From Neorhizobium galegae (lineage in GTDB: Bacteria; Pseudomonadota; Alphaproteobacteria; Rhizobiales; Rhizobiaceae), in contig NZ_JAGIPH010000005.1 of the NCBI RefSeq assembly GCF_017877135.1, positions 124,001-188,000 of the forward strand: a stretch of DNA of 64,000 bases, read 5' to 3'. This document shows positions 1 through 64,000 of this stretch, in pieces (positions within the stretch are counted from its first letter, which is position 1; each line of letters opens with the position of its first letter). The position numbers were made by a program, and so were the translations under genes. The notes under the pieces were generated by a model. The model made no database searches. It was not told where the DNA came from and saw only the letters and a program-made list of their open reading frames with translations.

Positions 1-4
1 TGGA

Positions 5-352
5 CTAAGTTCGATCGCCGCTGCGCAGCGTATCGAGGAAGACGACACTCTGCCGGCTGAGACGGGCCTCGTCCATGAACGCGTCCAGGCAATCGACCAG
101 ACGGCTCCGTCTGATGGCCACTTCCGTCTCCGGCAGCGGCGACATGTTGAAGGCGCCGACCCCGGAGAGGAAGGATTGCATCGCCGCTGTCAGCGATGGC
201 AGAAGATCGATGAGATAGACGCTCGGCTCTCGTGCATCGATGACACCTGCCACATAGTCAAAGAGAGCTTTGGGCAGCGACAGGGCGTCGCGCCAGTCAC
301 AGGTGGCGGCGAGGTTTCGGACGAGGGTCTCGTCCACATGGTGTAATGTCAT
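5..352 (-). CDS. Small protein of unknown function
   Basis: This is a complete frame of 115 residues ending in TAG. I recognise no family. The product looks soluble and mostly helical, with no signal peptide or membrane segment. A longer reading from a TTG at 403 is possible, but the ATG at 352 has an AGGGA about seven bases upstream, so I prefer it; the ATG at 358 sits directly against the same AGGGA. The gene follows the FAD monooxygenase on the same strand after a 260-base gap that holds no other gene, so it is probably transcribed separately. The function cannot be inferred from its surroundings. Confidence 0.6.
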   Translation of the reverse strand: MTLHHVDETLVRNLAATCDWRDALSLPKALFDYVAGVIDAREPSVYLIDLLPSLTAAMQSFLSGVGAFNMSPLPETEVAIRRSRLVDCLDAFMDEARLSRQSVVFLDTLRSGDRT

Positions 353-613
353 GGCCATTCCCTGCCAAGAAGTGTTGGATTTCAAGCAGCCTGTCTTTTG
401 CAAAATAAAGGTCCGAGATGGGTTCGGGTGTCGCTGTTCGATGCGAACCGGGAAACGCCGGACGGCTTCATCTCCTGATCAAATTTATTTGAATGACATT
501 AGCATCTGGAAGGATGATGGCAACACTACGGCAGAAAACAGGAGCGAGGCTTTCGCCATCCCGCCGGGCGATCAATGCGCGGGCGCGTCCCATATCAGCG
601 CGCGGCAGTCGCT

Positions 614-1831
614 CTAGCGGACCTCTCGGACATGTTCGCGGCGAAAGCCAAGCCCGATCAGCCGGCCGGCGAGATGCGACAGAAGCGGAAAACGCGCAAG
701 GCCGCGGATGAAGGCGGGAGGTCCCTTGCTTTTCTCCTCCACGGCCTGATCCTTGCGGCGACTGGAGCGCATCATCAACTGCAGCTTTTGCGTGGCGCGG
801 GTGGGAAACAGACGGCGTCGTTCCACGGCAGCAAGATCCGCATCCGTCAACCGCCCTTCGCGCAACGGCACCGCCAACCGATTGGCGGCCGCAACCGCAT
901 CCTGAATGGCCAGATTGACGCCGACGCCACCGATGGGCGACATGGCGTGCGCCGCATCGCCAATCGCAATCAGCCCCGGCCGCCACCAGGTCTTCAGCCG
1001 GTCGATGCGCACCTGCAGCAGGCTGACATCCTCCCAGCTCTGAATTTCCGCCATGCGATCGGCCGGCAGCGGCGAGACCGCACGCACCTTGTCGCGAAAG
1101 GCTTCCAGATCGCCTGCCCGCAAGTCGGCAAAGGTGCCGCGCCGGATGATGTAGCCGCACTGCCAGTAATCACCGCGGTCGATGAGGACGAAGCCCTGAC
1201 GCGGCCCGGCATGGCCCATCGTCTCGGCCGGATCGCCCTCCTGCTTGGAAAGCTTCATCCAGACCACTTCGCTGGGCGTGCCAAAAGTTTCCACCTCAAG
1301 CCCCGCCTTTTCACGCACCACCGAGTGGCGCCCATCTGCGGCAACGACCAAGGTCGAATCCAGGCGGACCGGTCCGTCCGGCGTTTCCAGGAAAAGTCCC
1401 GTCACCCGCTCGCCCACCGTCTGGACGTTGGTCACCTTTGCCTGAAGAAGCAGCCGGAAATTCGGATAGCGCCGTGCTTCGCCCGCCAGGAAATCCAGAA
1501 AATCCCATTGCGGCATGAAGGCGATAAACCTGTTGCGCACGGGAAGCCGCGAAAAATCCGCAATAGTCACGGGCCGACCGCCGATTTCCGCCGAGAGTTT
1601 TGGCGCACGCGTATGGGGAAGTTTCAGGAAAGCCTCTTCAAGACCCAGTTCGTAGATGATTTCGAGCGTCGAGGGGTGGATGGTGTCGCCGCGAAAATCA
1701 CGCAGGAAATCGGGGTGCTTTTCCACCACCGTCACATCGACGCCGGCGCGCGCCAGAAGCAGGCCCAGCATCATGCCGGCCGGGCCGCCTCCGGCAATCG
1801 CGCAGGCGGTGCTGATTGTTCTGTCGGTCAT
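614..1831 (-). CDS. FAD-dependent monooxygenase (PHBH/UbiH-like)
   Basis: The product is a flavoprotein aromatic hydroxylase-type oxidoreductase of about 405 residues. An N-terminal dinucleotide-binding motif (GGGPAG, near residue 13) binds the ADP part of FAD. A mid-protein DG motif (AADGRHS) and a C-terminal GD motif (IGDAAHAMSPIGGVG) are both intact; together these define the class A flavin monooxygenases. The ATG at 1831 is chosen because GGGAG lies six bases upstream; the in-frame ATG at 1837 is too close to it. The substrate is unknown. It diverges from dxr, so the two may share a promoter region. Confidence 0.85.
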   Translation of the reverse strand: MTDRTISTACAIAGGGPAGMMLGLLLARAGVDVTVVEKHPDFLRDFRGDTIHPSTLEIIYELGLEEAFLKLPHTRAPKLSAEIGGRPVTIADFSRLPVRNRFIAFMPQWDFLDFLAGEARRYPNFRLLLQAKVTNVQTVGERVTGLFLETPDGPVRLDSTLVVAADGRHSVVREKAGLEVETFGTPSEVVWMKLSKQEGDPAETMGHAGPRQGFVLIDRGDYWQCGYIIRRGTFADLRAGDLEAFRDKVRAVSPLPADRMAEIQSWEDVSLLQVRIDRLKTWWRPGLIAIGDAAHAMSPIGGVGVNLAIQDAVAAANRLAVPLREGRLTDADLAAVERRRLFPTRATQKLQLMMRSSRRKDQAVEEKSKGPPAFIRGLARFPLLSHLAGRLIGLGFRREHVREVR

Positions 1832-1973
1832 TCGCATCTCCCGCGCGCACCATGGCGCGCCATCATAGCCTTGAAGTGGCGGCTGCGGGGCGCAAAATCA
1901 ATGCGGCCAATCGGCTTGTGAGCGAGAGGCTTGCCCTGTACATCACCGACACCAGACATCGGATCGTTCACGC

Positions 1974-3143
1974 ATGACCTCCATTGAAAAGCGCAGCATC
2001 AGCATCCTGGGCTCCACCGGCTCCATCGGCACCAATACGCTGGACGTGGTGCGCCATCTGGGCGGACGCGAGGCCTTTGACGTGGTGGCGCTGACGGGTG
2101 CCGGCAATATCGCGCTGCTGGCCGAGCAGGCCATCGGCCATGGCGCAAGGCTTGCAGTGACCGCCGACGAGAGCCAGTATATCGCGCTGAAGGACGCCTT
2201 GTCCGGCACCGGCATTGAAGTGGCGGCCGGCCAGAGCGGACTTCTGGAAGCGGCGGAGGCGGAAGCGCAGGTGGTCATGGCGGCCATCGTCGGCACGGCC
2301 GGCCTTGCGCCGACACTGGCCGCGGCCCGCCGCGGCGCCGACATTGCGCTCGCCAACAAGGAATGCCTGGTGTCCGCCGGCGATCTCTTTCTGGGGGCCA
2401 TCCGGCAGGGCGGCGGCCGGCTGCTTCCGGTCGACAGCGAGCACAACGCGATCTTCCAGGTGCTGGAAGAAAACCAGCGCCATGCGGTGGAGCGTGTCAT
2501 CCTGACCGCCTCCGGCGGCCCGTTCCGCACCTTTTCGCGCAGCCAGATGGCCGATGTGACGCTGGAGACGGCACGCGCCCATCCCAACTGGTCGATGGGG
2601 CTGAAGATTTCCATCGACAGCGCATCGATGTTCAACAAGGCGCTGGAGATGATCGAGGCGAAACACCTGTTCAACCTGACGCCCGATCAGGTGGAGGTAA
2701 TCGTGCATCCGCAATCGATCATCCACTCCATGGTCGGCTATGCGGACGGATCGGTACTCGCCCAGCTCGGCGCGCCGGACATGCGCCATGCCATCGGCTA
2801 TGCCCTGCAATATCCTCGCCGCGCACAGCTTCCGGTCGAGCGACTGGATTTTGCGAAACTGGCACGGCTCGACTTCGAGGCTCCGGACGAGACGCGCTTT
2901 CCGGCCCTTCGTCTGGCACGGCTGGCGATGGTCCGCGGTGGCGTGCAGGGTGCCGTGCTGAACGGCGCCAAGGAAGTGTCGCTTGAAGCCTTCATTTCGG
3001 GCACGACCGGGTTCCTCACCATGGCCGAGGTCACCGAGGCAGTGATGGAGGAGCTCGCTCACCTGCCCCCGGCCACCACCATGGACGAGGTGTTCGAGGC
3101 GGACGCAGAAGCCCGCCACGCCGCCCGTCGCCTGCTAGACTGA
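1974..3143 (+). CDS. dxr: 1-deoxy-D-xylulose 5-phosphate reductoisomerase
   Basis: DXR catalyses the first committed step of the MEP isoprenoid pathway: NADPH- and metal-dependent rearrangement and reduction of DXP to 2-C-methyl-D-erythritol 4-phosphate in the cytoplasm. The 389 residues have the family length. Visible landmarks are the NADPH-binding LGSTGSIG near residue 11, ALANKECLVSAG near 125, the metal-site motif PVDSEHNA near 150, and the HPNWSMG and SIDSASMFNKALE segments near 205. In rhizobia dxr commonly stands apart from the uppS-cdsA-rseP cluster, and here too none of those genes is nearby. The gene diverges from the flavin monooxygenase. Confidence 0.97.
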   Translation: MTSIEKRSISILGSTGSIGTNTLDVVRHLGGREAFDVVALTGAGNIALLAEQAIGHGARLAVTADESQYIALKDALSGTGIEVAAGQSGLLEAAEAEAQVVMAAIVGTAGLAPTLAAARRGADIALANKECLVSAGDLFLGAIRQGGGRLLPVDSEHNAIFQVLEENQRHAVERVILTASGGPFRTFSRSQMADVTLETARAHPNWSMGLKISIDSASMFNKALEMIEAKHLFNLTPDQVEVIVHPQSIIHSMVGYADGSVLAQLGAPDMRHAIGYALQYPRRAQLPVERLDFAKLARLDFEAPDETRFPALRLARLAMVRGGVQGAVLNGAKEVSLEAFISGTTGFLTMAEVTEAVMEELAHLPPATTMDEVFEADAEARHAARRLLD

Positions 3144-3195
3144 CGACGCTCAAAAGGGGCAAGAAGCCTTTATACACACCACGACAGGACAAGGC

Positions 3196-3567
3196 ATGGC
3201 ATCGGATCTGGAGCTGCTGCAGGGGACATGGCGACAGATACGCTTCGAAGAGAATGGTCTCGTGGACCCTCCCGACAGCCACGGCGCCCCGGGCGCAATC
3301 CTCACGATTGAGGGCACCGGTTTTCATGTCGCCGTTCCCGGTGGCGAACCCCTTGTCGCTGGATGCTTTATCCTGCACTCCGCGACAGCGCCCAAGGGCA
3401 TAGACTGGATCGACACCACGGGCGCGGATGCCGGTGCACGCCTGCCCGCCATCTATACGCTCAGCGCCGACACATTTGAATTCGCAGCAGCAGATGCAGA
3501 CATGGCGCGGCCCATGGATCTTTCCGGCGGCATGGGGATCACCGTCCGCGCCTTCGTGCGGGCCTGA
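3196..3567 (+). CDS. TIGR03067-like small protein
   Basis: A 123-residue protein that resembles the TIGR03067 domain. It opens with LLQGTWRQIRFEENG, contains a beta-rich middle with the APKGIDW element, and carries IYTLSADTFEF before the end. These match the LxGtW, PKxID and iYxl pattern of the family, whose function is unknown. There is no signal peptide, so it should be cytoplasmic. AGGAC lies six bases before the ATG. It follows dxr by about 50 bases on the same strand and may be cotranscribed with it. The family assignment comes from motif resemblance only. Confidence 0.75.
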   Translation: MASDLELLQGTWRQIRFEENGLVDPPDSHGAPGAILTIEGTGFHVAVPGGEPLVAGCFILHSATAPKGIDWIDTTGADAGARLPAIYTLSADTFEFAAADADMARPMDLSGGMGITVRAFVRA

Positions 3568-3595
3568 TCCCGGCAATCGTTCCTCAGCCCTCTCC

Positions 3596-5734
<2,139 letters not shown>

Positions 5735-5792
5735 CGGGCTGATCCTCCGGGTGCTACGGCCATGATCGGCGCGGCATTGAGTTTGACGAGAT

Positions 5793-5807
5793 TGCTACTC
5801 AGTAGCA
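5793..5807. promoter_or_regulatory. Palindrome upstream of parD, probable autoregulatory operator
   Basis: A perfect 15-base inverted repeat (TGCTAC-TCA-GTAGCA) ends 33 bases before the parD start. ParD antitoxins are DNA-binding ribbon-helix-helix proteins that repress their own promoters through palindromes. Position and symmetry therefore suggest the operator; binding itself is inferred. Confidence 0.55.
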
Positions 5808-5840
5808 TATTAGGCCTATTCCTCACGGGAGCCTTGAGCC

Positions 5841-6110
5841 ATGACTGTAAAAGCATCCGTTTCCATGTCCGACCAGCAGGATGCATTCGCCCGCCGACTG
5901 GTTGAGGAAGGCCGCTATTCCAGTGTGAGCGCCGTGGTGCAGCAGGGGCTGGAACTGCTGCGTGAACAGACCGAGATGAAAGAGGCTGACCTGGCGGCGC
6001 TGCGGGCTCTTCTGGATGAGCGGCGCCAGGGGCCATTCCTGACGATGGAAGAAAGCAAACAACAGATTCAGGACATGCTTTCCAGGAAGAAGGCCGCTCT
6101 TGGTTTATAG
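5841..6110 (+). CDS. parD: ParD-type antitoxin
   Basis: An 89-residue ribbon-helix-helix antitoxin of the ParD/CopG group. The N-terminal half (VKASVSMSDQQDAFARRLVE, then GRYSSVSAVVQQGLELLRE) has the short beta strand and two helices that dimerise and bind operator DNA. The charged C-terminal half would wrap and neutralise the ParE partner. It is encoded first in a two-gene operon and its last bases overlap the toxin gene. A palindrome sits just upstream. The pair lies on the plus strand between two minus-strand propionate genes, which is the usual look of an inserted toxin-antitoxin cassette. Confidence 0.88.
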   Translation: MTVKASVSMSDQQDAFARRLVEEGRYSSVSAVVQQGLELLREQTEMKEADLAALRALLDERRQGPFLTMEESKQQIQDMLSRKKAALGL

Positions 6111-6459
6111 AATCAAGCTTGCCGCGGGGGTTGGCAGCGACTTCGATCGCATCTTCGACCATCTGCTCGGTGCCTATCTGGGGATGGGCGATTCCGTCGG
6201 AGAAGCCTATGAACGCGCGGCTGCCCGCGTGACCGCTATCTCCGAAGATCTGGAAAATCTTGCACACCATCCCTATCAGGGAACTCTGCACAACGACCTT
6301 CAACCCGACCTGCGGCATGTCACCAAGGACCGGGCGATCTTCTATTTTCAGATCGATGAGGAAAACAGCACCGTCAACGTGCTTGCCATTTTCTTCGGCG
6401 GCCAGGACCACAGGCGCCACATGCTGAAGCGGCTGAGCCAGCATGGAAGGGACGTATGA
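6100..6459 (+). CDS. parE: ParE-type toxin (RelE/ParE superfamily)
   Basis: A 119-residue toxin of the RelE/ParE fold. ParE proteins act on DNA gyrase. Typical elements are the DFDRIFDHLL helix, the central NLAHHPYQGT turn, the RHVTKDRAIFYFQID strands, and a C-terminal FFGGQDHRRHM region. The start is a TTG that overlaps the end of parD by 11 bases, preceded by AGGAAG inside parD; this suggests translational coupling that keeps toxin output below antitoxin output. No truncation is apparent, so the toxin may be active. The molecular target is inferred from the family. Confidence 0.85.
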   Translation: MVYRIKLAAGVGSDFDRIFDHLLGAYLGMGDSVGEAYERAAARVTAISEDLENLAHHPYQGTLHNDLQPDLRHVTKDRAIFYFQIDEENSTVNVLAIFFGGQDHRRHMLKRLSQHGRDV

Positions 6460-6629
6460 CCCATCTGCCATTCGAGCCTTGGTCACCCCCCCAACTGGAT
6501 GCGGATGATCGGCGATTGGATCGAGCGCCTTCCCGGTTACAACAGAGATGGCGTCCAGAACCGTCAGGACACCCCCCGCCGAAAACCGGGCTCCAAGAAT
6601 GCGCAGCTCCTTTCGCAGAGAAGCCCCCA

Positions 6630-8633
6630 CTACTCGAACTCCATGATGAGTTCATCGACCGCGAGGCTTTGACCGGCAGTGGCCGCGACGCGCTTCACGA
6701 CGCCCTGCCGTTCGGCCTTCAGCACGTTTTCCATTTTCATGGCTTCGACGGTTGCCAGCGTCTGGCCGGCCTCCACCGTCTCTCCGGCTGAAACCGTCAC
6801 GGACGTGATCACACCGGGCATAGGGCAAAGCAGCATTTTCGACGTGTCCGGCGGCAGCTTGACGGGCATCAGCCGCGCCAGTTGCGCCACGCGCGGAGAG
6901 CGCACGCGCGCCATCACATCCATGCCGCGCAGGCGAAGACGGATGGCCGAACCGACGAGATCGACCTTTACGCCGAGCGTTTTACCCGCCACGGTGAAAT
7001 GCGCATGGCTCTGGCCAGGCTGCCAGGCCGCAACCACGGACAGTGTATCGCCATCTTCGAAGGCCACCAGATATGCATCCTTGGCACCCGACAGGCTGAC
7101 AACATGCTCGCTCTCCCCCAGCGACACGACCCAGTCGGCGCCGACCACGCGGGCGTGATTGCCGATGGTGCCGGAAATCTGGGCGGCCCGCAGTTGCAGG
7201 ATGCGGTTGATCACGGCCGCCACCGCCGCAAGCGTTTGGGCGGCGGCGTCATCGGGCGACACGCCCAAGAAGCCGTCTGCGAATTCCTCGGCAATATAGG
7301 CCGTGGTGATCTTTCCCGAACGAAACCGCTCCTGGTTCATCACCGCCGACAGGAAGGGCAGGTTATGGCCGATGCCTTCCACCTCGAAATCGTCAAGCGC
7401 TGCCGACATCGCATCGATGGCGGCAAGCCGCGTCGGTGCCCAGGTGCAGAGTTTTGCGATCATCGGATCGTAATACATCGAAATCTCGCCGCCCTCGAAG
7501 ACGCCGGTATCGTTGCGCACCACGGTGCCCTCCGGCGTCGTTCCTTCGACCGGCGGACGATAGCGGGTCAGGCGACCGATCGAGGGCAAGAAATTGCGGA
7601 ACGGATCTTCGGCATAGAGCCGGCTCTCGACCGCCCAGCCATTCAGCGTCACATCCTCCTGGCCAAAGGACAGCTTTTCGTCGGAGGCCACCCGGATCAT
7701 CTGTTCGACCAGATCGATGCCGGTCACCAGCTCCGTCACCGGATGCTCCACCTGCAGGCGGGTGTTCATTTCCAGAAAATAGAAATTACGGTCGCCATCG
7801 ACGATGAATTCCACCGTGCCGGCCGAGTGGTACCCCACCGCCTTTGCCAGCGCCACGGCCTGCTCGCCCATGGCGCGGCGGGTCTTTTCGTCAAGAAAAG
7901 GCGATGGCGCCTCCTCGATGACTTTCTGGTTGCGCCGCTGGATGGAGCATTCACGCTCGCCTAGATAGAGGCAGTTGCCGTGCTTGTCGCCCAGAACCTG
8001 GATCTCGATATGGCGCGGCTGGGTGACGAATTTCTCGATGAAGATGCGGTCGTCGCCAAACGAGTTCTTCGCCTCGTTCTTCGACGATTGGAATCCTTCG
8101 CGGGCCTCCGCATCGTTCCAGGCAATGCGCATGCCCTTGCCGCCACCGCCGGCCGAGGCCTTGATCATGACGGGATAACCGATGGCGGAGGAAATCTTCA
8201 CCGCCTCCTCGGCATCCTCGATCAGCCCCATATGGCCGGGCACAGTGGAGACGCCCGCTTCAGCGGCAAGTTTCTTCGAGGTGATCTTGTCGCCCATGGC
8301 CTGAATGGCACCGACCGGCGGGCCGATGAAGATGACGCCGGCTTTCTCCAGCGCCTCGGCGAACAGCGGGTTTTCGGACAGGAAGCCATAGCCCGGATGC
8401 ACCGCGTCGGCCCCGGTCTTGCGGATCGCGTCCAGGATCTTGTCGATGACGATATAGGACTGGTTCGACGGTGCAGGCCCGATATGCACCGCCTCGTCCG
8501 CCATGGCGACATGCAGCGCATTGGCATCGGCATCCGAATAGACGGCAACCGTCTTGATGCCCATCTTCTTCGCCGTCTTGATGACCCGGCAGGCGATTTC
8601 GCCACGGTTGGCAATGAGTATTTTGGAGATCAC
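6630..8633 (-). CDS. pccA: Propionyl-CoA carboxylase alpha subunit (biotin carboxylase + BCCP)
   Basis: This subunit carboxylates biotin with ATP and bicarbonate and carries the biotin to PccB. Its 667 residues hold a biotin carboxylase domain (start KILIANRGEIACRV; ATP-grasp glycine loop KASAGGGGKGMR near 165; EMNTRLQVEHPVTE near 290), a linker/BT region, and a C-terminal biotinyl domain with the AMKM motif, biotin lysine about K633. Translation starts at GTG with GGGAGG nine bases upstream. It is the last gene of the minus-strand run that begins with pccB. Acetyl- and 3-methylcrotonyl-CoA carboxylases are the alternatives; the neighbouring mutase favours propionyl-CoA. Confidence 0.94.
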   Translation of the reverse strand: MISKILIANRGEIACRVIKTAKKMGIKTVAVYSDADANALHVAMADEAVHIGPAPSNQSYIVIDKILDAIRKTGADAVHPGYGFLSENPLFAEALEKAGVIFIGPPVGAIQAMGDKITSKKLAAEAGVSTVPGHMGLIEDAEEAVKISSAIGYPVMIKASAGGGGKGMRIAWNDAEAREGFQSSKNEAKNSFGDDRIFIEKFVTQPRHIEIQVLGDKHGNCLYLGERECSIQRRNQKVIEEAPSPFLDEKTRRAMGEQAVALAKAVGYHSAGTVEFIVDGDRNFYFLEMNTRLQVEHPVTELVTGIDLVEQMIRVASDEKLSFGQEDVTLNGWAVESRLYAEDPFRNFLPSIGRLTRYRPPVEGTTPEGTVVRNDTGVFEGGEISMYYDPMIAKLCTWAPTRLAAIDAMSAALDDFEVEGIGHNLPFLSAVMNQERFRSGKITTAYIAEEFADGFLGVSPDDAAAQTLAAVAAVINRILQLRAAQISGTIGNHARVVGADWVVSLGESEHVVSLSGAKDAYLVAFEDGDTLSVVAAWQPGQSHAHFTVAGKTLGVKVDLVGSAIRLRLRGMDVMARVRSPRVAQLARLMPVKLPPDTSKMLLCPMPGVITSVTVSAGETVEAGQTLATVEAMKMENVLKAERQGVVKRVAATAGQSLAVDELIMEFE

Positions 8634-8788
8634 TGGTGATTGCCTCCCGCAACCGGCGTTTCGTTGATGGTAAGATGACGTGGTGGCACGTCGTCGGGGG
8701 CTCCGGCTCTGTTGGCGGCCAGAGAGACGGTGCGTGTTGCTTCACCCGTCATTGAATGTCCTCCCACCATCCGCAGTGCCTCCCCTCG

Positions 8789-9202
8789 CTAGTCTCGCGC
8801 CTGCTTCTTCAGCCCCTTGGCCACGCTCTGCTCGTTCTTCACGTCGCCGAACGCATCGGGAAAGTTTTTCCGCGCCAAGGGTTCATTGAGCTTCAGCTTG
8901 GCGAAATAGGATTGCGGATCAAAGCCGCGCTCGGCAGCAATCACTTCCCGTCCGAAGAGGCGGCACAGGCGTTCGCCATCCAGATTGCCGCGCTCGAAGG
9001 GCTCGGTGCCGAAAAACTGCCAGAGCGCCTGGACGAAACCGAGGTCGGCGAGCGCCACCGTCTGGTCCATCGTGCGGTGCCGCGGCCAGTTGGTGAGCGG
9101 TGTCACCTTCGGGTTTGGCCGGCGCAGCGTATATTGCCACTGCGTTCCCGGCAGGCCCGCCGGAAAGCCCTGGTGTTTTGGCATCAGAGGCTCTTTTGCC
9201 AT
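8789..9202 (-). CDS. Conserved protein of unknown function, paralogue B
   Basis: A 137-residue soluble protein with no family I can name. It is a clear homologue of the gene immediately upstream. Shared elements in order are MxKHxGFPxGLPG at the start, a TLRRxN/TIRRxN segment, the almost identical core FERGNLD followed by LFGREV, then FDPxSY and ARKxFPxxFxDV near the end. Paralogue B has an extra lysine-rich tail. A GAGG lies about ten bases before the ATG. The gap to the upstream paralogue is four bases, so the two are almost certainly cotranslated. They sit between yghU and pccA. Confidence 0.8.
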   Translation of the reverse strand: MAKEPLMPKHQGFPAGLPGTQWQYTLRRPNPKVTPLTNWPRHRTMDQTVALADLGFVQALWQFFGTEPFERGNLDGERLCRLFGREVIAAERGFDPQSYFAKLKLNEPLARKNFPDAFGDVKNEQSVAKGLKKQARD

Positions 9203-9206
9203 AGCA

Positions 9207-9584
9207 TCAGACCTCGAATACGTCGTCGAAGGATTCCGGAAAGCTCTTGCGTGCGACCTTCTCGTCTATCCGCAGCAGCGCATCATAGGAGGTCGGGTCG
9301 AACGGGTGTTCCGCCGGCACGACCTCGCGTCCGAAGAGCAGGTTCAGCCGCCCGGCATCCAGATTGCCCCGTTCAAAGGGTTCAGGCCCGAAATGGTGCC
9401 AGAGCGCATGCAGAAAGGCCGCATCCACCTTCTGCTCGATCGTGTTCGGGCGGGCGAGACGCTGCAGGGGTTTCAAGGGTGTCGCGCCCTTTTCATTGGC
9501 GCGACGAATGGTGAAGTGATGGCCATGGCCCGGCAACCCGGAAGGGAAGCCGCGATGCTTGGTCATTTCGGGTGGGCGGGCCAT
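9207..9584 (-). CDS. Conserved protein of unknown function, paralogue A
   Basis: A 125-residue soluble protein, the first copy of the tandem pair. It shares with its neighbour the opening KHxGFPxGLPG, the block beginning HALWHHFGPEPFERGNLD, then LFGREV, FDPTSY and a C-terminal ARKSFPESFDDV. AAGGAG lies eight bases before the ATG. It begins 11 bases after the end of yghU on the same strand, which suggests one transcript. No catalytic signature is evident. The invariant charged and aromatic residues in the core suggest a binding or structural role, but no function can be assigned. Confidence 0.8.
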   Translation of the reverse strand: MARPPEMTKHRGFPSGLPGHGHHFTIRRANEKGATPLKPLQRLARPNTIEQKVDAAFLHALWHHFGPEPFERGNLDAGRLNLLFGREVVPAEHPFDPTSYDALLRIDEKVARKSFPESFDDVFEV

Positions 9585-9595
9585 GCTTCGTCTCC

Positions 9596-10507
9596 TTACG
9601 CCGCAGCGATCTTGTCCTGCGTCTTCGTGTCGAAGTCGGAGGCGTCGTGGCGTTCATGCAGCTGTTCTGAAAGCGGGCCGGAGGTCTTGTTGACCATGAT
9701 GCCGCGCTTCAGGGCCGTACGCTCGGCAAGCTGCTTTGCCCAGCGCAGCACATGCGCATACTCGTGGGTGGACAGGAACGTGCCGGCATCCGGATAGGAC
9801 TGGTCGAGCGCCAAGCGCCCATACCAGGGCCAGATCGCCATGTCGGCGATGGTGTATTCGCTGCCGGCGACGAACTCGTTGTCGGCCAGTTGGCGGTTCA
9901 GCACGTCGAGCTGGCGCTTTGCTTCCATGGCATAACGATCGATCGCATACTGGATCTTCATCGGCGCATAGGAGAAGAAGTGACCGAAACCGCCGCCGAC
10001 AAACGGGGCGGAACCCATCTGCCAGAACAGCCAGTTCAAGGTCTCGGCGCGGGCACGCGGGTCGGTCGGCAGGAAGGCGCCGAACTTTTCCGCCAGATAG
10101 GTCATGATCGAGGCGGACTCGAACAGACGGATGGGCGCGCCGCCATCCTTCGGGGCGTGGTCGGCCAGCGCCGGGATCTTGGAATTGGGGTTCACCTCGA
10201 CAAAGCCGGAGCCGAACTGCTCGCCCTTGCCGATATTGATCAGCCAGGCATCGTATTCGGCACCGGAATGACCGGCCGCCAGCAGCTCTTCGAGCAGGAT
10301 CGTCACCTTCTGGCCGTTCGGCGTCGCCAGCGAATAAAGCTGCAGCGGATGCTTGCCGACCTTGCGTTCCACCTCGGTCTGCGCGCCGGCTGTCGGACGG
10401 TTGATGCTGGCGAACTGGCCGCCATTGCCCGGCTCCCAGGTCCAGACCTTCGGCGGCTGGTAGCCTGCGGGCAAATTGTTTTCGGGGGGAAATTTCGTAT
10501 CGGTCAT
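9596..10507 (-). CDS. yghU: Glutathione-dependent disulfide-bond oxidoreductase, YghU type
   Basis: A glutathione S-transferase superfamily enzyme of about 303 residues. Enzymes of this group bind glutathione and reduce disulfides. It has the long YghU N-terminal arm (NLPAGYQPPKVWTWEPGNGGQFASIN) before the thioredoxin-like domain. That domain includes LYSLATPNGQKVTILLEEL, VNPNSKIPAL and the ESASIMTYLAEKFG helix. An all-helical C-terminal domain follows, with EYTIADMAIWPWYG. The ATG at 10507 has AAGGA eight bases upstream; a TTG at 10528 is less likely. It heads the segment containing the two unknown paralogues. Confidence 0.92.
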   Translation of the reverse strand: MTDTKFPPENNLPAGYQPPKVWTWEPGNGGQFASINRPTAGAQTEVERKVGKHPLQLYSLATPNGQKVTILLEELLAAGHSGAEYDAWLINIGKGEQFGSGFVEVNPNSKIPALADHAPKDGGAPIRLFESASIMTYLAEKFGAFLPTDPRARAETLNWLFWQMGSAPFVGGGFGHFFSYAPMKIQYAIDRYAMEAKRQLDVLNRQLADNEFVAGSEYTIADMAIWPWYGRLALDQSYPDAGTFLSTHEYAHVLRWAKQLAERTALKRGIMVNKTSGPLSEQLHERHDASDFDTKTQDKIAAA

Positions 10508-10617
10508 GAAATTCTGTCCTTGTTTCAAACCCGGCGCTGCAGGCGCCCATCCGGATATAGGAACCGGATCGGCCGCCGCTGTAGAGCCGGCATCATTTTT
10601 TTATGCGCCGTGCGAAT

Positions 10618-10896
10618 TCATTCGGCGGCTTCTGCCGGCGGCTTGGCGCCGGGATATTTTTTGCCCTTCAGCATTCCTTCCACGCTGAGATCTTCATCCA
10701 GGTCAGGCCAGTGCAGCCCGTAAGGCGACAACTCGATCTGGTTACGCTCCTCCGGCCGCGCCGAAAGAAGCGGTGGATACCACCACAGCGGCGTCACCAG
10801 CATGGCCCCGTCGGCAAGTTCAACCACAAGCGAGGCGTCAGTGCAGTAAGCACTCACGGGCTCGAGGAGGTCGTGTTCAATCTCCAAAGTGTTCAT
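10618..10896 (-). CDS. DUF2442 domain protein
   Basis: A 92-residue protein with the DUF2442 pattern: a beta strand LVVELADGAMLVTPLWWYPPLL, then the RPEERNQIEL helix cap, and the signature GLHWPDLDEDLSVEGML. The short lysine- and proline-rich tail is not conserved in the family as I know it. The preferred start is the ATG at 10896, although an in-frame start at 10917 is possible; either overlaps the upstream DUF4160 gene. DUF2442 and DUF4160 genes recur as adjacent pairs in many bacteria and have been suspected to form toxin-antitoxin-like modules. That role is not shown here. Confidence 0.88.
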   Translation of the reverse strand: MNTLEIEHDLLEPVSAYCTDASLVVELADGAMLVTPLWWYPPLLSARPEERNQIELSPYGLHWPDLDEDLSVEGMLKGKKYPGAKPPAEAAE

Positions 10897-11113
10897 GCCA
10901 CTTCTCCAGAAATTCATCCCGATGGTCTTCTACCACATTCAACAGGGCATTGAGTTCCTGATCCGTACAGCGCTGGTTGCGCGCGATGGCCAGACGTTCC
11001 AGCCAGACCTTGGTTTCCTTCCGGTCTTTGCGGATATGGATATGCGGTGGCTCGTCCCGGTCAAGACTATAGAACTCGAACCGCCAGCCCTTCCATTCGA
11101 AGACCTTCGGCAT
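10877..11113 (-). CDS. DUF4160 domain protein
   Basis: A 78-residue protein matching DUF4160: WKGWRFEFYSLDRDEPPHIHIRKD at the N-terminus with the invariant EPPHIH element, a short KVWLERL strand, and a C-terminal helix (ELNALLNVVEDHRDEFLEKWHEHF). It starts 10 bases after the end of pccB on the same strand, with only a poor ribosome site, and overlaps the following DUF2442 gene. That makes it a probable translationally coupled tail of the pccB transcript. The biochemical activity of the family is unknown. Confidence 0.88.
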   Translation of the reverse strand: MPKVFEWKGWRFEFYSLDRDEPPHIHIRKDRKETKVWLERLAIARNQRCTDQELNALLNVVEDHRDEFLEKWHEHFGD

Positions 11114-11123
11114 CGCCCGGCTC

Positions 11124-12656
11124 TTACAGCGGAATGGTATCGTGTTTCTTCCAGTGCGTCGTCACCTGCTTGTTTCGAAGGCTTGCAAAAGCGCGTGCGA
11201 TGCGACGGCGCGAGGAATGCGGCATGATCACTTCATCGATGAAGCCGCGCTCGGCCGCGACGAAGGGATTGGCGAACCGCTCCTCGTATTCTTTCGTGCG
11301 CGCGGCAATCTTGTCCGGATCGCCAAGCTCGGAACGATAGAGGATTTCGGTCGCGCCCTTGGCGCCCATCACGGCAATTTCGGCCGTTGGCCAGGCATAG
11401 TTCACATCGGCACCGATGTGTTTGGATGCCATCACGTCATAGGCGCCGCCATAGGCCTTGCGCGTGATCAGCGTCACCATAGGTACTGTCGCCTCCGAAT
11501 AGGCAAACAGCAGCTTTGCGCCATGCTTGATGACGCCGCCATATTCCTGCGCCACACCCGGCAGGAAGCCCGGCACATCGACGAGCGTCAGAAGCGGGAT
11601 CGAAAAGGCATCGCAGAAGCGCACGAAGCGGGCCGCCTTGCGCGAGGCATCGATATCGAGACATCCCGCAAGTACCATGGGCTGGTTGGCAACCACCCCG
11701 ATCGTCTGGCCCTCCAGGCGAATGAAGCCGGTGATGATGTTGCGGGCAAAGGCCTCCTGGATCTCGAAGAAATCGCCCTCGTCGGCCACGGCCCGGATCA
11801 GCTCCGCCATGTCATAAGGCTTGGCCGCGCTGTCGGGGATCAGAGTGTCGAGCCGCGTCTCGATGCGGGCCGGATCGTCGTGGAAGGGACGCACCGGCGG
11901 CTTTTCGCGGTTGTTGAGAGGCAGGAAATCAAATAGCTGGCGCACCGCCTCCAGCGTTTCGACATCGTTCTCATAGGCCGCATCGGCCACCGACGATTTT
12001 TTCGTATGGGTCGAGGCACCGCCGAGTTCTTCGGCGGTCACGATCTCGTTCGTCACGGTCTTGACCACGTCAGGACCGGTCACGAACATGTAGGAGGTGT
12101 CGCGCACCATGAAGATGAAATCGGTCATGGCGGGCGAATAGACAGCGCCGCCGGCGCAGGGGCCCATGATCACGGAAATCTGCGGAATGACGCCGGAGGC
12201 CTCGGCGTTGCGGCGGAAGACTTCCGCATAACCGGCAAGCGAGGCAACCCCCTCCTGGATGCGGGCGCCGCCGGAATCATTCAGTCCGATCACCGGCGCG
12301 CCGACGCGCACCGCCATATCCATGATCTTGCAGATTTTCTGTGCATGGGTTTCCGACAGCGAGCCGCCGAGCACGGTAAAATCCTGGGAAAACACATAGA
12401 CTTGGCGGCCGTTGATCGTGCCCCAGCCGGTGACGACGCCATCGCCGGCCACCTTCTGCTCGGCCATGCCGAAATCCACGGCGCGGTGGGTCACATACAT
12501 GTCGTATTCTTCGAACGAGCCCTCATCGAGCAGCACCTCGATCCGTTCGCGCGCCGTGAGCTTGCCCTTGGCATGCTGGGCATCGATGCGTTTCTGTCCG
12601 CCCCCGAGCCGCGCTTCGGCGCGACGCACCTCGACCTCATTCAAAACTGCGCGCAT
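11124..12656 (-). CDS. pccB: Propionyl-CoA carboxylase beta subunit (carboxyltransferase)
   Basis: PccB transfers the carboxyl group from biotin to propionyl-CoA, giving (S)-methylmalonyl-CoA. The 510 residues show both carboxyltransferase half-domains. The N-half carries [16 protein letters not shown] and the oxyanion segment [17 protein letters not shown]. The C-half carries [25 protein letters not shown] and [21 protein letters not shown] lies about five bases before the ATG. It is first in a minus-strand run of seven genes ending with pccA, so the two subunits lie in one region but are separated by five unrelated-looking genes. Confidence 0.95.
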
Positions 12657-12849
12657 GATCCCTCCCGGCTTCAGCCTCTTATCGCTACCGCTTGCCGCGC
12701 GGTCAAGGAAGCTGGAAAATAGTTGTAGGTCAATAGGCTAGCGGCCGGCAAAACGGGCCCTCTCGCGGCTACCGCAGACTTGACGTCGGTCAAATCCGCA
12801 AGCCCGGAGTGCCTGCGGCACCGATGTCCACGCCCCGGACAGCAGCCCC

Positions 12850-13974
12850 TTATGCGGCAAGATCGGCGCAGACGGCGGCACGCAGATCTTCCGCATAGGC
12901 GCCGTTGCAGCCTTCCATGGCATTGTTGGAGAGGCTGACGACCGTCACACCCTGATCCGGCAGGATGAACCAGGTATTGCCGTAAACGCCGCCCCATTGC
13001 ACCGCACCCGCCGGAAGCGCCGTCATGGCCGCCGCCGGATCGGTGATGATCGCGCCGAAATAGCCAAAACGCTGGCCGGGATTGCCGGGCACATCGCCGA
13101 TCTGGTTGGAAAGGCCAGCCTCGGCCATCTCGCGGGAAAACAGCGGATCGCCACCCGTGCGGACCGTCTCCAGAAGCCGCATCACATCGCGCGCCGTCCC
13201 CGCCATGCCGGCACCGCCGGACTGAAAGGCCCGATCGTTGAAGATGCGGGAGGGTGAAAAGTAGGCTTCAAAGCCGGTATCGTTCTGCGCATGCCAGGGA
13301 TCGGGCATGCGCACCGGGCCATCGGGTGCATCGGCATAGGCGACCGCCAGCCGCGAAAGATCCGTGACACGGAAACGCGCATCCCGCATCTGCAGGGGCT
13401 CAGCCACGTAGCGGACGACGGCATCTTCCAGCGTTGCGCCATGCACCCGCTCCAAGACGGCGCCCAGAACATCGATGCTGGTGGAATAGGCCCATTGTTC
13501 ACCCGGGCGGAAGGCAAGCTTTGCGCCGCTCAACCGCGAAAAATTTTCCTCCAGCGACACGTTGGTATCGCTAAGCCCCTGATTGACGACGCGATCGGGC
13601 GCAAGCCGCTCCAGGCTCGCATCATAGGCAAGGCCGGATGTGTGGGTGATGAGGTGCCGGACACGAAGATCAGCCGGCGTTCCATCCGGATCGAGCGGCA
13701 CAAACCACGGCAGGTGATCCGCCACCGCATCATTCAGCGTCAGCAGACCCCGCTCGACCATGGCAAGGGCGGTCGCCGCAACGATAGGCTTGGTAACCGA
13801 GGCATAGCGGAAGATCGTATCGATGCCGACCGGCACACCGGCCTCGCGGTCCTGATAGCCGACGGCGCGCTCCAGAACGGGCACACCATCGCGAAAGATC
13901 AGGACCACCGCACCGGTGATGCGGCCGCTGGCTGTCACCTGGTCGAGAAGACGATGTACACGATCCATGGCCAT
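12850..13974 (-). CDS. Serine hydrolase of the beta-lactamase class C / esterase family
   Basis: A 374-residue penicillin-binding-protein-like serine hydrolase. The catalytic SxxK is ASVTK (S59, K62) and the YxN/YSx element is WAYSTS (Y163). A C-terminal QWGGVYG replaces the KTG motif, as in EstB-type esterases. There is no evident signal peptide, which argues for a cytoplasmic esterase rather than a periplasmic beta-lactamase. The ATG at 13974 is eight bases after AGGAG; the GTG at 13983 is too close to it. A strong terminator separates it from hemA upstream. The substrate is unknown. Confidence 0.87.
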   Translation of the reverse strand: MAMDRVHRLLDQVTASGRITGAVVLIFRDGVPVLERAVGYQDREAGVPVGIDTIFRYASVTKPIVAATALAMVERGLLTLNDAVADHLPWFVPLDPDGTPADLRVRHLITHTSGLAYDASLERLAPDRVVNQGLSDTNVSLEENFSRLSGAKLAFRPGEQWAYSTSIDVLGAVLERVHGATLEDAVVRYVAEPLQMRDARFRVTDLSRLAVAYADAPDGPVRMPDPWHAQNDTGFEAYFSPSRIFNDRAFQSGGAGMAGTARDVMRLLETVRTGGDPLFSREMAEAGLSNQIGDVPGNPGQRFGYFGAIITDPAAAMTALPAGAVQWGGVYGNTWFILPDQGVTVVSLSNNAMEGCNGAYAEDLRAAVCADLAA

Positions 13975-13988
13975 GGCCGACACTCCTG

Positions 13989-14027
13989 CAAAAAACTAAG
14001 GACGGATCATGTCTCCATGATCCGTCC
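13989..14027 (-). terminator. Rho-independent terminator of hemA
   Basis: A perfect 12-base stem (GGACGGATCATG, 14000-14011, with its complement 14016-14027) closes a TCTC loop. On the minus strand a short CTTAG follows and then a run of T residues at 13989-13995. It lies between the hemA stop codon and the serine hydrolase start, so it ends hemA transcription. Confidence 0.85.
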
Positions 14028-14054
14028 CTTGAGTTCAAGCAGAGAATGTTGCTC

Positions 14055-15269
14055 TTAAGCGACGGCGCGGGCCAGTGCGCAACGCGACCAGAGCTGGTGC
14101 AGGGCGCCGACCAGATGCTCGATATCGGCATCCGAATGCAAAGGCGTCGGGGTAATGCGCAGGCGTTCTGTCTTGCGCGGCACCGTCGGGTAGTTGATCG
14201 GCTGCACATAGACGTCGGAATGATCCAGCAGCAGGTCCGAGATCCATTTGCACTTGGCCGCATCGCCCACCATGACCGGCACGATATGGCTTGGATTGGT
14301 CATGTGCGGAATGCCGCGGGCATCGAGCGACGAGCGCAGCTTGCGCACGCGGTCCTGATGGCGGGCGCGCTCGAACGGGCTGTTCTTCAAATGGCGGATT
14401 GAGGCGACGGCACCGGCGGCAAGCGCCGGCGGCAGGGCCGTGGTGAAGATGAAGCCGGAGGCAAAGGAGCGGATGAAATCGCACACGGCATGCGAAGCGG
14501 CGATATAGCCGCCCATCACGCCAAAGGCCTTGCCGAGCGTGCCTTCAATGATGGTGATGCGGTCCATCAGGCCTTCGCGTTCGGCAATACCGCCGCCGCG
14601 CGGACCATACATGCCAACGGCATGCACTTCATCGAGATAGGTCATGGCGCCGTACTGGTCGGCCAGATCGCAGATCTCGCGAATGGGCGCGATATCGCCA
14701 TCCATGGAATAGACGCTTTCGAAGGCAATCATCTTAGGCGCCTTCGGATCGGCAGCCTTCAGCTTTGCTTCCAGATCGTTCAGATCGTTATGCTTCCAGA
14801 TGACGCGTTCGCACTTGCCGTGGCGAATGCCCTCGATCATCGAAGCATGGTTCAGCGCATCGGAAAAAATGATGAGGCCGGGGATTTTCTGGCCCAGCGT
14901 GCCAAGCGTTGCCCAGTTGGACATATAGCCGGAATTGAAGATCAGGCCGGCTTCCTTGCCATGGAGATCGGCCAGTTCCTGTTCCAGAAGAACATGGTAG
15001 TGCGTGGTGCCAGAAATATTCCGGGTGCCTCCCGCACCCGCGCCACAGTGATCGATGGCCTCTTTCATGGCCTCGATCACGGCCGGATGCTGGCCCATGC
15101 CGAGATAGTCATTCGAACACCAGACGGTGACGTCCCGCTTGCCTTCCGGCGTATGGCGGGTGGCGCGGGGAAATGCGCCGCGGTGTCTTTCGAGGTCCGC
15201 GAACACGCGGTAGCGGCCTTCCTGATGAAGGCTGTCCAGCTCGCCCTTGAAAAATGCCTCGAAATCCAT
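14055..15269 (-). CDS. hemA: 5-aminolevulinate synthase
   Basis: This PLP enzyme condenses glycine with succinyl-CoA to 5-aminolevulinate, the entry to haem by the Shemin route used in alphaproteobacteria. The 404 residues match the family length. Landmarks are [12 protein letters not shown] at the start, [12 protein letters not shown] near 51, [14 protein letters not shown] near 77, [17 protein letters not shown] near 211, and the PLP lysine K247 in [13 protein letters not shown] lies seven bases before the ATG at 15269. An upstream FNR/FixK box and matching -10 element suggest induction at low oxygen. Transcription ends at a clear terminator. Confidence 0.97.
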
Positions 15270-15383
15270 TCTCACACTCCAGAATCTGGCATTGTTTTTC
15301 GGTCCTCGGCGCTTTTGCGTCAACCCCGGCGGGTACGATTCCGTACTACCTGCGGCAATTGGACCGTTTTTTTGAATTATTCC

Positions 15384-15431
15384 AATTTGAATTTATAGAA
15401 CCATCGATAAGAGAAAGTTGATTTGCATCAA
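15384..15431 (-). promoter_or_regulatory. hemA promoter with FNR/FixK-type anaerobox
   Basis: A perfect 14-base box, TTGAT-TTGC-ATCAA, lies at 15418-15431. On the minus strand a TATAAAT -10 element follows at 15397-15391, predicting a start near 15384. The box centre is then about 41 bases upstream of that start, the position of class II FNR-activated promoters. The hemA ATG is about 115 bases further down. The regulator (FnrN, FixK or FnrL type) is not in the window. Confidence 0.8.
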
Positions 15432-15439
15432 GAGAACGC

Positions 15440-15465
15440 AAAAAGGGGGCGGCCGAAGCCGCCCC
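15440..15465 (-). terminator. Rho-independent terminator of the molybdenum hydroxylase operon
   Basis: On the minus strand an 8-base GC stem (arms 15446-15453 and 15458-15465) closes a C-UUCG-G tetraloop and runs into T residues at 15440-15444. It stands just after the FAD subunit stop codon and nine bases before the hemA anaerobox, so it insulates the hemA promoter from readthrough. Confidence 0.88.
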
Positions 15466-15484
15466 AGTTGCTCGCCTTGGAAGC

Positions 15485-16282
15485 TTAGCCGGCCGCGATG
15501 ACGGCGCGTTTGGCCATGACCCGCACCAGATTGGCGCGGTATTCGGCGCTCGCATGCATGTCCGACATGAGGTCCGCCGGGTCGATCGAAGCCGCCTTGG
15601 GTGATTCGGGCGACCAGTCGGCCGCAAGGGCCGCCTCGATCGTTTCGGCGCGAAACACGCCGTTCGATCCGGCCCCCGTCACCGCAACCCGCACACCGCC
15701 TGCCGCTTTTGCAACAAAGACACCGGTGATCGCATAGCGCGAGGCCGGGTTGCGGAATTTCGCATAGCCTGCCTTTTCGGGCGCCTCGAAGGAGACGGCC
15801 GTCACCAGTTCGCCCTCTTCAAGCGCTGTTTCGAAGAGGCCCGTGAAGAACTCTTCGGCCGGAATTTCGCGGCGGTCGGTGATGATCGTTGCCGCAAGTG
15901 CCAGCATGGCGGCCGGATAATCGGCCGCCGGATCGTTGTTGGCAATCGATCCGCCGATCGTGCCCATGTGGCGCACATGCGGATCACCGATCATGGCGGC
16001 AAGCTCGCAGATGGCCGGACAGACCGCACGAACGGCCGCAGACGAGGCCACATCCGCATGCGGCGTGGCACCGCCGATGCGCACGGTGTGGCCGTCCACG
16101 GTGATACCCTTCAGGGCAGCGATATGGCGCAGGTCGATGAGGTCCGAGGGAGCGGCAAGCCGCTGCTTCATCGTGGCGATCAGCGTCATGCCGCCGGAGA
16201 GGTAGCGCCCCTCGTCATGAGAGGAGCGCAGGTTGACCGCCTCATCGACCGAGGAGGCGCGGTGGTAGCTGGTGGCATACAT
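15485..16282 (-). CDS. Molybdenum hydroxylase FAD-binding (medium) subunit, CoxM-like
   Basis: The 266-residue flavoprotein subunit accepts electrons from the iron-sulfur subunit. The N-terminal FAD-binding motif SGGMTLIATMKQRL lies near residue 28. The second motif, MGTIGGSIANNDPAADYPA, lies near 105, and a CO-dehydrogenase flavoprotein C-terminal domain follows. The ATG at 16282 is used because GGGGAG lies eight bases upstream; the open frame extends further, but into low-quality arginine- and proline-rich sequence. It is the last gene of the small-large-medium operon and is followed by a strong terminator. The electron acceptor is unknown. Confidence 0.92.
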   Translation of the reverse strand: MYATSYHRASSVDEAVNLRSSHDEGRYLSGGMTLIATMKQRLAAPSDLIDLRHIAALKGITVDGHTVRIGGATPHADVASSAAVRAVCPAICELAAMIGDPHVRHMGTIGGSIANNDPAADYPAAMLALAATIITDRREIPAEEFFTGLFETALEEGELVTAVSFEAPEKAGYAKFRNPASRYAITGVFVAKAAGGVRVAVTGAGSNGVFRAETIEAALAADWSPESPKAASIDPADLMSDMHASAEYRANLVRVMAKRAVIAAG

Positions 16283-16301
16283 GGTCGTAATCTCCCCGTC
16301 C

Positions 16302-18668
16302 CTATTCGGCCGCCTGGCGCATCTGCCCATCCTGCAAGGCACTCCACACCTTGAGCGGCGTGGCGGGCATGTGCAGGTGGTTGATGCCGATGGCGTCGGT
16401 GATGGCATTGATCAGTGCCGGCGGCGAGCCGATGGCGCCGGCCTCGCCGCAGCCCTTGATGCCGAGCGGATTGCCCGGGCACGGCGTATTCTGGTGCGAG
16501 AGCGTGAAGGAGGGCAGGTCGTCGGCGCGCGGCATGGCATAATCCATGTAGCTTGCCGTCAGAAGCTGGCCGTTCTGTTCGTCATAACGCACCTCTTCCA
16601 GAAGCGCCTGGCCGATGCCCTGGGCAAGCCCGCCATGCACCTGCCCCTCGACGATCAGCGGATTGATGATGTTGCCGAAATCATCCGCTGCGACGAACTG
16701 CACGATCTCCGTCTTGCCGGTTTCCGGGTCGATTTCGACTTCTGCGATGTAGCAGCCGGCCGGGAAGGTGAAGTTGGAGGGATCGTAGAAGGCGGTTTCC
16801 TTGAGGCCCGGTTCCATGCCCGAGGGCAGGTTATGGGCGGTATAGGCGGCGAGCGCCACCTGGAACCACGGCAGGCTCTTGTCGGTGCCGGCCACTTTGA
16901 CATCGCCGTTTTCGATGACGATGTCGCTCTCATCCGCCTCCATCAGGTGGGCGGCGATCTTCTTCGCCTTCATCTCCACCTTGTCGAGCGCCTTGACGAT
17001 GGCCGACATGCCGACGGCTCCGGAACGCGAGCCATAGGTGCCCATGCCCATCTGCACCTTGTCGGTATCGCCATGGACGATGTTGACGCTCGCAATCGGC
17101 ACACCCAATCGATCGGCAATCAGCTGGGCAAAGGTGGTTTCATGACCCTGGCCGTGGCTGTGCGAGCCGGTCAGCACCTCGATCGTGCCAACAGCGTTGA
17201 CCCGCACTTCCGCCGATTCCCAGAGACCGACGCCGGCGCCGAGCGAACCGACCGCCTGTGACGGCGCAATCCCGCAGGCCTCGATATAGCAGCTCATGCC
17301 GATGCCGCGCTTCATGCCCCGGCTCTCCGCCTCGGCGCGCCGGGCGGCAAAACCGTCCCAATCGGCCGCCGCAAGGGCGGCATTCAGCGAGGCATCATAG
17401 TCCCCGGCATCGTAATTCATGATGACCGGTGTCTGGTGCGGGAAGCTGCGGATGAAATTCTTGCGCCGAAGCTCTGCCGGCGACAGGCCAAGCTCGCGGG
17501 CGGCCACTTCCATGGTGCGTTCCAGGAGATAGGTCGCCTCCGGGCGCCCGGCCCCGCGATAGGCATCGACGGGCACGGTGGTCGTGTATACGGTGCGGAC
17601 ATTGGCGTGGATCGCCGGAATGTCATACTGGCCAGACAGAAGCGTCGCATAAAGATAGGTCGGCACCGCCGAGGAGAAGAGCGACATATAGGCGCCGAGA
17701 TTGGCGATCGTGTCGACCTTCAGGCCGATGATGCGATGGTCCTTGTCGAAGGCCATCTTCACCTTCGATACATGGTCGCGGCCATGGGCATCGGTGAGAA
17801 AGGCTTCGGTGCGGTCCGAGGTCCACTTGACCGGCACGCCGGTTTTCTTGGACGCCCAGAGACAGACGATCTCTTCCGGATAGATATAGATCTTGGAGCC
17901 GAAGCCGCCGCCGACATCGGGTGCGATGACACGCAGCTTGTTTTCCGGGGCGACATTATAGAAGGCGCTCATCACCAGGCGCGCCACATGTGGGTTCTGG
18001 CTGGTGGTGTAGCAGGTGAAGTGGTCTTCCGCGGCGTCATAGATGCCAAGCGTGGCGCGCGGCTCCATCGGGTTCGGAGACAGGCGGTTGTTCAGGATCT
18101 CGATTTCGGTGACATGGGCTGCCTGCGCAATCGCAGCATCGGTTGCGGCCGGATCGCCGATCTGCCAGTCGAAGATGAGGTTGCCGGGCGCTTCCGGATG
18201 GATCTGCGGGGCACCGGGCTGAAGCGCTGCCACGGCACTGGTCACGGCCGGCAGCTCCTCGTAATCGACAACCACGGCTTCCGCTGCGTCACGCGCTTCG
18301 CCCGCACTGTCTGCCACGACGATTGCCACCGCATCACCGACATAACGCACGATATCGATGGCGAGTGGACGCCAGGCGCCCATCTTCATCGGCGTGCCGT
18401 CCTTGGAATGGATCATCCAGCCGCAGATGAGATTGCCAATGCCGTCCGCCTGCAGCTGGCGACCTTCCAGCACGTCGATGACGCCGGGCATGGCGCGTGC
18501 GGCCTCGATGTCGATGCCGTTGATTTTCGCATGCGCGTGCGGGCTGCGCACGAAGGCTGCAAACTTCATGCCGGGCACGACCATATCGTCGGTATAACGG
18601 CCCTTGCCGGTCAAAAATCGCTTGTCTTCCTTGCGGGCGACGCGCGCACCAATGCCTTCCATTCCCAT
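16302..18668 (-). CDS. Molybdenum hydroxylase large subunit, CoxL-like form II
   Basis: The 788-residue molybdopterin-cytosine-dinucleotide subunit of the xanthine oxidase family. The N-terminal aldehyde oxidase a/b hammerhead begins [22 protein letters not shown]. The Mo-cofactor domain carries GGGFGSK near 253 and the active-site loop AYRGAGRPE at 369-377. The catalytic glutamate lies in [12 protein letters not shown] near the C-terminus. The loop is the form II type, not the AYRCSFR loop of genuine aerobic CO dehydrogenase, so CO oxidation should not be assumed. GGAGGAGA precedes the ATG. Substrate unknown; no MoCo-insertion gene is nearby. Confidence 0.93.
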
Positions 18669-18688
18669 TATCGTCTCCTCCCGAAACG

Positions 18689-18776
18689 AGCGAATAGTGA
18701 GTAGCGAATAGCGAATAGGGGAGAGGGAACGCGACGGGCCGCCCAGCAGCCGACTATTCGCTACATCCTATTCGCT
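18689..18776. repeat. Long imperfect inverted repeat inside the molybdenum hydroxylase operon
   Basis: Two 23-base arms (18689-18711 and 18754-18776) are built of the unit AGCGAATAG twice with a four-base spacer. They are complementary at 19 of 23 positions around a 42-base loop; a third GCGAATAG copy adjoins the left arm. The element fills most of the gap between the small and large subunit genes. RNA hairpin formation is inferred. Confidence 0.75.
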
Positions 18777-18781
18777 TCTGT

Positions 18782-19273
18782 CTATTCAGCCGCCTGGCGC
18801 GCTGCGCCCTGCATCTCTTCATTGGCCGCCAGCACCGCCTTGACGATGTTGTGGTAGCCGGTGCACCGACAGATATTGCCGTCCAGCTCGTGGCGGACCG
18901 TGTGTTCGTCCAGATCACCGCCATGGCGGGCAATCATGTCGACGGCGGTCATCACCATGCCCGGCGTGCAGAAGCCGCACTGCAATCCGTGATGCGTATT
19001 GAAGGCGGCCTGCACCGGGTGCAGTTCACCCTGCCCGGCGATCCCTTCGATCGTGGTGACGGTGGAGCCCGCGGCCTGAACCGCCAGGATGGAACAGCTC
19101 TTCACCGAGCGACCATCCAGATGCACCACGCAGGCACCGCACTGCGTGGTATCGCAGCCGACATGCGTTCCGGTCAGCCCCAGTTTCTCGCGGATGAAAT
19201 GCACGAGCAGCGTGCGATCGTCGCACTCCCCCGACATCGCCCGGCCGTTCACCGTCAACGTCACTTTCGTCAT
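18782..19273 (-). CDS. Molybdenum hydroxylase [2Fe-2S] (small) subunit, CoxS-like
   Basis: A 163-residue iron-sulfur subunit. The N-terminal plant-ferredoxin-type cluster is ligated by C40, C45, C48 and C60 ([16 protein letters not shown] then SC). The C-terminal helical cluster is ligated by C99, C102, C135 and C137 (CGFCTPGM and ICRCTGY). It passes electrons from the Mo site to the FAD subunit. GGGAGGACATC precedes the ATG at 19273. It is first in the operon; a 113-base gap with a long inverted repeat separates it from the large subunit gene. Confidence 0.95.
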
Positions 19274-19546
19274 GATGTCCTCCCTGCGCCTCCTCAAGCA
19301 CTGACGTGTCTCCTCAAACACGTTGCCGCATCATTTGCCTTTTTTGACCGCCGATCAACCGATACTTTTTGCGCAAAGGCGTTTGCGAGAGCATGAGATT
19401 GCCACTTTGTTAAATAAAGCTAAAGTGTGCGGCTGGACTTCCAGATCCCGAATCCTACTCTCACCTGCAGCGGGTTAACCCGGCTGGCCGGGAGGGCGAA
19501 GACAAGCTTCGGAACGACCAGCGCAAGTGACAATGTGGAGAGAGTA

Positions 19547-19804
19547 ATGAAAAAGGCTTTGGTGCTTATTTTGGTCGGCCTGTCGGTGGCTGGCTGCACG
19601 CAGACGGAAAAGGGTGCCGGTATCGGTGCCGGCACAGGCGCCATCATTGGCGGCCTGGCGACGGGCAATGTGCGGGGCGCCGCAGTCGGTGCCGCCATCG
19701 GTGGCGTATCCGGCGCGGTGATCGGCTCGGTCTCGGAACAGCCGGGCCAGTGCTACTACCGTGACCGCTATGGCAACCGCTACGTAGACCGTTGCCCGCG
19801 CTGA
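19547..19804 (+). CDS. Small glycine-zipper outer-membrane lipoprotein
   Basis: An 85-residue lipoprotein. A short positive start (MKK) and hydrophobic stretch lead to the lipobox SVAGC, with the lipidated cysteine near residue 17. A glycine-rich double hairpin (GAGIGAGTGAIIGGLATG then GAAVGAAIGGVSGAVIG) follows, which is the glycine zipper 2TM pattern seen in Rickettsia 17-kDa-antigen-like proteins. The C-terminus CYYRDRYGNRYVDRC holds two cysteines that may pair. GGAGAGA lies just before the ATG. It stands alone, ends at a clear terminator, and precedes tamA. The role is probably envelope structure; this is inferred. Confidence 0.87.
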   Translation: MKKALVLILVGLSVAGCTQTEKGAGIGAGTGAIIGGLATGNVRGAAVGAAIGGVSGAVIGSVSEQPGQCYYRDRYGNRYVDRCPR

Positions 19805-19836
19805 AGCGCCACGCCTTCACCAGGTGAACACGCGAT

Positions 19837-19863
19837 GCCCCGGGCCTGTGCCCCGGGGCTTTT
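19837..19863 (+). terminator. Rho-independent terminator of the lipoprotein gene
   Basis: An 8-base stem GCCCCGGG (19837-19844) pairs with 19852-19859 around a 7-base loop and is followed by TTTT at 19860-19863. It lies 32 bases after the lipoprotein stop codon. Confidence 0.85.
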
Positions 19864-19983
19864 CGGTACAGAATGTGACATAAAATCAGTACCGCCGATT
19901 GATTTTTCAGTTAAATTAGCAGAACATGGAACGGGCGATGATGCCCCGCAGGGTGGGACGCCAAACTGAGTACGAGTAACGAC

Positions 19984-21897
19984 ATGCCCGGGCCGCGACG
20001 CGCAGTGGCGTATCGAAAGGCCGGCGTCGCAGCTTTCCTGGCAGCGATGATTGCGGCATGGCCGGGATTCGCCCCTGAGGCGCTCGCCCTGAAGATCTTC
20101 GGCCTGACCCTGTTCGAAAGCGACGAGGACAAGGTCGATGTCATCGACCCCGTCCGTTATACGGCAAGCCTCGACACGACCTCCGCCGACGGCAACCTCA
20201 AAGACAGGCTCAACACCGCAACCGCCCTGGTCAACGATGAAAAGCAGCCCGTCTCGGGCGATCTTGGCCTGGTCATCAAGGCGCGCGAAGACCGGGAGCG
20301 CCTGGTGGCGGTGCTCTACGAGGAAGCCCGCTATGGCGGCGTGGTGCGCATTACCATTGCCGGCACCGATCTCGACCGCCTGCCGCCCACGCCGAGTTTC
20401 GACCATAGCCAACCGGTGCCCGTCACTGTCACCGTGGAGCCCGGTCCCGTCTTCACGCTCGGCAGCATTTTGCTTGAGGGCGATGCCGCAGGCCTTGATC
20501 CGGAGGTCTACGATCTCAAGACCGGAGGACCCGCAGGCTCTTTGCGCCTCATCAAGGCTGGCGAGCGCATCGTGCGGGACCTGAAGGCGCAGGGGCGGCC
20601 ATTGGCACAACTGACCCGGCGCGATGTCATCGCCGATCACGCCACCCACACGGTGGCCGTGACGATGAGCGCCAAAAGCGGACCGATTGCGCCACTGGGC
20701 ACAATTACCGTCAAGGGATCGCGGGCCGTCTCCTCCGATTTCATCCGGCGCTACTCGCGCCTCGATGAGCGTCAGGATTATTCTCCCGAGCAGTTGCGCA
20801 AGGCGGCGGAGCGTCTTCGCGAACTGAGCGCGCTGGCAAGTGTCACCGTGCGCGAGAGCGACACGCTTGCCCCGGACGGTTCCCTGCCGCTGACCATCGA
20901 GGTTTCGGAAGGCAAGTTCCGCTATTTTGGTGCAGGCGCCGAATATTCCTCGATCGACGGCGCGGGACTGTCCGGCTACTGGGGCCACCGCAATCTGTTC
21001 GGCGAGGCCGAGCAGTTGCGCATCGAAGGCAATGTGTCCGGCATCGGCGCCACGACCGATTACACGACCTTCGACTACACAGCCGGCATCTATTTCACCA
21101 AGCCGGGCGCCTACCTGCCCCGGATCACGTTCGATGCAAGCCTTGTGGCCAAACGCGAGACGCCCGATGCCTATACCGCCAACTCGGTCACGGCGCTTGC
21201 CAAACTATCCTATGAGCTGAACGACCGCGATACGGTGAGCGGCGGCGGCGAAGTGGCCTGGACCGAGGCTGAGGACGCGTTCGGCCGGAACACATACCTG
21301 ACATTTTCAACGCCCTTTACCTTCGAGCGCGATGGCCGCAACAATAAGCTGGAGCCGACGGAAGGCTACCGCCTGACGGCCAATGCGACGCCGAGCTATG
21401 AGGCCTATCGCGGCACACTCTTCTCGTCTTTCGAAGGCTCGCTCTCGGGCTATCTCGGCCTTGGCGACAGCGACCGGCTGGTGCTGGCCGCGCGTGTGGC
21501 CGGCGGCTCGGTGATCGGCGCAGACAGTCTTGTCGACATCCCGACGACGCGCCGCTTCTTTGCCGGCGGCGGCGGCTCGGTACGAGGCTACGCCTTTCGG
21601 GAAATCTCTCCTTACAATAGCAACAACGAGGCGCTTGGCGGCAAGTCCTATGCGCTCGCCTCGTTCGAGGCCCGGCTGAAGGTGACCGAAAAGGTTGGGA
21701 TCGTTCCATTTTTCGACGTCGGCAGCGTCTCGACCGAAATCGTGCCCGATTTCTCCGATATCCGCATGGGCGCCGGCATCGGTGTGCGCTATGCAACACC
21801 CTTCGGCCCGTTGCGACTTGACGTTGCTCTTCCGCTGAACCGCTATGATGGCGGCAGCCAATACGGTATCTATGCCGGCATAGGACAATCATTCTGA
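19984..21897 (+). CDS. tamA: Translocation and assembly module outer-membrane protein TamA
   Basis: A 637-residue Omp85-family barrel that works with TamB in outer-membrane protein assembly and lipid traffic. A signal peptide occupies about residues 1-36, ending near PEALA. POTRA-type domains follow to about residue 310 (for example VTVEPGPVFTLGSILLEGD and LGTITVKGSRAVSSDFI). The rest is a bacterial surface antigen barrel with FFAGGGGSVRGYAFREI as the conserved loop-6 RGY motif, ending in a C-terminal phenylalanine. tamB begins 63 bases later on the same strand. BamA is a paralogue, but the tamB linkage settles the identity. Confidence 0.93.
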   Translation: MPGPRRAVAYRKAGVAAFLAAMIAAWPGFAPEALALKIFGLTLFESDEDKVDVIDPVRYTASLDTTSADGNLKDRLNTATALVNDEKQPVSGDLGLVIKAREDRERLVAVLYEEARYGGVVRITIAGTDLDRLPPTPSFDHSQPVPVTVTVEPGPVFTLGSILLEGDAAGLDPEVYDLKTGGPAGSLRLIKAGERIVRDLKAQGRPLAQLTRRDVIADHATHTVAVTMSAKSGPIAPLGTITVKGSRAVSSDFIRRYSRLDERQDYSPEQLRKAAERLRELSALASVTVRESDTLAPDGSLPLTIEVSEGKFRYFGAGAEYSSIDGAGLSGYWGHRNLFGEAEQLRIEGNVSGIGATTDYTTFDYTAGIYFTKPGAYLPRITFDASLVAKRETPDAYTANSVTALAKLSYELNDRDTVSGGGEVAWTEAEDAFGRNTYLTFSTPFTFERDGRNNKLEPTEGYRLTANATPSYEAYRGTLFSSFEGSLSGYLGLGDSDRLVLAARVAGGSVIGADSLVDIPTTRRFFAGGGGSVRGYAFREISPYNSNNEALGGKSYALASFEARLKVTEKVGIVPFFDVGSVSTEIVPDFSDIRMGAGIGVRYATPFGPLRLDVALPLNRYDGGSQYGIYAGIGQSF

Positions 21898-21960
21898 TGT
21901 CGCGCAAACGGAAAGTTCAGGATAATCACGTCCCGAAGGAACAAGGATGAACCCGGGTCC

Positions 21961-24900
21961 ATGACATCATCGTCCCGCAAGACGGCTGGAATAGCGCGCG
22001 CAGTGCTGCTTTTGGCAGCGCTTCTGCTCGTGGCTGCGCTGGGCTTCGTGATGTTCCTCGGTTTCGTGCCTGCCGGCAACCGTCTGGCGGGGCAGTTTGC
22101 CTCCTCGCTCTTGTCCTCGCCGGGCCAGACCATCAGCATGTCCCCGCCGCGCGGCCTGCTGACCGGCCGCCTGAGGATCGACAACCTGACGGTATCCGAT
22201 GTCAAAGGCGTCTATGCGCAGGCGCATGACATCGATGTCGACTGGTCGCCGTTGTCGCTCCTGAAGCGGACCTTCCACGCAAGAACCATTGCAATCGCCG
22301 GCGTCGAGGTCTCGCGTCCGCCCGTGCCGGTCAAGGCGCCGCGCCAGCAGACCCGCCAGAATTCCGGCAGCGGTTTTTCGCTGCCCGTCGCCATCGATAT
22401 CGACCGCATCAGCCTTCCCGACATCATCCTTGCGCCGGCCGTCACCGGGCGCAGCTTCCAGATTGCGGCGGAAGGCTCGGCGAATGCGACCGGCGAGCGC
22501 GTGGCCCTCAAACTGTCGGCCAACCGCAAGGATGCTCCCAATGCGCTTGCCAAGGCTGACCTTGTCTTTGCACCGGGACAGAACGAACTGAAACTGCAGG
22601 CTCTGGTGGCCGAGCCGCAGGGCGGGCTTCTGGCGCGGCTGCTGCACCTTCCCGGCGCCCCATCGCTGGCATTGGCGCTGGACGGCCAGGGACCGCTGTC
22701 GAGCTGGAGCGGACAGCTGCGCGGCACGGTGAACGGCCAGCCGGTGATCAGCATGGACGGCCGGCACACGCTGACGGCAGAGGGCCGCCATCAATTGCAG
22801 ATCTCGGGTGGCGGGCAGCTGGCGCAATTGCTGCCGCCAACGCTTCGCCCGCTGTTTGCCGGCCGCACGGATATCAATGTCGGTGCGCTGATCAGCCCGA
22901 ATGGCCGTATCGAAATCAGCAAGAGCGAGCTTACGACCGGTGCCATGCGGGTTGCCGCCTCCGGCGCGCTCGATCCGTCCGGCGACAACAGCCTGATGGG
23001 CAGCGCGACAGCCATCAACGGCGCGGTTGCGATGGAATGGCCACTGGAAGACGAGCCGCTGCGCTTTGCGCTCGACAACCTGAATTTCACACTGACCGGA
23101 CCGGCCGAATCCTCCCGTTTCAATGCGACGGCCGCCTTGAAGTCCATTTCCACCGCGGATGCGCGTTTCGGACAGGTGCGGGTGCAGGCGGAAAGCGAAG
23201 ACCTCAATCTGCGCCAGTGGGCCGGCAGCGTCCGCACGCGCCTGTCCGCAGCAGAGGCCAATTTCACCGATCCTGATCTCGACCGGTTGATCGACGGACC
23301 GATCCGGCTCGATGCGCCGATCCGGCTTGCGCTGCCGGCCATCGGCCTTGATGCCTCGACGTTCGAAAGCGGCAATATTTCCGGTACCATCAGCGGCGCC
23401 TACAACCTATCGCAGCAATCCGTCACCGGCAATGTCCGCATGTCACTCAATCCTGACGGACTGCCGGAGGTGGCAGGGCAGTATCTCGACGGCATGGTCG
23501 GGGTTGAGGGTTACATTGACGCCGTCATCGGCGGGCGCATGAGCCTGGAGAACCTCGTCGTCAAGTCGAGCCTGCTGGAAGGTCACGGCAATATTCTGCT
23601 GAAGGACGGCAAGCTGGAAGCGCACCTGGCCGGGCGCGCGCCGGATCTTTCCAAGCTGCGGCCGGACGCCAAGGGCGCGGCCGGCTATGACGTGGTCCTG
23701 TCCGGACCGATCGAGGCACTTGGCGCCAAGGCCGCCATCAATGCGGCGGAAGCCCGTTTCAGCGGCCATCTGTTCGAGGGCATCAGCCTTGCATTCCAGG
23801 GGGTCGTGACGGGCAAGGAGCCCAATGGCGCCCTGCAGGCGACGGGCCGGGTGGATGGCAAGCCGATCAATCTCAAGACCCAGATCCGCCAGAAGGACGA
23901 GCTCGTTTCGCTGGGCGACATGCTGCTGGAAGCCGGCAGCAACCGTGTGAGCGGATCTCTGACGTTTTCCCGCGACTATCTGCCCGCCGGCCGGCTGGAG
24001 TTTGCGCTTCCGGATGTCGGGCTTCTCACGGCATTTGCCGGCCAGCCGGCAAGCGGCGATTTGTCCGGCACGCTTGATCTCTCCAATTCAAACGGCGTCT
24101 TGGCCGCCAAGCTGGACGCATCCGGCCAGTCTCTCACTGCACAGGGTGTTATGCTGGAGAAGCCGGTTCTTGCGCTGTCCAGCAGCAATGTGAAGACGCT
24201 TGCGGCCGATGGCACGCTTCGCGCAGCCCGCGTTGCCCTTGGTGCGCAGGCCATTTCCGATGCGGTGGTGACCCTGAAGCAGGACGGGGCGCTGACCGGG
24301 CTTGATCTTGCCGCCAGCTATGCCGGGGCGCCGCTTGCGCTTGCCGCACGGGTGGATCGGTCCGACAGCAACGCCATGCTCGTTGCCATGGATCGGTTTT
24401 CGGCGGCACCGGGCGGTGTCGATCTTCACCTGAAGGAGCCGGCCTCGCTGCGCATCGCTGGAGGCCGAACCGAAATCGGCTCCGTCAAGCTTGCCGTCGG
24501 TGCAGGCACCGTCCTCGTCGATGGCAGCGCCGGCCAGCAGTTGAACATTGCCGTCAGGGCAAGTGACCTGCCGGCACAACTGGCCAATGGCTTTGTCGAA
24601 GGACTGGGAGCCTCGGGGCGCATGGGCGGCGCCGCAACGGTCAGCGGAACAGCCGCTTCCCCGATCGTTCGTTACAGCGTCAACTGGGAAGAGGCAGAGC
24701 TTGCCGAGACCCGTGCCCGCAGCATTGCCCCGCTATCGATCTCCGCGCGTGGACAGTTCCAGAACGGGACCGTCACCATCGATCACGCCGGCCTCGAGGG
24801 CCAGGACGGGCTGGATGTATCCGTAAATGGTACGGTCGCCGTCAACGAGCCGCGCCGTATCGTCATGCAGGCGGAAATCGGCTCGCTGCCGGCAGCGCTT

Positions 24901-27900
24901 GCCAACAGCCTTCGCCCGCAGCTTGCCGCCAAAGGCACCGTGAAGGGCAGCGGCCGGGTGACCGGCACGATCAGCGAGCCGGTTGCCGATTTCAACCTCG
25001 CGCTCGGCGGCGCATCGACGGCTGAAACCCGAAGCGCCGGTCTGAGCGATCTTGCCGGTCAGATGAGCGGCCATTTCGAGCAGCGGCTTCTCAGCATCGG
25101 CGACCTGTCGATCTCCGGCCCGCACGGCCTCTCCGTGACGGCCGCCGGCACAGTCGGTCTCGATGGCGGCCAGCCGGTCACGCTTCGCTCCACGCTTACC
25201 AATGTTCCGGCCGGTCTGGTCAATGCCGTGCGCCCGGACTTACAGGCTGAAGGCACTCTGTCCGGCACCCTGGCCGCCGGCGGAACGCTTGCGGCACCAC
25301 AGGCCGATTTCGATCTTCAGCTCTCCGGAGCATCCGCCGAAGCCACCCGGGAAGCCCGTGTCGGCCCACTCACCGTTTCTGCGCGCGGTCGCTATGCCGA
25401 TCAGCTTCTGACCCTGACAGAGGCCAGGCTTTCCGGCGAAAACGGGCTTTCGGCTGCCGCCAACGGCACGGTTGGGCTGGGCAGCGACGGCGCGCTTGCC
25501 CTGTCGGCACAGTTTGCGGCCCTGCCTGCAGCACTTGCCAATCTTGCCCGGCCGGGACTTGCTGCAAGCGGTACGGCGAGCGGGACGATTTCGGCAAGCG
25601 GCACGCTCGCAGCACCGGTTGCGACCTATGACGTGACCGTCGCCGATATCGCCACCACCCAAAGCCGAAGCGCGGGCGTCAAGGCGCTGGATCTTCGCGC
25701 TCTTGGTCGCTACGAAAACGGCGTATTGACGCTCGAGCAGACGCAGCTCAGCGACCCCTCCGGCCTCTCGCTCACCGCATCGGGCCGGGTGATCCTCACC
25801 GGACCGCAGGCGCCGGCGCTCGATCTCAACGCTGATATCCGCGCCCTGCCCGCCAATTTGGCCAATGCCTTCGTGCCGGGCCTCGACGCCGGTGGCGTGA
25901 TCTCGGGCACCGTGGCATCCACCGGTTCTCCGCAGGCACCGGCCACCCGGTTTGATCTCAAATGGCAGGATGCCCAGACGCGGCAGACACGAAACGCCGC
26001 CCTTGCCGGCCTGGAAGTTGCGGCACGCGGCACATTTGCCAACAATATCCTCACCCTTCAGCAGGCGGGCCTGACCGGCCCCTCCGGTCTCGCCGTCTCC
26101 GCAAGCGGCACGGTCGGCCTCTCCGGTGACAAGGCGCTTGATGTCTCGGCAACCATCGCCTCGCTGCCGGCAAGCCTGATCAGCGGCTTTGTTCCGGATG
26201 TCGATGCAGGCGGCACTTTGTCGGGGACAGCAGCCTTGAGCGGCACGGTCGCGGCACCCGCGGTCAAATACGATCTGCAATGGGCAGACGGCGTCATCCG
26301 CCGCCAGGGCGATGCCGGGATCTCCAACCTGACGCTGAAGGCTGCCGGCAGCTTCGAGGGCGGCCGCCTGACCCTCGGCACGACCCGCCTGACCGGACCG
26401 CAGGGCCTGTCGATCAGCGCGAGCGGCACCGTCACCACCAATGAAAATGCGCCGCCGATCCTCAATCTGAACGCCGATATTGCCGCCGTTCCCGCACGCC
26501 TTGCCAATGCCTTTGTTCCGGGTCTTGGTGCCGCAGGCACAGTGTCCGGCAAGGTGTCCGCCCTGCCCGGCGGAGGTGCAAACGGCGCGCGCTTCGATCT
26601 CACCTGGGCCGACGCGGCCCTTGCCCAGACGACGAGCGCCGGGGTTCCGCCTTTCCGCATCACCGCAAACGGCACGTTTGAAAACAATCGGGTCGCCTTC
26701 GAAACACAGCTTGGCGGCGCAAGCGGCCTTTCCCTGCGCGGAAGCGGCAGCATAGGGCTTACGGGCAACCGGCCGCTCGATCTGCGCGTCGATGGCACCG
26801 TGCCCTTTGCTCTACTTGCCGCGCAGCTCTCCGCGCAGGGACTGGTGCTGGAGGGAAATGCAAATGTGAACGTGGCCGTCGGCGGAACAGCCGCCGCTCC
26901 CTCCGTGACCGGCAGGGCCTCGACCTCTGCCGCACGGCTCGTCGATGTGACGCGCAATCTTGCGGTGAACGGCATTGCCGGCTCGGTGGAGTTCAGCCGT
27001 GACCGGGCCGTCATCTCTCGTCTGTCAGGCACGTTGTCGACCGGAGGCACCGTCACCGTCAACGGCTCCGTCGGGCTTAACGAGGGCTTTGCGGCAGACC
27101 TCGATATTGCCCTTGCCAATGCCACCTATGTCGACGGCAACCTGGTGACGGCAACGGTCAACGGTGCGCTCAACCTGTCAGGCCCGTTGCTGCAAGGCCC
27201 GAAACTGTCCGGCAATGTGACGCTGCTGAAAGCCGATATCACGGTTCCCGCCAGCCTTCCCTCGTCGCTGGCCGAACTCAACGTCAAGCATCGCAACGCG
27301 CCTGCCGATGTGCGAGCCCTCCTTGCGAGCCTTCAGCCGAAGGAGGGGTCGAAGACCAGTGCCGGGATCGCGCTCGATCTGACGATGACCGCCCGAAACA
27401 GCATTTTCGTGCGCGGACGCGGCATTGACGCGGAGCTTGGCGGTTCGCTGACCATTCGCGGTTCGTCCGCCGAACCGGTGGTGACCGGAGGCTTTGAAAT
27501 GCGCCGCGGCCGGATCATCATTCTGACCAAGCGGCTCGATTTTTCGACCGGCAAGATCACCTTTGGCGGCAGTCTCGTGCCGGTTCTTGATCTGGTGGCG
27601 AGCACCGCCTCCGACCAGACGACGATCAATATCACGGTGACAGGACCGGCCAACAATCCGGACATCGGCTTCGGCTCCTCTCCCTCCCTGCCGCAGGACG
27701 AGGTTCTGGCGCGGCTGATTTTCGGCCAGTCGATGTCCCGCCTTTCGGCCCTGCAGATCGCTCAGCTTGCCGATGCGGTCACCCAGCTTGCCGGCGGTGG
27801 CTCCAACTCCCTCCTGCAGACGCTGCGCAGCGGCCTCGGCGTCGATGATCTTGACATCAACACGGATGAGAGCGGCCAGACATCGGTCTCCGTTGGGCGC

Positions 27901-28059
27901 TACATCAACAACCGAACCTATTTCCAGCTGGAACAGGGTGGCAGCAGTGGCGGCGCAAAGGCCTCGATCAATCTCGATGTCGGCCGCGGCGTAAAGCTCA
28001 AAGGATCGGCCGGAAGCGAGGGCGGCTCTGCCGGCGTGTTCTACGAGCGCGAATATTAA
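21961..28059 (+). CDS. tamB: Translocation and assembly module inner-membrane protein TamB
   Basis: A giant 2032-residue periplasm-spanning protein (E. coli TamB has about 1260). A single N-terminal signal anchor lies near residues 10-38. An AsmA-like beta-groove body follows, with the DUF490 domain at the C-terminus (ILTKRLDFSTGKITFGG, PVLDLVAS, DEVLARLIFGQSMSRLSALQIAQLADA), ending in VFYEREY. The extra length comes largely from about eight degenerate repeats of roughly 106 residues between about 870 and 1720. These repeats recur with LPAxLANxFxPGLxAxGTxSG and GPSGLxxSASGTV. It forms an operon with tamA. The start codon has no strong ribosome site close by, so the exact N-terminus is less sure. 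Confidence 0.93.
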   Translation: MTSSSRKTAGIARAVLLLAALLLVAALGFVMFLGFVPAGNRLAGQFASSLLSSPGQTISMSPPRGLLTGRLRIDNLTVSDVKGVYAQAHDIDVDWSPLSLLKRTFHARTIAIAGVEVSRPPVPVKAPRQQTRQNSGSGFSLPVAIDIDRISLPDIILAPAVTGRSFQIAAEGSANATGERVALKLSANRKDAPNALAKADLVFAPGQNELKLQALVAEPQGGLLARLLHLPGAPSLALALDGQGPLSSWSGQLRGTVNGQPVISMDGRHTLTAEGRHQLQISGGGQLAQLLPPTLRPLFAGRTDINVGALISPNGRIEISKSELTTGAMRVAASGALDPSGDNSLMGSATAINGAVAMEWPLEDEPLRFALDNLNFTLTGPAESSRFNATAALKSISTADARFGQVRVQAESEDLNLRQWAGSVRTRLSAAEANFTDPDLDRLIDGPIRLDAPIRLALPAIGLDASTFESGNISGTISGAYNLSQQSVTGNVRMSLNPDGLPEVAGQYLDGMVGVEGYIDAVIGGRMSLENLVVKSSLLEGHGNILLKDGKLEAHLAGRAPDLSKLRPDAKGAAGYDVVLSGPIEALGAKAAINAAEARFSGHLFEGISLAFQGVVTGKEPNGALQATGRVDGKPINLKTQIRQKDELVSLGDMLLEAGSNRVSGSLTFSRDYLPAGRLEFALPDVGLLTAFAGQPASGDLSGTLDLSNSNGVLAAKLDASGQSLTAQGVMLEKPVLALSSSNVKTLAADGTLRAARVALGAQAISDAVVTLKQDGALTGLDLAASYAGAPLALAARVDRSDSNAMLVAMDRFSAAPGGVDLHLKEPASLRIAGGRTEIGSVKLAVGAGTVLVDGSAGQQLNIAVRASDLPAQLANGFVEGLGASGRMGGAATVSGTAASPIVRYSVNWEEAELAETRARSIAPLSISARGQFQNGTVTIDHAGLEGQDGLDVSVNGTVAVNEPRRIVMQAEIGSLPAALANSLRPQLAAKGTVKGSGRVTGTISEPVADFNLALGGASTAETRSAGLSDLAGQMSGHFEQRLLSIGDLSISGPHGLSVTAAGTVGLDGGQPVTLRSTLTNVPAGLVNAVRPDLQAEGTLSGTLAAGGTLAAPQADFDLQLSGASAEATREARVGPLTVSARGRYADQLLTLTEARLSGENGLSAAANGTVGLGSDGALALSAQFAALPAALANLARPGLAASGTASGTISASGTLAAPVATYDVTVADIATTQSRSAGVKALDLRALGRYENGVLTLEQTQLSDPSGLSLTASGRVILTGPQAPALDLNADIRALPANLANAFVPGLDAGGVISGTVASTGSPQAPATRFDLKWQDAQTRQTRNAALAGLEVAARGTFANNILTLQQAGLTGPSGLAVSASGTVGLSGDKALDVSATIASLPASLISGFVPDVDAGGTLSGTAALSGTVAAPAVKYDLQWADGVIRRQGDAGISNLTLKAAGSFEGGRLTLGTTRLTGPQGLSISASGTVTTNENAPPILNLNADIAAVPARLANAFVPGLGAAGTVSGKVSALPGGGANGARFDLTWADAALAQTTSAGVPPFRITANGTFENNRVAFETQLGGASGLSLRGSGSIGLTGNRPLDLRVDGTVPFALLAAQLSAQGLVLEGNANVNVAVGGTAAAPSVTGRASTSAARLVDVTRNLAVNGIAGSVEFSRDRAVISRLSGTLSTGGTVTVNGSVGLNEGFAADLDIALANATYVDGNLVTATVNGALNLSGPLLQGPKLSGNVTLLKADITVPASLPSSLAELNVKHRNAPADVRALLASLQPKEGSKTSAGIALDLTMTARNSIFVRGRGIDAELGGSLTIRGSSAEPVVTGGFEMRRGRIIILTKRLDFSTGKITFGGSLVPVLDLVASTASDQTTINITVTGPANNPDIGFGSSPSLPQDEVLARLIFGQSMSRLSALQIAQLADAVTQLAGGGSNSLLQTLRSGLGVDDLDINTDESGQTSVSVGRYINNRTYFQLEQGGSSGGAKASINLDVGRGVKLKGSAGSEGGSAGVFYEREY
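24570..27125 (+). repeat. About eight tandem degenerate coding repeats within tamB
   Basis: Each unit of about 106 codons starts with an LPAxLAN-like segment and contains the GTxSGT, APxxxxDL and GLxxSASGTV positions. Identity between units is highest among the third to sixth. They would form successive rungs of the TamB beta groove. Confidence 0.7.
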
Positions 28060-28283
28060 GAGCGTTGACACGTTAGGCGACAGCCCCCTCGGCACGTTCA
28101 TCAGATCACGCCCCAGCAGCCCCGAAATCTGATCCGCCTTCACGGATATCTGGTGCGTTCACCGGCCTATTAGATTTGACGTATCTTTAACGGACGACAG
28201 CTACATTCAGTGCAATTGCTCGTGCGCTGGGCAGTGACCGCTGCAGACGCAGCGCTGTCTTTCGATCCGATAGAGGTAATAGA

Positions 28284-30071
28284 ATGCCCCCCAGTTTCCT
28301 GCCGACAAGCAACGCCAGCAACCTGCTTTCAGCGATCGGCCGTTCGCAGGCCTTGATCGAATTCGACCTTACGGGCCGGATCCTCTCGGCAAATGAGAAC
28401 TTCTGCCGTGCGCTCGGCTATACACTGGCGGAGATCAAGGGAAAGCAGCACGCCATGTTCTGCGAGGGCGCTTATACACGGTCCGAGGATTACAAGAATT
28501 TCTGGGCAAAGCTTGCGCGCGGCGAGTTCCAGGCTGCCGAATTCAAGCGTATCGGCAAAGGCGGCAAGGAGGTCTGGATCCAGGCCTCCTACAATCCTGT
28601 CACGGTGCGGGGCAAGGTCGTCAAAGTGGTCAAGATCGCGACCGATATCACGGCCGCCAAGCTGAAGGCGGTTGAAGACGCCGGCAAGATCACTGCGATC
28701 TCGAAGATCCAGGCCGTCATCGAATTTACACCGACCGGCGACATCCTCACCGCCAACGAGAACTTCCTCACCTGTCTTGGCTACAGCCTCAGCGAGATCA
28801 CCGGCCGCCATCACAGCCTATTCGTCGAGCCAGCCTTTCGCGACAGCACGGACTATACCACCTTCTGGAAGAAGCTGGCCGCAGGCGAGGCCATTGCGGC
28901 GGAATTCAAGCGCATCGGCAAGGGCGGCAAGGCTGTCTGGATCCAGGCCTCCTACAATCCGATATTCGACAGCAACGGGCGCGTCTTCAAGGTCGTCAAG
29001 TTTGCCACCGACATTACCGAGCGTGTGCGCGCCGTGGACGATATCGCAGGCGGCCTCACCGCGCTGTCGCAGGGCGATCTGACGCACCGCATCACACAGC
29101 CCTTCATCCCGAGCCTTGAACAGATCCGCACCGACTTCAACGAGTCGATGGAGAAACTGCGCCTGGCGATGCAGGTGGTGGGAGAGAATGCCGAAGCGAT
29201 CGCTGCCGGTTCCGAACAGATCCGTCAGGCATCAGACAGCCTTGCCAAGCGCACGGAACAGCAAGCCGCTGCCGTCGAGGAAACCGCAGCCGCCCTTGAC
29301 CAGATCACACAGACGGTGGCAACCAGCGCCAAGCGGGCGGAAGAGGCCGGTCAGCTGGTCAGCCGCACCACCGCCGGCGCAACCCGTTCCGGGGAAGTCG
29401 TCTCGAACGCCATATCCGCCATGGGGCAGATCGAAAACTCCGCCGGCGAAATCTCCTCGATCATCGGCGTCATCGACGATATCGCGTTCCAGACCAACCT
29501 TCTGGCGCTAAATGCCGGCGTCGAGGCCGCGCGTGCCGGCGAAGCCGGCAAGGGCTTTGCCGTCGTCGCCCAGGAAGTGCGCGAGCTTGCCCAGCGTTCG
29601 GCAAAAGCCGCCAAGGAAATCAAGGCCCTGATCAATACGTCCAGCCAGCAGGTGCTCCAGGGTGTTTCCCTAGTCGACGAAACCGGCAAGGCGCTGCAAT
29701 CGATCATCGCAGAGGTAGGCGACATCAACGGCAATGTGGCCGCCATCGTCGAAGCCAGCCGCGAACAGGCAGGCGGCCTCAAAGAAATCAACAAGGCACT
29801 GAACCAGATGGACCAGAACACGCAGCAGAATGCGGCGATGGTGGAGGAGTCTTCCGCCGCCAGCCACAATCTGGCACGCGAGGCAGAATCGCTCAGAAAT
29901 CTGATTTCGCGATTCAGTTTTGGGAAACAATATTCCGCTAAGGTAAGTCTTGCGCGACCCGATGCACGCCCCGTCGCATCCCCGGCACGCTCACTCATGG
30001 CGAAGGTTGCACGCACCAATTCCGGTGGTGCCGCGGCCGCTCAGGCATCGGAAAGTTGGGAAGAATTTTGA
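28284..30071 (+). CDS. Soluble methyl-accepting chemotaxis protein with two PAS domains
   Basis: A 595-residue chemoreceptor with no transmembrane segment, so it should sense in the cytoplasm. Two PAS domains (about residues 18-125 and 140-250) are near duplicates, each containing [11 protein letters not shown] then [14 protein letters not shown]-like linker follows, and then the signalling domain with the hairpin tip [24 protein letters not shown] near 400. The C-terminus ends in SWEEF, a CheR/CheB docking pentapeptide of the xWxxF type. GAGGT lies eight bases before the ATG. Its stop codon overlaps the start of cheW, so the two are coupled. The signal may be redox or energy state. Confidence 0.93.
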
Positions 30072-30550
30072 TGGCGACGATGATCAATTCCACAAGCTAC
30101 AGCGGTGAGATGCTCGAGATCATCGCGTTTCGCCTCCACGATCAGGAATTCTGCGTGAAGACGACGACGATCCGCGAAATCCGCGGCTGGGCACCGTCCA
30201 CGCCGATCCCGCATGCCCCGTCCGACGTGATCGGCGTGATGAACCTGCGCGGTTCGGTCATTCCGATCATCGATCTCGCCTACAAGCTCGGCATGAAGAG
30301 CACGGTTGCCAACGAGCGTTCGGCCATCGTCGTTGCGGAAGTGCACAACATGGTCATCGGCATGCTGGTCGACCGCGTCTCCGACATTCTGACGATTCCG
30401 TCCGATCAGGTGCAGCCTGTGCCGGAAGTTTCGGCCTCCTTCGACAAGTCTTTTTCGGAAGGCATCATTGCCAATGAAAACGGCATGATCTGCTTCCTGA
30501 ACCTCTCCAAGATGTTCAAGGGCAGCGATCTGGAAGATATGGCCGCCTGA
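30071..30550 (+). CDS. cheW: CheW-type chemotaxis coupling protein
   Basis: A 159-residue CheW domain protein that links receptors to CheA. Recognisable parts are the EIIAFRLHDQEFCVKTTTIREI start, the PHAPSDVIGVMNLRGSVIPIIDL core near residues 52-75, and GMLVDRVSDILTI near 100. The ATG overlaps the receptor stop codon, so translation is coupled. No cheA, cheY, cheR or cheB gene is in the window, so the pair must feed a kinase encoded elsewhere. A terminator follows. Confidence 0.93.
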   Translation: MATMINSTSYSGEMLEIIAFRLHDQEFCVKTTTIREIRGWAPSTPIPHAPSDVIGVMNLRGSVIPIIDLAYKLGMKSTVANERSAIVVAEVHNMVIGMLVDRVSDILTIPSDQVQPVPEVSASFDKSFSEGIIANENGMICFLNLSKMFKGSDLEDMAA

Positions 30551-30580
30551 TTTTTTCAGGCAGCAGGTACGTCTTTGCAG

Positions 30581-30611
30581 GGGCAGCGCGGGAGACCGCG
30601 GCTGCCCTTTT
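30581..30611 (+). terminator. Terminator after cheW
   Basis: GGGCAGC (30581-30587) pairs with GCTGCCC (30601-30607). The stem extends inward as GCGG/CCGC with a bulge and is followed by TTTT at 30608-30611. It ends the receptor-cheW transcript. Confidence 0.75.
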
Positions 30612-30706
30612 GCATGATCGCCCGCCACGCCGCGCTCCAGACTTCTTGATCTTGGCGGACGGCTGAACTACCAGACGGATCATCTTTCAAAGTTCAGGGA
30701 CATCCC

Positions 30707-31552
30707 ATGCGCCTGCTCCTCATCCACACCGGCGGAACGATCGGCATGGCAGAAGGGCCGGACGGACTTCAACCGCAGCCGGGTATCGTGGAGGCGGCCG
30801 TGGCCGATCGCCTGCCAGAGGCAACGACGCTCCTGACGCATGTGTTCAGCCCCCTCCTCGACAGCGCCGATGTCGGCCCTCAGCACTGGAACGAGATGCT
30901 GGACGTGATTTCCGCCCATCCGGACCTTCCCGTGATCATCACGCATGGCACCGATACGATGGCGTTTACCGGTGCGGCCCTGGCTCAGGCTCTGGCAGGC
31001 GAGAACCGGTGCATCATTCTGTGCGGCTCGATGGTCCCGCTTGGAGAGGGCGGCGATGCAGAGGAGAACCTGACGCTTGCAATCACGGCCGCCTGTGCGG
31101 GAGGCTCAGGCGTCACGCTTGCCTTTGCCGGACGCCTGATGCCGGCAGGCGGGCTTGTAAAGCACGACAGCCATGCCCATGACGCCTTCCGATCGCTGCC
31201 GCAGGACGCAGCCGTCCCTCCCCTTTCGCGCCGCTTCGACACCCGCCGCTTCGGCGTACTGACGCTTTCGCCGGGCATGCCGGCTGACCTCATTGCCGCC
31301 TCACTCTCCGTTCTCGATGGCGCCGTGCTCAGGGTGTTTGGATCGGGCACCGCCATGAACAATCCGGCGATCCTGTCTGCCCTCCAGAAGGCCGTGGCAT
31401 CCGGCAAGCGCATCCGGGCCGTCAGCCAGTGCGAGGCCGGCGGCCTGGAGCCCGGCGCCTATGCAGCCGGTGCCGGCCTTTGGAGCACGGGCGTTGAAAA
31501 CGGTGGACGCCAAACGCCGGAAGCAGCCCTTATTCATCTCTGGCTGAACTGA
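30707..31552 (+). CDS. Asparaginase family protein
   Basis: A short (281 residue) asparaginase-family amidohydrolase; L-asparaginases release ammonia from asparagine. Both catalytic threonine motifs are visible: HTGGTIGM (T11) and THGTDTMAFTG (T82, D83). The supporting LCGSMVPLGEGGDAEENL and KHDSHAHDAF segments are present. There is no signal peptide, so it should be cytoplasmic. It is shorter than classical type I and II enzymes (about 330-350), mainly because the C-terminal domain is compact, so substrate specificity is uncertain. AGGGA lies seven bases before the ATG. It ends at a terminator shared with the convergent transporter gene. Confidence 0.86.
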   Translation: MRLLLIHTGGTIGMAEGPDGLQPQPGIVEAAVADRLPEATTLLTHVFSPLLDSADVGPQHWNEMLDVISAHPDLPVIITHGTDTMAFTGAALAQALAGENRCIILCGSMVPLGEGGDAEENLTLAITAACAGGSGVTLAFAGRLMPAGGLVKHDSHAHDAFRSLPQDAAVPPLSRRFDTRRFGVLTLSPGMPADLIAASLSVLDGAVLRVFGSGTAMNNPAILSALQKAVASGKRIRAVSQCEAGGLEPGAYAAGAGLWSTGVENGGRQTPEAALIHLWLN

Positions 31553-31579
31553 CCGCATCGGCCGGAGGCCGGAAAGACA

Positions 31580-31603
31580 AAAGGCGGCCCGAAGACCGCC
31601 TTT
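31580..31603. terminator. Bidirectional terminator between asparaginase and OFA transporter
   Basis: AAAGGCGG (31580-31587) pairs with CCGCCTTT (31596-31603) around an 8-base loop. A- and T-rich flanks on both sides let it serve both convergent genes. Confidence 0.75.
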
Positions 31604-31634
31604 CACATTATGGAGCCATGGCTTTCAGCAGTGA

Positions 31635-33287
31635 TCAACCGAAGATCGCGAGACTGTTTCTCAAGGTTACCCAGACGCCCCAAATAAGCGGAATGCCGAC
31701 GACGGCCCAGGCAAGGGCAGCCTTCGCATCGAACCCGCCTTTGCCAATACCAAAAGAGCCCGTCGGGCCGGCATTGGCGGCGGCGGTCTTCGCCTGCAGC
31801 GCCGCAACCTCCGCATCCGACATGAACCACTTGTCCGACAGCGGCTTGACGAAGGCATTGGCGATGAGACCGACCGCCAGCATGCCGGCAAGGATGTACA
31901 TCGTGCTGGTATAGAGAGCCGGTCCCGGTGCAACACCCGCGGCGATCTGTGCCTCGCGGATATAGTTCACCACGAAGGGCCCGGCGATGCCGGCCGTCGC
32001 CCAGGCCGTCAGCAGCCGGCCGTGGATTGCGCCGACGAACTGCGTGCCAAAAATATCCGCGAGATAGGCCGGGATGGTCGCAAAGCCGCCGCCATACATC
32101 GAGAGAATGATGCCGAAGGCGAGCACGAAGAGCGCCTTGGAGCCCATCAGCGCGAGCGTGGGCGCCAGCGCATAGAGCACGATGCCGAGGATGAAGAAGC
32201 AGAAATAGGTGTTCTTGCGGCCGAGCTTGTCGGACATCGAGGCCCAGAAGAAGCGACCGCCGATATTGAACAGCGAGAGCAGGCCGGTGAAGCCGGCGGC
32301 AATCGCGGCGATCTGCGCCTTCTGTCCGGCATCGAGCTGCGCAAACGCGACACCCGGCTGGCCGATCAACGAGCCCGCAAAAATCTCCTGCAGCATGGGC
32401 GAGGCCATGCCGATGACGCCGATGCCGGCAGACACGTTAAGGCAGAGCACGGCCCAGATCAGCCAGAACTGCGGCGTCTTGTGCGCATCGCGCAGATGCA
32501 CGTGGCGGTGGGTGATCATGTTGCTTTTTGCCACCGGCGGCGTCCAGCCTTCCGGACGCCAGCCGGACGGCGGGATGCGATAGCCGAAGGCGCCGCCCAT
32601 CATGAAGACGAAATAGACGAGCGCCATCACCACGAAGGTTTGCCACACACCCGGCGAGACATCCGTCTTGAAGTAGGTCATCAGCAGATTGGCAAGCGGT
32701 GCGCCGATCATCGCGCCACCGCCAAAGCCCATGATCGCCATGCCGGTCGCCATGCCGCGCCGATCGGGGAACCATTTGACCAGCGTGGACACCGGTGAGA
32801 TATAGCCGAGACCAAGGCCGATGCCGCCGATCACGCCGGCACCGAGCCACATCAGCCACAGCTGATGCGTCATGACGCCGACCGAGGCGACGAGAATGCC
32901 GCCGCACCAGCAGCAGGCGGACACGAAGCCCGCCTTGCGCGGCCCAACCCGTTCCAGCCAGCCGCCCCAGATGGCGGCCGAGCAGCCGAGCAGCACGAAG
33001 AAGAGTGTATAAATCCAGCCCAGATCCGCCACGCGCCAGTTGCAGGCGGTTGTGAACAAGGCGCCGGCAAGCGTCAGGCTCGAGCAGCTCGGATCCGTGG
33101 CCGGCAGCGCCTTGGAAAGCGGCAGCCAGAACACGCTGAAGCCATAGGCCATGCCGATGCACAGATGGATGGCGAGTGCGGCCGGCGGAACCAGCCAACG
33201 ATTGAAGCCGGGTCTCGCAATGATGCGCTCCCGGTCGAGGAGGCCGATGCCGGCAAGATCCCCTCCACTTACACCTGCAACTGCCAT
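31635..33287 (-). CDS. OFA-family major facilitator transporter (oxalate/formate antiporter-like)
   Basis: A 550-residue MFS protein with about 12 hydrophobic segments. OFA-type features are the N-terminal PPAALAIHLCIGMAYGFSVFWLPL helix, the loop WLERVGPRKAG in the position of MFS motif A, and WFPDRRGMATGMAIMGFGGGAMIG between helices 5 and 6. A long C-terminal extension ends the protein. GGAGG lies about ten bases before the ATG. It follows the formate dehydrogenase genes by 163 bases on the same strand, so formate or oxalate is a plausible substrate. The family also includes transporters of other carboxylates, so specificity is inferred. Confidence 0.88.
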   Translation of the reverse strand: MAVAGVSGGDLAGIGLLDRERIIARPGFNRWLVPPAALAIHLCIGMAYGFSVFWLPLSKALPATDPSCSSLTLAGALFTTACNWRVADLGWIYTLFFVLLGCSAAIWGGWLERVGPRKAGFVSACCWCGGILVASVGVMTHQLWLMWLGAGVIGGIGLGLGYISPVSTLVKWFPDRRGMATGMAIMGFGGGAMIGAPLANLLMTYFKTDVSPGVWQTFVVMALVYFVFMMGGAFGYRIPPSGWRPEGWTPPVAKSNMITHRHVHLRDAHKTPQFWLIWAVLCLNVSAGIGVIGMASPMLQEIFAGSLIGQPGVAFAQLDAGQKAQIAAIAAGFTGLLSLFNIGGRFFWASMSDKLGRKNTYFCFFILGIVLYALAPTLALMGSKALFVLAFGIILSMYGGGFATIPAYLADIFGTQFVGAIHGRLLTAWATAGIAGPFVVNYIREAQIAAGVAPGPALYTSTMYILAGMLAVGLIANAFVKPLSDKWFMSDAEVAALQAKTAAANAGPTGSFGIGKGGFDAKAALAWAVVGIPLIWGVWVTLRNSLAIFG

Positions 33288-33450
33288 GGACGAACTCCTC
33301 CTCTTGGGCTGTCAGGAAAATGAAATTCATTGCCCGCGCAACGGAAGCGCGGTTTCACACTCCAGAAGACCGACGATCTCCCCATCGGCGGCTTTCTGGT
33401 CATGCAAGGCAGAAACGGACCGATCCGGCTTGTTCCGAACCAAGCGTCGT

Positions 33451-33795
33451 TTACGTGACGCCGGCCGGAACGCTGGGTTCCGACAGGGATTCGCCGGCGA
33501 CCGGGCCCTTGCCGCCCGGCGCGCCCTTTGCTGCATCCGCGCCGAGACCGACGTCCTCCGTCGTCGGGTTTTCCGGGCGCCTGATCTTTGCCGCAGCCGA
33601 AACCACCAGCGGCAGGAAGCCACCGATGCCGGCATCGATCATCTCGAAGAAACGACGCCGCATGCGCGGCTCCCAGAACTTGTTGATGTGGGTCGCAACG
33701 CCATCCACGCGTACCGCCTCCGGCTGCGAGCCGAAAAAGGTGGCAATCTGGTTTGCCATGCGGACAAGCTTTTCATCGGTGTGGCTAAGCGACAT
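33451..33795 (-). CDS. fdsD: Formate dehydrogenase delta subunit
   Basis: A 114-residue FdsD-family protein. The diagnostic part is the N-terminal LVRMANQIATFFGSQ, then VDGVATHINKFWEPRMRRRF. The C-terminal third is proline- and glycine-rich and probably disordered. FdsD accompanies soluble NAD-dependent Mo formate dehydrogenases and is needed for active enzyme, though it is not a redox carrier. It overlaps the end of fdhD by 11 bases, so the two are translationally coupled. It is the last core gene of the fds operon. Confidence 0.92.
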   Translation of the reverse strand: MSLSHTDEKLVRMANQIATFFGSQPEAVRVDGVATHINKFWEPRMRRRFFEMIDAGIGGFLPLVVSAAAKIRRPENPTTEDVGLGADAAKGAPGGKGPVAGESLSEPSVPAGVT

Positions 33796-34609
33796 GGCTG
33801 CTTTCTCCCGTCGTCAGACGATCAGGCCTGGTAAAGACTTCGAATTCATCGCCGCGGGCAATGCCGATCAGCGTGATGCCCGCCTCCTCCGCCGTCTCGA
33901 TGGCAAGCGCGGTCGGGGCGGAGACCGCCACGAGACAGGAGCAGCCGAGCAGCGCCGTCTTCTGCACCATTTCCACCGAGAGACGACTGGTGACGACCAC
34001 CACGCCGTCCGCGGGCTTGAGACCGGCGCGGATCACGGCGCCGCAGAGCTTGTCCAGCGCGTTGTGGCGGCCGACATCCTCGCGGATCGCGGCGATGCCC
34101 CGGCCGGGACGATAGAAGCCGGCGGCATGCACGGCGCGCGTTTCGCGGTTGAGGGTCTGGCCGTCGCCGAGCTCACGCACCGCATCCGCCACCATGGCCG
34201 GCGTCAGATGAAGGCGCCCCTCCGGCACGCGGGCCACGGCCCGCGCCGCCTGCTCGATCGATTCGATGCCGCAGAGGCCGCATCCGACCGGCCCCGCCAT
34301 GCGGCGACGCCGCGCCGTGAGAGCGTCCGCGCTTTGATCCTTCAGCGTCACCTGCACATCGATGCCGGCACCGGCTTCGACCGGTTCAACATCCAGAATA
34401 TCCGCGGCCGACACAATGATCTCCTCGGCCAGCGAAAAGCCGTAGGCGAAATCAACGAGATCGGCCGGTGTCGCCATCATCACGGCATGGGTGGAACCGC
34501 CATAGGAAAAGGCGATCGGCACCTCTTCCGGCACGATGCGATGGCCATCCACCATCTGCCCCTGCCGGAAGCGCCATTCCCGAACCGTGCGGCTGGTGTT
34601 TTCTGCCAT
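33785..34609 (-). CDS. fdhD: Formate dehydrogenase accessory sulfurtransferase
   Basis: FdhD passes sulfur from the cysteine desulfurase to the molybdenum cofactor, which is essential for formate dehydrogenase activity. The 274 residues carry the catalytic CxxC loop GPVGCGLCGIES (C110, C113). Other conserved parts are AYGFSLAEEII near 55, TRAVHAAGF near 155, and DVGRHNALDKLCG near 175. It starts nine bases after the fdsA stop codon. The C-terminal part (SRLSVEMVQKTALLGCSCLVAVSAPT) is the usual family end. Between fdsA and fdsD it is in its standard place. Confidence 0.95.
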   Translation of the reverse strand: MAENTSRTVREWRFRQGQMVDGHRIVPEEVPIAFSYGGSTHAVMMATPADLVDFAYGFSLAEEIIVSAADILDVEPVEAGAGIDVQVTLKDQSADALTARRRRMAGPVGCGLCGIESIEQAARAVARVPEGRLHLTPAMVADAVRELGDGQTLNRETRAVHAAGFYRPGRGIAAIREDVGRHNALDKLCGAVIRAGLKPADGVVVVTSRLSVEMVQKTALLGCSCLVAVSAPTALAIETAEEAGITLIGIARGDEFEVFTRPDRLTTGESSHVA

Positions 34610-34618
34610 TAACCTGCC

Positions 34619-37501
34619 CTACTCCGCCGCTTCCAGCTTGCCGGCAATGCGGCGGGAGCGACGGCTGAGTTCCTCGTAATCCTCCTGCCATTCGGTCGGA
34701 CCGTTGGAGGGCGAGATCTGCACAGCCGTCACCTTGTATTCCGGGCAGTTCGTCGCCCAGTCGGAGAAGTCGGTGGTGATGACGTTGGCCTGCGTGTTCG
34801 GATGGTGGAAGGTGGTATAGACCACGCCCGGCGCCACTCGATCGGTGATCAGCGCGCGCAGGGTCGTCTCGCCGGCGCGGCTTGCGAGCTTCACCCAGTC
34901 GCGATCCTTGATGCCGCGCTGTTCGGCATCGTGCGGATGAATTTCCAGCCGGTCCTCCTCGTGCCAGACGACATTCTCCGTACGCCGCGTCTGGGCGCCG
35001 ACATTGTATTGGCTGAGAATGCGGCCGGTGGTGAGCAGCAGCGGGAAGCGCGGGCCGGTGCGTTCGTCAGTCGCGACATATTCCGTTCGTATGAATTTAC
35101 CCTTGCCGCGCACAAAGCCGTCGATATGCATGATCGGCGAGCCATCCGGGAACTTTTCGTTGCAGGGCCACTGCACCGAACCCTTCTTCTCCAGATAGTC
35201 GTAGGACACGCCGGCAAAGCTCGGTGTCGTTGCGGCGATCTCGTCCATGATTTCGGACGGATGGCCATAGGTCCAGGCCAAGCCCATGGCCTGCGCCAGC
35301 TTCTGGGTCACTTCCCAATCCGCATAGCCATTCTTCGGCGTCATGACCTTGCGCACGCGGTTGATGCGACGCTCGGCATTGGTAAACGTGCCGTCCTTTT
35401 CCAGGAAGGTGGACCCCGGCAGGAAGACATGCGCGTAATTGGCGGTCTCGTTCAGGAAGAGATCGTGGACCACGACACATTCCATGGCTTCCAGACCGGC
35501 GGAGACATGCTTGGTGTCCGGGTCGGACTGGAGAATGTCCTCGCCCTGGATGTAGATGCCCTTGAACGAGCCTTCGACGGCGGCATCCAGCATGTTGGGA
35601 ATGCGAAGCCCCGGCTCGTTGTTGAGCGTGACACCCCAGAGCTTTTCGAAGGTTTCGCGCGTCGCATCATCCGAGATGTGGCGATAGCCCGGCAGTTCGT
35701 GCGGGAAGGAGCCCATGTCGCAGGAGCCCTGCACATTGTTCTGGCCGCGCAGCGGGTTCACGCCGACGCCCGGACGACCGATATTGCCGGTCGCCATCGC
35801 CAGGTTGGCAATCGCCATGACCGTGGTCGAGCCCTGGCTGTGTTCGGTGACACCCAGGCCGTAATAGATCGCGCCATTGCCGCCCCTGGCATAGAGACGC
35901 GCCGCGCCGCGCAGGTCTTCCGCCGGAACACCGGTGAACTTTTCCGTTTCTTCCGGGCTGTGCTGCGGCTCGGCGACGAAAGCCGCCCAGTCCTCGAATT
36001 CGGACCAGTCGCAGCGGGTGCGAATGAAGGCCTCGTCAAACAGGCCTTCGGTGACGATGACATGAGCAATCGCCGTCAGCACCGCGACATTGGTGCCGGG
36101 CTTCAGCGGCAGGTGGAAGGCAGCCTCCACATGCGGCGTCTTGACCAGATCGATACGGCGCGGATCGATGACGATCAGCTTCGCGCCCTGGCGCAGGCGC
36201 TTCTTGAGCCGCGAACCGAACACCGGATGCCCGTCCGTCGGGTTTGCGCCGATGACCAGCACCACATCCGAATGCTCGACGCTATCGAAATTCTGCGTGC
36301 CGGCCGAGGTGCCGAAGGCCTGGCCGAGACCATAGCCGGTCGGCGAATGGCAGACACGGGCGCAGGTATCGACATTGTTGTTGCCGAAGCCGGCGCGGAT
36401 CAGCTTCTGCACGAGATAGGTTTCTTCATTCGTGCATCGCGACGAGGTGATGCCGCCAATCGATTCCCGGCCGTACTGATACTGGATGCTGCGGAATTCC
36501 GAGGCGACATGGGCAAAGGCCTCTTCCCAGGTCACTTCGCGCCAGGGATCGGTGATCTTCTCGCGGATCATCGGGTTGAGGATGCGGTCCTTGTGGCTTG
36601 CGTAACCATAGGCGAACCGACCCTTGACGCAGGAATGGCCGCGATTGGCCTGGCCATCCTTCCAGGGCACCATGCGCACCAGCTCCTCGCCGCGCATTTC
36701 CGCCTTGAACGAACAGCCGACGCCGCAATAGGCGCAGGTGGTCACCAGCGAATGCTCCGGCTGGCCGATGGCGATCACCGACTTTTCCGTCAGCGTCGCC
36801 GTCGGGCAGGCCTGCACGCAGGCGCCGCAGGAAACGCATTCGGAAGAGAGAAAGGCCTCATGCGCGCCGGGCGAGACGCGGCTGTCGAAACCGCGGCCCT
36901 CGATGGTCAGCGCAAACGTGCCCTGCACCTCCTCGCAGGCGCGCACGCAGCGCGAACAGACGATGCATTTCGACGGGTCATAGGTGAAATAGGGATTGCT
37001 CTCGTCCTTCGGCATCCACTGCGCATTGATCCCGCCCTCGGCAGACCGCGCCTTCACATGGTTCTCGCCCTCATAGCCGTAGCGCACATCGCGCAGGCCG
37101 ACGGCACCGGCCATATCCTGCAGCTCGCAATCGCCATTGGCGGCGCAGGTCAGGCAGTCGAGCGGATGGTCGGAGATGTAAAGCTCCATCACGCCCTTGC
37201 GGATCGCCTTCAGCCGCTCCGTCTGGGTGTGGACGACGATGCCGGGCGCAACGGGTGTGGTGCAGGAGGCCGGGGTGCCGTTGCGGCCCTCCACCTCGAT
37301 CAGACAGAGACGGCAGGAGCCGAAGGCATCGACCATGTCGGTCGCGCAGAGTTTTGGCACCTGAATGCCGGCCTCCATCGAGGCGCGCATGATCGAGGTG
37401 CCCTCGGGCACGGTGATCTGCCGGCCGTCGATGGTGAGCGTCACCAGTTTTTCGGCACGCGAGGCGGGCGTGCCGTAATCGATTTCAGGAACGAGGGGCA
37501 T
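34619..37501 (-). CDS. fdsA: NAD-dependent formate dehydrogenase alpha (molybdenum) subunit
   Basis: The 960-residue catalytic subunit oxidises formate to CO2. In order it holds a [2Fe-2S] domain (C52, C63, C66, C80), a His-ligated [4Fe-4S] site (H112, C116, C119, C125), two ferredoxin-type [4Fe-4S] clusters (C179, C182, C185, C189 and C222, C225, C228, C232), a further cluster near the Mo domain (C256, C259, C263, C291), and the bis-MGD domain. The Mo ligand is C384 in VCHSPT, so this is the cysteine form, not selenocysteine. The ATG at 37501 has AGGAGG seven bases upstream. A RIME-like repeat separates it from fdsB. Confidence 0.96.
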   Translation of the reverse strand: MPLVPEIDYGTPASRAEKLVTLTIDGRQITVPEGTSIMRASMEAGIQVPKLCATDMVDAFGSCRLCLIEVEGRNGTPASCTTPVAPGIVVHTQTERLKAIRKGVMELYISDHPLDCLTCAANGDCELQDMAGAVGLRDVRYGYEGENHVKARSAEGGINAQWMPKDESNPYFTYDPSKCIVCSRCVRACEEVQGTFALTIEGRGFDSRVSPGAHEAFLSSECVSCGACVQACPTATLTEKSVIAIGQPEHSLVTTCAYCGVGCSFKAEMRGEELVRMVPWKDGQANRGHSCVKGRFAYGYASHKDRILNPMIREKITDPWREVTWEEAFAHVASEFRSIQYQYGRESIGGITSSRCTNEETYLVQKLIRAGFGNNNVDTCARVCHSPTGYGLGQAFGTSAGTQNFDSVEHSDVVLVIGANPTDGHPVFGSRLKKRLRQGAKLIVIDPRRIDLVKTPHVEAAFHLPLKPGTNVAVLTAIAHVIVTEGLFDEAFIRTRCDWSEFEDWAAFVAEPQHSPEETEKFTGVPAEDLRGAARLYARGGNGAIYYGLGVTEHSQGSTTVMAIANLAMATGNIGRPGVGVNPLRGQNNVQGSCDMGSFPHELPGYRHISDDATRETFEKLWGVTLNNEPGLRIPNMLDAAVEGSFKGIYIQGEDILQSDPDTKHVSAGLEAMECVVVHDLFLNETANYAHVFLPGSTFLEKDGTFTNAERRINRVRKVMTPKNGYADWEVTQKLAQAMGLAWTYGHPSEIMDEIAATTPSFAGVSYDYLEKKGSVQWPCNEKFPDGSPIMHIDGFVRGKGKFIRTEYVATDERTGPRFPLLLTTGRILSQYNVGAQTRRTENVVWHEEDRLEIHPHDAEQRGIKDRDWVKLASRAGETTLRALITDRVAPGVVYTTFHHPNTQANVITTDFSDWATNCPEYKVTAVQISPSNGPTEWQEDYEELSRRSRRIAGKLEAAE

Positions 37502-37551
37502 GAAGGGCCTCCTGTGCGCAATGGGCGAGAACGCGGGACGAACGGGAGATG

Positions 37552-37748
37552 AGACCCCCTCTGGCCTGCCGGCCATCTCCCCCACAAGGGGGGAGATAAC
37601 TCGTGGCGGCCGTGTGCTCCCGGTAGCCAAACGAGTGGGTTAGCGACGGTGCAGCTGCCTTATTCGCTTGCGTTGGGCGGGACGGTGCCGCGCGCCGAGC
37701 CCTCCCCCTTGTGGGGAGGGCGGCGAGCAAAGCGAGCGGGAGGGGTCT
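37552..37748. repeat. RIME-like palindromic intergenic element inside the fds operon
   Basis: About 197 bases bounded by imperfect inverted ends (AGACCCCCTC at 37552 and GAGGGGTCT at 37740). Two internal hairpins are present: ATCTCCCCC/GGGGGAGAT around ACAA (37575-37597) and CCCTCCCC/GGGGAGGG (37700-37720). It resembles the Rhizobium-specific intergenic mosaic elements. It fills almost all the fdsB-fdsA gap. Confidence 0.75.
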
Positions 37749-37759
37749 TTCTCTGACAC

Positions 37760-39328
37760 TCATTCCGCAGCCTCCCTCACGGGGGCCGGCGCAAAATCCT
37801 GCGGAAAATGCGTCATGGCGCTCATCACCGGATAGGGCGTGAAGCCGCCGAGGGCACAGAGCGAGCCGAACTTCATGGTGTTGCAGAGGTCTTCCAGCAG
37901 CACCTTGTTCTTCTCCGGCTCGATGCCACGGGCGATCTTGTCCACGGTCTCGACGCCGCGCGTCGAGCCGATGCGGCAGGGCGTGCACTTGCCGCAGCTT
38001 TCCACGGCGCAGAATTCCATGGCAAAGCGCGCCTGCTTCAGCATGTCGACGCTGTCGTCGAACACCACGATGCCCGCATGGCCAATGAGACCGCCGGCGG
38101 CCGTGAAGGCCTCATAATCGAACACAGTGTCGAACAGCGCCGGCGGGAAATAGGCGCCGAGCGGGCCGCCGACCTGCACCGCCTTGACCGGGCGGCCGCT
38201 GACAGTGCCGCCGCCGATCTCGTTGACCAGTTCTCCGAGCGTCAGGCCGAAGGCGGTTTCATAGAGCCCGCCATGCTTCAGATTGCCGGCAAGCTGGATC
38301 GGGATCGTGCCATGCGAACGGCCGACGCCATAATCGCGATAAAACTCAGCGCCGCGGTCCATGATGACGGGGATGGAGGCGAGCGACATGACGTTGTTGA
38401 CCACCGTCGGCTTGCCGAACAGGCCCTGCAGCGCCGGCAGCGGCGGCTTGGCGCGCACGATGCCGCGCTTGCCTTCCAGGCTGTTCAGCAGCGAGGTTTC
38501 CTCGCCGCAGACATAGGCGCCGGCACCCATGCGCACTTCCATGTCGAATGCGTAAGCCGACCCCAACACGGACGGACCGAGAATGCCTTCCCGGCGGGCG
38601 ATGGCGATCGCCTCTTCCATGATGGCAATGGCATGCGGATATTCGGAGCGGGTGTAGACATAGCCCTTTGTGGCGCCGACCGCGATGCCGGCAATCGCCA
38701 TGCCCTCAATCAAGACGAAAGGATCGCCCTCCATGATCATCCGGTCGGCGAAGGTGCCGCTGTCGCCCTCGTCGGCATTGCAGACGATGTATTTCTGGTC
38801 GGCCGTCGCGTCCGCGACCGTCTTCCACTTGATGCCGGTCGGGAAGCCTGCGCCGCCGCGACCGCGCAACCCGCTGTCGGTGACCTGCTTGACGATGTCG
38901 GCTGGCGGCATGGCCACGGCCTTTTGAAGACCCGTGAGGCCCTTGTAGTGCCGGTAATCCTCCAGCGACAGAGGATCGGTGATACCGCAGCGGGAGAAGG
39001 TAAGCCGTGTCTGGTTCTTGAGGAAGGGAATCTCGCTGGTCAGCCCATGACAGAGCGGGTGATCGCCGCCGGCAAGGAAGCCGGCCTCGAACAGCGACGG
39101 CACGTCGGCAGCCCTGACGGGGCCATAGGCGACGCGACCGTGATCAGTGCGCACCTCGACCAGCACTTCCAACCACAGCATGCCGCGCGAGCCGTTGCGG
39201 ACGATGTGCACATCGCGATTGCGGGCCTTTGCCTCGCGCTCGATCGCGGCGGCGACCTTGTCGGCACCGACAGCAAGCGCTGCCGCATCGCGGGGAACGA
39301 AAACAGTGATGGTTTCGGGCACGCTCAT
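37760..39328 (-). CDS. fdsB: NAD-dependent formate dehydrogenase beta (NADH/FMN) subunit
   Basis: A 522-residue flavoprotein that passes electrons from the iron-sulfur chain to NAD+. The N-terminal part is thioredoxin-like. The FMN/NADH domain is homologous to NuoF, with GLRGRGGAGFPTGIKWK near 172, CNADEGDSGTFADR near 203, and AYVCGEETSLLNSLEG near 270. The [4Fe-4S] site is CGKCTPCRIGSTRG near 460. The start overlaps the end of fdsG by four bases. The C-terminal ALGGFTPYPVMSAM region is the usual end. Confidence 0.96.
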   Translation of the reverse strand: MSVPETITVFVPRDAAALAVGADKVAAAIEREAKARNRDVHIVRNGSRGMLWLEVLVEVRTDHGRVAYGPVRAADVPSLFEAGFLAGGDHPLCHGLTSEIPFLKNQTRLTFSRCGITDPLSLEDYRHYKGLTGLQKAVAMPPADIVKQVTDSGLRGRGGAGFPTGIKWKTVADATADQKYIVCNADEGDSGTFADRMIMEGDPFVLIEGMAIAGIAVGATKGYVYTRSEYPHAIAIMEEAIAIARREGILGPSVLGSAYAFDMEVRMGAGAYVCGEETSLLNSLEGKRGIVRAKPPLPALQGLFGKPTVVNNVMSLASIPVIMDRGAEFYRDYGVGRSHGTIPIQLAGNLKHGGLYETAFGLTLGELVNEIGGGTVSGRPVKAVQVGGPLGAYFPPALFDTVFDYEAFTAAGGLIGHAGIVVFDDSVDMLKQARFAMEFCAVESCGKCTPCRIGSTRGVETVDKIARGIEPEKNKVLLEDLCNTMKFGSLCALGGFTPYPVMSAMTHFPQDFAPAPVREAAE

Positions 39329-39804
39329 GCACGCACCTCCGCGACAATATCGTTCAGACAGTCTTCGTCGAGACGCGCATAGAGTTCACCGTCGAACATG
39401 GCTGCCGGCGCCTGGGCACAGAGCCCGAGACAGAAGACCGGTTCGAGCGTGACCGAGCCATCTGCCGCCGTTTCATGCCAGCCGAGGCCGAGCTTCGCCT
39501 TCGCCCGCTCGGCCAGCGCATCGCCGCCCATTGACTGGCAGGCTTCGGCGCGACAGAGTTTTAGCGTGTGGCGGCCGGCCGGATGATCCTTGAAATCATG
39601 GTAGAAGGTGACGACGCCGTGCACCTCGGCGCGCGACAGGTTCAGCGCCTCAGCAATGATCTGCTTGGCGCCCTCGGGAATATAGCCGAATTCGGCCTGC
39701 ACCTTGTGCAGGATCGGCAGCATCGGACCTTCCAGATGCCGACAGTCCTCGATGATGGCCGCAATACGGGTTGCCTCATCCACGGCAACCACCCGAACAT
39801 TCAT
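39325..39804 (-). CDS. fdsG: NAD-dependent formate dehydrogenase gamma ([2Fe-2S]) subunit
   Basis: A 159-residue NuoE-like subunit with one [2Fe-2S] cluster. An N-terminal helical part (GPMLPILHKVQAEFGYIPEGAKQIIAEAL) precedes a thioredoxin fold. The cluster ligands are in LCRAEACQSMGG and FCLGLCAQAPA. GGGAGG lies about eight bases before the ATG at 39804. It is the first structural gene of fdsGBA and its stop codon overlaps the fdsB start. A 16-base palindrome sits about 60 bases upstream in the leader. Confidence 0.95.
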   Translation of the reverse strand: MNVRVVAVDEATRIAAIIEDCRHLEGPMLPILHKVQAEFGYIPEGAKQIIAEALNLSRAEVHGVVTFYHDFKDHPAGRHTLKLCRAEACQSMGGDALAERAKAKLGLGWHETAADGSVTLEPVFCLGLCAQAPAAMFDGELYARLDEDCLNDIVAEVRA

Positions 39805-39865
39805 GGTCAGTCCTCCCAAACCGACACCCGGCACGCTTCCGGCACAAATCGCCGGTTGCTGTCAT

Positions 39866-39881
39866 GGATCGCAAGCGATCC
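39866..39881. promoter_or_regulatory. Perfect palindrome in the fdsG leader
   Basis: GGATCGC-AA-GCGATCC is a perfect 16-base inverted repeat between the LysR stop codon and the fdsG start. No T run follows on either strand, so it is not an ordinary terminator. An operator is possible. Confidence 0.4.
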
Positions 39882-39942
39882 GGGCGCCGTCATCCGAAAC
39901 GGCAACGCTGCCTGTTCGTGAAGGATGACGAAGATGCATACA

Positions 39943-40878
39943 TCAGGTCAATATCGCCGTCTCGTTGTGCGATAGAAAAAAACTATCAAACGCGGATGCT
40001 GCAACGCGGGATCGCGCCTCGTGCATCAGGGCGGAGACGAGCGGCGTGTGTGGTTCGCGATGCGTGGCAACGAGGCCCACCAGATGCTCGGCCTCCGGCT
40101 CGCTGATCGGGATCATCCGGATCTCCTCGGGAAAACCGAAGGATTCCGCAACGTTACGCGGCATGATCGAGGCCCACTGGCCGGTGCGGATATGGGAAAA
40201 CAGCACGATCATGGAGTTGGATTCGAGCGTCGGCTTGGCCCGGACCCCGGCTTCGGCCATGTGCTTGTTGATGATCCGGCGGTTCTGCATGTCCGGGGTC
40301 AATAGACAAAGCCGAAGATCCGAGACTTCCTTCCAGGTCACGCTCTGACAATCCGCAAGCGGCGTGCCGGCAGCGGCAATCAGGTGATAGCGCTCTGAAT
40401 ACAGGGGAACTGTCGTGACGCGGCCAAGCGGTTCATTGTCGAGATAGGTGATGCCGGCATCGATCTCGAGATTTTCCAGCTGGCTCAGAACCTGCAGCGA
40501 GGTGCGCGACGTGACGGAAAAGGTGACGTTCGGATGCCGGGCCTGAAAGGGTTCGGTAAGCCGCGGCACCATGGCAAGCGCGGTCGGGATGACCGCCAGC
40601 CGGATATGGCCGGCAAGGCCCTTGCGGGCGGCGCGCATTTCCTCACGCATGGTGCGGGTATCGCCGACGATGCGGCGCGCCCATTCCAGCACGCGCTGCC
40701 CTTCCGGCGTCAGCCCCTGGAAACGCGAGCCGCGCACCACCAGCACCACGCCGAGCTGATCCTCCAGTTGGCGGATCGCGGCCGAGAGCGTCGGCTGCGA
40801 AATGCCGCATTCTTCCGCCGCACGGCCGAAATGACCGGCCCCGGCAAGCGCAATGAAGAATTCCAGCTTGTCGATCAT
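39943..40878 (-). CDS. LysR-family transcriptional regulator at the head of the fds operon
   Basis: A 311-residue LysR regulator. The winged helix-turn-helix is at the N-terminus (FFIALAGAGHFGRAAEECGISQPTLSAAIRQLEDQLG), and a periplasmic-binding-type effector domain follows. The ATG at 40878 has GAGG upstream; the ATG at 40911 is a possible earlier start. It lies 138 bases upstream of fdsG on the same strand, so it probably controls formate dehydrogenase expression, as FdsR-type regulators do. Formate or a related carboxylate may be the effector, which is inference. It diverges from the histidine kinase gene. Confidence 0.88.
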   Translation of the reverse strand: MIDKLEFFIALAGAGHFGRAAEECGISQPTLSAAIRQLEDQLGVVLVVRGSRFQGLTPEGQRVLEWARRIVGDTRTMREEMRAARKGLAGHIRLAVIPTALAMVPRLTEPFQARHPNVTFSVTSRTSLQVLSQLENLEIDAGITYLDNEPLGRVTTVPLYSERYHLIAAAGTPLADCQSVTWKEVSDLRLCLLTPDMQNRRIINKHMAEAGVRAKPTLESNSMIVLFSHIRTGQWASIMPRNVAESFGFPEEIRMIPISEPEAEHLVGLVATHREPHTPLVSALMHEARSRVAASAFDSFFLSHNETAILT

Positions 40879-41098
40879 GGCGCCCTCGCGGAAAGATTTG
40901 GGCGCCGACATTCCCTGTCGGCACTCGCACCCTCTCTTGTGGCCAATTGCGGGGGCAAAGGTCAACCATTGGCCCGGATGGCAACCGACGCGGTATACGA
41001 AAGAGGCACGACAAAGTTGTCTCGTTCGCTTCCTGCCCTAGATGCGAACATCGGGGCGCGGCGTCTCGACTTTTTCGGAGGCAGTGGCGGGAGGAACC

Positions 41099-42166
41099 GT
41101 GACGATAAAGGATACATTCTCATTCCTGGAAGGCGGCGGTGCTTCGGCCGCGCTGATCCGCGATACCAAGTGGACGTCCACACCGCTTGGGCCGCTCGAG
41201 ACCTGGCCGATTTCGCTGCGCACCATTGCTGCCTCCATTCTCACCTCGGCCTTTCCAGCCGCCATTGCCTGGGGGCCGCAACTGATCACCCTCTATAACG
41301 ACCCGTTTCGCCCGATCCTCGGTGGGAAACCGGAATCCATGGGAAGGCCATTTTCGGACGTCTGGTCGGACGTCTGGGATACAATGGGGCCGATCGCCGC
41401 CGCAGCGCAGGCGGGCAAAGCCTCCTATAGGGAAGACGTGCCCTTGACGGTGTCGCGCAAAGGCTATCCAGAAGAGGCCTGTTTCACCTTCTGCTACAAT
41501 CCTTTGCGCGACGATGCCGGCCAGATTGCCGGACTTCTGGCGACCGCAATCGAGACAACGGAGCGGGTGGCGAGCGAGCGGCAGGCCCGGCTGATGACGT
41601 CGGAACTGCAGCACCGGATCAAGAACATGTTTGCGACGGTCAATTCGATCGTCAGCCAGACCCTGCGCTCGGAACGGCCTCTTGCGGAAATCCGACCGCT
41701 GCTCCTGCAGCGGCTTTCCGCGATTGCGAGCGCCCATGCGCTCCTCACCGAAACCGGCAAGGGCGACGTGCTTGTGCGCCAGGTTCTGGACATCGGCCTT
41801 GCCCCGCACCGGATGACGGCCGAGCGCATCCTGATGAGCGGCCCTCAGGTGATGCTCAATGAAAAGCAGGCGCTTTCGCTGTCGCTCGCCATCAACGAAC
41901 TGGCGACCAATGCCATCAAATACGGCGCGCTGCATGCCGATAACGGGACAGTGGCGATTACCTGGGAGGGTGACGGTCTTGGTCGCTTCCGCCTCACCTG
42001 GCAGGAAAATGGCGGCCCTACGGTCGCACCTCCTTCGCGCCGCGGCTTCGGGACAACGCTGATGGAGCGTGTCGTTCCGCATGATTTCGGCGGAACAGCC
42101 CTGCTCGCCTATGTTCCGTCTGGCCTTCGCTACACCTTGTCGACCGATCAGCTGCGCCATGGCTGA
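41099..42166 (+). CDS. Soluble PAS-HWE/HisKA_2 sensor histidine kinase
   Basis: A 355-residue cytoplasmic histidine kinase. A PAS-like sensor region (about 10-160, with AWGPQLITLYNDPFRPILGGKPE) leads to the phosphoacceptor region TSELQHRIKNMFATVNSIVSQ (H172), typical of the HWE group. The ATPase domain has the N box AINELATNAIKYGALH and the WQENGGP element. No transmembrane segment is seen. The start is taken as GTG at 41099 because GGGAGG lies six bases before it; an ATG at 41042 has no ribosome site. No response regulator is adjacent. HWE kinases often feed general stress or light responses in rhizobia. Confidence 0.88.
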   Translation: MTIKDTFSFLEGGGASAALIRDTKWTSTPLGPLETWPISLRTIAASILTSAFPAAIAWGPQLITLYNDPFRPILGGKPESMGRPFSDVWSDVWDTMGPIAAAAQAGKASYREDVPLTVSRKGYPEEACFTFCYNPLRDDAGQIAGLLATAIETTERVASERQARLMTSELQHRIKNMFATVNSIVSQTLRSERPLAEIRPLLLQRLSAIASAHALLTETGKGDVLVRQVLDIGLAPHRMTAERILMSGPQVMLNEKQALSLSLAINELATNAIKYGALHADNGTVAITWEGDGLGRFRLTWQENGGPTVAPPSRRGFGTTLMERVVPHDFGGTALLAYVPSGLRYTLSTDQLRHG

Positions 42167-42168
42167 GA

Positions 42169-43131
<963 letters not shown>

Positions 43132-43204
43132 CTACACGTTCAGGGCAAGGCGGAAATTGATTTAAGGCAAGGCATGGCCGCCGCTCCCTTGCGGGGCCGC
43201 CTCC

Positions 43205-44323
43205 TCAGAGGCGCGTGGCTGCAAGCCGCTCCTCATCCAGGTGCACGCCGAGCCCCGGCGTTTCGCCAAGGTCCAGCCAGCCATTGCGGTGCTGCAAGGG
43301 TTCTGCCATCGGAAAATCACGGCGGGCCTCGCTCCACTCCGGCCCGTCATAGGGATATTCGAGGAAGGGCGCATCGCCGACGCCCGCCGTCAGATGCGCA
43401 TTCGCCAGCACGCCGATGCCATTGGTCCAGCTGTGCGGGGTAAAGGTCATGCCCGCCTCGCGCGCCTGATAAACCAGACGCCGGCAGCCGGTAATGCCCC
43501 CCACCAGCGCCACGTCGGGCTGGATGACATCGAGCGCCCGCTCCTCGATGATCTGGCGAAACTCGCTCAGTTCCCGCGTCATCTCACCGCCGGCGATGCG
43601 CACCGCCGTTGCTTCTTTGAGAAGCCGCATGCCCTTCAAATCGGCGCGGTGCAGCGGCTCCTCCATCCAGTAGATGTCCAGCCTTTCCAGTTCTCGCGCC
43701 ACCATGAGCGCGTCCTTGAAGGTCCAGGCAAGCGTCGTATCCCAGGGCATGCGCCAGCCCTGATTGCAGTCGACCATCAGTTCAAGCCGAGAGCCCAGCC
43801 GGGCGCGGATTGCTTCCAGGGCCTTCACATCCTCGCGCCAGCTCGCCCGCCCGCCGGCGGAGGAGGAAAAGCGCACCTTCATGGCTGAAAAGCCTTCCTC
43901 CAGATAACGTTCCGCCTGATCGGCCATGGCAGAGGCATCGCGCAGCACGCCGGAGGACGCGTAAAGCCGCACCGTGTCTGCCCGCCCCCCCAGCATGCGC
44001 CAGACCGGTTCTCCGGTGATCTTTCCCGAAAGGTCCCAGAGCGCCAGATCCAGCGGCCAGCAGCGGCCATAATGAAAGTTGATATGGGAGAGCACTTCGT
44101 AGTGCCGCTCCAGATAGCGGGGATCATGCCCGACAAACAGGTCTTCGTGCCCTTCGAAGCCCTTCATCAGATCACCGGAACCAATGCCCTCGCGACCATC
44201 CGTGTCGCGCACGCGCACCACGGTGGCATCGAAATGATGCCGGGGGCGGCCATCCCAGCTCGCCTTGAACGGCGGATCGAGCGGCAGGCGGTGATGGCTG
44301 ATCTCGATCGAGGCAATCTTCAT
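43205..44323 (-). CDS. Mandelate racemase / muconate lactonising enzyme family protein
   Basis: A 372-residue enolase-superfamily enzyme. The pattern is that of the mandelate racemase subgroup: K149-x-R151 on strand 2, metal ligands near D185 (with N187), E221 and E247, and the D270/H297 dyad (PHSW). Members abstract the alpha proton of carboxylates, mostly as acid-sugar dehydratases or racemases. The exact substrate cannot be read from the sequence. It starts 12 bases after the aldehyde dehydrogenase gene, so the two are cotranscribed. AAGGTG lies ten bases before the ATG. Confidence 0.9.
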   Translation of the reverse strand: MKIASIEISHHRLPLDPPFKASWDGRPRHHFDATVVRVRDTDGREGIGSGDLMKGFEGHEDLFVGHDPRYLERHYEVLSHINFHYGRCWPLDLALWDLSGKITGEPVWRMLGGRADTVRLYASSGVLRDASAMADQAERYLEEGFSAMKVRFSSSAGGRASWREDVKALEAIRARLGSRLELMVDCNQGWRMPWDTTLAWTFKDALMVARELERLDIYWMEEPLHRADLKGMRLLKEATAVRIAGGEMTRELSEFRQIIEERALDVIQPDVALVGGITGCRRLVYQAREAGMTFTPHSWTNGIGVLANAHLTAGVGDAPFLEYPYDGPEWSEARRDFPMAEPLQHRNGWLDLGETPGLGVHLDEERLAATRL

Positions 44324-44335
44324 CGCACACCCACC

Positions 44336-45829
44336 TTAACTGAACTGCTGCCAGATCGTCTTGAAATCACAGTATTTGTCGATGGCGTGCACCGAGCGGT
44401 CCCGCCCGAAGCCGGACTGCTTGAAGCCACCGAAGGGGGTGGAGAAACTGGCCATGTCATAGGTATTGATCCATACCGTGCCGGCATGAAGGTTTTCCGA
44501 AAACCGATGCGCCCGGTTCATGTCGCGCGTAAACACCGCACCCGCCAGGCCATAGATCGTGTCATTGGCGATGGCGAGCGCCTCTTCTTCCGTCTCGAAG
44601 GACAGCGAGCAAAGCACCGGTCCGAAGATTTCGTCGCGGGCAATGTTCATGTCGTTCGTTACGCCCTTGAGGACGCCGGGAGACACATAATAGCCACCGG
44701 TTTCCGACAGCACGCGCTCGGCCCCGAACACGCGACGGGCCCCCTCCTTCTCACCGGCGGCAATCATGGACAGCACCTTGTCCATATGCGCCTCCTCGAT
44801 CAGCGCGCCGATCTGGGCTTCTGGATCGAAGGGATGTGCAAGGATGATCTCGTTCTCGGTCACCTTGCGAATGCGCTCGATCAGGTCCGCCTCGACCGAC
44901 CGCTCGACGATCAACCGGGTGGCGGCATGGCAGGTTTCGCCGGAATTGTAGAAACAGCCCCAGGCGGCGGCTGATGCCGCGAGATCCAGATCCGCATCGG
45001 CAAACACCACCAGTGGCGACTTGCCGCCAAGCTCCAGCGCCACGCGCTTGACGTTGGATTGTGCGGCATAGGTCATGATCAGCTTGCCGACCTCGGTCGA
45101 GCCGGTGAAGGCGATCATGTCGACATCCATATGGCAGGCGAGCGGTTTGCCTGTCTCCTCGCCAAAACCGGTCACGACATTGAAGACGCCTGCCGGAAGC
45201 CCTGCTTCCACCGCAAGTTCCGCAAGCTTCAAGGCCGACAGCGAGGATTGCTCTGCCGGCTTCAGCACGACGGAATTGCCGGCAGCAATGGCCGGTCCGA
45301 TCTTCCAGGCATCGATGATCATCGGGTAGTTCCACGGCGTGATGGCCCCGATGACGCCAAGCGGCACCTTGCGCACCAGCGCCCGCGACATCGGCCCGGT
45401 CGGCGCAATCTCGTCATAGAGCTTGTCGATCATTTCCGCGTAGAACTGGATGCCGTCGGCGCACAGCCTCACATCGACATTGAGCGAGGCAAGCACCGGT
45501 TTGCCGACATCCAGCGTTTCAAGCAGCGCCAGTTCCTCGCCATTGCGCCGGATGAGATCGGCCCAGGCGAGCATGATCCTCTTTTTGTCCGACGGATCCT
45601 TCTTGCGCCAGACGCCGCTCGAAAAGGCTAACCGTGCAGCGCTCACGGCAGCATCGACATCGGCCGCATCACCGCGGGCAAGACTTGCCCCTAGGCGACC
45701 GTCCATCGGGCGGGTGCGGGTAAAGGTCTTCCCCGAGAGAGCAGCACGAAAACCGCCGTCGATGAAATGCCGCCCCTCCGGCACCGTGCGTGCATCGAGC
45801 GCTTCCCAGTCGGCACGGGTCCTGGTCAT
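44336..45829 (-). CDS. NAD(P)-dependent aldehyde dehydrogenase
   Basis: A 497-residue aldehyde dehydrogenase that oxidises an aldehyde to the acid. Family marks are PWNYPMIIDAWKIGPAIAAGNSVVLKPAE near 160, FTGSTEVGKLIM near 240, LELGGKSPLVVFADADL near 265, and the catalytic cysteine in NSGETCHAATR near 300. It is closest in pattern to PuuC-type enzymes. Its ATG overlaps the stop codon of the alcohol dehydrogenase gene and has GAGG eight bases upstream. The pairing with an alcohol dehydrogenase suggests a two-step alcohol-to-acid oxidation. Confidence 0.92.
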   Translation of the reverse strand: MTRTRADWEALDARTVPEGRHFIDGGFRAALSGKTFTRTRPMDGRLGASLARGDAADVDAAVSAARLAFSSGVWRKKDPSDKKRIMLAWADLIRRNGEELALLETLDVGKPVLASLNVDVRLCADGIQFYAEMIDKLYDEIAPTGPMSRALVRKVPLGVIGAITPWNYPMIIDAWKIGPAIAAGNSVVLKPAEQSSLSALKLAELAVEAGLPAGVFNVVTGFGEETGKPLACHMDVDMIAFTGSTEVGKLIMTYAAQSNVKRVALELGGKSPLVVFADADLDLAASAAAWGCFYNSGETCHAATRLIVERSVEADLIERIRKVTENEIILAHPFDPEAQIGALIEEAHMDKVLSMIAAGEKEGARRVFGAERVLSETGGYYVSPGVLKGVTNDMNIARDEIFGPVLCSLSFETEEEALAIANDTIYGLAGAVFTRDMNRAHRFSENLHAGTVWINTYDMASFSTPFGGFKQSGFGRDRSVHAIDKYCDFKTIWQQFS

Positions 45830-46974
45830 CAAAGTGTCCTCGGCAGGGCCATCAGGCTTTCGGCAAAACGGTCGAGATCGGCATCCGTGACCTCGAAAAT
45901 GGTCGCCCGGCGCATAGGCTGGTTTTCCGGCGCTTTCATTTCAGCAGCGAGATCCTCAGCCGTGAAGGCGGCAAAGGCGGCCGGAAGCGCCCGCCGGATG
46001 CCGCAGCGATCCATCAGGTCCGAGATAAAGGCCGGCAAGTCTTGTATCTGCTCCAGACCACAGGCGCGGGCCGCGGCCTGCAGATCGGGTGTTTCCGTTT
46101 GAACGAGCCAAGGCAGCGTTGCCTCGAAGGCGAGTGCCGTCGCAAGCCCGTGATGGACCGGCGCAAGGCCCGCAAGCGCATGGGACATATTATGCGCAAT
46201 CGCCGTACCGCAATTGTCGATGGCAATTCCGGCGTAGCAGGAACCCAGGAGCAGCTTTTCCCGCGCCGGCAGATTGCTCGGGTCTGCGACGGCGACGGGC
46301 AGGCCTTCAATGATCAACCGCATGGCCTGATGCGCATAAAGGGCCGCACCGGCATGGGCGTTGCGGTTCGTGGCCGCTTCAAAGGCATGGATGAAGGCAT
46401 CCATGCCGCACCAGGCGGTAAGCGACGGCGGCAGTGTCACGGTCAGCTGCGGATCGAGGATCACCTGATCGGCTTTTGTCTCCGCCCCCCAGATCCAGAG
46501 CTTCTTGCCTGTTTCGCCGGTGAAAATCGTGGTAGCGGAGGTTTCCGATCCGGTGCCGGCCGTCGTCGGCACGAGGATCTTCCTCAGCGGGTTCTTAGGC
46601 AGCGGATTGGCCGCCAGCGCATAATGCAGCGGATCCTTTCCGGAGGCGGCGCAGCAGGCGGTAATCTTGGCGATATCCAGCGCCGAGCCTCCCCCTATGC
46701 CGATCACCAGCTGGCAGCCTTCAGCGGCCGCAACAGCCGCCCGCAGATGCGAAAGTTTCGGCTCGCCGGAAAACTCTGAAAAAATACGCGACCGGATACC
46801 GACGGAGGAAAGATCCGCAACGAGCGCTTCGGCAAGTCCGCCTCGCGCGAGAAAGCCATCGAGGACCAGCAAGGCGCACTCGACAGGCCCCAACGCTCTG
46901 GCAAGCATAGCCACTTCGCCCACCGCGCCGGCGCCAAAGTGAATATCGGGAATGAAGGCGGTGGAAAAGCGCAT
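45829..46974 (-). CDS. Iron-containing alcohol dehydrogenase
   Basis: A group III metal-dependent alcohol dehydrogenase of about 381 residues. The NAD-binding GIGGGSALDIAKI is near residue 90. VPTTAGTGSETSATTIF is near 130. The metal site is made by the aspartate and histidines in GMDAFIHAFEA and in the NMSHALAGL then PVHHGLATAL segments. Members oxidise short-chain alcohols or diols, or reduce maleylacetate. The start at 46974 is chosen because homologues begin near this methionine; a GTG at 47016 is possible and neither has a good ribosome site. First gene of the run, divergent from a LysR gene. Confidence 0.88.
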   Translation of the reverse strand: MRFSTAFIPDIHFGAGAVGEVAMLARALGPVECALLVLDGFLARGGLAEALVADLSSVGIRSRIFSEFSGEPKLSHLRAAVAAAEGCQLVIGIGGGSALDIAKITACCAASGKDPLHYALAANPLPKNPLRKILVPTTAGTGSETSATTIFTGETGKKLWIWGAETKADQVILDPQLTVTLPPSLTAWCGMDAFIHAFEAATNRNAHAGAALYAHQAMRLIIEGLPVAVADPSNLPAREKLLLGSCYAGIAIDNCGTAIAHNMSHALAGLAPVHHGLATALAFEATLPWLVQTETPDLQAAARACGLEQIQDLPAFISDLMDRCGIRRALPAAFAAFTAEDLAAEMKAPENQPMRRATIFEVTDADLDRFAESLMALPRTL

Positions 46975-47082
46975 GGGGCACGAGCATCCGTTACGAAGAA
47001 CAGCACTCTGCATCACAAGACCAGATCTTCAAATCCGGTGAATAATCGGGCAGTTTCATGACTTGAGATCATGGAGGATGCG

Positions 47083-47997
47083 ATGCTGGACAAAATTCCG
47101 CTGGAAGCGTTTCGCGTGCTGGATGCGGCCTGCCGCCATATGAATTTTTCAGGCGCCGGGCGCGAGCTGCACATCACCCAGGCCGCCGTCAGCCGGCGCA
47201 TCAAGGGGTTGGAAGACCAGCTCGGCACGCAACTCTTTACCCGTCGTGGCCGCAATCTTGCACTGACCCCTGCGGGGGAACGGCTGGGGCAAAGGGTGCG
47301 CGCAACGCTCGACTATCTCGATGAAAGTCTCGAACCGTTCCGGGGCGGACAAAGCGAAATCATCTCGATTGCCGCGAGCGGATCGGTTTCGCATCTCTGG
47401 CTTGCCAAGCGGCTGCGCGATTTTTCCCATGCCAGTCCCACCGTGTCTGTGCGGCTGCTGACGACGGATGCGCCGGCGGAACTTGCATCGGAGGCCAACG
47501 ACCTCGTCATCCTCTATGCCAGTGGCGACCACCCCCGCTGGAACCTCAGCCTGCTGATCCCGGAGGTTCTGGTGCCTGTCGCATCGCCGACGTATCTGGC
47601 ACGGCGGGGCTTTGATCCGCATGCCGTTTCTCCAGCCGAAATCGCGGGGCTCGATCTCATCGATTACGAGCGTTTCAATGCCAACTGGATTTCGTTTCGA
47701 CAGTGGTTTTCCCGCATGCAGCTTTCGCCACAGATGAAGGTGCAGCCACGACTGTCCTTTTCCACCTATTCGATGGCCGTCGATGCGGCGATCCGCGGCG
47801 AAGGCGTAACACTGGGCAGCCTCGGCCTCATTGCGGAGGAACTGGTGTCCGGTGCGCTGGTCACGCTTGGCTCGCATCGGCTGGAAACGGGGTATGGCTA
47901 TTATCTCGGCATGCCGCGTACCCGGCCGTTGCCTGCGGCTGCCTTGCAACTGCACCAGCATCTGCTGTCGGGCCTTGCTCCGTCTGATATCGCGTAG
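47083..47997 (+). CDS. LysR-family regulator, GcvA-like
   Basis: A 304-residue LysR protein. The N-terminal helix-turn-helix (FRVLDAACRHMNFSGAGRELHITQAAVSRRIKGLEDQLG) and GcvA-like effector domain are clear. GGAGG lies five bases before the ATG at 47083. It diverges from the alcohol dehydrogenase gene, with about 110 bases between the starts. The usual LysR arrangement therefore makes it the likely regulator of the ADH-ALDH-racemase-LDH operon. The inducer is unknown. Confidence 0.9.
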   Translation: MLDKIPLEAFRVLDAACRHMNFSGAGRELHITQAAVSRRIKGLEDQLGTQLFTRRGRNLALTPAGERLGQRVRATLDYLDESLEPFRGGQSEIISIAASGSVSHLWLAKRLRDFSHASPTVSVRLLTTDAPAELASEANDLVILYASGDHPRWNLSLLIPEVLVPVASPTYLARRGFDPHAVSPAEIAGLDLIDYERFNANWISFRQWFSRMQLSPQMKVQPRLSFSTYSMAVDAAIRGEGVTLGSLGLIAEELVSGALVTLGSHRLETGYGYYLGMPRTRPLPAAALQLHQHLLSGLAPSDIA

Positions 47998-48020
47998 CGA
48001 CAAGAGGAGATGACGGACAC

Positions 48021-48044
48021 GAAAAAGGCGGCTGAAGCCGCCTT
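48021..48044 (-). terminator. Terminator of the atp operon (possibly bidirectional)
   Basis: AAGGCGGC (48025-48032) pairs with GCCGCCTT (48037-48044) around TGAA, with a T run on the minus strand. It lies between the convergent lysR and atpC genes. Confidence 0.85.
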
Positions 48045-48068
48045 GAACCGTTCAAGCGCGAGGTCGTC

Positions 48069-48476
48069 TCAGTCCGGATGAACCGCGTTGTGCAGATGCG
48101 TCATGTCGGCGAGCATGTGCTCGAAGCGCGTGCGATGCTCGTCCGTCGGTGCGCCGGAGATATCGGCGCGCAAGGCTTCGATACGGCTCTCGAACAGGCT
48201 GCGATCGGCTTCTGCCTGCGGCACGGCCGATTCCGCCAGCAGCGTGCAGGCGGTCGGCGTGATATCGGCAAAACCGCCGAACACGACGTATTTGTGAACC
48301 TGGCCCGCAGCATTCTTGACCGTGACCACGCCCGCCTTGATCGTCGTCATGGTCGGGGCATGCTTGGCAAGCACGGTCATTTCACCCAGCGTTGCCGGGA
48401 GGATGACTTCCGTCACCTGTTCGGAAACGAGGAGGCGCTCGGGCGAAACCAGTTCAAATTTGAAAGCGTCGGCCAT
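48069..48476 (-). CDS. atpC: ATP synthase F1 epsilon subunit
   Basis: A 135-residue epsilon subunit of F1, part of the central stalk and an inhibitor of ATP hydrolysis. The N-terminal beta sandwich contains FELVSPERLLVSEQVTEVILPATLGEMTVLAKHAP, and VVFGGFADITPTACTLLAE follows near residue 75. The helical C-terminal hairpin is short. The ATG at 48476 begins MADAFKFELV; the frame runs further upstream but is not conserved-looking. It is the last gene of atpHAGDC and ends at a strong terminator. Confidence 0.95.
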   Translation of the reverse strand: MADAFKFELVSPERLLVSEQVTEVILPATLGEMTVLAKHAPTMTTIKAGVVTVKNAAGQVHKYVVFGGFADITPTACTLLAESAVPQAEADRSLFESRIEALRADISGAPTDEHRTRFEHMLADMTHLHNAVHPD

Positions 48477-48548
48477 GACGGTCCACTTCTTCAAGGCGTT
48501 ATGCGGTAAGGAACGGCGCACGAGGGCGCGCCGTTCCATCGATCAGTG

Positions 48549-50027
<1,479 letters not shown>

Positions 50028-50048
50028 TTACCCTTCTTTCTTGGGCAT

Positions 50049-50924
50049 TCAGAGCGCTTCAGCGCCCGAAATGATTTCGATAAGTTCCTTCGTGATCTGC
50101 GCCTGACGCTGGCGATTGTAGGACAGCGTCAGCTTGTTGATCATGTCGCCGGCATTGCGCGTTGCGCTGTCCATTGCGGACATCTGCGCGCCGTAGAAGG
50201 AAGCGTTGTTTTCCAGCAGTGCGCGGAAGATCTGCAGCGCGACATTGCGCGGCAGAAGGTCTTCCAGGATTTCCTGCTCGCTCGGCTCGTATTCGTAGAG
50301 TGCGGCCGCTGCCGGCACTTCCGTCTCGGCAAACTTCGCCGGGATGATCTGCTGGGCCGTCGCGACCTGCGAGATCACCGAGGCAAACCGCGCATAGAAC
50401 AGCGTCGCGACATCAAACTCGCCGGCCTCGTAGAGAGACAGGACGCGCTGCGCAACGTCGCTGGCATTGGCAAAACCAAGCTGCTTGACTTCGCGGAACG
50501 TCACGTAGTCGATGATGTTATCGCGGAAGGTACGGCGCAGAACGTCGTTGCCCTTGCGTCCGACGGTCAGGATCTTGACGGTCTTACCTTCGGCCAGAAG
50601 CTTCAGCGCATGGTCGCGGGCGAGGCGAACGATGGAGGAGTTGAAGCCCCCGGCCAATCCGCGTTCCCCCGTTGCGACGATGAGCAGGTGCGTCTGGTCA
50701 CGGCCCGTGCCGGACAGCAGGAGGGGAGCCTCCGGGCTGTCCTTGTAGGCAGCACTGAGGCTGGCCAGAACGCGATCCATCCGTTCGGCGTAGGGGCGAG
50801 CGGCTTCCGCTGCCTCCTGCGCACGGCGCAGCTTCGCCGCGGCGACCATTTTCATCGCCTTGGTGATCTTCTGCGTCGCCTTGACGGAGGCGATCCGGTT
50901 CTTCAGATCCTTAAGTGAAGGCAT
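50049..50924 (-). CDS. atpG: ATP synthase F1 gamma subunit
   Basis: The 291-residue rotor shaft of F1. The N-terminal helix is [36 protein letters not shown]. The Rossmann-like middle carries [17 protein letters not shown] near 90. The C-terminal helix contains [41 protein letters not shown] lies ten bases before the ATG. It lies between atpA and atpD in the standard order. Confidence 0.98.
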
Positions 50925-50951
50925 CCGTTATCGGTCCTTGAGCTTATCCGT

Positions 50952-52481
50952 TCAGGCGAAAGACTTGGAGAAAGACTCCAGCGCAGCCTTCAGCTTGGCG
51001 CGGGTATCGTCGGATACCTGCTTTTCCGTGCGGATCGCATCCAGCACGGCCTTGCCGTCGTTGCGCAGATAGGTGAGCAGGCCCTGCTCGAACTTGCCGA
51101 CCTGGGCAACCGGGATCTTGTCCAGGTAACCGTTCACGCCGGCGAAGATCACGGCAACCTGCTCTTCCGTCTTCAGCGGCGAGAACTGCGGCTGCTTCAG
51201 GAGTTCGGTCAGGCGTGCGCCGCGGTTCAGGAGGCGCTGCGTGGAGGCGTCAAGGTCGGAGCCGAACTGCGCAAAGGCCGCCATTTCGCGGTACTGCGCC
51301 AGCTCACCCTTGATGGAACCGGCAACCTGCTTCATGGCCTTGATCTGAGCGGCAGAACCAACGCGCGACACCGAGAGACCCACGTTCACGGCCGGGCGGA
51401 TCCCCTGGTAGAACAGGTCGGTTTCGAGGAAGATCTGGCCGTCGGTGATCGAGATCACGTTGGTCGGAATGAAGGCCGACACGTCGTTGCCCTGGGTTTC
51501 GATGACCGGCAGAGCCGTCAGCGAGCCGGCACCAGCCGCATCGCCCATCTTGGCGGCGCGCTCGAGAAGACGCGAATGCAGGTAGAAAACGTCGCCCGGA
51601 TAGGCTTCGCGGCCCGGCGGGCGGCGCAGCAGGAGCGACATCTGGCGGTAGGCAACGGCCTGCTTGGACAGGTCGTCATAGGCGATCAGCGCGTGCTGGC
51701 CGTTGTCGCGGAAGTATTCGCCCATGGCGCAACCGGCAAACGGAGCCAGATACTGCATCGGCGCCGGATCGGATGCGGTTGCCGCAACAACGATCGAATA
51801 CTGCAGGGCGCCGCGCTCTTCGAGCACCTTGACGAACTGCGCAACCGTCGAGCGCTTCTGGCCGATGGCGACGTAGACGCAGAACAGCTTGTCGCCGTCC
51901 GGGCCGTTGTCGTGGATCGGCTTCTGGTTGAGGAAGGTATCCAGGATGATGGCGGTCTTGCCGGTCTGGCGGTCACCGATGACCAGCTCGCGCTGGCCGC
52001 GGCCAACCGGGATCAGAGCATCGATGGCCTTGATGCCGGTGGACATCGGCTCATGCACGCCCTTGCGCGGAATGATGCCGGGAGCCTTGACGTCAACGCG
52101 CGAACGGCGCGCCGTGTTGATCGGGCCCTTGCCATCGATCGGGTTACCGAGCGCGTCGACGACGCGGCCGAGCAGTTCCGGACCAACCGGCACTTCCACG
52201 ATCGCGCCGGTCCGCTTGACGGTGTCGCCTTCCTTGATGTCACGGTCGGAGCCGAAGATAACCACGCCGACATTGTCGGATTCGAGGTTCAGCGCCATGC
52301 CGCGGATGCCGCCCGGGAACTCGACCATTTCGCCCGCCTGGACGTTGTCGAGACCGTAAACGCGAGCAATACCGTCACCGACGGACAGAACCTGACCAAC
52401 TTCGGAGACCTCAGCCTCCTGGCCGAAGTTCTTGATTTGATCTTTCAGAATTGCGGAAATTTCCGCGGCGCGGATGTCCAT
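50952..52481 (-). CDS. atpA: ATP synthase F1 alpha subunit
   Basis: The 509-residue non-catalytic nucleotide-binding subunit. Walker A is GDRQTGKT (169-176). The Q-loop region GQKRSTVAQ and the [17 protein letters not shown] signature, with the conserved arginine near 375, are present. The N-terminus [20 protein letters not shown] is typical. AGAGG lies eight bases before the ATG, which overlaps the atpH stop codon, giving tight coupling. Confidence 0.98.
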
Positions 52482-53047
52482 CAGCCAACCTCTTTCAGTG
52501 CAAGCTTAAGGGTGGAAAGTTTGGTGCGAAGAGACGTATCGATCTGACGCGAGCCGATCTTGACGATCAGGCCACCGAGGATCGACGGATCGACAGACAC
52601 GTCCAGATTGACGTCCTTGCCGCTCACGCCCTTCAGCGCCGACTTGAGTTCTTGTTCCTGCGCCTGCGACAGCGCATGGGCCGAGACAACCTCGGCAGTA
52701 ACCTCGCCGCGATGGCGAGCATAAGTGGCACGGAACGAGCGAATGATGTCCGGCAGCGCGAAGAGCCGGCGATTGCCCGCAACGACCTTCAGGAAGTTTG
52801 CGACGAGGCCCTGGATGCCAGCCTTGGCAGCGAGCGCCGAAACCGCGCGGCTCTGCTCTTCAGCCGAAAACACCGGACTTGCGATCAGCCTCTTCAGGTC
52901 ATCGCTTTCGTCAATCATTGCCTGAAAACGGTCAAGATCTGAGCGCACCTGCTCGACCGAACCGGCCTCCAGCGCAAGCTCGAACAGCGAGCTGGCGTAG
53001 CGATAAGCCATGCCGGAAGTCTGCTGGGATGTGTCTGCCACGGGCAC
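52481..53047 (-). CDS. atpH: ATP synthase F1 delta subunit
   Basis: A 188-residue OSCP-type delta subunit that joins F1 to the peripheral stalk. The N-terminal helical bundle contains [23 protein letters not shown], and the C-terminal [23 protein letters not shown] is the family signature. The start is set at the GTG at 53047, giving MPVADTSQ; AGGGA lies about five bases before it. An ATG at 53065 lacks a ribosome site. It is the first gene of the operon. The F0 genes are not in the window, as usual in alphaproteobacteria. Confidence 0.95.
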
Positions 53048-53305
53048 AATTTCCCTGATTATCATCCAAGTCTTACGCCTGTTTTCGGAGTTCAGACAAA
53101 CACTTGAATTTGCTTCTTTTTCTCATTTCGACCGGAGGACCCCTCCAGCCTTTTTCCGAAATTCGGGGTTCGTCTAGCATAGGACGTGGGGACTCGCAAC
53201 ACGCGTGACGGCGGAAAGAGCCTTCTGTGCAAGGGCTTGAACCGATTTTATGTCAACTTGCGTGCGATTGCCTCCTATACACAGTTTCCGGCGCAATCTT
53301 GCCTG

Positions 53306-53689
53306 TCAGAAGTAACCGAGCACATAGCCGAGCGGCAGCACCGCAACCACAACCTGAAGCAGCAGAAGCGTCCCATTGCGCAGTGTCAAACCGCGGTCTG
53401 CAACCATGGAGACGAGGCGGCCGAACGCGCCCATGGCGGCCGCAACTCCAAGCGCCAGATAGGTCCAGTCCTGCGCCAGGAAGATGGCGATGACCCCGAG
53501 CCCGAGATAGAGCCCGCCGGTTGAGCGGACCGAACCATAGCCTTCGGGCGTCACCTCGCCGATGGCAAAACCGGAGAGCCTCAGCGCAGAGGCCGGCAGC
53601 AGCAGAATGAACAGACCGGCGAGCGCCGACAGGGCCGCGCCGAGGAATGCGAGCTGCTCCGGCAGTTCGGTCGGAAAATAGAGTTCCAT
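53306..53689 (-). CDS. DUF4345-like membrane protein
   Basis: A 127-residue integral membrane protein with four predicted hydrophobic helices (around residues 10-35, 60-75, 78-95 and 105-125). The pattern FGRLVSMVADRGLT in the second half and the GVRST-like segment SVRSTGGLYLGLGVIAI resemble DUF4345 proteins. No catalytic residues are evident. AGGAG lies eight bases before the ATG. It stands between priA and atpH on the same strand. A 240-base gap to atpH holds the presumed atp promoter. The function is unknown. Confidence 0.8.
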   Translation of the reverse strand: MELYFPTELPEQLAFLGAALSALAGLFILLLPASALRLSGFAIGEVTPEGYGSVRSTGGLYLGLGVIAIFLAQDWTYLALGVAAAMGAFGRLVSMVADRGLTLRNGTLLLLQVVVAVLPLGYVLGYF

Positions 53690-53770
53690 GCGGGGGCTCC
53701 TGATTCGGATGGTCTCTCAAACGCGATCGGCCATAGCAGCGGGCGGCGGCTTTTCAAAGCTCGCCGGCTG

Positions 53771-55990
53771 TCAGAGGAAACTCTGCGGGTCGATATCGAG
53801 CTGCACATGCACGCTGCCGCGGACTTTCGGGCCATGGGCCAGCATCTGGCGCAGATAGGCCTGCATGTCGCTGTTGCGCCGGCCATGCACCAGAAGCCGG
53901 AAGCGATGGCGACCGCGCACCAAAGCCAGCGGCGCTTCCGCCGGCCCGAGAACCGCGATGCCCGAGACCTTGGGTGCTGCCGCGCGAAGCCCCCGCGCAT
54001 GGCCTTCCGCATCGGCGCGGCTGTCGGCCGAGACAATGATCGAGGCAAGCCGGCCGAAGGGGGGCAGCAGTGCCTTTTCCCGCTCACCGATTTCGCGCTC
54101 GTAGAACGCCGAGGCATCGCCTGACACGATCGCCTGCATCACCGGGTGCTGCGGCTGGTAGGTCTGCAGAAGTCCGTGGCTTTTCAAGCCTGTACGCCCG
54201 GCACGGCCGGTCACCTGGCTCAGCAGTTGGAAGGTGCGTTCGGCCGCCCGCGGATCGCCATTGGCAAGGCCCAGATCCGCATCCACGATGCCGACCAGCG
54301 TCATCAGCGGGAAATTGTGCCCCTTGGCGACAAGCTGCGTGCCGATGACGATATCGGCGTCGCCCCTGGCAATCGCCTCCAGTTCCAGCCGCATGCGCTT
54401 GACGCCGCCGAGAAGATCCGAAGACATGACGATGGTGCGGGCGTCGGGGAAATGCCTTTCCACCTCTTCGGCAATGCGCTCGACACCGGGACCGCAGGCG
54501 ACCAGATGATCGAACGTGCCGCATTCCGGGCAGGCTTCCGGCGTCTTTTCCGCATAACCGCACTGGTGGCACTGGATCTGCCCCTTGAAGCGATGTTCTA
54601 CCAGCCAGCTTGAGCACTGCGGGCACTGGAAACGATGGCCGCAGACGCGACACAAGGTCAGCGGCGCATAACCACGACGGTTGAGGAACAGCAGCGCCTG
54701 ATGGCCATTTTCGACCGTCTTCTTTACCGCCCGCAGCAAGACAGGCGACAGGAAGCCGCCGCGGTCCGGCGGATGCCGGCGCATATCGACCAGATGGAGG
54801 TCCGGCATCGCCGCTTCACCGAAGCGCGTCGGCAGATGCACCATGTGATAGCGGCCGCTCTGGCCGTTCACCTGGCTTTCGACAGAGGGGGTGGCCGAGA
54901 CCAGAACGACGGGAAAATCACCAATTCGGCCGCGCACAACCGCCATGTCGCGGGCATTGTAAAAGACGCGGTCTTCCTGCTTGTAGGCCGGGTCATGCTC
55001 CTCATCGACAATGATCAGGCCGAGTTCCTCGAAGGGCAGGAAGAGCGCCGAGCGGGCACCGGCCACCACGCGCACCTCCCCCGTCACGACGCCGCGCCAG
55101 ACCTTTTCGCGCAGGCGCGGCGACAGGTCCGAATGCCATTCGGCGGGCTTTGCGCCGAACCGGTCCTGGAAGCGCTCGAGGAAACTTGCAGTGAGCGCGA
55201 TTTCCGGCAGCAGGATCAACACCTGCCGCCCCTGGCGCAGCGCTTCGGCGATCGCCTCGAAATAGACCTCCGTCTTGCCCGAGCCGGTTACGCCATCGAT
55301 GAGAGAGGCGGAGAAGCCGCCGGCCTGCATGTTTTCCACGATTTCCGAGGCCGCCTGCTTTTGCGGGCCTTCGATGCGCGGCGCGGTGTAATCGGGATCG
55401 GGCCTGGCCACCACCGGCGGTGGCGGTAGAAAGACGGTGTCGAACAGTCCCTGCTTCACCAGTCCGTCGATGACGCTTGCCGACACGCCCGCCGCATGGG
55501 CAAGGCCGCTGCGGGTCCAGGGCATTTCGTCGCGGGTGAGGTCCAGCACGCGAGCACGCGCCGGCGTCAACCGTTCCGGCTCACCGCCCCGGTAGCGCAG
55601 GGCCTCCACCATGGGTTCGGGATCGAGCGCTGCCGGCGCCCGCACGGCCATGCGCGCCACAAGCCCCGGGGGCGAGAGCGTATAGGAGGCGACCCAGTCG
55701 ATGAAGGCACGCATGTCGCGCGTCAGCGGCGGGCAATCGAAGGCAAGCGTGATAGGGCGCAGCTTCTTCGGGTCAAGCCGCAGATCCTCGTCGCCATCCC
55801 AGACGACGCCGATTACCTGGCGGGGACCAAGCGGCACCTGCACCACAGAGCCCGGCTCCACCGCCATGCCATCCGGGACGGCATAGCTATAGGCTTCCGG
55901 CACCGGCAGCGGCACCAGAACCGGCACAACGCGGCTCAACTTGGGCGCATCGAAGAGAGCGCCGAAGAGATCGGACGAATCTTTTCCCAT
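53771..55990 (-). CDS. priA: Primosomal protein N' (replication restart helicase)
   Basis: A 739-residue superfamily 2 DNA helicase that reloads replisomes at stalled forks. The N-terminal DNA-binding region is VPVLVPLPVPEAYSYAVPDG. Walker A is DGVTGSGKTEVYFEA, Walker B is IIVDEEHDPAYKQED, and the zinc domain has the eight-cysteine pattern CRVCGHRFQCPQC and CHQCGYAEKTPEACPECG. The helicase C-terminal domain carries LVAKGHNFP and SQVTGRAGRTG. The ATG at 55990 gives the usual N-terminus; an upstream TTG is less likely. It diverges from xerC. Confidence 0.96.
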   Translation of the reverse strand: MGKDSSDLFGALFDAPKLSRVVPVLVPLPVPEAYSYAVPDGMAVEPGSVVQVPLGPRQVIGVVWDGDEDLRLDPKKLRPITLAFDCPPLTRDMRAFIDWVASYTLSPPGLVARMAVRAPAALDPEPMVEALRYRGGEPERLTPARARVLDLTRDEMPWTRSGLAHAAGVSASVIDGLVKQGLFDTVFLPPPPVVARPDPDYTAPRIEGPQKQAASEIVENMQAGGFSASLIDGVTGSGKTEVYFEAIAEALRQGRQVLILLPEIALTASFLERFQDRFGAKPAEWHSDLSPRLREKVWRGVVTGEVRVVAGARSALFLPFEELGLIIVDEEHDPAYKQEDRVFYNARDMAVVRGRIGDFPVVLVSATPSVESQVNGQSGRYHMVHLPTRFGEAAMPDLHLVDMRRHPPDRGGFLSPVLLRAVKKTVENGHQALLFLNRRGYAPLTLCRVCGHRFQCPQCSSWLVEHRFKGQIQCHQCGYAEKTPEACPECGTFDHLVACGPGVERIAEEVERHFPDARTIVMSSDLLGGVKRMRLELEAIARGDADIVIGTQLVAKGHNFPLMTLVGIVDADLGLANGDPRAAERTFQLLSQVTGRAGRTGLKSHGLLQTYQPQHPVMQAIVSGDASAFYEREIGEREKALLPPFGRLASIIVSADSRADAEGHARGLRAAAPKVSGIAVLGPAEAPLALVRGRHRFRLLVHGRRNSDMQAYLRQMLAHGPKVRGSVHVQLDIDPQSFL

Positions 55991-56381
55991 GGCGCGGGAC
56001 CATGCCTCGGCGCGGAACAAAAGGGAACCGAAATCAGGCCGCTACCTCCACCCGTGGCGATGAAATGAAGCAGGACATCCTGATCGGCGGCCGGTTCAAA
56101 CATGCAAGGCTGCTCCGGCGCCTTCGTCACCTCGGCAGGATCCCCTCCCGTTCGTCGGGCTCGATCATCTGGCCGATGGTAAAAATCGAAGAGGTCGCCC
56201 TTCTTGTTCAGACGTGCCGAGCGGATGTGGAAAGACAAGGTATTTTGGCGCTGCCTGATAAGCACAGGCATTTTCTCACAGCGCATGATGATCGAACCTG
56301 CGAGAGAAGAGACGTCTTAGCAAATTGGTAACGCTCCTTGCGCAAGGTGGATCTCATCCTGTCACATTCAACGGACGCGCT
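55991..56381. other. Intergenic region between divergent priA and xerC
   Basis: This 391-base stretch holds the divergent promoters of priA and xerC. I see no convincing gene. The only structure noted is a weak hairpin, TGCCTG/CAGGCA at 56252-56270 followed by TTTT, whose stem is only six bases. The short open frames present in this gap look non-coding. Confidence 0.6.
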
Positions 56382-57317
56382 GTGAACGAGATCCTGATCC
56401 TGGCTTGCCCGGAGCTTCTGGAAATGCGGCGTCAGTGGCTGCAAAGTCTTGAAACCGAGAGACGATTGGCCGCCAATACGCTGGAGGCCTACGAGCGGGA
56501 TACCCGCCAGTTTCTGGCTTTTCTCACCGGTCACCTCGGCGGCCCGGCAAAGCTTTCCGACATCCATACGCTGCGTACGGCCGATCTGCGCTCGTTTCTG
56601 GCCAAACGCCGGCGCGACGGATCGGGCGCCCGTTCGCTCGGGCGGCATCTGGCGGGCCTGCGCTCCTTCCTGCGTTATCTGGAGCGCAAGGGGCTGGTGA
56701 ATGCTGCCGCCGCCGGCGCCATCCGGGCGCCCCGCCAGCCGAAATCGCTGCCGAAGCCTTTGTCGGACCGGCAGGCGCTCGACGTGGTGAGCGCTGAAGC
56801 GCAGCTCAACGAAGAGCCGTGGATTGCCGCGCGCGATGCCGCCGTGCTGACGCTGCTCTATGGCTGCGGACTGCGCATTTCCGAGGCGCTCGATCTGACG
56901 CCGGACGATATTGCCGCCGGCGCCACCTCGCTTCGCGTCACGGGCAAGGGCGGCAAGACACGGATGGTGCCGCTTCTGGCGGTCATTCCGCAGGTGATCG
57001 AGACCTATCGCAGGCTCTGCCCCTATGACCTGCCGGCCGACCAGCCACTGTTTCGCGGCGCACGCGGCGGAAAGCTCAATCCGTCGATCATCCAGCGCGA
57101 GATGCAGAAATTGCGAGGCGCCCTCGGTTTGCCCGACAGCGCCACGCCGCATGCGCTTCGCCATTCCTTTGCCACGCATCTGCTGTCGGCTGGCGGGGAC
57201 CTGCGCTCCATTCAGGAACTGCTCGGCCATGCCAGCCTGTCGACGACGCAGGTCTACACCGGCGTCGACCAGGCGCGGCTGCTCGACGTCTACGACCGCG
57301 CTCATCCACGGGCCTGA
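56382..57317 (+). CDS. xerC: Tyrosine recombinase XerC
   Basis: A 311-residue tyrosine recombinase that acts with XerD at dif to resolve chromosome dimers. The N-terminal SAM-like domain (RRLAANTLEAYERDTRQFLAFL) precedes the catalytic domain. Catalytic residues are the arginine in YGCGLRISEAL, the lysine in TGKGGKTR, the HALRHSFATH box, the histidine in LLGHASL, and the tyrosine in TTQVYTGVD. The GTG at 56382 gives the usual MNEILILA start; the frame is open further upstream but without conserved sequence. A phage integrase is unlikely given the chromosomal context. Confidence 0.93.
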   Translation: MNEILILACPELLEMRRQWLQSLETERRLAANTLEAYERDTRQFLAFLTGHLGGPAKLSDIHTLRTADLRSFLAKRRRDGSGARSLGRHLAGLRSFLRYLERKGLVNAAAAGAIRAPRQPKSLPKPLSDRQALDVVSAEAQLNEEPWIAARDAAVLTLLYGCGLRISEALDLTPDDIAAGATSLRVTGKGGKTRMVPLLAVIPQVIETYRRLCPYDLPADQPLFRGARGGKLNPSIIQREMQKLRGALGLPDSATPHALRHSFATHLLSAGGDLRSIQELLGHASLSTTQVYTGVDQARLLDVYDRAHPRA

Positions 57318-57382
57318 CGGCGCGCGCATGACCGTACGCGACCCGTGTGCGCAAAGCATCAAGACTTGAAGGATCCCGACCG

Positions 57383-58459
57383 ATGACGATTTCCGCCTTC
57401 TCCTTCCTGTCGCGCCGCCTCGCTTTCGCCGTGGATGCAGGTCTGTGGCTGCTTGCCGGCCTGCATGGGCTGCTGCTTGTGTCATTCCTCGTTGTTGTCA
57501 CCCTTGCATCGGGCGCGCGGGCTGAGGACGGCGCCTGCGCAGGCCACAATCTTCTCACGGAGATGCAAAAGGATGATCCGGACGCCTACCGCCGGATTGT
57601 TGCCGAAGGCGATGCCGTGCCGAACGGCAAGGGCCTGTTCTGGAAGATCGAAAAGACAGGGCTTGCCCCCTCCTATCTGCTTGGCACCATGCATGTGACC
57701 GATCCCCGGGTTCTTGCGCTGCCGAAAGGCGCGCCGGAGGCGAAAGCCCAGGCCAGGGTCCTCATCATCGAATCGGACGAGATCCTTGACGAGCAGAAGG
57801 CAATGGCCAGGCTGATGACGAAGCCACAGCTGACCATGATGATGGATGGCAAGACGATCCAGAGCTATCTCACCCCCGCCGACACCGAAAAGCTTCAGAC
57901 GGCGCTCAAAGCGCGCGGTATTCCTCTCGGCGCCGTGTCGCGCATGCAGCCCTGGATGCTGTCCAGCTTTGTTGCACTGCCTGCCTGCGAACTGGTGCGC
58001 AAGGCCAAGGGTGCGGCCTTTCTCGACATGCAGCTCGCCAAGGATGCCATTCGGGCCGGACAGCCGGTGAAGGGGCTGGAAACCATGGAAGAACAACTCT
58101 CTGCAATGGCCTCCATCCCGACCGAATTCCACCTGAAATCGCTGATGGAAATGCTGGCGCTTGGCGACCGGATGGATGATGTCATGTACACCATGACCGA
58201 GCTTTACCTGTCCGGCGATATCGGGCTGACCATGCCGATGCTGAAGGCCGTTTCGCCCGATGGCAGCGACGAAGAGGGCTATGCCGAATTCGAACAGCGG
58301 ATCGTCACGGCCCGCAACCATATCATGGCCGAACGTGCCCGCCCGCTGCTGGAGGCGGGCGGCGCCTTCATGGCGGTCGGGGCCATGCATCTGGTGGGAG
58401 AGGAAGGCCTCGTCTCCCTGTTGCGGGCCGACGGCTTTACCGTGACGGCCGTTCCTTAA
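57383..58459 (+). CDS. TraB/GumN family protein
   Basis: A 358-residue protein of the TraB/GumN (Tiki-like) superfamily, putative metal-dependent proteases. An N-terminal hydrophobic segment (about residues 15-45) is a signal anchor or signal peptide ending near GARAED, so the body should be periplasmic. The two family motifs are LLGTMHVTDP near residue 103 and AVGAMHLVGEEGLVSLL near the C-terminus, and the helical middle carries the usual spacing. AAGGA lies nine bases before the ATG. It follows xerC by about 65 bases. No substrate is known. Confidence 0.9.
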   Translation: MTISAFSFLSRRLAFAVDAGLWLLAGLHGLLLVSFLVVVTLASGARAEDGACAGHNLLTEMQKDDPDAYRRIVAEGDAVPNGKGLFWKIEKTGLAPSYLLGTMHVTDPRVLALPKGAPEAKAQARVLIIESDEILDEQKAMARLMTKPQLTMMMDGKTIQSYLTPADTEKLQTALKARGIPLGAVSRMQPWMLSSFVALPACELVRKAKGAAFLDMQLAKDAIRAGQPVKGLETMEEQLSAMASIPTEFHLKSLMEMLALGDRMDDVMYTMTELYLSGDIGLTMPMLKAVSPDGSDEEGYAEFEQRIVTARNHIMAERARPLLEAGGAFMAVGAMHLVGEEGLVSLLRADGFTVTAVP

Positions 58460-58479
58460 CCGCCTTTACGCGGAGAAGG

Positions 58480-58974
58480 TCAAACCCCGCGCGTCATACG
58501 GGCAAGAACATCGGTCTTCCAGATGAACTGGTGAACGAGGGCTCCTGCAACATGGGCGCCGAGCAGGAGCCAGAGCAGGATCTTCAAGACATCGGCATGC
58601 ACGAAGCCGGCCGTCGTGTTGCCGAAATAGTAAGCCCCGATGCCGGCAAGCGGCATGGCAAACAGCAGGACATAGAGAAGGCCGTGGGTGATGTGGGCAA
58701 GCAGCCGCAGCGGCGCGGGCTCCACCTCCGAAGCGGCCGGTACGCCCTGCACGAACCGCAGGCCAAGGCGGAGCGCCGCAAGCACCAGGATCGCGATACC
58801 GACATAGGCATGGATGTTGGCGGAGGCGACATCATCCGGCGTCACCGGCTGGCCGCGCCGGACAAGCCGATACCAGTGCTCCATGCCATCGGTGAACAGG
58901 AGGTTGAACAAGATCAGCAACGCCATGCCCCAATGCAGGATCCGTTGCGGCACCGAATAGGAAAGCGGAGACAT
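58480..58974 (-). CDS. Cytochrome b561 family protein
   Basis: A 164-residue membrane haem protein with four transmembrane helices. The conserved haem histidines appear as LHWGMAL near residue 14, NIHAYVGIAIL near 54, HITHGLLY near 93, and AHVAGALVHQFIWK near 140. These are the bis-histidine positions of the family, whose members act as quinol oxidases or superoxide scavengers. AAGGTG lies before the ATG. It is convergent with the TraB/GumN gene, and no partner gene is adjacent. Confidence 0.93.
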   Translation of the reverse strand: MSPLSYSVPQRILHWGMALLILFNLLFTDGMEHWYRLVRRGQPVTPDDVASANIHAYVGIAILVLAALRLGLRFVQGVPAASEVEPAPLRLLAHITHGLLYVLLFAMPLAGIGAYYFGNTTAGFVHADVLKILLWLLLGAHVAGALVHQFIWKTDVLARMTRGV

Positions 58975-59139
58975 TTCGTCACCTTTTCAAAGGGTTAAGA
59001 ATGACCCACAGTAAGACTTCGCAGCCGGCACGCAAGCGGCCCCCGTGTTCATGTCGAGAATTTAATGAAGGACTTGATCAATCACAGATGTGCAGCCGAA
59101 TTTCGGCGAGCCACCGTCAGCAACCGTGTGAGATGAGGG

Positions 59140-59661
59140 TCAGGCCCGTTGCGCCAAGAGGCATTGCCTCACCTGGCGCAGCGACGCCTGGACGATCAGC
59201 CGGTGAAAGGGCGTGATCGCTGCGATATAGATGCGTCCCAGCAGGACCTTGCGATAAACGAGGGTGGTGAAGGATACCAAAACCTCCCCCGCCCCTTCGT
59301 CAAGAACATCGATCACCAGCCGAAAGTCCAGATGCCGATCGTCAAGGCCGACCACGACCTGTCGGTCCGTCCGGCTGATCATGGGGAAGAAGCCGATGCG
59401 ATCCGCATGGCTTGCGGCGAGCTCCCGGGTGGAGTGCAGGCCGAAAGGTTTCATCAGCGTGTCGCGCAGCCTCAGCAGCAGCCTGGCCCAGGGCGGAAAC
59501 CAGCACAGCGCCAACCGCGCGACATCCTCAGCCGTCAGATCCGCACGGGCCGGAACGCGCAGCCGATAACAATCGGCCCAATCGGCCCGCAAGAGCGCCG
59601 GATGAGGCAGCTGTGGTGGAGAGAGGATCGGTCGGAGAGCGTCTTGCGCGGCTGTTGTCAT
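59140..59661 (-). CDS. DUF2867 family protein
   Basis: A 173-residue soluble protein with the DUF2867 pattern: an N-terminal ADWADCYRLRVPARADLTAEDVA, a LCWFPPWARLLLRLRDTLMKPFGL helix, and the beta-rich end DRHLDFRLVIDVL then SFTTLVYRKVLLGRIYIAAITPFHRLIV. The family function is unknown; the fold suggests a START-like ligand binder. The ATG at 59661 has AGGG about nine bases upstream. It lies 140 bases after lpdA beyond a terminator, so it is transcribed separately. Confidence 0.88.
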   Translation of the reverse strand: MTTAAQDALRPILSPPQLPHPALLRADWADCYRLRVPARADLTAEDVARLALCWFPPWARLLLRLRDTLMKPFGLHSTRELAASHADRIGFFPMISRTDRQVVVGLDDRHLDFRLVIDVLDEGAGEVLVSFTTLVYRKVLLGRIYIAAITPFHRLIVQASLRQVRQCLLAQRA

Positions 59662-59743
59662 AGCCAAACCCTATAATCGGCGCCGCAGACCCGCGACAAC
59701 AATCGCCAGACCGCCCCCGCAGCACGCCGTCACGGGCGTCACG

Positions 59744-59778
59744 AAAAAGGCCGCCGCCTGACAACACAGACGACGGCC
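59744..59778 (-). terminator. Terminator of lpdA
   Basis: GGCCGCCG (59749-59756) pairs with CGACGGCC (59771-59778) with one G-T pair, and the minus strand continues into TTTTT at 59744-59748. It lies just after the lpdA stop codon. Confidence 0.78.
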
Positions 59779-59803
59779 CCATAACGACCAGAATCGCTTC
59801 AGA

Positions 59804-61210
59804 TCACATGTGGATCGGCTTGAAGAAGGTGGCGAGGGCCGCTTCCTTCACGGCTTCCGACATGGTCGGGTGCGCATGGCAGGTGCGGCCGAGATCTTCG
59901 GACGAGCCGCCGAATTCCATCAGCACGGCTGCTTCGTGGATCATTTCGCCGGCGCCGAAGCCGATGATGTGGACGCCGAGAACGCGGTCGGTCTCCTTGT
60001 CGGCCAGAACCTTCACAAAACCTTCCGTTGCCTGCATGGCGCGGGCGCGGCCGTTTGCCATGAAGGGGAACTTGCCCACCTTGTAGGCAGCGCCGGCTGC
60101 CTTCAGCTCTTCTTCCGTCTTGCCGACGGAGGCGACTTCCGGCTGGGTGTAGACGACACCCGGGATGACGTCATAGTTCACATGGCCGTGCTGGCCGGCG
60201 AGGATTTCGGCAAGCGCCACACCTTCGTCTTCCGCCTTGTGGGCGAGCATCGGGCCCTTGACGACGTCACCGATGGCATAGATGCCGGCAACGTTGGTCG
60301 CATAATGATGATCGATTTCGACGCGGCCGCGATTGTCGAGCACGACGCCGGCCTCTTCCAGCCCAAGACCCGCCGTGAAGGGCTTGCGGCCGGTGGCAAC
60401 CAGCACAACATCGGCTTCGATCGTCTGGGCCTCGCCGCCCTTGACCGGCTCGAACGTCACCTTGGCGCCCGCTTCCGTCTTCTCAACGCCGGTGACCTTG
60501 GCACCGAGGTTGAACTCGATCCCCTGCTTGGCGAGGATGCGCTGGAACTGCTTGGAGACTTCGCCATCCATGCCGCCGAGGATGTTGTCGAGATATTCGA
60601 CAACCGTCACCTTGGCGCCGAGGCGCGACCAGACCGAACCGAGTTCCAGGCCGATGACGCCACCGCCGACGACAACCATCTGGCCCGGCACCTTTTCAAG
60701 CGCGATGCCGCCCGTGGACGACACGATGACTTTCTCGTCGATCTCGACGGCGACGCCCGGAATACCGGCCACGTCGGAACCCGTGGCGATCACGATGTTC
60801 TTGGTCTCCAGTTCCTGCACCGTGCCGTCTTCAGCGGTCACGGATACCTTGCCGGCGGCGACGATCTTGCCGGTGCCGATGAAGCTTTCGATCTTGTTCT
60901 TCTTGAAGAGGAAGGCAACACCATCGACGTTGGACTTCACCGTCGCGTCCTTGTGGCCCATCATCTTTTCAAGGTTGAGCGTGGTGCCGGACACTTCTAC
61001 GCCCAGCTCTTCCATGCCGTGCTTGGCGTGCGCAAAGACTTCCGAGGCGTGCAGAAGCGCCTTCGAAGGGATGCAGCCGACATTGAGGCAGGTGCCGCCG
61101 AAGGTGGAGCGCTTTTCGACCACGGCCACCTTCATGCCGAGCTGTGCCGCCTTGATGGCGCAGACATAGCCGCCGGGGCCGGTGCCGATTACGATCAGAT
61201 CATATGCCAT
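59804..61210 (-). CDS. lpdA: Dihydrolipoyl dehydrogenase (E3)
   Basis: The E3 flavoprotein reoxidises dihydrolipoyl groups of 2-oxoacid dehydrogenase complexes with NAD+. The 468 residues carry an FAD motif [16 protein letters not shown] at the start, the redox disulfide [13 protein letters not shown] (C41, C46), the NAD motif [15 protein letters not shown] near 180, [20 protein letters not shown] near 310, and the C-terminal base pair [20 protein letters not shown] lies nine bases before the ATG. It is the last gene of the sucB-linked run, so it most likely serves 2-oxoglutarate dehydrogenase. Confidence 0.97.
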
Positions 61211-61236
61211 GGAAAAAGTCCTTCGTTCCTGCGCGA

Positions 61237-61995
61237 CTATCTGCCGCCACTCACGTTCATGATTGCGCCCGTCACGTAGGAAGCCTGCGGCGAGAGGAGG
61301 TAAAGAACCGCCTCCGCCACTTCCTCGGCCGTACCGGCGCGTTGCATCGGCACCGAGGGTGCCAGGTCTCTTGCACGATCCGGCAGGCCGCCGGATGCGT
61401 GGATATCCGTATCGATAATGCCGGGGCGCACCGCGTTGACGCGCACGCCTTCGGCCGCCACTTCGCGCGACAGGCCAATGGTGAACGTATCGACGGCGCC
61501 CTTGGCCGCGGCATAATCGACATATTGCCCACCGCTGCCGAGGACGGCAGCCATGGACGAGATGTTGACGATGGCGCCGCCCTTGCCGCCATGGCGGGTG
61601 GACATGCGCTTCACCGCCTCGGACGCGCAGCGGATCTTGCCGATCACGTTGATGGCGAACATCCGCTCCAGCCGCTCACGCGACATTTCGTCGACGCGGG
61701 CCGTCTGGTCGACGACGCCGGCATTGTTGACGAGACCGTCGAGGCGGCCGAAATCTCGGTCGATGACCGCAAATATCGCGGCAATGCCTTCTTCCGTTCC
61801 GGTGTCGCCCTGAACGAGATGCGCCAAGCCGCCGGCTTCGGTGATGGTCTTTGCCACCGCCTCGGCAGCTGCGGCATTCGACAGGTAGTTGATAACAACC
61901 CCCCATCCCGCCTTCGCCGCCTTCACGGCGACCGCCGCACCGATGCCGCGGCTGGCGCCGGTCACAAGCAGGACTGGTTTTGGATCGATCGACAT
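61237..61995 (-). CDS. Short-chain dehydrogenase/reductase
   Basis: A 252-residue classical SDR. The cofactor motif is [12 protein letters not shown] at the N-terminus, NNAG is near 90, the catalytic serine is in [11 protein letters not shown] near 145, and YxxxK is [10 protein letters not shown] near 160. It resembles FabG-type reductases, but the substrate is not determined. GAGGAAGG lies before the ATG. It sits between the LysE-type gene and lpdA with gaps of 12 and 26 bases, so it is likely in one transcript. Confidence 0.9.
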
Positions 61996-62007
61996 GGCCT
62001 TCCTCTC

Positions 62008-62652
62008 TTACGACGCCTTCTGCACCGCAAGCTTCAGACCGAGCGCAATGAAGACCAGGCCGCTTGCCCGATCGATCCACTGGCTTGCCTTCGAAAAGCC
62101 CGCCTTGATGCGCGGTGTGGTCATGAAGATGCTGACGCCAACGAACCAGGCAATCAGGCAGCTCGCCATGACCGCACCATAACTGAACTTCACCAGGATC
62201 GGAGTGTGGGCGCTGACGGCGGTGGAAAAGATCGACAGGAAGAAAAACACCGGCTTCGGGTTGAGCGCATTGGCGGCAAAGCCCAGCCCATAGGCCCGAA
62301 GCGCCGACTGGCCGGGCGCATCCTTGCCATCCGCCTCCGCCGCGACCGACAGATCGGCCTTGCCCGCCCGCAGAGCCTTCACCCCGATATACAGGAGGTA
62401 GGCGACACCACACCATTTGATGATGTTAAACAGGGTGATGGACTGCGAAATGATCAGTCCCAGGCCGAGGATCGTGTAGCTGACGTGGAACATCAGCGCC
62501 GTGCCAATACCGAAGCTGGTAATGATCGCCTGACGGCGCCCATGCACCAGCGACTGGCGCATGACCATGGCAAGATCGGCGCCCGGCGAAATGATGGCGA
62601 ACGAGAAGATCGCCATCAGCGAGGCAAGCTCAAGGAGATAGGCTTCAATCAT
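62008..62652 (-). CDS. LysE-family amino acid exporter
   Basis: A 214-residue membrane protein with about six hydrophobic helices of the LysE/RhtB family. The N-terminal FAIISPGADLAMVMRQSLVHGRRQAIITSFGIGTALMFHV matches the family signature, and the GLGFAANALNPKPVFFFLSIFS segment near 130 is also conserved. LysE-type proteins export amino acids or related compounds. The ATG at 62652 overlaps the stop codon of the MAPEG gene; a longer reading is unlikely. The substrate is unknown. Confidence 0.92.
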   Translation of the reverse strand: MIEAYLLELASLMAIFSFAIISPGADLAMVMRQSLVHGRRQAIITSFGIGTALMFHVSYTILGLGLIISQSITLFNIIKWCGVAYLLYIGVKALRAGKADLSVAAEADGKDAPGQSALRAYGLGFAANALNPKPVFFFLSIFSTAVSAHTPILVKFSYGAVMASCLIAWFVGVSIFMTTPRIKAGFSKASQWIDRASGLVFIALGLKLAVQKAS

Positions 62653-63062
62653 ACCAGCAACCCGACAATCATCACGAGGAGGCCGAGCAAGGAGCCCATC
62701 CAGACGAGCGAACGGATATAGGGGATGCCGGCCAGATAGAGCGGAATATAGGCAAGCCGGCACAGCAGCCACAGCCAGCCGCCGAGGAGGCCCCAGCCGC
62801 TCACATCGCTGTAAAAGGCAAGCGCCAGCACCAGGCCGACAAAAGCCGGATAGGTCTCACGCAGATTGGCCGAGGCGCGCTCGGCGCGCCCCGCCAGAAC
62901 CGATTTTGGCTTCAGGCTCTCATCCCGCGGCCCGGCATTCCATTTGGAGCCCAGCTCGCGCGTGGCCAGAAAGCCCTGCAGCATGATCTGGAAGACGAGA
63001 AGCACGACGCTGAGCACCAGGAGCGCCATATAGGGCGTCGCATGCGGCGCAATCGTATCCAT
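62649..63062 (-). CDS. MAPEG family membrane protein
   Basis: A 137-residue integral membrane protein with four predicted helices (about 10-32, 70-88, 92-108 and 118-137). The RAERASANLRETYPAFVGLVLAL segment, with its conserved arginine, glutamate and asparagine, is the MAPEG signature. Eukaryotic members are glutathione-dependent, but bacterial members of this group are mostly uncharacterised. AAGGAGG lies before the ATG. It follows sucB by 21 bases and overlaps the LysE-type gene. Confidence 0.93.
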   Translation of the reverse strand: MDTIAPHATPYMALLVLSVVLLVFQIMLQGFLATRELGSKWNAGPRDESLKPKSVLAGRAERASANLRETYPAFVGLVLALAFYSDVSGWGLLGGWLWLLCRLAYIPLYLAGIPYIRSLVWMGSLLGLLVMIVGLLV

Positions 63063-63083
63063 CTCGTCCTCCTTCTTCAGGTC

Positions 63084-64000
63084 TTAGAGATCGAGAACCA
63101 GACGTTCCGGATCTTCCAGGCTTTCCTTGACGCGGACCAGGAAGGTAACCGCTTCCTTGCCGTCGACGATGCGGTGATCGTAGGAGAGCGCGAGATACAT
63201 CATCGGGCGGATGACGATCTGGCCGCCGACGACGACCGGGCGGTCCTGGATCTTGTGCATGCCGAGAATACCCGACTGCGGGGCGTTCAGGATCGGCGAG
63301 GACATCAACGAACCATAGACACCGCCATTGGTGATGGTGAAGGTGCCGCCCTGCATGTCGGCCATGCCGAGCGAGCCGTCACGGGCTGCCTTGGCAAGAC
63401 GGCCGAGTTCCTTCTCGACGCCGGCGATCGACAGCTGGTCGGCGTCGCGGATGACCGGAACGACCAGGCCCTTGTCGGTGCCGACGGCCATGCCGACATG
63501 GCAGTAGTTCTTGTAGATGATGTCGGTGCCGTCGATTTCGGCGTTGACGGCCGGCAGTTCCTTCAGGGCATGCGTGACGGCCTTGGTGAAGAAGCCCATG
63601 AAGCCGAGCTTCACGCCGTGCTTCTTCTCGAACACGTCCTTGTAGCGGTTGCGCAGATCCATCACGGCCTTCATGTCCACCTCGTTATAGGTGGTCAGCA
63701 TGGCGGCGGTGTTCTGGGCATCCTTCAGGCGCTTGGCAATCGTCTGGCGCAGACGCGTCATCTTCACGCGCTCTTCGCGAACGGCGTCCTGGGTGGCGGA
63801 GGGTGCGCGCGGGGCAGCTGCAACCGGGGCAGGCGCTGCGGCGGCAGCAGCCGGAGCCTTGGCGATGGCGGCGATCACGTCACCCTTCAGCACCTGGCCG
63901 CGCTTGCCCGAACCATCGACGTCGGCGGTCGAGATGTTGTTATCGGCAGCAAGCTTTGCGGCAGCAGGCGCGGCCGGCATCGACGTGCCAGCCGAAGCCG
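63084..64000 (-). CDS. sucB: Dihydrolipoyllysine-residue succinyltransferase (E2), 5' end outside window
   Basis: The E2 core of 2-oxoglutarate dehydrogenase transfers the succinyl group to CoA. Only the C-terminal 305 or so residues are in the window; the lipoyl domain lies beyond position 64000. Visible are the peripheral subunit-binding domain ([29 protein letters not shown]), an alanine- and proline-rich linker, and the catalytic domain with [21 protein letters not shown] and the active-site [15 protein letters not shown] (H and D). The neighbouring lpdA and the family sequence favour SucB over the pyruvate E2. Confidence 0.95.

Follow-up and report, generated by a model that had tools for sequence, protein, structure and literature searches.

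The product of hemA makes the first committed precursor of haem, and the question posed by this locus in Neorhizobium galegae is whether a single oxygen-responsive site accounts for control of the gene. A preliminary description had noted a perfect FNR/FixK box upstream of hemA and had proposed that the strain raises aminolevulinate production under low oxygen, for example during microaerobic respiration or bacteroid life. Analysis of the whole 64,000-nucleotide stretch of DNA carrying the gene (the window), of related hemA loci, and of the genome suggests that the hemA promoter most probably responds to oxygen and iron together, with binding and the direction of control predicted from sequence. 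In the model that we consider likely, hemA possesses its own regulatory region, in which one promoter (P1) would depend on FnrN/FixK for its activation and would be shut off by Irr during iron shortage, and a second promoter (P2) would be basal or ActR-assisted. Each part of this control region is of an already known kind. If the model is correct, a low-oxygen promoter that fires only with haem-loaded Irr would explain the supply of haem for the cbb3 oxidase, and the gating of P1 by Irr would avoid porphyrin damage during iron shortage. The layout predicts two transcription starts, an Irr footprint over +1, and a relocated Irr site in relatives.

A conserved anaerobox and a probable promoter upstream of hemA

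The hemA gene (14055..15269, minus strand, ATG at 15269-15267) encodes a 5-aminolevulinate synthase of 404 amino acids, which scored 695.4 bits against TIGR01821 (cut-off 338.55) in a profile search. An in-frame TTG further upstream (15323) was rejected as the start codon, because the ATG at 15269 aligns with relatives and the TTG forms part of a conserved TTGACG element. Column conservation also marks TTCTGGAG (15277..15284, minus strand), which includes a likely ribosome binding site, GGAG. The preceding gene (15485..16282) is co-directional on the minus strand and encodes a FAD-binding subunit of a molybdenum hydroxylase family enzyme, an assignment made at the family level with no model above its cut-off in the profile search. 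Three neighbouring minus-strand open reading frames (ORFs) upstream of hemA (15485-19321), the first examined by profile search and the other two read by eye, resemble a molybdenum hydroxylase operon of the CO/xanthine dehydrogenase family. A terminator-like hairpin (15446..15465, minus strand) lies 3' of the upstream gene, with its stem ending 14 nucleotides before the anaerobox; one such hairpin was detected, compared with a mean of 0.6 in shuffled sequences. Because this hairpin follows the preceding co-directional gene, the anaerobox most likely belongs to hemA.

The anaerobox (15418..15431) reads TTGAT-TTGC-ATCAA on the plus strand and TTGATGCAAATCAA on the hemA (minus) strand, and is indeed the exact match to the FNR/FixK consensus that had been reported. 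Its centre (15424.5) lies 155 nucleotides before the hemA ATG. The P1 -10 region (TATAAATT, 15390..15397, minus strand) contains TATAAAT at 15397-15391, a form that is not common to most relatives, several close ones having CATAAAT. Conservation centres on a TA at 15395-15394 (T in 63/81 and A in 76/81 sequences). Among related sequences with a box 140-165 nucleotides before the ATG, this TA falls 21 nucleotides (15 sequences) or 22 nucleotides (42 sequences) past the box in 57/57 cases (56 loci plus the window). If the TA is taken as -12/-11, the P1 transcription start would be near 15383 (15382..15385, minus strand) and the box centre at about -41. The proposed -10 spacing, which had placed the box in this same position, is thus borne out by sequence and conservation, with the start inferred from the conserved spacing. 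A scan of 15200-15600 for consensus sigma-70 promoters returned none (mean of 0.3 in shuffles). With +1 at 15383, the edge of the box at 15418 corresponds to -35. For activating anaeroboxes of R. leguminosarum, the published positions relative to the transcription start are -32 to -34 (PMC7888657), a numbering that would agree with the hemA box if it is counted to the near edge.

Two sets of loci were used for comparison. The first comprised 80 loci, the best among 473 confirmed relatives, from Rhizobium, Neorhizobium, Agrobacterium, Shinella and similar bacteria; its counts are not independent because the loci are related to one another. The second, wider set (52 genera) was drawn from 60 regions chosen from the best-scoring among the matches listed (297 genomes, 279 with a match); five regions were excluded (L131, L145, L148 and L151, in which the start is not ATG, and L166, of 9 nucleotides) and 55 were kept. 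The two sets overlap, since L110 is identical within L035 and L116 within L084.

The preliminary description had suggested comparing the box in related genomes, and this comparison found it to be conserved. The sequence TTGAY-N4-RTCAA is present at most 300 nucleotides upstream of hemA in 58/80 loci of the first set, compared with 1/1721 control tiles of those loci, and lies 149-158 nucleotides from the ATG in 56 of the 58 box-bearing loci and at 212 nucleotides in the other two. A perfect match to the strict form TTGATNNNNATCAA occurs in 23/81 sequences (80 loci plus the window), and 29/55 loci of the second set carry TTGAY-N4-RTCAA, a count that includes a doubtful match in L128 (see below). 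The anaerobox is not universal, since TTGAY-N4-RTCAA is absent within 300 nucleotides from 22/80 loci of the first set and from 26/55 of the second. Among the 22 box-less loci are some from strains labelled R. leucaenae, lusitanum, rhizogenes, dioscoreae, metallidurans and tubonense.

Further conserved blocks lie downstream of the anaerobox. Block B (TTGGAATAATTCAAAA, 15370..15385, minus strand), delineated by conserved columns in 81 sequences, overlaps the inferred P1 +1. Block C (TGCGGCAATTGGACC, 15351..15365, plus strand) reads TTGCCGCA on the hemA strand, and block D corresponds to the GGGTTGAC element. A simple class II oxygen promoter, in which the FNR/FixK box alone matters and these blocks are leader or translation signals, is an unlikely account of the region. 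The box and the -10 spacing suffice to explain oxygen control, but many columns of blocks B to D are conserved as much as the box or more, and all 22 box-less loci of the first set retain block B (at most two mismatches), as well as block C and the block D element (at most one). In addition, sites matching block B precede rirA and mbfA, and no conserved RNA pair is predicted for the leader. We favour the model in which the anaerobox is one of several regulatory elements.

A probable second promoter

Promoter P2 would consist of a -35 element, TTGACG (15318..15323, minus strand), of which TTGAC is found in 81/81 sequences, and a -10 element, GAAAAA (15295..15300, minus strand), 17 nucleotides past the -35 element. 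In 72/81 sequences, the hexamer at a spacer of 17 has A as its second base and carries three or more A residues in positions 2-5; the commonest forms are CAAAAC and GAAAAC, with GAAAAA in the window. A first-match count with another pattern gave a spacer of 17 in 53/81 sequences, 15 in 7, 18 in 6, 19 in 3 and 20 in 7, with no match in 5/81. The -10 element has none of the T residues found in the E. coli consensus, and the sigma-70 consensus scan did not detect P2; TTGACG-N17-GAAAAA resembles alphaproteobacterial housekeeping promoters. From these sequence features, and from three relatives that keep the spacer length around an Irr-like box (see below), we judge that P2 is probably a real promoter. 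With its +1 near 15288, it would give rise to a short-leader transcript, made at a basal level or with the help of ActR. The R. sphaeroides hemA gene has reportedly been found to have two promoters.

The centre of block C lies at about -70 from the inferred P2 +1. This block resembles one RegR box, TGCGGCAAAGGAGCC (PMC4064962, Table 1), and its assignment as a RegR/ActR-like site is uncertain. When scored with a RegA matrix built from 33 published ChIP sites, block C in the window obtains a score that chance would produce about 0.8 times in every 300 bp, and the best match to the matrix falls in the 80-99 nucleotide bins in 45/81 sequences. The genome has adjacent genes for ActS (594.6 bits versus a cut-off of 350) and ActR (325.3 bits versus 250). 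On balance, the chances that ActR acts on block C appear to be about even.

An RNA leader in which blocks C and D serve as riboswitch-like parts or as a small RNA target, rather than as parts of a second promoter, would be consistent with the location of these very conserved blocks within the P1 leader and with the distance of the P2 -10 element from the E. coli consensus. However, an RNAalifold consensus fold of 21 hemA leaders yielded no pair, and the single Rfam match at E = 1 or below in 14900-15600 was a sub-threshold match to PhrS (15.2 bits versus 37) over the terminator. Furthermore, P2 retains its 17-nucleotide spacing in relatives whose spacer is occupied by an Irr-like box (see below). 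An RNA leader was rejected as the main reading on the Rfam and folding results, and we regard it as improbable. The second promoter P2 is retained as the preferred interpretation of this segment.

A putative Irr operator over the P1 start

A pattern built from block B and the ICE motif, TTRGAAYNRTTCNAAA, matched five sites in the genome, compared with none for the reversed control. These are located at hemA, rirA (gene product 290.2 bits versus a cut-off of 193), mbfA (564 bits versus 450), a gene for a cysteine desulfurase-like protein (L107) that passes no curated model above its cut-off, and L104. The L104 site (TTGGAACTATTCAAAA, 1501-1516) is flanked by genes for a GST-like protein and a LysR-type regulator, neither of which has an obvious connection to iron. 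With at most one mismatch, the block B pattern was found in 68/80 upstream regions of the first set and 19/55 loci of the second. Irr itself is encoded in the genome (234.3 bits versus a cut-off of 150, and 212.6 versus 170).

Both rirA (PMC7762939) and mbfA (PMC4902296) are described as repressed by Irr, and the Irr/ICE operators known at these genes have a matching sequence before the same genes in N. galegae. In Rhodobacter, the mbfA start is located inside the Irr box (PMC3413700). The sufA gene is described as Irr-repressed in B. japonicum, and in B. diazoefficiens haem biosynthesis genes are repressed by Irr, with hemA not named in the available portion of the source (PMC9409073).

Block B is thus most likely an Irr operator, and we predict with considerable confidence that Irr binds it. 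It is quite unlikely that block B is instead the site of another regulator or an AT-rich element of the start site. The assignment rests on sequence, one of the five genomic matches (L104) has no adjoining iron gene, and the cysteine desulfurase-like protein passes no curated cut-off. In contrast, rirA and mbfA are published Irr targets, the rirA site (TTGGAATTGTTCAAAA) is identical to hemA block B of L007, L024 and L033, and 0/1721 control tiles contain block B with at most one mismatch.

The position of the proposed Irr operator over the inferred +1 predicts repression. Haem-free Irr bound there would block P1 when iron or haem is short. Such an arrangement would serve to make more aminolevulinate for cbb3-oxidase haem at low oxygen while holding production back during iron deficiency, in which porphyrins would accumulate. 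No TTGAY-N4-RTCAA sequence is present within the 3 kb surrounding the rirA and mbfA sites, whereas hemA combines both types of site. In the portions of the literature searched, we found no description of hemA as a target of Irr in Rhizobiaceae; a comparative study (PLoS Comput Biol 2006) may well list hemA, and therefore we claim no priority for this link.

The location of the Irr-like site differs among relatives. In L126 and L128, the 17-nucleotide P2 spacer is arranged as TTGACG-ATTGGAATGATTCAAAA-[CG]AAAAC, with the Irr-like box in the spacer. In L134, the Irr-like box TTAGAACGGTTCCAAA spans the 17-nucleotide spacer plus the last base of the -35 element, and the length is again kept. At all three loci, it is the P2 spacer, and not the P1 start, that holds the Irr-like box. 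A perfect anaerobox is kept in L126 and absent from L134; the match in L128 sits inside a terminator-like hairpin and may not be a true box. The distance between blocks B and C is approximately 100 and 134 nucleotides longer than usual in L125 and L127, with the distance from the anaerobox to block B unchanged, indicating that the hemA region behaves as two modules. In the second set, GGTTGACG is present in 10/55 loci and TTGCCGCA in 18/55 (controls 23/1721 and 41/1721), which suggests that P2 and block C fade with distance and are found mainly in closer relatives.

These arrangements lead us to a tentative proposal, somewhat short of an even chance, that hemA of Rhizobiaceae is a compact integrator, in which P1 responds to oxygen and is gated by haem or iron, P2 responds to redox through ActR, and the Irr operator has been relocated to the P2 spacer in some lineages. 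If so, the move of the operator from the P1 start to the space between the P2 -35 and -10 elements would mean that iron control switches promoter during evolution. As a separate observation, the genome (G024) that carries L134 has two hemA copies (L134 and L135), which are separated by about 12 kb and differ strongly in their upstream regions, and among the matches listed the same pair occurs in two further genomes of that genus.

Candidate low-oxygen regulators and the likely setting of hemA control

Searches of the window and the genome were used to evaluate the rarity of the anaerobox. The hemA box is the sole match to TTGATNNNNATCAA with at most one mismatch in the 64-kb window, and shuffled windows contain a mean of 1.13 such matches (at least one in 67/100 shuffles). 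Since about one near-match per window is expected by chance, the case against chance is made by position and conservation. That the box is a functionless chance match in this strain is very improbable, because the frequency of sites with at most one mismatch is outweighed by the fixed position of the box and its presence in 58/80 loci versus 1/1721 tiles. Elsewhere in the window, a degenerate FNR-type site (TTGACGTCGGTCAA, 12780-12793) lies between a serine-hydrolase-like ORF and a carboxyltransferase gene (11124-12656).

The perfect anaerobox occurs at six places in the 5.2 Mb genome, compared with none for the reversed control pattern, and TTGAY-N4-RTCAA occurs at 23 sites, compared with three for the control. 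Open reading frames were inspected around 15 of these 23 sites, hemA apart, and at least three sites overlap long ORFs; these (L004, L094 and L101) may be chance matches. Anaeroboxes also precede ccoN, ccoG, pseudoazurin and OmpW-family genes.

Candidate regulators of both types are encoded in the genome. An FnrN-like protein has the sequence LCKSC-EVRHKGM-C (a CX2CX7C pattern plus an inner Cys, as read by eye); its best model is FnrL, at 200.6 bits under the curated cut-off of 300. The gene for this protein and hemN are arranged divergently, and a perfect box lies in the region that separates them. A FixK-like gene, so called by best match with a score under the curated cut-off of the FixK model, is flanked by an OmpR-type response regulator and a hybrid PAS kinase (PAS/kinase/receiver sensor), an arrangement like that of the hFixL-FxkR-FixK system. 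A perfect FxkR K-box, GTTACA-N4-GTTACA (GTTACAGACTGTTACA), precedes the FixK-like gene (L170 1953-1968, C4) in this genome without nifH. The R. leguminosarum hFixL-FxkR-FixK/FnrN network has similar regulators, anaerobox and K-box sequences, and a similar box position; in contrast, its chromosomal fxkR-fixK-hfixL cluster is described as being without a K-box (PMC7888657).

With high confidence, we predict that P1 is activated at low oxygen by an FNR/FixK-type protein. Activation through the class II box at about -41 would occur via FnrN (Fe-S, near-anoxic), via the hFixL-FxkR-FixK branch (microoxic), or via both. The original proposal that low oxygen raises aminolevulinate production therefore holds with respect to FNR/FixK activation of hemA, which is supported by the box, its spacing and conservation, the regulators, and the boxes at hemN/fnrN, ccoN and ccoG. 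The proposal was incomplete in overlooking the Irr-type operator over the inferred start and the probable second promoter. Given these two features, aminolevulinate is probably raised under low oxygen if iron or haem allows. The suggested example of bacteroid life was not borne out. A profile search of the genome (rated 99.99% complete) for nifH returned four matches, all below the family cut-off, and a bacteroid or nitrogen-fixation setting is therefore rejected for this strain. A search of the genome for copper nitrite reductase gave no match. The likely setting is microaerobic respiration through the cbb3 oxidase.

The FNR part of this control is not new in kind, and the assumption that hemA is often tied to FixK, FnrN or FnrL agrees with the literature: hemA, hemC and hemN are listed among the targets of FnrN/FixK in Rhizobiales (PMC4999443), and FnrN/FixK control of hemA is already known in alphaproteobacteria. 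Bradyrhizobium and other alphaproteobacteria with hemA under FixK/FnrN are among the closest known systems. Microoxia induces hemA of Bradyrhizobium diazoefficiens, while the level of the HemA protein does not change (PMC6515984), such that more transcript need not mean more aminolevulinate. Iron control is assigned differently in B. japonicum, where that of hemA is credited to Fur and that of hemB to Irr (PMC3836376).

In Rhodobacter sphaeroides, FnrL and PrrA bind upstream of hemA as detected by ChIP-seq, and the hemA transcript shows no significant change in an fnrL mutant despite FnrL binding (PMC4263372). A RegA ChIP peak with activation is also described for Rhodobacter hemA (PMC5359404, section 16). 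No Irr operator is mentioned for Rhodobacter hemA in the available portions of these sources, whereas in N. galegae an Irr-type site overlaps the predicted FNR-dependent start. Haem synthesis is described as not being lowered by R. sphaeroides Irr under iron limitation (PMC3413700).

Two other perfect FNR boxes in the genome are recorded here as separate observations. One (L171 2266-2279) is located about 65 nucleotides before the OmpW-family gene; R. sphaeroides ompW is listed in a table of CrpK binding (PMC4263372). The other (L001 1501-1514) lies directly before a small ORF that matches DUF6455.
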